Shown in pieces: positions 1 to 33,723 of a stretch of DNA of 33,723 bases (positions are counted from its first letter, which is position 1; each line of letters starts with the position of its first letter). Made by a program: the position numbers and the translations under genes. The notes under the pieces were generated by a model that saw nothing but the letters and a program-made list of their open reading frames with translations, did not search any database and was not told the DNA's origin. The stretch is taken from contig CAIMLY010000139.1 in assembly GCA_903842425.1 (NCBI GenBank), positions 1 through 33,723 on the forward strand, written 5' to 3'. This DNA comes from an uncultured Alphaproteobacteria bacterium (GTDB lineage Bacteria; Pseudomonadota; Alphaproteobacteria; Caulobacterales; Caulobacteraceae).

Positions 1-358
1 CGCGCATCTGTTCGGCGAGGGCCTCCATGAGCTTCTCGAACCCGCCCATGGCCTCGATCTGGGCCTTCTCCTCGTCGGTCAGGAACTGGTCGGAAATCTT
101 CTTGAGCCACTCGGCCGGGATGTCGGAAACCCCGAAACCTTCAAGTTTTTCAAGACCCTTGAAGACATGACCAAAGACCTGGTCGAACCGGTCAAGGTTC
201 TTCTCGTCCTTCACCAGGGCGGACCGGGCGAGGTAGTAGAAGTCATCGACGTTGCGGTCGATCACGCCCTTGTCCATCGCCTCCATGAGCATGAGGTACT
301 CCTTGAGGGTCACGGGGACCTTGGCCTCGCGGAGTTCGGTGAAGAAGCGCATGAACAT
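1..358 (-). CDS. vWA domain-containing (CoxE-like) protein, N-terminal part; C-terminus runs off the window start
   Basis: Manual minus-strand translation from ATG at 358: MFMRFFTELREAKVPVTLKEYLMLMEAMDKGVIDRNVDDFYYLARSALVKDEKNLDRFDQVFGHVFKGLEKLEGFGVSDIPAEWLKKISDQFLTDEEKAQIEAMGGFEKLMEALAEQMR, open to the window edge. Resembles the N-terminus of CoxE-like vWA proteins. Confidence 0.75.
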   Translation of the reverse strand, partial: MFMRFFTELREAKVPVTLKEYLMLMEAMDKGVIDRNVDDFYYLARSALVKDEKNLDRFDQVFGHVFKGLEKLEGFGVSDIPAEWLKKISDQFLTDEEKAQIEAMGGFEKLMEALAEQMR

Positions 359-441
359 GGTGGACGTCCCCTGGCGGGCCGAACGAGTGTTTGACGCCCG
401 AATGTGAGGCCGCCGCGGCCGGCTGTCCAGTCCGGGAAGCC

Positions 442-969
442 TCAGAAGGCCGGGCGGCGGCGCAGGATGAACTCCCGGTCCAGGGTCCGCCCGACGGGGA
501 AACCGTACTCGCCGACCCTCTCGAAGCCGCGCCGGGCGTAGAACCTCTGGGCGCCGTGGTTCTCCGACCAGACCCCGATCCAGAGGTCCGGCGGCGAGAA
601 GCCCGCCATCCAGTCCATGACCGCCTCGAAGAGCCGGCTTCCCGCGCCCGCACCCTGGGCCGCCCGGGTCAGGTAGATGCGCTTCAGCTCCAGGGCCCCG
701 GCCCCGACCTCGGGGTGGGGCAGGCCGCACGGGCCCGCGGTGGCGTAGCCGAAGGCGTCGCCGTCAGGGGTCTCGGCCAACCAGCTGGCCTGCCGCGGGT
801 CCGCGAGGCTCCGCCGCGTGGCCTCCAGGTCGTAGGCCTCGGCGAGGTAGGCCGCCAGGTCCCCGGCCGGATAGAGGTGGCCAAAGGTCTCCACGAAGGT
901 CTCGCGGCCGAGGCGGGAGAGGAGGGGGGCGTCCGCCGCCGCGGCCCGCCGGAGGATCGGCTGTGTCAT
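442..969 (-). CDS. GNAT family N-acetyltransferase
   Basis: ORF 442..984; likely start MTQPILRRAAAADAPLLSRLGRETFVETFGHLYP. GNAT-like core LKRIYLTRAAQGAGAGSRLFEAVMDWM...WIGVWSENHGAQRFYARRGFERVGEYGFPVG. Confidence 0.9.
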   Translation of the reverse strand: MTQPILRRAAAADAPLLSRLGRETFVETFGHLYPAGDLAAYLAEAYDLEATRRSLADPRQASWLAETPDGDAFGYATAGPCGLPHPEVGAGALELKRIYLTRAAQGAGAGSRLFEAVMDWMAGFSPPDLWIGVWSENHGAQRFYARRGFERVGEYGFPVGRTLDREFILRRRPAF

Positions 970-1079
970 GTCGGGGCCATACAACCGCCGTCGGCGCTCT
1001 GGAAGGCGCCCTTGGGCCGCTCGTCATTGCGGCCGCGGGGCGGGATGTCTAGGTTCCGGGTCTCAGGACGGGGATTCCC

Positions 1080-1322
1080 ATGGCGGACGCAGAAGACATC
1101 GCAACGCTTTCCTTCGAGCAGGCCCTCGCCGAGCTTGAGCGCATCGTCAGCCAGCTCGAGACCGGCCAGGCGCCCCTCGAGGACTCGATCGCCCTCTATG
1201 AACGCGGCGCCCGGCTCAAGGCCCACTGCGAGGCCCGGCTGGAGCAGGCCCGCCTCAAGGTCGAGAAGATCGTCGTCGGTCCGGGCGGCGCGGTCGCCTC
1301 CGAACCCGCCCGGTTCGAGTGA
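1080..1322 (+). CDS. xseB: exodeoxyribonuclease VII small subunit
   Basis: 80 aa; [56 protein letters not shown] is the XseB signature; immediately upstream of ispA-dxs. Confidence 0.95.
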
Positions 1323-2203
1323 ACCCCGAGACCGAACGCCGTCTGTCGGCCGCGGCCGCCCGCACCGATGCGGCGCTGGCCGCCCTGCTGCCGCCGGTGG
1401 AGGGCCCGGAGGCGCGCCTTGCTGAAGCCATGCGCTACGCCGCCCTCGGGCCCGGCAAGCGCCTGCGGCCCTTCCTCGTCTTCGAGGCGGGCGACCTGCT
1501 GGGAGTCGAGCCTGCGCGGCTGGACCGGGCGGCCTGCGCCCTCGAATGCGTGCACGCCTACAGCCTGGTCCACGATGACCTGCCCTGCATGGACGACGAT
1601 GACCTGCGGCGGGGGCGGCCGACGGTCCACAGGGCCTTCGACGAGGCGGCGGCCGTGCTGGCCGGCGACGCCCTCCAGGCCCTCGCCTTCGAGATGCTTG
1701 CAGACCCTGCGACGCATCCGGACGGCCGTGTGCGGGCCGACCTCGTGGTCGCCCTCGCCCGCGCATCCGGCGCCCGGGGCATGTGCGGGGGCCAGATGAT
1801 CGACCTTTCCGGCGTGGGCGAGGACCTGGGCGCCGTGGCGAGGATGCAGCGCCTCAAGACCGGCGCCCTGATCTCGGCCGCCTTCGAGCTGCCCCTCTTG
1901 ATGGCCCATGCCGGAGACGGCGAGCGCCACGCCCTGCTGGCCTTCGCCCATGACCTGGGACTGGCCTACCAGATCGTCGATGACCTCCTGGACGTAGAGG
2001 GGGATGCCGGCGTGGTGGGGAAGGCGACGGGCAAGGACGCCGCCCGGGGAAAGACCAACTTCGTCACCCTGCTGGGGGTCGATGACGCCCGGGCCCGGCT
2101 CGACCTGATCGCCAGCCAGGCGCGCGCCCACCTGGACCCGCTGGGCGACCGGGCGGGGGGGCTGCGCGCCTGCCTGGATTTCGTGCTTGATCGGCGAAGC
2201 TGA
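1319..2203 (+). CDS. ispA: polyprenyl (farnesyl/geranyl) diphosphate synthase
   Basis: 294 aa, GTG start overlapping the xseB stop. Motifs [32 protein letters not shown] (first Asp-rich motif), [16 protein letters not shown] (second Asp-rich motif). Confidence 0.95.
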
Positions 2204-2223
2204 TTGCGAGCAAAGCAAGCGAC

Positions 2224-4143
2224 ATGCCGCCCCTGACTCCGCTCCTCGACACCGTCTCCTCGCCCGCCGACATCCGTGGGCTCTCGGTCCCCCAGCTGCG
2301 ACAGCTGGCCGACGAGGTCCGGGCAGAGACGATCGACGCCGTCTCCCAGACCGGGGGCCACCTCGGCGCGGGCCTCGGCGTGGTGGAGCTGACGGTCGCC
2401 CTGCACCACGTCTACCAGACCCCGGATGACATCCTGATCTGGGACGTCGGCCACCAGGCCTATCCGCACAAGATCCTGACGGGCCGGCGCGACCGGATCC
2501 GGACGCTCCGGCAGGGCGGGGGGCTGAGCGGCTTCACCAAGCGGGCGGAGAGCCCCTACGATCCCTTCGGTGCGGCCCACGCCGCGACCTCGATCTCGGC
2601 GGCCCTCGGCTTCTGCGCGGCGCGCGACGCGGACGGGCGCTCCAACAGCGTCGTGGCGGTGATCGGTGACGGCTCGATGAGCGCCGGCATGGCCTACGAG
2701 GCCATGAACAACGCCTGCGAGACCACCGGCCAGCTGACGGTGATCCTCAACGACAACGACATGTCCATTGCCCCGCCGGTCGGCGGCATGAGCGCCTACA
2801 TGGCCAGGCTGGTGTCCGGCGGCGGCTACCAGTCCCTTCGGAAGCTGGGCAAGTCGGTCGCCAGCGCCCTGCCGCGACCCCTCCAGGAGGCCGCCCGCAA
2901 GGCCGAGGAGTTCGCCCGGGGCATGGTGACCGGCGGCACCTTCTTCGAGGAGCTCGGCTTCTACTATGTCGGGCCGATCGACGGCCACGACCTCGAGGCC
3001 CTGGTCCCCATCCTGCAGAACGCCCGCGAGATCCGCGACCGTCCCGTGCTGGTCCATGTGGTCACCCAGAAGGGCAAGGGCTACGCCCCGGCCGAGAGCG
3101 CCGAGGACAAGCTGCACGCGGTGGCGCGGTTCGACGTCGTGACCGGGCGCCAGGCCAAGCCGGCCCAGCCTGCGCCGCCGTCCTACACCCGGGTCTTTGC
3201 GGACGCCCTGATCGGCCAGGCCGAGCGGGACCCCCGGATCGTGGCGGTCACCGCGGCCATGCCTTCCGGGACCGGCCTGGACCTCTTCGCCAAGCGCTTT
3301 CCGGATCGAACCTTCGATGTCGGCATCGCCGAGCAGCACGCGGTCACCTTCGCCGCCGGGCTGGCCGCCGATGGGATGAAGCCGTTCGCGGCGATCTACT
3401 CGACCTTCCTGCAGCGGGGGTATGACCAGGTCGTGCACGACGTGGCCATCCAGCGCCTGCCGGTGCGGTTCGCGATGGACCGGGCCGGCCTCGTGGGCGC
3501 CGACGGACCCACCCATGCGGGGTCCTTCGACATCGGATTCATGGGCGCGCTGCCCGGCATGGTGCTCATGGCGGCCGCGGACGAGGCCGAACTGGCCCGG
3601 ATGGTGGCCACGGCTGCGGCCATCGACGACCGGCCGTCCGCCTTCCGCTATCCCCGCGGGGAGGGCCTGGGCGCCGAGGTCCCCGGTGCGCCGGAGCCCC
3701 TTGAGATCGGCCGGGGCCGGATCGTCCGCGAGGGCTCCACGGTCGCCCTGCTGTGCTTCGGCTCCCGGCTGGGCGAGTGCCTGAAGGCCGCCGACCTGCT
3801 GGCGGCCCGTGGGGTCTCGGCGACGGTGGCGGACGCCCGCTTCGCCAAGCCCCTGGACGAGGACCTCATCCTCCGGCTGGCCCGGGAGCATGAGGCCCTG
3901 ATCACCGTTGAAGAGGGCGCCATGGGGGGCTTCGGCGCCTTTGTGCTGCAGATGCTGGCCACCCGCGGCGCCCTCGACAGGGGCCTGAAGGTCCGGACCC
4001 TGACCCTGCCGGATCTCTTCCAGGACCAGGACAAGCCCGAGGCCATGTACGCCCAGGCGGGCCTGGACGCGGCGGGCGTCGCCGCCACCGCCTTTGGCGT
4101 CCTGGGCGCCGGGATTTCCGCGACCGGCGGCCTCAGGGCCTGA
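2224..4143 (+). CDS. dxs: 1-deoxy-D-xylulose-5-phosphate synthase
   Basis: 639 aa; transketolase-like: [84 protein letters not shown]. Confidence 0.97.
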
Positions 4144-4152
4144 GCGGCCGGT

Positions 4153-4890
4153 CTAGAAGGGCCAGATCCTGGCGACGACCGACTGGCCCGCCGGCGCCTT
4201 CTGCATGGCCGAGATGTCCCCGCGACCGCCGTAGTTGATGCGCGCCTCGGCGATCTGCGTGTGCCGGATCGTGTTGGCCGAGGAGATGTCCTCGGGCCGG
4301 ATCATCCCTGAGATGGTCAGCTGCCGCATCTCGGCGTTGGTGCGGACCTCCTGGGTCCCCTCGATGATGAGGTTGCCGTTGGGCAGGATCCCCGTGACCA
4401 CCGCGGCGACGGTCAGCGAGATGGCCTCGGCCCGGTTCACGCTGCCCGAGCCGGAGTTCGTGAAGTTTGACTCTGTGTTGAAGGGCGAGGTGTTGCTGAA
4501 GGCGTTACCCGGCGGCAGCAGGCGTCCAAGCTTCGCCTCCATGCCGAACAGGGTGCTCACGGACGCATCCGAGCTCGACGTGCGGTTGGACACCGAGGTG
4601 TTGGAGGTCTTGGCGGAGTCGTTGATCGCGATCTGCACGGTGACGATGTCGCCGATCCGGCTGGCCCGCTGGTCGATGAAGAAGGCCCGGGCGCCGCTGC
4701 GCCAGAGCGAGTTCGCCGAAGCGGGCGTCATCTCGGGCTGGCTGGCCATCATGCCAAGGTCGGGACGGCGTTCCTCGGGGGTCACGGGATAGGCCGAGGG
4801 GCTCAGGGTGGGGCCGAGGGCGGCGTCCGTCACCGTCGTGCAGGCGGCGAGGGGAAGGGCGGCGAGAAGAAGGGCGGCGGCGAGTCTCAT
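4153..4890 (-). CDS. flgH: flagellar basal body L-ring protein FlgH
   Basis: Lipoprotein signal (LLLAALPLAACTT); SLWRSGARAFFIDQRASRIGDIVTVQIAINDSAKTSN and GNLIIEGTQEVRTNAEMRQLTISGMIRPEDISSANTIRHTQIAEARINYGGRGDIS. Confidence 0.97.
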   Translation of the reverse strand: MRLAAALLLAALPLAACTTVTDAALGPTLSPSAYPVTPEERRPDLGMMASQPEMTPASANSLWRSGARAFFIDQRASRIGDIVTVQIAINDSAKTSNTSVSNRTSSSDASVSTLFGMEAKLGRLLPPGNAFSNTSPFNTESNFTNSGSGSVNRAEAISLTVAAVVTGILPNGNLIIEGTQEVRTNAEMRQLTISGMIRPEDISSANTIRHTQIAEARINYGGRGDISAMQKAPAGQSVVARIWPF

Positions 4891-4916
4891 GGGGCGGGAC
4901 CTGTCCTGGAAGGCGT

Positions 4917-5660
4917 TCAGCGGCGTGCGATTCGGGTGGCGGCGGCGGCCCGGCCGGAGGGGGCGTCGGGACCTGTCTCCGCCTGGCCGGGGCCGGTGAC
5001 CACGGCCTGGATCGTCTTGCGGGACGACAGGTTCTGAAGGGCGATCACCTCGCCGACGGCGCCGGGGCCAAGGGCCTTGACCTGAAGGGCCAGGGAGACG
5101 CCGCCGTTCTGGTAGGTGACCGTGACGAGGTCGCCGGGCTGGATGACCACAGGGGCCCCGACATCCCGGGCGGCGACCAGGGCGCCTTCCCGGAGGGGGC
5201 GCCGGGCGATCATGCCGATGGCCGCGTCGGCGTCCCTCAGGGCGTCGGCCGGGGCGGCGACGGCGCGGGTCCAGACCAGGTCCTCGGCGCGGATCTCCTC
5301 GCCTGCGGAAAGGCTGCGCGCATAGGCCAGGGCCTGGACCTCGCCACGGCGGACCGTCGCTGCAGGAGCCGACTGGCCGGGCCGGACGATGATCCGGCGC
5401 AGCCGGTCAGGATTGCCCCATTCGAGGCCGTTTCGGCGGGCGAGGAGCTGCACTGCGGTGGCGTCCAGCACCACGCTGGTCCCGGGCCGGGCCGCCACGC
5501 GGACCCCGGAGGCGGACCCCGCACCCTCGAAGATGTCGCCCAGGGTCACCACCCCGTCGGCATCGGTAGGGTCGGACCTGAGGGACACCGGCGCGCCGGC
5601 CATTGCGACGGCGGGAAGGAGCAGGATGGCCGAGACGGCGAAGGCGATCAGTCGCCGCAT
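4917..5660 (-). CDS. flgA: flagellar basal body P-ring formation chaperone FlgA
   Basis: Signal peptide plus SAF-like C-terminal region (AAIGMIARRPLREGALVAARDVGAPVVIQPGDLVTVTYQNGGVSLALQVKALGPGAVGEVIALQNLSSRKTIQAVVTGPG); between flgG and flgH. Confidence 0.93.
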   Translation of the reverse strand: MRRLIAFAVSAILLLPAVAMAGAPVSLRSDPTDADGVVTLGDIFEGAGSASGVRVAARPGTSVVLDATAVQLLARRNGLEWGNPDRLRRIIVRPGQSAPAATVRRGEVQALAYARSLSAGEEIRAEDLVWTRAVAAPADALRDADAAIGMIARRPLREGALVAARDVGAPVVIQPGDLVTVTYQNGGVSLALQVKALGPGAVGEVIALQNLSSRKTIQAVVTGPGQAETGPDAPSGRAAAATRIARR

Positions 5661-5664
5661 GGGA

Positions 5665-6453
5665 TCAGCTCTTCACCTGGTTGGCGGTGGAAAGCATCTG
5701 GTCGGCCGAGGTGATCACCTTGGAGTTCATCTCGTAGGCGCGTTGGGCGACGATCAGGGCCGTGACCTCGGACACGGCGTCCACGTTCGAGGCTTCGGTG
5801 TAGCCCTGCAGAAGTACGCCGGTGCCATCCACCCCGGGGACGCTCAGGGTCGGGGCGCCGGACGACCCGCTCTCGAGGTAGAGATTGTCCCCGATCGCCT
5901 CGAGGCCGCCTTCGTTCACGAATGTCGCCAGTTCAAGGGTCCCGGCCACGGAGGGCGCCGTCTGGCCGGCCTGGCTGATCTGGATCTGGCCGGACTTGGA
6001 GATCGAGATGTCGATGGCATCCGGCGGAATGACCACGGCCGGCTGGATCTGGTAGCCATCGGCGGTCACCAGCTGGCCCTGGTCGTTGAGCGAGAGATTG
6101 CCCGCCCGGGTGTAGGCCAGTTCTCCCGTGGGCATGAGCACCTGGAGGTAGCCGCGGCCCTGGATGGCCACGTCCAGCTTGTTGCCGGTCTGGGTCATCG
6201 CGCCCTGCTCGGTGATCCGGTAGATTGACCCCGCCTTGACGCCGGCCCCGACCTGGAGGCCAGTCGGCACCACCGTTCCCTGGTCAGAGGACTGCGAGCC
6301 CGCCCGCTCCAGGGTCTGGTAGAGAAGGTCCTGGAACTCTGCGCGCTGTCGCTTGAAGCCCACCGTGTTCATGTTGGCGATGTTGTTCGAGATGACCTCG
6401 ACATTGAGCTGCTGTGCGGCCATGCCGGTGGCGGCGGTGCGGAGAGCTTGCAT
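5665..6453 (-). CDS. flgG: flagellar distal rod protein FlgG
   Basis: MQALRTAATGMAAQQLNVEVISNNIANMNTVGFKRQRAEFQDLLYQTL; C-term LLQGYTEASNVDAVSEVTALIVAQRAYEMNSKVITSADQMLSTANQV. Confidence 0.98.
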   Translation of the reverse strand: MQALRTAATGMAAQQLNVEVISNNIANMNTVGFKRQRAEFQDLLYQTLERAGSQSSDQGTVVPTGLQVGAGVKAGSIYRITEQGAMTQTGNKLDVAIQGRGYLQVLMPTGELAYTRAGNLSLNDQGQLVTADGYQIQPAVVIPPDAIDISISKSGQIQISQAGQTAPSVAGTLELATFVNEGGLEAIGDNLYLESGSSGAPTLSVPGVDGTGVLLQGYTEASNVDAVSEVTALIVAQRAYEMNSKVITSADQMLSTANQVKS

Positions 6454-6468
6454 GGGAAATCAGCCTTT

Positions 6469-7206
6469 CTACTCGACGCGTCCAAGCCGCTCGACCGTGC
6501 GCCGGGACAGCTCCTGGGTGTTTTCCATCATCCGGGCCAGGGACTCGTAGGCCCGCGTCACTTCGATCATGTCTGTGACCTGGAGGATGGGATTGACGTT
6601 GGATCCCTCCAGCATTCCCTGGCGGATCAGGGATCCCGGCGCCGGCTCGGGCTGCTGGTTGGAAGTATTGCGATACTGGTTGGACCCGACCTTCTCGAGC
6701 GTCGACAGGCTGTCGAAGGCCACCACGCCCAGGCGGCCGACCTGCTCGATCCCCTGGCTCATGGAGCCGTCCCGGGCGATCTCGACCAGCCCCTTCTTGG
6801 GATCGATGATCACCTCCGCCCCCCCGGAGTCGAGGACCGGCTGGCCGCTCTGGGTGACGATCCTTCCGGTGTCGTCCAGCCGGAAGTGGCCGTCCCGGGT
6901 GAAGCGCTCGCCCGCAGGCGTCTGGATCCGGAAGAAGCCCGGCCCGTCGATGGCGAGGTCGAAGGTGGCGTTGGTGGCGCGTAGAGCGCCCTGCGAGAAA
7001 TCCCGGGCGAGGCCGTCATCAATGACGAACTTGATCGGGTTTGGACCATCCACGGTCCGCGCCGGCCCCTTGGGCTCGGTCCGCACCAGGGGCTGCTCGG
7101 CCTTGAAGCCTGTGGTGTCCGCGTTGGCGATATTGTTGGCGACGATGTCCAGCTGCCGCCGAAGCGTCATCTGGCGAGAAAGTCCTACGTAAAGCGCGAT
7201 ATCCAT
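6469..7206 (-). CDS. flgF: flagellar proximal rod protein FlgF
   Basis: Likely start at 7206 (MDIALYVGLSRQMTLRRQLDIVANNIANADTTGFKAEQ), shorter than the ORF-track start at 7275; C-term IRQGMLEGSNVNPILQVTDMIEVTRAYESLARMM. Confidence 0.96.
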   Translation of the reverse strand: MDIALYVGLSRQMTLRRQLDIVANNIANADTTGFKAEQPLVRTEPKGPARTVDGPNPIKFVIDDGLARDFSQGALRATNATFDLAIDGPGFFRIQTPAGERFTRDGHFRLDDTGRIVTQSGQPVLDSGGAEVIIDPKKGLVEIARDGSMSQGIEQVGRLGVVAFDSLSTLEKVGSNQYRNTSNQQPEPAPGSLIRQGMLEGSNVNPILQVTDMIEVTRAYESLARMMENTQELSRRTVERLGRVE

Positions 7207-7300
7207 CGACTCTGGCGTCCGGTGCTGCCGACCCGAAGGTCCGCCATTCACCATGCAAGCCTCGGGCCAAGTCAAAACCCGTTATTAATCAACAAATAAA

Positions 7301-7309
7301 ATGGTTAAC
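7301..7309. promoter_or_regulatory. CtrA-like half-site (TTAACCAT on minus strand) in the flgF/fliL divergent promoter region
   Basis: Plus strand atggttaac at 7301-7309 reads GTTAACCAT on minus. Matches the half-site type associated with CtrA in Caulobacter; assignment is inference. Confidence 0.4.
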
Positions 7310-7337
7310 TCCGGTCCGTGGGAGGATTTTGCCGGGT

Positions 7338-7370
7338 CGTTTTTCCCTGGGTTCGCGCCTGGGAAAAACG
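7338..7370. repeat. Perfect 10-bp inverted repeat (CGTTTTTCCC-N13-GGGAAAAACG) in the flgF/fliL intergenic region
   Basis: Arms 7338-7347 cgtttttccc and 7361-7370 gggaaaaacg are exact reverse complements; spacer tgggttcgcgcct. Confidence 0.85.
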
Positions 7371-7419
7371 GATCGTTAACTAAACCTGGCCAAGGTGGAG
7401 GGCAGAATCTCCAGGAGTC

Positions 7420-8049
7420 GTGGCCGTGGCCAAGCCCCCCAAGAATGCCGAGTCGGAAGAGGTCGACCTCGAAGGCGCCGAGGGCGGTGAAGAGGCGGGC
7501 GGCAAGAAGAAGCCGCCGCTCAAGCTGATCATCATCGCCGCGGCCGCCGCCCTCCTTCTGGTGGGCGGAGGAGCGGGCGCCTACTTCGTGTTCTTCAAGA
7601 AGCCGCCGCCGCCGGCCGACGCCAAGGCCGAGAAGAAGGGCGAAGACAAGGAGAAGGGCAAGAAGAAGGACGGCGAGGGCGAGAAGAAGGATGGCGCCGC
7701 GGCGGCCGGGGACAAGGCCGTCGTTGTCACCGAGGGGCCCGACGGGGTCTTCTTCTGCGCCCTGCCCAACATGGTGGCCAACATGCAGGCCGGGGACGGC
7801 CGTCCCACCTACCTGAAGCTCAAGCTGACCCTCGAGGCGCCAGACCAGGAGACCGCCGACCTCATTCAGCCTTCCATGCCCCGGCTCCAGGACATGTTCC
7901 AGAGCTTCCTGAGGGAGCTCCGTCCAGAAGACCTCCAGGGGTCGCAGGGCACCCTTCACCTGCGTGCGGAGATCCTTCGGCGGGTCAACCTCGTGATCGC
8001 CCCGGCGCGCGTGAATTCGGTTCTGATCGAGGAGATGCTCATCAGCTAG
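7420..8049 (+). CDS. fliL: flagellar basal body-associated protein FliL
   Basis: GTG start after a caggag RBS; TM helix LIIIAAAAALLLVGGGAGAYFVFF, Lys/Glu-rich linker, C-term AEILRRVNLVIAPARVNSVLIEEMLIS; directly upstream of fliM. Confidence 0.93.
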   Translation: MAVAKPPKNAESEEVDLEGAEGGEEAGGKKKPPLKLIIIAAAAALLLVGGGAGAYFVFFKKPPPPADAKAEKKGEDKEKGKKKDGEGEKKDGAAAAGDKAVVVTEGPDGVFFCALPNMVANMQAGDGRPTYLKLKLTLEAPDQETADLIQPSMPRLQDMFQSFLRELRPEDLQGSQGTLHLRAEILRRVNLVIAPARVNSVLIEEMLIS

Positions 8050-8077
8050 CCCCCGGGCGCGGCTGGGCTTTGACGCC

Positions 8078-9145
8078 ATGACGGACACGAACGACATTTC
8101 ATCGAGTGCAGAGGAGGGCTGGGGCCGCAGCGAGTCCTCGGAGGGCCTCTCCGGCGCCGAGCGCATCCTGAACCAGGATGAGATCGACAGTCTCCTCGGG
8201 TTCGACCTCTCGGGTGATGACGCCTCCGAGCGCAACGGCATCCGCGCCATCATCAATTCCGCGCTGGTGTCCTACGAGCGCCTTCCCATGCTCGAGATCG
8301 TCTTCGACCGCCTCGTGCGGTACATGACGACCTCGCTGCGGAACTTCACCTCCGACAACGTCGAAGTCAGCCTCGACAGCATTTCCTCGATCCGCTTCGG
8401 GGATTACCTGAACTCCATTCCCCTTCCGGCCATCCTGGCCGTCGTGAAGGCCGAGCAGCTCGAGAACTATGGCCTACTCACGGTGGACTCCAACCTCATC
8501 TACTCCATCGTCGACGTCCTGCTCGGCGGGCGTCGCGGCACCGCGGCCATGCGGATCGAGGGGCGCCCCTACACCACCATCGAGCGGGTCCTTGTGCAGA
8601 GGATGGTCGAGGTCGTGCTGGCGGACGCCAAGCTGGCCTTCGAGCCGCTGACTCCCGTCACCTTCACCCTGGACCGGCTGGAGACCAACCCCAGGTTCGC
8701 CGCCATCGCCCGTCCGGCCAACGCCGCCATCCTCGTCAAGCTCAGGATCGACATGGAGGACCGGGGCGGGCGCATCGAGCTGTTGCTGCCCTACGCCACG
8801 CTCGAGCCGATCCGGAAAATGCTGCTCCAGCAGTTCATGGGTGAAAAGTTCGGCCGGGACAACATCTGGGAGGGTCACCTCGCGACCGAGCTCTGGACCA
8901 CCCAGATGGACATCCGCGCCGTTCTGGACGAGCAGCAGCTGCCGCTCCAGACCGTCCTTAATCTCAAGGTGGGCGACACCCTGATGCTCAACGCCTCGCC
9001 AGACACGCCGGTCGAGCTGCGCGCCGGGACCGTCCACCTGACCACCGCCCGGATGGGGCGGCGGAACCACCAGATCGCCGTTCGCGTCGAGGCGCCCCTC
9101 ACCCGGACCGCCCGCCGCGCCGTGCAGGAGATGACCAGCCCATGA
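8078..9145 (+). CDS. fliM: flagellar motor switch protein FliM
   Basis: LNQDEIDSLLGF N-terminal motif; LPMLEIVFDRLVRYMTTSLRNFTSDNVEVSLDSISSIRFGDYLNSIPLPAILAVVKAEQLENYGLLTVDSNLIYSIVDVLLGG. Confidence 0.97.
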   Translation: MTDTNDISSSAEEGWGRSESSEGLSGAERILNQDEIDSLLGFDLSGDDASERNGIRAIINSALVSYERLPMLEIVFDRLVRYMTTSLRNFTSDNVEVSLDSISSIRFGDYLNSIPLPAILAVVKAEQLENYGLLTVDSNLIYSIVDVLLGGRRGTAAMRIEGRPYTTIERVLVQRMVEVVLADAKLAFEPLTPVTFTLDRLETNPRFAAIARPANAAILVKLRIDMEDRGGRIELLLPYATLEPIRKMLLQQFMGEKFGRDNIWEGHLATELWTTQMDIRAVLDEQQLPLQTVLNLKVGDTLMLNASPDTPVELRAGTVHLTTARMGRRNHQIAVRVEAPLTRTARRAVQEMTSP

Positions 9146-9669
9146 TTACCACTCTCCTCAACCTCCTTCTTGCGGGGCTCCTCTGCGGCGCCCTGGGAAT
9201 GGGCTGGCGCCTGAACCAGCGCCTCAAGGTCCTGCGGGAAGGCCAGATGGGCTTCTCCAAGGCCGTGGCGGACCTCGACGCCGCCGCCGCCCGGGCCGAG
9301 CGCGGCCTCGCCGACCTGAAGGCCGCGAGCGACGAGATGGCCGAGGTCCTGGTCTCCCGGATCGAGCGGGCGCGGATCCTGGCGTCCAAGCTTGACCAAC
9401 AGTTCGAAGCCGGAGCCCGGGCAGGTCTTGCCCTGGATTCCCGGGACCCTGAGGCTTCCGAGGCGGACATCGAGCGCCTCAGCCGGAACCTCGGCTCGCT
9501 CCTGGCCCAGAGCCGGGAGGTGCGCGCAAAGGCGCGGGAGCCCGTTGAGGCGCCTGTCCGTCGCGCTCCTGTCGGGGTCCGACGGCGGCCTGAGTTCGAG
9601 GATGACCTCTTCCTCGGGGGAGGCGCCGAGCCGGCCGCCCGGGCGGCGTTCGCCGGAGCGCGCCGATGA
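9142..9669 (+). CDS. DUF6468-type flagellar-cluster protein
   Basis: ATGA overlap with fliM; N-terminal TM (LLNLLLAGLLCGALGMGWRLNQRLKVLREGQ) and coiled-coil-like region; position between fliM and the motE-like gene. Confidence 0.7.
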   Translation: MITTLLNLLLAGLLCGALGMGWRLNQRLKVLREGQMGFSKAVADLDAAAARAERGLADLKAASDEMAEVLVSRIERARILASKLDQQFEAGARAGLALDSRDPEASEADIERLSRNLGSLLAQSREVRAKAREPVEAPVRRAPVGVRRRPEFEDDLFLGGGAEPAARAAFAGARR

Positions 9670-10478
9670 GCGGCATGCCCCGGATCCTCCCTCTGATCGG
9701 CGTTGCAGCCGGCGGCGTCCTCGCCCTGAACGCCCTGTCGGGTGTCAATGGCGCCCAGGACCTGTTCTCTGGCGCCAGGGCCTTTGCCCAGGATGTCGCC
9801 GCCCAGGCCGGGGCCGCTCCGGCCGCTTCCAAGCCGGGTGAGCCCAAGCCGGCGGACGCCAAGGCCGGAGAGGCCAAGCCTGGCGAAGGCGGCGCGGCGC
9901 CTGCACCGGCCAAGCCCCTGGTCTGCGCCCCTACCGCAGCCGAGCTCGCCAAGGAGGCCGGCCTGTCGCCGGCCGAACTCCAGATCCTGCAAAGCCTGGG
10001 GACCCGTCGGGGTCAGCTGGACCAGCGCGAGGCCGACTTCAGCACCCAGCTCGCCCTGCTGGCGGCCGCGGAGGCGAAGCTGGACGCCAAGGTGAAGACC
10101 CTCAACGGCCTCAAGTCTGACATCCAGGGCCTGCTCCGGGTCGGAGACGAACAGGAGGCCGCCGAGGTCGCCCGGATGGTCAAGGTCTTCGAGTCCATGA
10201 AGCCGCGGGACGCCGCGCCGCGCATGATGCTCCTGGCGGACTCGGTCCGCCTGCCCATCGCCGCCAAGATGAAGGAGAAGTCCCTGGGACTCATCCTGGC
10301 CCAGATGCCCCCGCCTGAAGCCAAGAAGCTGACCGAGTCCCTGGCCAACCGCTTTGCGCCGGTCCGTTCGGCGGCGGCGGCCTCCGGGGCCGCAGCGCCT
10401 GCAGCCCCCGCGTCGCCGCCTGCCGGGGCGCCTGCGCCTCGCGCCGCCGCTCCGGCGGCCCAGCCCGGTCCCGCCTGA
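9666..10478 (+). CDS. MotE/MgtE-N-like flagellar motility protein (periplasmic)
   Basis: ATGA overlap with the preceding ORF; N-terminal signal/TM, Ala/Pro/Lys repeats, coiled coil, and an MgtE-N-like segment VARMVKVFESMKPRDAAPRMMLLADSVRLPIAAKMKEKSLGLILAQMPPPEAKKLTESLANRF. Confidence 0.75.
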   Translation: MSGMPRILPLIGVAAGGVLALNALSGVNGAQDLFSGARAFAQDVAAQAGAAPAASKPGEPKPADAKAGEAKPGEGGAAPAPAKPLVCAPTAAELAKEAGLSPAELQILQSLGTRRGQLDQREADFSTQLALLAAAEAKLDAKVKTLNGLKSDIQGLLRVGDEQEAAEVARMVKVFESMKPRDAAPRMMLLADSVRLPIAAKMKEKSLGLILAQMPPPEAKKLTESLANRFAPVRSAAAASGAAAPAAPASPPAGAPAPRAAAPAAQPGPA

Positions 10479-10481
10479 TCC

Positions 10482-13415
10482 ATGTCCCTGCGCCGGTCCC
10501 TGGGGTCGAGTGTCGCGGCCGTGGCGATCGCCGCCGCCGTCTCCTCGCCCATTGGCGCACAGCCCGCCGCGGTCCGCCAGGACGTGAGGGTCGGCGAGGC
10601 GGTGGACTTCACGCGCCTGGATTTCGGGCCGGGGGTCGCGACGCGCCGGGACGGCGCCACCCTGACCATCACCTTTCCTGCAGGCGCCCGTCCTGACCTG
10701 TCGAGGTTCCGGACGGCGCCCCCCCGCTGGATCGAGGCCGCCCGGGTGGCGCAGTCCGGTGGGCGGACCCAGCTTGTCCTGACCCTTGCGGAAGACGCCG
10801 ACATGCGGTCGGGCGTGGCCGACGGCGCCGCGTGGATCAACCTCTTCCCGAAGCCCGAGCCTGGTGAGCCGGCGCCCGCGGCGACCATGGCGTCCGCCGC
10901 ACCCTCGGCCGAGGCCGCCGCACCGCTGAACCGTCCAGATCCCCTTCCCAGGGGTGGGGTGGTCAAGGGCGAGGTCGCCCTCGGGCAAGGGCAGGTGGTC
11001 CTCAGCTTTCCGTTCGCGAACCCGGCCGGCGCGGCGGTGTTCCGCAGAGGGGGCGCGATCTGGGTCGTCTTTGACGCCCCGGCCCGGCTCGACATCTCCA
11101 CCTTTCCCCGGGGCCTGCGGCAGATGGCCTCTGCAGAGACCTTCCAGGGACCGGACTACGCCGCTGTCCGGATCGAGGCGCCTCCGGGGCTACCCTTCAG
11201 GGCGGAGTCTGCGGGGGCGACCTGGAGCGTCGCCCTGGGCAGGGCGCCCTCGCCGCAGAGCGCGCTTGTCCGGGTGGTCCGCGACGAGGCGGGCGGCCCA
11301 GCGGCCCTGAAGAGCGCGGTCGCCGGAGCCACCCGTGTGCTCCGGATCCCGGATCCCGTGGTCGGGGACCGGATGACCGTGGTCACCGCCCTGGGCCCAG
11401 CCAAGGGGTCGCCCCTGCGGAGGGAGTTCGCCCAGGTCAATGTCCTGCCTTCATCCCAGGGACTCGCCCTTGAGTCCTTCGTCCCGGACCTGGCGGTCAC
11501 CCATGACGGCGACGTGGTCCGCATCGGCCGGCCCGAAGGCCTGGCCCTGTCGCCGATCTCGGTGGGCTCTGCGCCCGAGGACGCCGGGCTCAACACCCCG
11601 CGCCCGGCCATCATGCCGGCCCTCATCGACCAGACCGATTGGCCGAAGACCGGTCCCGATGGCTTCCTGGCCCGGTACAACGAACTCTTCACCGCCGCCG
11701 CCCAGGAGTCCCAGAAGGGCAAGGACGCGCCCACCGCCAACCGGTTCGCCCTTGCGCGGTTCCTGGTCGGCAGCGAGCTGGCCTTCGAGGCCATCGGCGT
11801 CCTCAACGACATGGCGCGCCGGACGCCCGAAGTGCTCGAGAATCCGGAGTTCCGTGGCCTGAGGGGTATCTCGCGGGTCATGGCGCGTCGCTATGCCGAA
11901 GCTGCGACCGACTTCTCGGCGCCTATCCTGGCTTCCGACCCCTCAGCCTCGCTATGGAGGGCGTACATCTCGGCCCAGCTGGGCCAGTGGACGGAGACCC
12001 GCAACGAGTTCGCGGCCGGCGCAGAGGCCTTCAACCAGTTCTCGCCGCTCTGGAAGTCGCGGTTTGCCCGGGCCGAGGCCCAGGCCGCGCTGTCGCAGGG
12101 GGATTTCGAAGGCGCTGACAAGGCCATCCGCCTGGCGCTCGAGGATCGTGCGGGCTCCGAGGAGACCCTGTCCGTCCGCCTCCTTCAGGCGCGGCTCCTG
12201 GAGGCGCAGGGCGCCAAGGAAAGGGCGCTGCGCATCTACCAGGCGGTCGCCACCGCACCCCTTCAGTGGCTGGCCACGCCCGCCGCGCTGCGCGCCGCCC
12301 GGATCCGCCTTGATGACGGCAAGATCAACGCCATTCAGGCGGCGGACGAGATCAACGCGCTTCGCTACCGTTGGCGTGGCGATGGAACCGAGCTGGAGAT
12401 CATCCGAACCCTGGGGGGAATCTACCTGAGCCAGGGGCGCTATCGCGAGGCGCTTGAAACCCTCCGGTCGGCGGGGCGCTCCCTTCCGGACCTTCCTGAG
12501 GCGGTGCAACTCCAGGCTGACCTCAACACGTCCTTCCGCTCCCTGTTCATGGACGGCGTGGCCGACGGGCTCCAGCCCGTCCAGGCCCTGGCCCTCTTCC
12601 TGGACTTCAAGGAACTCACGCCGCTGGGGGCCGATGGCGACATGATGGTCCGCCGCCTGGTCGGTCGCCTCGTGAACGTCGACCTGCTGGAGCAGGCGGC
12701 CGAGTTGCTGAAGTACCAGACCGAGAACCGGCTGGACGGGGCGCCCAAGGCCCAGGTCGCCACCGACCTTGCGGTGATCTACCTGATGGACCGCAAGCCG
12801 GAACAGGCCCTTCAGGCGATCAACAATTCCCGCACCACCCTCCTGCCTCCGCCCATGCAGATGGAGCGTCGGCGCGTCGAGGCCCGGGCCCTGATCGCCC
12901 TCAACCGGCCCGATGACGCCATTGAACTCCTGGAGATGGACCGGACGCCCGAGGGCGAGGACCTGCGGACCGAAATCATCTGGCGACAGAAGAAGTGGCC
13001 GGCCGCCGCTGCGGCCTTCGAGCGGAGCCTCGGGGACCGTTGGCGCAACCCCGCCCCCCTGAGCCCCGAAGAGGAAGGCAAGCTCCTGCGCGCCGGAATC
13101 GCCTACAGCCTGTCCGGTGACGAGGCCGCCCTGGCCCGGCTTCGCACGCGCTTCAGCGGATTCATCGACCAGGCGCGCAATCCCGACGCCCTCCGGGTGG
13201 GACTGACCGGGGTCGAGACCGCCGAGGTCGGCGCCGCCGACTTCAGCAAGGTGACCGCTGACAACGAAGCCTTCTCGGGCTGGGTGGACAAGATGCGCAC
13301 GAAGTTCACCAAGGCCGGCCCGGCGCCGGCGGCCCCCGGGCGCCCCGCCACGGCCGCAGCGCCTCCGGCTCCGCCGTCGCCCGCCCGGCCTCCGGCGCCC
13401 GCCCGTCCAGCCTGA
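10482..13415 (+). CDS. large exported TPR-repeat protein in the flagellar operon
   Basis: 977 aa; signal peptide (MSLRRSLGSSVAAVAIAAAVSSPIGAQPA), beta-rich N-terminal segment, TPR-like helical repeats (e.g. GGIYLSQGRYREALETLRSAGRSLPDLPEAVQLQADLN), Pro/Ala-rich C-terminus; starts 3 bp after the upstream stop. Confidence 0.8.
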   Translation: MSLRRSLGSSVAAVAIAAAVSSPIGAQPAAVRQDVRVGEAVDFTRLDFGPGVATRRDGATLTITFPAGARPDLSRFRTAPPRWIEAARVAQSGGRTQLVLTLAEDADMRSGVADGAAWINLFPKPEPGEPAPAATMASAAPSAEAAAPLNRPDPLPRGGVVKGEVALGQGQVVLSFPFANPAGAAVFRRGGAIWVVFDAPARLDISTFPRGLRQMASAETFQGPDYAAVRIEAPPGLPFRAESAGATWSVALGRAPSPQSALVRVVRDEAGGPAALKSAVAGATRVLRIPDPVVGDRMTVVTALGPAKGSPLRREFAQVNVLPSSQGLALESFVPDLAVTHDGDVVRIGRPEGLALSPISVGSAPEDAGLNTPRPAIMPALIDQTDWPKTGPDGFLARYNELFTAAAQESQKGKDAPTANRFALARFLVGSELAFEAIGVLNDMARRTPEVLENPEFRGLRGISRVMARRYAEAATDFSAPILASDPSASLWRAYISAQLGQWTETRNEFAAGAEAFNQFSPLWKSRFARAEAQAALSQGDFEGADKAIRLALEDRAGSEETLSVRLLQARLLEAQGAKERALRIYQAVATAPLQWLATPAALRAARIRLDDGKINAIQAADEINALRYRWRGDGTELEIIRTLGGIYLSQGRYREALETLRSAGRSLPDLPEAVQLQADLNTSFRSLFMDGVADGLQPVQALALFLDFKELTPLGADGDMMVRRLVGRLVNVDLLEQAAELLKYQTENRLDGAPKAQVATDLAVIYLMDRKPEQALQAINNSRTTLLPPPMQMERRRVEARALIALNRPDDAIELLEMDRTPEGEDLRTEIIWRQKKWPAAAAAFERSLGDRWRNPAPLSPEEEGKLLRAGIAYSLSGDEAALARLRTRFSGFIDQARNPDALRVGLTGVETAEVGAADFSKVTADNEAFSGWVDKMRTKFTKAGPAPAAPGRPATAAAPPAPPSPARPPAPARPA

Positions 13416-13463
13416 GACAGGGTTCGGGCTCGCCGGGGCTGGCGGCAGGTCCTAAAGGGGCGC

Positions 13464-14264
13464 CTACCCTCCCGAAGCTCTCTGGAAGCTCTCGATCAGG
13501 CTTCCGGCGACCAGGCGCCAGCCGTCGACCAGCACGAAGAAGATCAGCTTGAAGGGCAAGGACACCACCACGGGCGGGAGCATCATCATGCCCATGCTCA
13601 TCAACACGCTGGCGACCACCAGGTCGATGACCAGGAAGGGTACGAAGAGCAGGAAGCCGATCTCGAAGGCGCGCTTCAGCTCCGAGATCATGAAGGCCGG
13701 CGTCACCACGCGGATCGGGACATCCTGCGCGGTCGCGGGTCGTTCGATCTTTGACAGCCGGATGAAGAGGGCGAGGTCCTCGCGGTCCACCTGGCTCAGC
13801 ATGAAGGTCTTCACCGGGCCGCTGGCCGCCTCCATGGCGGCCGGAAGCTCCATCTGGTTGTTCATCAGGGGACGGATTCCAAGGTCATAGGACTGCTGGA
13901 AGGTCGGCGTCATGACGATGGCGGTCATGAAGAGGGCGAGGCTGACCAGGACGGCGTTGGGCGGGCTTTGCTGCAAACCCAGGGCCGTACGCAGCAGGGA
14001 CAGGACCACGACCATCCGGACGAAGGAGGTCGTCATGATGACGATGGAGGGCGCCAGCGACAGGACGGTCAGGAGGCCGATCAACTGGACGACCCTCTGG
14101 GTCAGGCCCGCCCCGGTCCCCAGGTCGATGTTCACGGCCTGGGCCAGCGCTGCGGCCGGCAGGAGCAGGCCGATGGCGCCGGCGATAAGGGCCAGGCGCG
14201 CCGCCTGGCGGATATCGGCGGCGAGGGCGGATCGCCGCGGGTCCTGGGTCTTCGCCGGGGTCAT
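13464..14264 (-). CDS. fliP: flagellar type III secretion system pore protein FliP
   Basis: Likely start MTPAKTQDPRR at 14264 (ORF-track start at 14573 reads through fliO in another frame). LSLAPSIVIMTTSFVRMVVVLSLLRTALGLQQSPPNAVLVSLALFMTAIVMTPTFQQ...FLVIDLVVASVLMSMGMMMLPPVVVSLPFKLIFFVLVDGWRLV. Confidence 0.97.
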   Translation of the reverse strand: MTPAKTQDPRRSALAADIRQAARLALIAGAIGLLLPAAALAQAVNIDLGTGAGLTQRVVQLIGLLTVLSLAPSIVIMTTSFVRMVVVLSLLRTALGLQQSPPNAVLVSLALFMTAIVMTPTFQQSYDLGIRPLMNNQMELPAAMEAASGPVKTFMLSQVDREDLALFIRLSKIERPATAQDVPIRVVTPAFMISELKRAFEIGFLLFVPFLVIDLVVASVLMSMGMMMLPPVVVSLPFKLIFFVLVDGWRLVAGSLIESFQRASGG

Positions 14265-14545
14265 CCGTGAGGCTCCAGCGCCTGAGCGGGGCGCGTGAGC
14301 TCCCGGCCGTCGCCCAGCATCAGGAGCCGGGACTCGCCGTCGCATTCCACCAGGACCAGCCGGCGGGCAGGGTCGAGAATCAGGGTCTCGACCACCTTCA
14401 TCCGTCGCTCCCGGCCCGGGGTGGTGATCCGGAAGACGCCGCCCGGGCCAAAGCGCCGCAAAAGCACCGCTGCAAGGCCGATGAGACCGAGGGTGAAGAG
14501 GAGGGCGAAGGTCGCCCGGGCCAGGGTGATCGGGTCCATGTCCAC
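14261..14545 (-). CDS. fliO: flagellar biosynthetic protein FliO
   Basis: 94 aa; N-term TM TFALLFTLGLIGLAAVLLRRFGPG, then RRMKVVETLILDPARRLVLVECDGESRLLMLGDG; ATGA overlap with the fliP start. Confidence 0.9.
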   Translation of the reverse strand: MDMDPITLARATFALLFTLGLIGLAAVLLRRFGPGGVFRITTPGRERRMKVVETLILDPARRLVLVECDGESRLLMLGDGRELTRPAQALEPHG

Positions 14546-14562
14546 AGCCTGCCCGGAGGGTG

Positions 14563-14577
14563 TTAACGACCAATTAA
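14563..14577. promoter_or_regulatory. CtrA-type binding site TTAA-N7-TTAA between divergent fliO and flgB
   Basis: ttaacgaccaattaa: TTAA 14563-14566, 7-nt spacer, TTAA 14574-14577 followed by CC. Exact match to the Caulobacter CtrA consensus, in a divergent class II flagellar promoter. Confidence 0.75.
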
Positions 14578-14600
14578 CCCTGTTTGTTTACCGCAAGGGC

Positions 14601-15044
14601 ATGGACATCACCTCCATTCCCCTCTTCGCCATGTTCCGCGGCCGGATGAACTATTTCACCGAGCGGCAGCGGCTGGTGGCCGAGAACGTCGCCAACGCCA
14701 ACACGCCGGGCTATCGCCCGAAGGACCTTGCGCCCTTCCGGTTCCGGTCCTCCGGGCCGTCAGGCCTCGCGCGGGGGGGATCTCCTGACCCGGAGGCGTC
14801 GACGGTGATGGCGGTCAGCCATCCCGCCCACCAAAGACCGACGGGCCCCGACGCCGCCGCCGCAGCCCGGGGCTACAGGCCCGAGCGCACCGCAGACGCC
14901 GTGACGACCCTCGACGGCAACCAGGTGTCCCTCGAGGACCAGATGATGCGCATGGCCGACTCGCGGATGAACTACGAGGCGGCCATCGGCTTCTACCAGA
15001 AGTCCATGTCCATGATCCGCACCGCCGCGCGGCCCCCCAGATAG
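14601..15044 (+). CDS. flgB: flagellar proximal rod protein FlgB
   Basis: Start ATG 14601 MDITSIPLFAMFRGRMNYFTERQRLVAENVANANTPGYRPKDLAPF; ORF-track start at 14295 is too far upstream. C-term NQVSLEDQMMRMADSRMNYEAAIGFYQKSMSMIRTA. Confidence 0.96.
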   Translation: MDITSIPLFAMFRGRMNYFTERQRLVAENVANANTPGYRPKDLAPFRFRSSGPSGLARGGSPDPEASTVMAVSHPAHQRPTGPDAAAAARGYRPERTADAVTTLDGNQVSLEDQMMRMADSRMNYEAAIGFYQKSMSMIRTAARPPR

Positions 15045-15054
15045 GACCTCATGA

Positions 15055-15474
15055 ATGGCTGACATCCGCCCCCCGGCCAACGCCGCCCAGGCCATCGCCG
15101 CCACCGCCCTCCGCGCCGAGCAGGCCAGGATGCGGATCATCGCCGAGAACATCGCCAATGCGAACTCGACCTCGCGGACGCCAGGCGGCGATCCCTATCG
15201 CCGCCAGGTGCCGGTCTTTGAGCCCGTGCGACTCGACGTGGGGCAGGGGGTCAAGATGGTCCGGGTCACACCTGACCAGAGCGACTTCAAGACCGAATAT
15301 GACCCGGGGCACCCCTCTGCCGACGCCGAAGGCTTCGTGAAGCTGCCGAACGTCAACACCCTGATCGAGTCCCTCGACATGAAGGCCGCGCAGCGCGCCT
15401 ACGAGGCCAACCTGACCGTCATCGAGACGGCCCGGTCGATGGACTTCCGAACCCTGGACCTCATCCGGAAATAG
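15055..15474 (+). CDS. flgC: flagellar proximal rod protein FlgC
   Basis: RAEQARMRIIAENIANANSTSRTPGGDPYRRQVPVFEP...EGFVKLPNVNTLIESLDMKAAQRAYEANLTVIETARSM. Confidence 0.97.
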   Translation: MADIRPPANAAQAIAATALRAEQARMRIIAENIANANSTSRTPGGDPYRRQVPVFEPVRLDVGQGVKMVRVTPDQSDFKTEYDPGHPSADAEGFVKLPNVNTLIESLDMKAAQRAYEANLTVIETARSMDFRTLDLIRK

Positions 15475-15488
15475 ACGGGAGAAGCTGA

Positions 15489-15797
15489 ATGATCACCGCC
15501 CTCAGCGTCGCCAAGGCCTATGCCGCCGCCCAACAGGGCGCCGGCGGCATGGGGTCGGATGCCGCCGGCGCCGCCGGCGGAGCCAACTTCGGCGCCATGG
15601 TCCGGAACGTCGTGGACGAGGCCATCGGCGCCTCGAAGTCCGCCGAGCAGCAGATCGTGGCCCATGCCCAGGGCAAGGCCCAGCTGATCGACGTGGCCAC
15701 CGCCGTCTCGGCGGCCGAGACCAGCCTCGAGGCGGTCATGGCCGTGCGCGACCAGGTCATCAGCGCCTACCAGGAAATCATGCGGATGCCGATCTGA
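15489..15797 (+). CDS. fliE: flagellar hook-basal body complex protein FliE
   Basis: 102 aa; VDEAIGASKSAEQQIVAHAQGKAQLIDVATAVSAAETSLEAVMAVRDQVISAYQEIMRMPI. Confidence 0.96.
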   Translation: MITALSVAKAYAAAQQGAGGMGSDAAGAAGGANFGAMVRNVVDEAIGASKSAEQQIVAHAQGKAQLIDVATAVSAAETSLEAVMAVRDQVISAYQEIMRMPI

Positions 15798-15829
15798 CCC
15801 GAGGGTCGGACGCTGCAGGGAGTATCGCC

Positions 15830-16093
15830 ATGAACGGTGCTGAAGTTCTCGATATCGGTCGCAACGCCCTTTGGCTGACCATCCAGCTGTCGGCTCCCAT
15901 GTTGATCGTCGGCCTGGTGGTCGGGGTGGTCATCGGCCTCTTCCAGGCCCTGACCCAGATCCAGGAAGCCACCCTGGTGTTCGCGCCGAAGATCGTGGCG
16001 GTGTTCATCTCCCTGCTGGTCTTCCTGCCGATCATGGGGGCGCTCATGTCAGGTTTCATGACGCAGATCGCCTCCCGCATCGCGGCGATGTAG
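15830..16093 (+). CDS. fliQ: flagellar biosynthetic protein FliQ
   Basis: 87 aa; ALWLTIQLSAPMLIVGLVVGVVIGLFQALTQIQEATLVFAPKIVAVFISLLVFLPIMGALM. Confidence 0.97.
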   Translation: MNGAEVLDIGRNALWLTIQLSAPMLIVGLVVGVVIGLFQALTQIQEATLVFAPKIVAVFISLLVFLPIMGALMSGFMTQIASRIAAM

Positions 16094-16098
16094 TCGCG

Positions 16099-16869
16099 GT
16101 GGAACCCTATGCCTCGGTGCAGCAGGTCTATGCGGGGGCCATGGTCTTCACCCGCCTCGCCGCCTTGGTGATGACCATGCCGGCGATCGGCGACCAGGCG
16201 GTCCCCGTGCGAATCCGCCTCGCCTTCGCCCTTGTCCTGACCTTCACGCTGGCGCCCGTGGTCATGCCCGTCCCGCCGGCCCCGCCTGTGGAACTGGCGG
16301 TCATGGCCCTGCAGGTCGTACGGGAAGTCTTCATCGGACTGATGATGGGCGTAGTCCTTCGCCTGTTCATGGCCGCCCTCTCCGTCGCCGGAGAGATCAT
16401 CTCGATCCAGTCGACCCTGTCCTTCGCCCAGACCTCGGCGCCCGGGCTTGTCGAGCCTTCCACCACGGTGGGCACCTTCATCGGGCTGGTGGGGCTGATC
16501 CTGATCTTCACCACCAATCTTCATCACCTGTTCCTCGGGGCGATGGTGAACTCCTACAACATCTTTCCCTTCGGCTCGGCGGCGTCGGTGGAGGACTCCG
16601 GGCAGCTGGCGATACGCACCCTGTCGGAGGCCTTCCGGCTGGGCGTCCAGCTGAGCGCCCCGGTGCTCGTCCTGGCCCTGGTCTTCAACGTCGCGGTGGG
16701 CCTGGCCGCCCGCATCATGCCCCAGTTCCAGGTCTTCTTCGTCGCCTCGCCGCTGATGGTGCTCTTCTCCCTCGCCATCCTGGCCCTCAGCCTGGGCATG
16801 ATCGGGATGGTCTGGGTCAATGGCTACGGCGGTCTCCTCAAGAGCTTCGCGGGAGTGAGCGGTGGCTGA
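16099..16869 (+). CDS. fliR: flagellar biosynthetic protein FliR
   Basis: GTG start at 16099 (VEPYASVQQVYAGAMVFTRLAALVMTMPAIGDQAVPVRIRLAFALVLTFTLAPV); the upstream part of ORF 15871 is out-of-frame fliQ sequence. Confidence 0.95.
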   Translation: MEPYASVQQVYAGAMVFTRLAALVMTMPAIGDQAVPVRIRLAFALVLTFTLAPVVMPVPPAPPVELAVMALQVVREVFIGLMMGVVLRLFMAALSVAGEIISIQSTLSFAQTSAPGLVEPSTTVGTFIGLVGLILIFTTNLHHLFLGAMVNSYNIFPFGSAASVEDSGQLAIRTLSEAFRLGVQLSAPVLVLALVFNVAVGLAARIMPQFQVFFVASPLMVLFSLAILALSLGMIGMVWVNGYGGLLKSFAGVSGG

Positions 16870-17941
16870 GCAGGACGACTCCGCGTCGAAGACAGAGGAA
16901 CCGACAGGCCGCAAGCTCGAGCAGGCCCGCGAGAAGGGCGATGTCCCCAAGACCCTGGACCTTCCCCAGGTGGCGGTGTTCGCGGCCGTCGCCGGGGTGC
17001 TGACCTTCTCGGGCGGAATGCTGAGCCAGCAACTCCTCCTCGCCCTGACCCCCTATGTTGAAAACCCCCATGGGATCGACCTGTCACCGGCCGGAACCCT
17101 GGGGATTGGCTGGAGCCTGGCCGGTGCGGTGGCGCCCATCCTGTTGGCCGTGACCGGCGCCGCCGTCGTCGCCGGCGTGCTGGGCCATGTCCTCCAGACC
17201 GGGCTCATGTGGTCGCCAGCCCTCCTGAAGTTCGAGTTCTCGAAACTGTCTCCCGTCGCCGGGTTCAAGCGGCTCTTCGGGGTGGATGCGCTGATCCAGT
17301 TCCTGAAGGCCTTCATCAAGCTCAGCTGCGTGGCGGTGATCGGCTTCGCCGTCCTGAGGCCGCACTGGACCGAGCTCCAGCAACTGCCGACGGTCGATGT
17401 GCTGGCCCTGCTGCCCCTCAGCCTCAAGATCCTAAAGGACCTCGCCTTCCTGGTCGCGGGCTTCCTCGTGGCCATCGCCGCCCTGGACTGGATCATCCAG
17501 CGCCAGCGCTTCATCGGCCGGCAGAGGATGACCCGCGAGGAGGTCAAGGAAGAGTTCAAGCAGACCGACGGCGACCCCCATGTGAAGGCGCGCCAGAGGG
17601 CCATCCGGGTCCAGCGTTCACGCCAGAGGATGATGTCGGCCGTGCCTGAAGCCACGGTGGTCATCATGAACCCGACCCACTACGCGGTGGCCCTGTCCTA
17701 TGCCGAGGGCGAGGCCTCCGCGCCCACCTGTGTCGCCAAGGGCCTGGACTCCCTCGCCCTGCGGATCCGCGCCGTTGCTGAGGAGGCGGGTGTCCCCGTG
17801 GTCGAGGATCCGCCCCTGGCCCGGGCGCTCTACGCCGCCGTGGAGATCGATGAGCAGATCCCGATCGCCCAGTACGAGGCCGTGGCCAAGGTGATCGGCT
17901 TCGTCCTTGCAGGCCGTCGCCGGTTCTCGGGCGCGCGCTGA
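16862..17941 (+). CDS. flhB: flagellar biosynthesis protein FlhB
   Basis: GTG start overlapping the fliR stop; SASKTEEPTGRKLEQAREKGDVPKTLDL; autocleavage NPTH motif in VIMNPTHYAVALSY. Confidence 0.97.
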   Translation: MAEQDDSASKTEEPTGRKLEQAREKGDVPKTLDLPQVAVFAAVAGVLTFSGGMLSQQLLLALTPYVENPHGIDLSPAGTLGIGWSLAGAVAPILLAVTGAAVVAGVLGHVLQTGLMWSPALLKFEFSKLSPVAGFKRLFGVDALIQFLKAFIKLSCVAVIGFAVLRPHWTELQQLPTVDVLALLPLSLKILKDLAFLVAGFLVAIAALDWIIQRQRFIGRQRMTREEVKEEFKQTDGDPHVKARQRAIRVQRSRQRMMSAVPEATVVIMNPTHYAVALSYAEGEASAPTCVAKGLDSLALRIRAVAEEAGVPVVEDPPLARALYAAVEIDEQIPIAQYEAVAKVIGFVLAGRRRFSGAR

Positions 17942-18037
17942 AGGTGATTTCCAGCCTTCAATCGTTCTGAAACCCTTGGGGGGTCCCTTTCGGGGAGAGC
18001 CGAAGCCGATTCGGTTTGGACAGCGGGAGGCGGAAGC

Positions 18038-20095
<2,058 letters not shown>

Positions 20096-20115
20096 TCCGA
20101 CAGGCGGCTTGATTT

Positions 20116-20130
20116 CCCCGGCGTCCGGGG
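20116..20130. terminator. Possible weak hairpin downstream of cckA (CCCCGG-CGT-CCGGGG)
   Basis: 6-bp perfect GC stem with 3-nt loop in the cckA/acyl-CoA dehydrogenase intergenic region; no U-tract, so terminator function is uncertain. Confidence 0.3.
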
Positions 20131-20164
20131 TTGCAGCGTCGTCACCCTTACCGGAGCTGCAGCC

Positions 20165-21367
20165 ATGCACCTTGACCTCTCTCCCGAAGATCTGGCCTTC
20201 CGTGACGAGGTCCGCGACTTCCTGGACGCGAACCTGACAGCCGACCTGCGACGCGCGGGCCGGCGCGCCACCAGCGTCTTCATGGACAAGACCTACAGCC
20301 TCGCCTGGCAGCGGATTCTCCATGCCCGTGGCTGGGTGGCCCCCGCCTGGCCGGTCAGGTACGGCGGACCCGGCTGGAACGAGATGCAGCGCTACATCTT
20401 CGCCGCCGAGTGCGCCCGGGCCGGCGCCCCTGGCCTGGCCCCAATGGGTCTGAAGATGGTGGGGCCGGTGATCATGGGCTACGGGACCGAGGCGCAGAAG
20501 GCCCATTACCTCCCGCGCATCCTCTCGGGGGAAGACTACTGGTGCCAGGGATACTCCGAGCCGGGCGCGGGATCCGACCTGGCCGCCCTCCAGCTCCGCG
20601 CCGAGCTCGACGGGGAAAGCTATCTTCTCAACGGGACCAAGATCTGGACCACGCACGCACACTGGGCCAACCGGATGTTCTGCCTTGTCCGGACGCGGGT
20701 CGAGGGCAAGGCCCAGGCCGGGATCACCTTCCTGCTGCTCGACATGGAGACCCCGGGGATCTCCGTGCGTCCGATCATAACCCTGGCCGGGGAGCACGAG
20801 GTCAACCAGGTGTTCTTCGACAATGTCCGGGTCCCGGTCTCTGGCCGGGTCGGTGACGAAAACCAGGGCTGGACCGTCGCCAAGTACCTCCTGGAGTTCG
20901 AGCGCGGCGGCGGCTCCTCGGCAGGTCTCAAGGTGACCTTCGATCGCATCAAGGCCCTTGCCCGGGAAGAGCGCAGCGACGCGGGCGGCGCCCTCATCGA
21001 GGATCCAGGGTTCCGGTCCCGACTGGCGGCGGTCGGCGTCACCCTCGACGCGGTCGAGATGACGGAACACCGGGTCCTGGCCGAACTGGCCTCGGGCCGC
21101 AGTCCGGGACCGGCGTCATCCATGCTGAAGACGCAGGGTACGGAGACCATGCAGAAGCTCGACGAACTCGCGGTCGAGGGAATCGCCGCCTACGCCGCCG
21201 TCGACCAGAAGTCGGCCAGGGCGCCGGATGCGGGCCAGGACGTCGTGGGGCCGGAGCACGGACTGACCAGCATGGCCCGCTACCTGAACAACCGCGCAGG
21301 ATCGATCTACGGCGGGTCCAACGAGATCCAGCGCGACATCATGGCCCGGCTGGTGCTCGGGCTCTGA
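20165..21367 (+). CDS. acyl-CoA dehydrogenase family protein
   Basis: 400 aa; WCQGYSEPGAGSDLAALQLRAELDGESYLLNGTKIWTTHAHWANRMFCLVRT and C-terminal RYLNNRAGSIYGGSNEIQRDIMARLVLGL. Confidence 0.95.
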   Translation: MHLDLSPEDLAFRDEVRDFLDANLTADLRRAGRRATSVFMDKTYSLAWQRILHARGWVAPAWPVRYGGPGWNEMQRYIFAAECARAGAPGLAPMGLKMVGPVIMGYGTEAQKAHYLPRILSGEDYWCQGYSEPGAGSDLAALQLRAELDGESYLLNGTKIWTTHAHWANRMFCLVRTRVEGKAQAGITFLLLDMETPGISVRPIITLAGEHEVNQVFFDNVRVPVSGRVGDENQGWTVAKYLLEFERGGGSSAGLKVTFDRIKALAREERSDAGGALIEDPGFRSRLAAVGVTLDAVEMTEHRVLAELASGRSPGPASSMLKTQGTETMQKLDELAVEGIAAYAAVDQKSARAPDAGQDVVGPEHGLTSMARYLNNRAGSIYGGSNEIQRDIMARLVLGL

Positions 21368-21370
21368 GGG

Positions 21371-22657
21371 TCAGCGGACCCCGGCCTGGGCGAGGATGGC
21401 CAGGAGGCCGGCGGACATGCCGCGGGTCATCTCCACCGGCTCGACATCGATCCACTCGTCCGGGGCGTGGGCGCGTCCGCCACGACCGCCCGCGCCAATG
21501 GTCACCGCGGGAATCCCCAGGCTCATCGGGATGTTGGAGTCCGTGGAGGACGCTTCCTCCTCGGCCGTGAACCCCTGGGCGGTGATGGCGGCGCGGGTCA
21601 GCCGGACGATCCGGCTGTCCGCCGGCGTGCGGCCGGCGGGGCGTTCACCAATGACCTTCAGCTCGGCCCTGACGGGTCCGAAGGCGGTGGAGCGAGCCGT
21701 ATTCTCCGCTGTGACGGCCTGGTCCACAGCGGCGCGGAATCCCCGGTCGAGCTCGACCAGGGCGGCCGGGTCCTCGGACCTCAGGTCCACGTCCACGAAG
21801 ACCGTTGAGGGGATGGTGTTCACCGACGTCCCGCCCCCGGTGACGCTGGCCGAAAAGGTGGTCCTGGGCGATGCCGGCGGCTTGAGGGCGTAGAGACCCG
21901 TGACGGCCCCCGCCATGGCGGCCATGGGATTGACGATGCCGAACGCCCCGTAACTGTGCCCGCCAGGACCGCTGAAGACGGCGTGATATCGCTTTGAACC
22001 CACTCCGCCGGTCACCACGCCGGAGGGATCCGACCCGTCCACCGAGAAGAAGGCCGAGATCCGTCCGGTGTAGGGGCCCTTCAGGAAGAGGTGCTTCACG
22101 CCCCTGAGGTCGCCCGCCCCCTCCTCGCCGACATTGGCGACGAACAGGAGGTCGGCCTCCGTCCGTATCCCCGCGGCGTCGAGGGCCCGGACCCAGGCCA
22201 GGAGGGTGGCGAGGGAGCGGGTGTTGTCGCCGATGCCCGGGGCCGAGAGTCTCCAGCCGTCGCGGCGCACCGTGACGTCAGTTCCCTCCGGGAAGACGGT
22301 GTCCAGGTGCGCGGCCACCGCCACGTAGGGGCCCTGGCCTGCAGTGCGCCGCCCGGGGCGTACGGCGGTGACGTTCCCCTCGGCGTCTATGGCCACATCC
22401 CTGAGGCCAAGCGCCGCCAGGTCCCTGCGAAGCGCTTCCGCCCGCAGGGCCTCGCCAAAGGGGGGTGCGGGAATGCCGGTGAGCCGGATGATGTCCGACA
22501 CCGTGCGCCCGTGCTCGGCCGCCAGCACCGCCTGGGCCGCCCTGAAGCGGCTGTCGCCCGCCAGCCTGGCGACCTCGGCCTCCGGCGTGGGGGCGGACAG
22601 GGCGTCGACGGGCGCAGCGAGACCCAGGCCGAAGCAGATGAGGGCGAGGATGCGCAT
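21371..22657 (-). CDS. M20 family metallopeptidase (exported)
   Basis: Signal peptide (MRILALICFGLGLAAPVDALSA); VAVAAHLDTVFPEGTDV, APGIGDNTRSLATLLAWVRAL, VANVGEEGAGDLRGVKHLF, GGHSYGAFGIVNPM (dimerisation domain). Confidence 0.92.
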   Translation of the reverse strand: MRILALICFGLGLAAPVDALSAPTPEAEVARLAGDSRFRAAQAVLAAEHGRTVSDIIRLTGIPAPPFGEALRAEALRRDLAALGLRDVAIDAEGNVTAVRPGRRTAGQGPYVAVAAHLDTVFPEGTDVTVRRDGWRLSAPGIGDNTRSLATLLAWVRALDAAGIRTEADLLFVANVGEEGAGDLRGVKHLFLKGPYTGRISAFFSVDGSDPSGVVTGGVGSKRYHAVFSGPGGHSYGAFGIVNPMAAMAGAVTGLYALKPPASPRTTFSASVTGGGTSVNTIPSTVFVDVDLRSEDPAALVELDRGFRAAVDQAVTAENTARSTAFGPVRAELKVIGERPAGRTPADSRIVRLTRAAITAQGFTAEEEASSTDSNIPMSLGIPAVTIGAGGRGGRAHAPDEWIDVEPVEMTRGMSAGLLAILAQAGVR

Positions 22658-22817
22658 GCCGGAACTCCGTCGCGAGAGGGTCCACGTCTAGCCCGGTTAG
22701 CACCCGGCGGGAAACGTGCGATAAGGTTAAGCCGAGGAAAACCCTGATGCGGAACCAACCATTTACACGCGCAGGTCATCTTCGAACCCGGGAACGGCCT
22801 GAACAGGCGACGGAGAC

Positions 22818-23402
22818 TTGTCGATGAACGGATCCGCCCGGATCAACCTGTCCAGCGCCAACGTCCTTGTGGTCGATGACAATCCCCAGGCCGTGGAACT
22901 GCTCTGCGGAGTGCTCGACGGGTTTGGCATGCGCAAGTTCCGACGCGCCATAAGCTTTGAAGAGGCCAAGGAAGCCTGCACCGAGTCCGTTTTCGACCTC
23001 ATTCTCACGGACGCCCAGATGCCCGGCGTGGATGGCTACGAATTCATCCGCTGGTTGAGGCGCGCGCCCGACGAGCAGGCCAGGCTCACTCCCGCGATCA
23101 TCGTCACCGCCCACACCCGTCGCAGCCAGGTGGCGAAGGCGCGTGACTGCGGCGCCAACTTCATCATCGCCAAGCCGATCACACCCAAGGTGATCCTCGA
23201 GAGAATCATCTGGGTCGCCCAGTCGACGAGGCTCTTCATCGAGACCGAGGTCTACATCGGTCCTGACCGCCGCTTCAGGAAGGCGGGGCCGCCCGCCGAG
23301 TTCGGGATCGGTCGCCGCAAGGATGATGCCGAAACCGTCGCTGCGGCGGACACCGTCGCCAACAATTCCTCCGACGCCGAAGTCCAGGAGACCACCGCGT
23401 GA
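22818..23402 (+). CDS. response regulator (receiver domain with short basic/polar C-terminal tail)
   Basis: TTG or internal ATG (22824) start; NVLVVDDNPQAVELL, FDLILTDAQMPGVDGYEFIRWLRR, AIIVTAHT, FIIAKPITPKVILERI; C-term YIGPDRRFRKAGPPAEFGIGRRKDD; no DNA-binding output domain seen. Confidence 0.9.
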   Translation: MSMNGSARINLSSANVLVVDDNPQAVELLCGVLDGFGMRKFRRAISFEEAKEACTESVFDLILTDAQMPGVDGYEFIRWLRRAPDEQARLTPAIIVTAHTRRSQVAKARDCGANFIIAKPITPKVILERIIWVAQSTRLFIETEVYIGPDRRFRKAGPPAEFGIGRRKDDAETVAAADTVANNSSDAEVQETTA

Positions 23403-23845
23403 GCACCGTCCGAAAGTTCAGGGTCAAGACCCGTCTGGCCAGCATGATCCGGGAACCGGGCGGCATCCATGTGAGCGAGGCCCTCAAGCGGGGTGAGGAA
23501 GTGATCGCAAGCCAGATGGACGTCTGCCTTGACCAGATCGACACCTGCATCGCGCGGATCGAGACGATGTTCTCCGATCCCCAGCATGATCCGGAGGAGA
23601 TGTACCGCCTGTCGACGGACATCGTTACCCTTTGCGCCGTCCTGCCGGGTCCGGCCCTGGCCGATGTGGCCCGGTCCCTCTGTGAACTGATTGACCAGGC
23701 CAGCGAGACCGGGCGGCGAAATCCGCAGGCGGTGCAGGTCCATATTGCGTCGATGAAGCTGCTGCACCGCACGGGCCTGGACCCTCAGGCAAGCCAGGAG
23801 ATCCTCGACAGCCTCAACAAGATGGTGGCCAAGCTCGACCGGTAG
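23399..23845 (+). CDS. small helical protein coupled to the response regulator; possibly CheE-like chemotaxis protein
   Basis: 148 aa; GTG start overlapping the response-regulator stop (GTGA); MSTVRKFRVKTRLASMIREPGGIHVSEALKRGEEVI... Family assignment from recall of alphaproteobacterial CheE annotations; not verified. Confidence 0.5.
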   Translation: MSTVRKFRVKTRLASMIREPGGIHVSEALKRGEEVIASQMDVCLDQIDTCIARIETMFSDPQHDPEEMYRLSTDIVTLCAVLPGPALADVARSLCELIDQASETGRRNPQAVQVHIASMKLLHRTGLDPQASQEILDSLNKMVAKLDR

Positions 23846-23857
23846 CGCCCAGTCGCA

Positions 23858-25492
23858 TCAGCCCTCCATGCCAAGCGCCTTCAGGGCCCGGCCGCGCGAC
23901 GCCTTGTAGTCCACCTTGCCGTTAGGCGCCCGCCCGATGCTGTTCACCACGACCAGTTCCCGGGGCGCCTTGTAGGCCGCCAGCCGCCCGCGGACGTGTG
24001 CGGACAGGTCCGCCAACTCCAGGTCGGCCTGGCCGTCGGGCTCCACCAGGGCGCAGATCCGCTCGCCGAAACGGGCGTCTGGCACGCCCACGACGACCGC
24101 GTCGCGGACATGGGGATGGGTCTTGAGGGCCTCCTCGACTTCCTCCGGGAAGACCTTCTCACCACCGGTGTTGATGCACTGGGATCCGCGTCCCAGCAGC
24201 TTCAGCGAGCCGTCGGCGTTCACCTCGGCCCAGTCGCCCGGCACGGACCAACGGACGTCCTCGAAGGTCAGGAAGGTCTTGGCGCTCTTCTCGGGGTCCT
24301 TGTAGTAGCCCACCGGCAGGAAGCCGCTGACGGCCACCAGGCCCCGCTCTCCGGAGCCTGGCGCCACACGGCGTCCGTCCTCCGTGAAGACGGCGCAGGT
24401 GGGACCCAGGACGAAGGCCGCGGTGGCCGCCTCGGCGCCCGGCGTCGAGGACGAGGCTCCCAGGCCCACAGCCTCCGAGGAGCCAAAGGAATCGAAGATG
24501 GTTGCGTTCACGCAGTGCCCGAGAAGGCCGCGCTTGTTCTCCTGGCTCCACATCGACCCGGACGAGCTGATCGACTGGACGCTGGACAGGTCCCACCGGC
24601 CTGGCTCGGCCTCGAGCGCCTCCAGCATCGGCGTCGAGAAGGCGAGTCCGACAATGACCACGCCGTCGACCCCCAGGCGCTCGACCTCGTTCCACAGCTC
24701 GATCGCGCTGAAGCCCCGGGAGGGCAGGGTGGCCACGGCGCCGCCCTGGTTCAGGGTGATGAAGGCCGAGAACTGACCCGTCCCGTGCATCAGGGGGCAA
24801 CAGACCAGGGTCACCGGTGGGCGGGGACCTTCGGGATCCAGCCTGTCGGCCGCCTCCTGGACGCTTTCGACAGGGGCCACGCCCCGTGCGGCCTGGCCTC
24901 CGGCGCCGAGGACGTTGAACAGGTCATCCTGTCGCCACATCACGCCCTTGGGCATGCCGGTGGTCCCGCCCGTGTAGAGCAGGAGGAGATTGTCGCCGGA
25001 GCGCCCCCAGGGGGGAGTCACCGGTCGACGGGCGGGCGGGGAGGCGGCCAGGGCCTCGTAATCCTCGGCCCAAGCGGGGGTCGGATGACCGGGCTCGGCG
25101 ACGGCGATCCAAAGCTTGACCTTGGACAGGCGCGGGCGGATCGCCTCGATCGTCTCGGTGAAGCCGGCGTGGAACACCACGACCTCGGCGTCCGCATTGT
25201 CGAAGAGGTAGACCAACTCCTCGCCGCCGTAGCGGTAATTGGTGTTGATCGGCGCCAGGCCCGCCTTGAAGGCCGCGAAATACACCTCGAGGTACTCGGG
25301 GCCGTTGAACAGGTAGGCGGCGACCTTGGCCTCGGGGCTCACCCCGGCGGACAGGAGGCGTGAGGCGAGGGCGTCCGCCCGGGAGTCGAACTGGCTCCAG
25401 GACACGACCCTTTCGCCCTGGACCAGGGCAGGACGAAGGGGCGTCTTGCGGGCGATGGCCTCCCAGACGTCAGCGATCTTCCAGTCCGTCAT
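23858..25492 (-). CDS. AMP-binding acyl-CoA synthetase
   Basis: Likely start MTDWKIADVWEAIARKTP at 25492; LLLLYTGGTTGMPKGVMWRQDD, FDSFGSSEAVGLG, LLGRGSQCINTGGEKVFPEEVEEALKTHPHVRDAVVVGVPDARFGE, APNGKVDYK. Confidence 0.95.
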   Translation of the reverse strand: MTDWKIADVWEAIARKTPLRPALVQGERVVSWSQFDSRADALASRLLSAGVSPEAKVAAYLFNGPEYLEVYFAAFKAGLAPINTNYRYGGEELVYLFDNADAEVVVFHAGFTETIEAIRPRLSKVKLWIAVAEPGHPTPAWAEDYEALAASPPARRPVTPPWGRSGDNLLLLYTGGTTGMPKGVMWRQDDLFNVLGAGGQAARGVAPVESVQEAADRLDPEGPRPPVTLVCCPLMHGTGQFSAFITLNQGGAVATLPSRGFSAIELWNEVERLGVDGVVIVGLAFSTPMLEALEAEPGRWDLSSVQSISSSGSMWSQENKRGLLGHCVNATIFDSFGSSEAVGLGASSSTPGAEAATAAFVLGPTCAVFTEDGRRVAPGSGERGLVAVSGFLPVGYYKDPEKSAKTFLTFEDVRWSVPGDWAEVNADGSLKLLGRGSQCINTGGEKVFPEEVEEALKTHPHVRDAVVVGVPDARFGERICALVEPDGQADLELADLSAHVRGRLAAYKAPRELVVVNSIGRAPNGKVDYKASRGRALKALGMEG

Positions 25493-25567
25493 GTCTTCCT
25501 CCCCCGGGGTCGTTCCGGCCATTCAGCCGGTGCCGCGCCGAGGAAGTCAACTCGGGGCCGGAGCCCT

Positions 25568-26425
25568 TCAGACGGGGACCACGCGCTCAGGGTGGCCGGA
25601 CCACATCCAGGCCATGGAGGGGCGTGAGACCCCCAGCATCACGCCGCCCAGGGTCGGCGGGTGGATCCAGACCTGGTCCGGCGTCTGGTCCGCCCGTCGG
25701 CCCTCGGGCCGGTCGATCGTGACGCCCCCCGCCGGAATCCGGCTCTCGATGTCCATGAGGTCCGGGGCCTCGGCGAAGCCCATGTAGAAGCAGGCCCCCT
25801 CGCGGGCGTGATAGCGGCCCATGGTCTTGTCCCGGTCGATCGGCGTGATGACCTCGAAGCGGTGCAGTTGCCCGGCGCGGAAGAGGGTGAGGACCCCCGT
25901 GTACCCGAACATTTCCGAGGTGATCGTGGTGAAAACGGACTCGTCCAGGCCGAAGGCGTCCCGGATCCGCGCCACGGCGCCCGCCTGGTCCGCCGCAAGG
26001 ACGGTGGCCTCGTAGAGGAAGTCCAGTCGACCTGCCGGCGCCCGTTCGGCCTCGGGCGAAATGACGAAGCGGATGGGCGCACCCTCGATCTCGAGGGTCA
26101 CGTGGGTTCGTTCTCCCTCCGCCTCGACGGCGGCGCCAGCCGCTCGGGCGGTCTGGGCCACGGCGGCCGGGTCGGGCGAGGCCGCCCCGGCGGCCCAGAC
26201 GTGGGCGCGGCCCCGCCGGGACAGGGCGTCGGCGATGGGGCCGGCGCCATCCGGCTCCAGGAACTCGATGTCCGAGCGGCCGGCCCTGACGATCCGGCGG
26301 CGGGCTCCCAGGGCGGGCGCGGCCTCGATCCGGATGTCCTCGGCGCCGAGCACCGTGCGCCAGGTCGCGGCGGCGGCGTCGGCGTCAGGGGTCGCCACCA
26401 GCAGACGATCCACTTCGGTCAGCAT
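25568..26425 (-). CDS. VOC (glyoxalase/extradiol dioxygenase-like) family protein
   Basis: 285 aa; MLTEVDRLLVATPDADAAAATWRTVLGAEDIRIEAAPALGARRRIVRAGRSDIEFLEPDGAGPIADAL... VOC-type N-terminal module, then an apparent second module. Confidence 0.75.
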   Translation of the reverse strand: MLTEVDRLLVATPDADAAAATWRTVLGAEDIRIEAAPALGARRRIVRAGRSDIEFLEPDGAGPIADALSRRGRAHVWAAGAASPDPAAVAQTARAAGAAVEAEGERTHVTLEIEGAPIRFVISPEAERAPAGRLDFLYEATVLAADQAGAVARIRDAFGLDESVFTTITSEMFGYTGVLTLFRAGQLHRFEVITPIDRDKTMGRYHAREGACFYMGFAEAPDLMDIESRIPAGGVTIDRPEGRRADQTPDQVWIHPPTLGGVMLGVSRPSMAWMWSGHPERVVPV

Positions 26426-27894
26426 GGGTCAGGCTCCGGGTAGAGGGTTTGGAGGGGAATGCTGCGCCCGGCGGTCTCGACGATCCGGACATGCTCGCGG
26501 CCCAGTTCCCGGGCGTGCCGGCAGCCGCAGGAGTGGGCGATCATGTCGATCTCCCGGTTGAGGCTCCGGACATAGTTGAGGACCCGGGTGGCCTTGTCCT
26601 CGACCACCAGGCCCCGCTGCAGGCGGCGATTGTGGGTCGCCACGCCCGTCGGGCAGGTGTTGGTGTGGCATCGCATGGCCTGGATGCAGCCGATGGCGAA
26701 CATGAAGCCCCGGGCGGAATGGACGAAGTCCGCCCCGGTGCAGAGGGCCCAGGCGGCGCGGGCCGGGGTGACGAGCTTGCCCGAGGCGATTACCCGGACC
26801 CGGTCCTTCAGTCCCGCCTCCCGGAGGGCGTCGACCACCATCGGCAGGGCCTCGGCGATGGGCAGGCTCATGTGATCCATCAGGGTCTGGGGCGCCGCAC
26901 CCGTCCCGCCCTCGCCGCCGTCGACGGTCAGGAAGTCGGGTGCGTCCTGAGCGCCACGCCGCCTGACCGCTTCGCAGAGTTCCGTCATGAAGCGTTCGTC
27001 GCCAAGCGCGGTCTTGACCCCGACGGGCCGGCCGGTCAGGTCGCGCAGGCTGCAGACCCTGTCCAGCAGCTGGTCGACATTGGCGATGTCCGGGTGACGG
27101 TTGGGGCTGATGGAATCCTGCCCCTCGGGGATTCCCCGGATCCGTGCGATCTCCGCTGTCACCTTCGCGCCGGGGAGAACCCCGCCCTTCCCGGGTTTGG
27201 CGCCCTGGCTGAGCTTGATCTCGAAGGCCTTGACCGACCGAGCGATCTCCCTGGCGCTCTCCGGCGAGAAGGAACCGTCGGCATCGCGCACCCCGTAGCG
27301 GGCGGTCCCGACCTGCATGATCAGGTCGCAGTCCCCTTCGAGGTGGTAGGGGGAAAGCCCGCCTTCGCCGGTGTCCATCCAGCAGCCCGCCATGCCGGCG
27401 CCGCGGGAGAGGGCCTGCACGGCCGGCCGCGAGATGGCGCCAAAGCTCATCCCGGAGATGTTGACGATCGAGCGGGCGAGGAAGGGCTGCTCGCAGCTCC
27501 CCTCGCCGATCAACAGGGGCGGGGTCGGGAGCCTGTCTTCCTCCAGGACCGGAAAGGGGTGATTGACGAAGAGGACGGTCCCGGGCTCCCGCCGGTCGTT
27601 CGTCGATCCGAAGCCGATGGCCCCGCCCTCGTTCTTCGCCTCGCGGTAGATCCAGGACCGGGTCGCCCTGTTGAAGGGCATTTCCTCCCGGTCGCTGGCG
27701 AAGAAGTACTGCCTGAAGTACTCGCCCAGCTGCTCAAGCCAGTAGCGAAGGCGCCCGATCACCGGGAAGTTGCGGAGCACCGAGTGCTTCTGCTGGGTCA
27801 GGTCGTAGACCAGGAGGCCGGCCAGCAGGACGGCGAGCACGAACCCGGCCAGGACGCCGGCGCTCTGGGTCAGGACGCCTGCAATCCACCCCAT
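26419..27894 (-). CDS. FMN-binding glutamate synthase family protein (GltB-like domain), N-terminally membrane anchored
   Basis: 491 aa; N-term TM (GVLAGFVLAVLLAGLLVYDL); NISGMSFGAISRPAVQALSRGAGMAGCWMDTGEGGLSPYHLEGDCDLIMQVGTARYGVRD, KLSQGAKPGKGGVLPGAKVT, TVDGGEGGTGAAPQTLMDHM, CHTNTCPTGVATHN. Stop overlaps the downstream VOC start. Confidence 0.93.
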   Translation of the reverse strand: MGWIAGVLTQSAGVLAGFVLAVLLAGLLVYDLTQQKHSVLRNFPVIGRLRYWLEQLGEYFRQYFFASDREEMPFNRATRSWIYREAKNEGGAIGFGSTNDRREPGTVLFVNHPFPVLEEDRLPTPPLLIGEGSCEQPFLARSIVNISGMSFGAISRPAVQALSRGAGMAGCWMDTGEGGLSPYHLEGDCDLIMQVGTARYGVRDADGSFSPESAREIARSVKAFEIKLSQGAKPGKGGVLPGAKVTAEIARIRGIPEGQDSISPNRHPDIANVDQLLDRVCSLRDLTGRPVGVKTALGDERFMTELCEAVRRRGAQDAPDFLTVDGGEGGTGAAPQTLMDHMSLPIAEALPMVVDALREAGLKDRVRVIASGKLVTPARAAWALCTGADFVHSARGFMFAIGCIQAMRCHTNTCPTGVATHNRRLQRGLVVEDKATRVLNYVRSLNREIDMIAHSCGCRHARELGREHVRIVETAGRSIPLQTLYPEPDPC

Positions 27895-27907
27895 GGACCC
27901 AGTCGCC

Positions 27908-29020
27908 TCAGGACTCGACCGTGGCGATGTTCTGCTCGAAGTCCTTCAGGATATCGAGCACCTCGTCGATCGGCGCCGCAAGGGAGCGGGCGTCCGGGAA
28001 GCGATACCGCCAGAAGCTGGTGATGTGGGAGATGACGCCGATCCGTTCACCGAGCATCAGGAACATCTTGGGCGCCCGCAACAGGAAGTTCCGGAACGCC
28101 AGGGGCTTCCCGTTCTTGGTCAGGTCTGCGAAGGCGCGGTCGTAGACATCCAGGGCCTCGGTGACCTCACGTCGCTTGTGGTCGACGGTATCCACCAGGC
28201 GCCGGCGCGTCCGGTCGATGTAGGCCATCAGCTCCGGGTCCTTGTGCCCCGTGACGCGGATCTGGGGCATCTCGCGCAGCACGTCGACCAGCTTGGGCCA
28301 AAGGTCGTTGAGGACCCACTTGTAGTAGAGGAAGCCCTTCCAGCTGAAGACCCCCTCCCTGTAGTCCTCGCCTTCCAGGCGGAGGGCGATCCGCAGTGGT
28401 TCCAGATGGTCGTTGATCTCGGTGGACAGAAGGACCTGGACGAGCTTGCTGGAGTAGCTCGAAGCCTCGCCGGCGCTGGCGTAGGTCAGGCGGATGAGAT
28501 TGTTGATCTCCATCGCCACGAAGTCCTGCATCCTCGAAAGGTCCGCCTCGGAAATGGCGAAGTAGCAGGCGGCGATATGGATACCGCGCCGGTTGAGGTG
28601 CTCCCTGAGCAGGAAAGGGTCCAGGGACGGAATCTCGTCGATCAGGCTCAGGACCCGGATGTCCCTTTCGACATCGGGCGCATCTCCGGCGGTCTCGCGG
28701 ACAATGTCGCGCCATCCCCGCTGACCCACGAAGAACGAACGCCCGCCCATCCTCAGGTCAGAGCGTTCAAAGGGCAGGATGATCTTGGTGGAATTCTGCC
28801 GCTCGTCATCGAACACGAACCGCTCGTCCGCGCGCACCCGGTGCTTGAGGACGAGGCATTCATTCAGCAGCGGCGTCGTGAAGAAGGGGCGCTGAAAATA
28901 GGCGGGGTCGCCCTTGTTGCCATTTGCGATCGCCACGAGGTTGAGCACCCGGCTCGTGGAGGCGGTCCGCTGAAGGGCTCCGAGGTTCCGCACGGACCTG
29001 TCGGTTGACGCCTGCCGCAT
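27908..29020 (-). CDS. Uncharacterised protein, tandem paralog A
   Basis: Likely ATG start 29020 (MRQASTDRSVRNLGALQRTASTSRVLNLVAIANG), aligning with paralog B MRKNANVDRTVRDLGQIEKSASSSRVLNLLAVSNL; ORF-track GTG start 29041 adds 7 aa. No family recognised. Confidence 0.85.
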   Translation of the reverse strand: MRQASTDRSVRNLGALQRTASTSRVLNLVAIANGNKGDPAYFQRPFFTTPLLNECLVLKHRVRADERFVFDDERQNSTKIILPFERSDLRMGGRSFFVGQRGWRDIVRETAGDAPDVERDIRVLSLIDEIPSLDPFLLREHLNRRGIHIAACYFAISEADLSRMQDFVAMEINNLIRLTYASAGEASSYSSKLVQVLLSTEINDHLEPLRIALRLEGEDYREGVFSWKGFLYYKWVLNDLWPKLVDVLREMPQIRVTGHKDPELMAYIDRTRRRLVDTVDHKRREVTEALDVYDRAFADLTKNGKPLAFRNFLLRAPKMFLMLGERIGVISHITSFWRYRFPDARSLAAPIDEVLDILKDFEQNIATVES

Positions 29021-29052
29021 TTCGCTTTTCCCCACCGCCACATCGTCCCGCG

Positions 29053-29062
29053 CCTGCGCAGG
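29053..29062. repeat. Perfect 10-bp palindrome CCTGCGCAGG upstream of paralog A
   Basis: Self-reverse-complementary sequence in the 114-bp gap between paralogs B and A. Confidence 0.6.
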
Positions 29063-29134
29063 AAGGTGTGATTCCGGTTCCGTTCATGGCCAGGGTAAGG
29101 CAGAGAGCCTGACATTAGGTTAAGCGCGCAGCGG

Positions 29135-30247
29135 TCAGCCGTCGCCGCCCAAGACGTATTCGAAATCCCGGACGATCTCAAACAGTTCGTCCGGCGATAT
29201 GGGCTCCATGCCGCCTTCGGGAAACCGGAACCGCCAGTAGCTTGCGACGTGGGACAGCGCGCCCATCCTCTCCCCGATCAGGATGAACATCTCCGGGGTC
29301 CGCTTCAGGAAGTTTGCAAACGCCAGGGGCTTGCCGTTGCGGGTCAGGTCGTTGAAGGCGGCCTCGTAGACGCGGATGGCGCCGACGACCTCCTCCATGA
29401 CGGAATTGACCCGGCTCACGAGACGACGCCGCGCCCTGTCCAGGAGCTGGCTCATGTCCCGGTCGCGGAATCCATGGGTTCGCATCGCCAGGACCTCGCG
29501 CAGGAACGGCCCGAGCTGGGGACGGACTTCGCTGAGCACCCACTGGTAATAGAGGAACCCCTTCCAGGCGAAGATGCCCTCTTCGAAGTCCTCCGGTTCC
29601 AGGCGCAGGGCGACCCGTATGGGATTGATGGCCTCTCCTGGATTCGAGTTGAGCAGAACGCGGATCATCCGATTCGACCAACTTGAACCATCGAGCCTGT
29701 TCCTCTGGGATAAATCCAGGAGAACCTCGATCTGTTTTCCGACGAAGCCTTGCATCTTCAAGATGTCGGACTCGGAGATCGCGAAATAGCTGCTTGCGAT
29801 CGAGAGTCCCCGCCTCTTCAGCTGCTCTCTCACCAGGAAGGGGTCCAGGGACGGCAATTCGTTGAGGGCGCGCAGGACGGCGATGTCGCGCTCGGGATTG
29901 CGATAGGCGCCACAGATGTCTTCGATGACGTCGAGCCAGCCCCTCTGTTCCACCAGGAAGGACCGGCCCCCGATCTTCAGGTCGGTGCGTTCGAAGGGCA
30001 GGATGACCTTCGTCCCCGTGGACTTTCCTTCCGGCAGGAGCCCGACCTCGTCGGCGCGAATACGGTGTTTGATTATGAGACTCTCATTGAGCCGCGGGGA
30101 GGTGAAGAAGGGCTGTTCCGAATAGCTGGGTTCATTTCGGGACAGGTTCGAAACCGCCAGCAGATTCAGGACGCGGCTCGAGGAGGCCGACTTCTCGATC
30201 TGTCCAAGATCGCGAACCGTACGATCAACATTGGCGTTCTTGCGCAT
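29135..30247 (-). CDS. Uncharacterised protein, tandem paralog B
   Basis: 370 aa; aligns along its whole length with paralog A: SLDPFLVREQLKRRGLSIASSYFAISESDILKMQ and NGKPLAFANFLKRTPEMFILIGERMGALSHVASYWRFRFP match SLDPFLLREHLNRRGIHIAACYFAISEADLSRMQ and NGKPLAFRNFLLRAPKMFLMLGERIGVISHITSFWRYRFP. Confidence 0.88.
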   Translation of the reverse strand: MRKNANVDRTVRDLGQIEKSASSSRVLNLLAVSNLSRNEPSYSEQPFFTSPRLNESLIIKHRIRADEVGLLPEGKSTGTKVILPFERTDLKIGGRSFLVEQRGWLDVIEDICGAYRNPERDIAVLRALNELPSLDPFLVREQLKRRGLSIASSYFAISESDILKMQGFVGKQIEVLLDLSQRNRLDGSSWSNRMIRVLLNSNPGEAINPIRVALRLEPEDFEEGIFAWKGFLYYQWVLSEVRPQLGPFLREVLAMRTHGFRDRDMSQLLDRARRRLVSRVNSVMEEVVGAIRVYEAAFNDLTRNGKPLAFANFLKRTPEMFILIGERMGALSHVASYWRFRFPEGGMEPISPDELFEIVRDFEYVLGGDG

Positions 30248-30461
30248 TCCGTCCCCAGTCCGACCCCTGCCGGATTACGCCTTCGGTCCAAACAGTGGGT
30301 TAAGGAAATGGCTGCTTCCGACCGGCCCTCCCCCGCAGACTCGGCCGGGGGCGTGCAAGTCCCGCGCCAGAGGTGGACCCAATCGCCGGGCAGGGGGCTT
30401 GGCAAGGTCCACCGAGGGGCATGGCCAGGACCCGGAAAGCAACTTGTAGGGCTGGAAGATC

Positions 30462-30535
30462 TGGAGGCCTGACCGAGAATCGAACTCGGGTGCACGGATT
30501 TGCAGTCCGCTGCGTCACCACTCCGCCATCAGGCC
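30462..30535 (-). tRNA. tRNA-Cys (anticodon GCA), CCA encoded
   Basis: Minus strand GGCCTGATGGCGGAGTGGTGACGCAGCGGACTGCAAATCCGTGCACCCGAGTTCGATTCTCGGTCAGGCCTCCA; 7-bp acceptor GGCCTGA/TCAGGCC, anticodon arm CGGACTGCAAATCCG, T-arm CGAGTTCGATTCTCG, U73 and CCA. Confidence 0.96.
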
Positions 30536-30701
30536 GCACCGGTCCGTGCCGGGCCGGGGATCGCTAACAGAAGGCGGGCAAAGGGGCAATCTCCCAGACA
30601 CTCTGCATTGCCTTGGGCTCGGCCTGCGCTCTATAAGCCGGCTGTCCCGACAGGCCTCCGGGCCTGAGCCCGACCCCCTGATGCAGCCGACCGGAGACGT
30701 C

Positions 30702-31271
30702 ATGGACAATACCGCCGAAGCCCGCCTGAACATGGTCGAGAGCCAGGTCCGGACGGCGGATGTGACGGACCTGCGGATCCAGGACGCCATGCGCAGGATC
30801 CCGCGCGAGGCCTTCCTGCCCCCAGCGCGGAGCCATCTCGCCTACGCGGATGTCGAGCCGGAATACGCGCCTGGCCGCCGGCTCCTGCGCCCCCGCGATG
30901 TGGCCAAGCTCGTGCAGATGGCGGCGCCCGTCGCCGGTGAAACGGCCCTGGCGATCGCCGCGCCCTATGCCGCCGCCCTGCTTGAAGCCTGCGGCGTCGC
31001 GGTCACCCGTTTCGATGGTGACGCCCTCGACCTTCCCCCCGGGGGGTCCTTTGACATCGTGGTCACCGAGGGTGCGGTGGCCGAGGCGCCCTCGGCCTGG
31101 CTCGCAGCCCTGGCCCCGGGCGGTCGTGCGGCCCTGATCGAGCGCCGCGGTCCGGCGGGTCGGGCCGTCCTGCATGTCCGCACCCCTGAGGGGATCGGCC
31201 GTCGCAACGGCTTTGACGCCGCCCCGCCTTACCTGCCCGGCCTGGAGCCCCAGACGGGGTTCGCGTTCTGA
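30702..31271 (+). CDS. protein-L-isoaspartate O-methyltransferase family protein
   Basis: Likely start MDNTAEARLNMVESQVRTADVTDLRIQDAMRRIPREAFLPPARSHLAYADVEPEYAPGRRLLRPRDVAKLVQM; ORF-track start at 30546 is too far upstream. Pcm-like N-terminus, located upstream of tolC. Confidence 0.88.
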   Translation: MDNTAEARLNMVESQVRTADVTDLRIQDAMRRIPREAFLPPARSHLAYADVEPEYAPGRRLLRPRDVAKLVQMAAPVAGETALAIAAPYAAALLEACGVAVTRFDGDALDLPPGGSFDIVVTEGAVAEAPSAWLAALAPGGRAALIERRGPAGRAVLHVRTPEGIGRRNGFDAAPPYLPGLEPQTGFAF

Positions 31272-31333
31272 GCCTGGTCCCGGACCGGGCGCCGGGTCGA
31301 CGGAAACCGGATCGTAAGACCCGGGTGAATAAA

Positions 31334-31364
31334 CCTTAAGGTCAGGTCCACTGGCCTCCGGAGG
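31334..31364. repeat. Two perfect palindromes (CCTTAAGG and CCTCCGGAGG) upstream of the TolC gene
   Basis: CCTTAAGG 31334-31341 and CCTCCGGAGG 31355-31364; centres 22 bp apart. Confidence 0.6.
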
Positions 31365-31418
31365 AAACGCCGGTCATATAGGCGGACGTTTAGCGCGTCC
31401 GGTACTTGGGGATTAGAG

Positions 31419-32912
31419 ATGATCATGCGTCGTCGCAGCCGCTGGCTGGCTGCGGTCTCTCTGGCGGGTCTGTCGCTTTCGGTGTCTGCGGCGTCCGCCG
31501 AGACCCTGGCCGAGGCCATCGCCATGGCCTACGCCTCCAATCCGACCCTCCAGGCCCAGCGGGCCCAGCTCCGGGCGCTGGACGAGAACTGGTACCAGGC
31601 CCGGGCCGGCTATCGTCCGACCCTCTCGGCCTCGGCCAGGGCGACCTGGTCCGAGACGACGATTCCGCGGACGGACCCCCTCGTCGACATAGAAAGCAAT
31701 TCCGGCTCGGCCGTCCTGTCCCTGAACCAGCCCATCTATACCGGAGGACGGGTGTCTTCCGCAGTGTCGGCGGCCGAGGCGGACAGCCTGTCCGGCCGTG
31801 AAGGGCTCCGGCGTGTCGAGGCCCAGGTTCTCGGCCAGGTGATCCAGTCCTATGTCGACGTGCGGCGCGACCAGGAAGCGCTGCGGATCCGGCAGACCAA
31901 CGTCGCCGTCCTGCAGCGCCAGCTCGACGAGTCTCGCGCCCGTTTTGAGGTGGGTGAGATCACCCGCACCGACGTCGCCCAGTCCGAGGCCCGCCTTGCG
32001 GCTGCGGTGGCCCTGCTCAATTCTGCGCAGGCCACCCTGGCGACCTCCCGCGCCATCTACGAGGCCGTGGTCGGCCAGGCGCCGGGCGACCTGGCGGCCG
32101 AGCCCCCCATCGGCGCCCTGCTGCCGGGTTCCATCGAGCAGGCCTGGGACCTTGCCGAAAGCGGCAGCCCCGTGGTTCGCGCCGCCGAGTACGCCGAGCA
32201 GGCCAGCCGCGCCCGTGTGGCCGGCGCCCGGGCCGAGCAGATGCCGACGGTCTCCCTGCAGGGCCAGCTGGGCTACAGCGGCCTCGCCAGTCCGCTCCAC
32301 ACCGACGCCTATTCCCGCGCCCTCTCGGGTGCGGCGGTGGTCACGGTGCCGATCTTCACCGGCGGCCAGACGCTGTCGAGGGTGCGCGCCGCGACGGAGC
32401 GGAACACCGTGGACCGCCTCGGCGTCGAGAATGCGCGCCGGACCGTGCGCCAGAACATCACCCAGTCCTGGAGCGCCCTCCAAGCGGCCAGGAGCAACAT
32501 CGACGCCACGGACAAGCAGGTCCGCGCCGCCCGCATCGCCGCCGAGGGCGTGGTCCAGGAGCAGAGGGTGGGCCTTCGCACCACCATCGACGTCCTCAAC
32601 GCCGAACAGGAACTGCGGGCCGCGGAACTGGCCCAGATCAGCGCGCGCCGGGATGAGTACGTGGCCGCCGCCGGCGTCCTGGGCCAGGTTGGCCGTCTTC
32701 AGGCTGGATATCTCGTCCCCGAGATCCCCCGGTACGATCCAGCCGCCAACTTCAACAGCCTGAGGGTGACCTGGGGTTGGACCCCCTGGGAGGTGCCGAT
32801 CTCGGGCGTGGATGGCGTCCTGGTTCCCAAGCCGGTGGTCATTCCGGATCGGCCTGTCCCCCTTCCGCCGGCGCCCCGCAGCGCGCCGGAAGACACGCCA
32901 GCCCAGAAATAG
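31419..32912 (+). CDS. tolC: TolC family outer membrane efflux/secretion protein
   Basis: 497 aa; signal peptide, ETLAEAIAMAYASNPTLQAQRAQLRALDENWYQARAGYRPTLSASA, QPIYTGGRVSSAVSAAEAD, VPIFTGGQTLSRVRAATERNTVDRLGVENARRTVRQNITQSWSALQAARSNIDATDKQVRAARIAAEGVVQEQRVGLRTTIDVLNAEQEL. Confidence 0.95.
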   Translation: MIMRRRSRWLAAVSLAGLSLSVSAASAETLAEAIAMAYASNPTLQAQRAQLRALDENWYQARAGYRPTLSASARATWSETTIPRTDPLVDIESNSGSAVLSLNQPIYTGGRVSSAVSAAEADSLSGREGLRRVEAQVLGQVIQSYVDVRRDQEALRIRQTNVAVLQRQLDESRARFEVGEITRTDVAQSEARLAAAVALLNSAQATLATSRAIYEAVVGQAPGDLAAEPPIGALLPGSIEQAWDLAESGSPVVRAAEYAEQASRARVAGARAEQMPTVSLQGQLGYSGLASPLHTDAYSRALSGAAVVTVPIFTGGQTLSRVRAATERNTVDRLGVENARRTVRQNITQSWSALQAARSNIDATDKQVRAARIAAEGVVQEQRVGLRTTIDVLNAEQELRAAELAQISARRDEYVAAAGVLGQVGRLQAGYLVPEIPRYDPAANFNSLRVTWGWTPWEVPISGVDGVLVPKPVVIPDRPVPLPPAPRSAPEDTPAQK

Positions 32913-33074
32913 GTCCGCCCCCCGGTCAGCGCCGGACCTTGCAGCGGTGAAAACGCCGGGGAATCGGTTATTCACGGGGATATAGCCCGGGCCTGTCCGC
33001 CGGGAATTGCCTGTTCAGTCCTGTGCGCCTAGCCTTGCGGTCGAGGCTGGCCCTTTCCCGAATCGCGGTGGCGG

Positions 33075-33572
33075 ATGTCCGACGAGTCGAAACAAGAACC
33101 GACAATGGAGGAGATCCTCGCCTCCATTCGTCGCATCATCTCGGAAGATGATGTCGAGCCGTCGGAGGACGTCCCGGAGGAGGATGGCTTTACGCCGTCG
33201 CCGCCCCAGGAGGCCGAGCCCGAGGATGAGGAAGAGCCCGAGCCTCCTCCACCCCCGCCGGCGCCTGAGCCCCAGGTGGAAGAAGACGTCCTTGACCTGA
33301 CCGACCGGATTGATCCGGTGGGCGACATCGAGCCCCTGCGACCCCAGCCCGCCCTGGTCTCGGACCCGACCGCCGCCGCCGCTGCTGCGGCCTTCGGTCA
33401 CCTGTCGGCCTCGCTCCTGATGCCGCACGACCTGAGGACCCTCGAGGACGTAGTCCGCGAACTCCTCCGGCCCCTGCTCAAGCAGTGGCTCGACGATCAC
33501 CTGCCCGACATCGTCGAGGCCCAGGTCCAGGCCGAGATCGAACGCATCTCCCGCGGCGGCAGGATGCGCTAG
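33075..33572 (+). CDS. popZ: polar organizing protein PopZ (DUF2497 family)
   Basis: 165 aa; N-term MSDESKQEPTMEEILASIRRIISEDD, acidic/Pro-rich linker, C-term SASLLMPHDLRTLEDVVRELLRPLLKQWLDDHLPDIVEAQVQAEIERISRGG, characteristic of Caulobacter PopZ. Confidence 0.94.
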   Translation: MSDESKQEPTMEEILASIRRIISEDDVEPSEDVPEEDGFTPSPPQEAEPEDEEEPEPPPPPPAPEPQVEEDVLDLTDRIDPVGDIEPLRPQPALVSDPTAAAAAAAFGHLSASLLMPHDLRTLEDVVRELLRPLLKQWLDDHLPDIVEAQVQAEIERISRGGRMR

Positions 33573-33723
33573 CCTGCCAATGCGCCCGCGCTGGATCGGC
33601 TTGACGCATGCAGTGAAGAAGCAGTGAGTGGTCTGAACGGCGGCGCGGGGAACTCGCTCTAATGCTCCTGGCTTTTCTAAACCGGCAAGGGACCTGGCTT
33701 CGCGCAACCCGGGGGTGGGTCAC

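Follow-up and report, generated by a model that had tools for sequence, protein, structure and literature searches.

Caulobacter is the main model for surface sensing, in which two questions concern the mode of action of Cle proteins at the motor and the way in which many CheY-like proteins share the input from c-di-GMP. CleD (CC3100), a CheY-like effector of the flagellar motor, binds c-di-GMP and FliM (Nesper et al. 2017, PMC5677366). The gene singled out here, CC3101, lies beside cleD; its product (NP_421895) was described in 2007 as a 'hypothetical' protein and a signature of the Caulobacterales (Gupta and Mok 2007, PMC2241609), and our search of the literature on CC3101 function found no paper. 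The Caulobacter proteins FssA, FssB, and FssF, which are tied to flagellum-dependent attachment, share with the CC3101-type family the status of uncharacterised proteins; FssA and FssB carry Sec signals, and FssF is FliN-like (PMC7885107, PMC11580411). CC3101 is none of these three, since their published loci (CC_1064, CC_2058, CC_2175) differ from it.

The link between CC3101 and cleD was established by position. At 32 loci, mostly from Caulobacter and its relatives, a CheY-like regulator of ~265 aa with an arginine-rich (ARR) tail of the c-di-GMP-binding class (ARR-CheY) lies directly downstream of a family gene, on the same strand and at a distance of 9–289 bp. Upstream of the family gene in these loci is purA, sometimes with a hybrid histidine kinase gene, and rpoH (CC_3098) lies further downstream. 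The regulator in C. vibrioides DSM 9893 has 269 aa, with R113, R156, and R169 and the ARR at 142–173, which is exactly the numbering published for CleD (PMC5677366). Therefore the adjacent single-copy family gene, immediately upstream of cleD in C. vibrioides-type loci, is CC3101.

The window (the whole stretch of 33,723 nucleotides analysed here, contig C139 of a fragmented, Phenylobacterium-like genome of 2.57 Mb) contains two genes, denoted A and B (Table 1), of the family to which CC3101 is assigned by position. This locus differs from that of CC3101, which is single-copy in Caulobacter, in holding two copies and in lying beside popZ-tolC-PCMT and not purA-cleD. An earlier note made from the sequence alone had described A and B as full-length tandem paralogs, and the pair proved real: both are intact minus-strand open reading frames separated by 93–114 bp, and their products are identical at 179/361 residues (50%) and 75% similar with no gaps (BLASTP, E 4e-140). 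The identities counted by hand in that note also stand, at 26/41 for the SLDPFL block and 26/43 for the NGKPLAF...RFP block. The ATG start of B was adopted because it matches the N-termini of homologues better than the upstream GTG.

Table 1 Features of the window at and near the A/B pair.
Feature	Position	Strand	Description
CheY-like response regulator	22818..23402	+	C-terminal ARR-type tail YIGPDRRFRK...FGIGRRKDD; Response_reg E 1.5e-22
148-aa protein	23399..23845	+	unknown family; start overlaps the regulator's end by 4 bp
Glutamate-synthase-domain protein	26419..27894	-	Glu_synthase E 3e-93; 13 bp downstream of B, same strand
Copy B	27908..29020 (29041 from GTG)	-	370 aa from ATG 29020, 377 aa from GTG 29041; ancestral-like paralogue
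Copy A	29135..30247	-	370 aa, ATG start; open frame; derived paralogue in the CC3101-type family, fast-evolving

As the earlier note had held, the two proteins belong to a family of unknown kind. In Pfam and NCBIfam neither A nor B scored above the curated cut-offs, and PHROG and PADLOC gave no convincing match (the NCBIfam and PADLOC comparisons covered A and B only). A family alignment of 31 rows gave only scattered, chance-level matches in Pfam and PHROG, and neither A and B themselves nor the family profiles had a convincing match among PDB sequences. Remote homology by profile or fold was rejected, as only coiled-coil and helical matches at chance level were obtained. A defence system was likewise rejected, PADLOC having no match for A or B. 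A phage or mobile-element origin was rejected too, with no phage matches and with plasmid matches only on Asticcacaulis and Azospirillum replicons. The Asticcacaulis copies are labelled 'hypothetical protein' in RefSeq, and those on plasmids sit between SURF1 and peptidase genes.

The AlphaFold models of A (pLDDT 87, pTM 0.87) and B (80 sequences; pLDDT 89, pTM 0.86) both predict a small N-terminal alpha/beta part with strands near 57–62, 77–84, and 94–98, and then a helical domain that includes three long helices at ~218–254, 263–304, and 307–341. Foldseek searches of both models against the PDB returned nothing at E < 0.001, and the A model had no match among viral structures (BFVD). The analysis describes a protein family without annotation, with a confidently predicted fold and no PDB counterpart. 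The absence of transmembrane helices and signal peptides claimed by the earlier note held, the maximum 19-residue Kyte-Doolittle means being 0.83 and 1.09 for the two proteins. The family probably consists of soluble, cytoplasmic proteins, and its fold is probably new.

The CC3101-type family was found by profile search in 55 of 385 alphaproteobacterial genomes, and it ranges far past the order of which CC3101 was listed as a signature. B (E 2e-118) and A (E 7e-109) both match the profile, in which the two sequences are themselves included. Full-length homology and a conserved core (F48, N54, K60, T79, GG93-94, D121, PSLDPFL, and WKG) are shared by A and B in alignments of 31 and 80 rows, and the columns invariant across 31 diverse members include F48, N54, K60, T79, G93, D121, P132, and W228 (A numbering). 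Weak partial profile matches at about positions 110–300 in G128, G380, G187, and other genomes point to a more distant subfamily outside the tree. Family-positive genomes often hold two to five dispersed copies, and G014 holds eight. A tandem pair is not typical of the family, most genomes having single or dispersed copies.

The locus was sought in the contigs of the best 80 of 503 relatives. Among these, the tandem pair is shared by seven close relatives (L032–L035 and L037–L039), and none of the seven relatives whose contig spans both positions has lost either copy; the contig of L036 ends before the second. Two further relatives, L040 and L044, have a single family gene there, flanked by the PCMT gene (beyond which lie tolC and a popZ-family gene) and the glutamate-synthase-domain gene. 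In the phylogenetic tree the A copies form a clade (support 100) on a long stem (0.85), and the L044 copy falls with the B copies. The single-copy syntenic proteins of L044 and L040 share 67–73% identity with B and 45–49% with A. Across eight species, pairwise identity averages 78% in A and 90% in B, with median dN/dS values of 0.14 and 0.06, respectively. On the basis of these identities, dN/dS values, and tree, the window pair is a clade-specific duplication in which both copies are under purifying selection, B being slow and ancestral-like and A fast and derived. Tandem pairs also occur in L041/L045, L058, L004, and L020. Those of L041/L045 and L004 look like separate duplications, and the two copies of L020 are not sisters in the tree.

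The duplicate could in principle be a transient, recent copy without function, as the duplication is clade-specific, tandem copies arose several times in the family, and an extra copy in G014 is interrupted by two in-frame TAG stops. We consider this very improbable, and indeed refuted, by the intact frames of A and B, their divergence to 47–50% identity within each genome, and the purifying selection on both. The G014 case concerns two further copies (L197, G014:C1:1327000-1346000) at 7558–8679 and 11542–12666, ~3 kb apart, one of them being the copy with the stops, and therefore decay of extra family copies does occur.

The earlier note had also proposed that retention of two diverged copies reflects either subfunctionalisation or a hetero-oligomer. 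Retention itself is borne out by the purifying selection and by the presence of both copies in every relative whose contig covers both positions. This conservation, together with the shared strand and short spacing of A and B and the long predicted helices, which could form an interface, would also be expected if A and B made an obligate hetero-oligomer in which A was retained only as the structural partner of B. However, one copy is enough in Caulobacter, L040, and L044, and non-synonymous change has been about twice as fast in A as in B, which makes this arrangement quite improbable. With B ancestral-like and A on a long stem, the divergence is asymmetric, and a change of function in A accounts for it better than symmetric subfunctionalisation does. 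A is a tandem duplicate of B that diverged quickly once formed and has since been retained, a pattern that would be expected if it had acquired a second partner or function.

The earlier note, whose reading is partly supported overall, missed a connection to c-di-GMP-type CheY regulators. Beyond the Caulobacter-type loci, an ARR-CheY gene lies 18 bp downstream of the family gene in L155 and 3 bp downstream in L181, and in L145 it is convergent with the family gene with a 4-bp overlap. In L091, a homologue of the window regulator and an overlapping companion protein lie downstream of a single-copy family member, and in L192 the family gene is the last in a same-strand row cheY-cheA-cheW-cheB-cheR. 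Three family/ARR-CheY pairs within 1.5 kb were seen in the sample, against 0.32 expected by chance (p 0.004); two of the three are orthologous, and counting two gives p 0.04. Outside Caulobacter, most family genes have no chemotaxis gene beside them. An apparent fusion of a kinase with a family gene in L069 was rejected, because the long open reading frame overlaps a separate kinase gene in the wrong frame.

In the window, an ARR-CheY gene is located ~4 kb from the A/B pair on the opposite strand. It encodes a receiver domain followed by an intact first ARR motif (YIGPDRR) and a degenerate second one (FGIGRRK), and matches the ARR profile at 23226–23330 (E 2.8e-14, the sequence itself being in the profile). 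This regulator is likely a functional associate of A and B outside the pair. A companion gene (product of 148–157 aa) shares a 4-bp overlap with the end of the ARR-CheY gene in the window and also in L091 (10170–10643) and L037 (10199–10645). Flagellar genes, including fliM, occupy ~4–18 kb of the window (those other than fliM were named by eye). Just downstream of fliM, a 977-aa TPR protein is encoded at 10482–13415 (+); the 270-aa product of 9666–10478 (+) has no Pfam match. The TPR protein resembles Caulobacter FssB (CC_2058, a stator-activity factor with a Sec signal and TPR) in type and position, which makes it a tentative lead.

The pair itself runs into metabolic genes, and its immediate surroundings bear on another explanation, in which the family has a general role as a cytoplasmic adaptor or scaffold in alphaproteobacterial signalling or metabolism. 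The ARR-CheY link would then come down to common ancestry and a few chance neighbours, and the window pair would serve its own operon of a glutamate-synthase-domain protein, a VOC/epimerase-like protein, and an acyl-CoA ligase. The glutamate-synthase-domain gene starts 13 bp after the end of B in the same orientation, and this order is kept in those Phenylobacterium relatives whose contig reaches that far; co-transcription of the two genes is possible. In agreement with a general role, most distant copies have unrelated neighbours. Two-component genes in general are also not enriched beside the family, a candidate association that was rejected (histidine-kinase/receiver genes at 9/215 near versus 11/419 far, p 0.34). 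However, the copies in Caulobacter and other lineages lack these metabolic neighbours, the adjacency to ARR-CheYs recurs in separate lineages, and the co-occurrence described below survives adjustment for genome size. We thus regard a general adaptor as a real though doubtful possibility.

In the 385 genomes of the family search, FliM was found in 213, and a 33-position profile of the ARR tail had matches in 163. ARR proteins were found in 49 of the 55 family-positive genomes versus 114 of the 330 family-negative ones (odds ratio 15.5, p 1e-14), in tests that correct for shared ancestry only partly, use lists transcribed by hand, and include some incomplete genomes. The association held within FliM-positive genomes (odds ratio 7.8, p 1.5e-6; ~6 and p 8e-5 after adjustment for genome size) and within FliM-negative ones (odds ratio 26, p 9e-4). 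At the level of taxonomic families, ARR proteins were present in 30 of 31 family-positive groups (p 3e-9). A purely flagellar association was rejected, being weaker than that with ARR proteins and not significant once ARR was fixed (family versus FliM within ARR-positive genomes, p 0.054). Two genomes from the window's own taxonomic family (G063 and G278) have ARR-CheYs and FliM without a family member. The family is thus not needed for ARR-CheYs, and any role would therefore be modulatory or lineage-dependent.

We tentatively prefer, at somewhat short of an even chance, a reading in which ARR-type CheY regulators (the Cle proteins, CleD among them) have in this family an accessory or adaptor partner for the control of motility or the surface switch. 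The analysis shows the homology, gene adjacencies, genome co-occurrence, predicted fold, and selection on both copies; the role is inferred from the adjacencies, the co-occurrence, and the selection. The likeness to the Cle system (PMC5677366) lies in genomic neighbours and in co-occurrence with ARR-type CheYs. Unlike Cle proteins, A and B have neither a receiver domain (no Response_reg match) nor an ARR tail (no tandem [YF]xGP[DE][RK]R motif), and they would be partners rather than members. The family would help c-di-GMP or chemotaxis signals reach the flagellar motor or the attachment programme by physically binding an ARR-CheY, in this genome perhaps the regulator of Table 1; the direction of regulation is likewise presumed. 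If this is true, A and B would extend a known system, the control of the motor by c-di-GMP and CheY proteins.

A non-flagellar output was considered because the family and ARR-CheYs also occur together in genomes in which FliM was not found. Five genomes (G239, G376, G314, G099, and G151, some of the genomes being incomplete) have a family member and ARR proteins with no FliM found, a pairing that suggests such an output. A broader reading, which we judge rather unlikely, is that the family forms a new-fold partner class of c-di-GMP-binding CheYs, placed between the second messenger and the motor or a non-flagellar output, with A and B differing in specificity. In a separate 3.7-Mb alphaproteobacterial genome (G044), where no FliM was found, there are ten ARR-tail matches, and the c-di-GMP-type CheYs of this bacterium may have a role other than at a flagellum.
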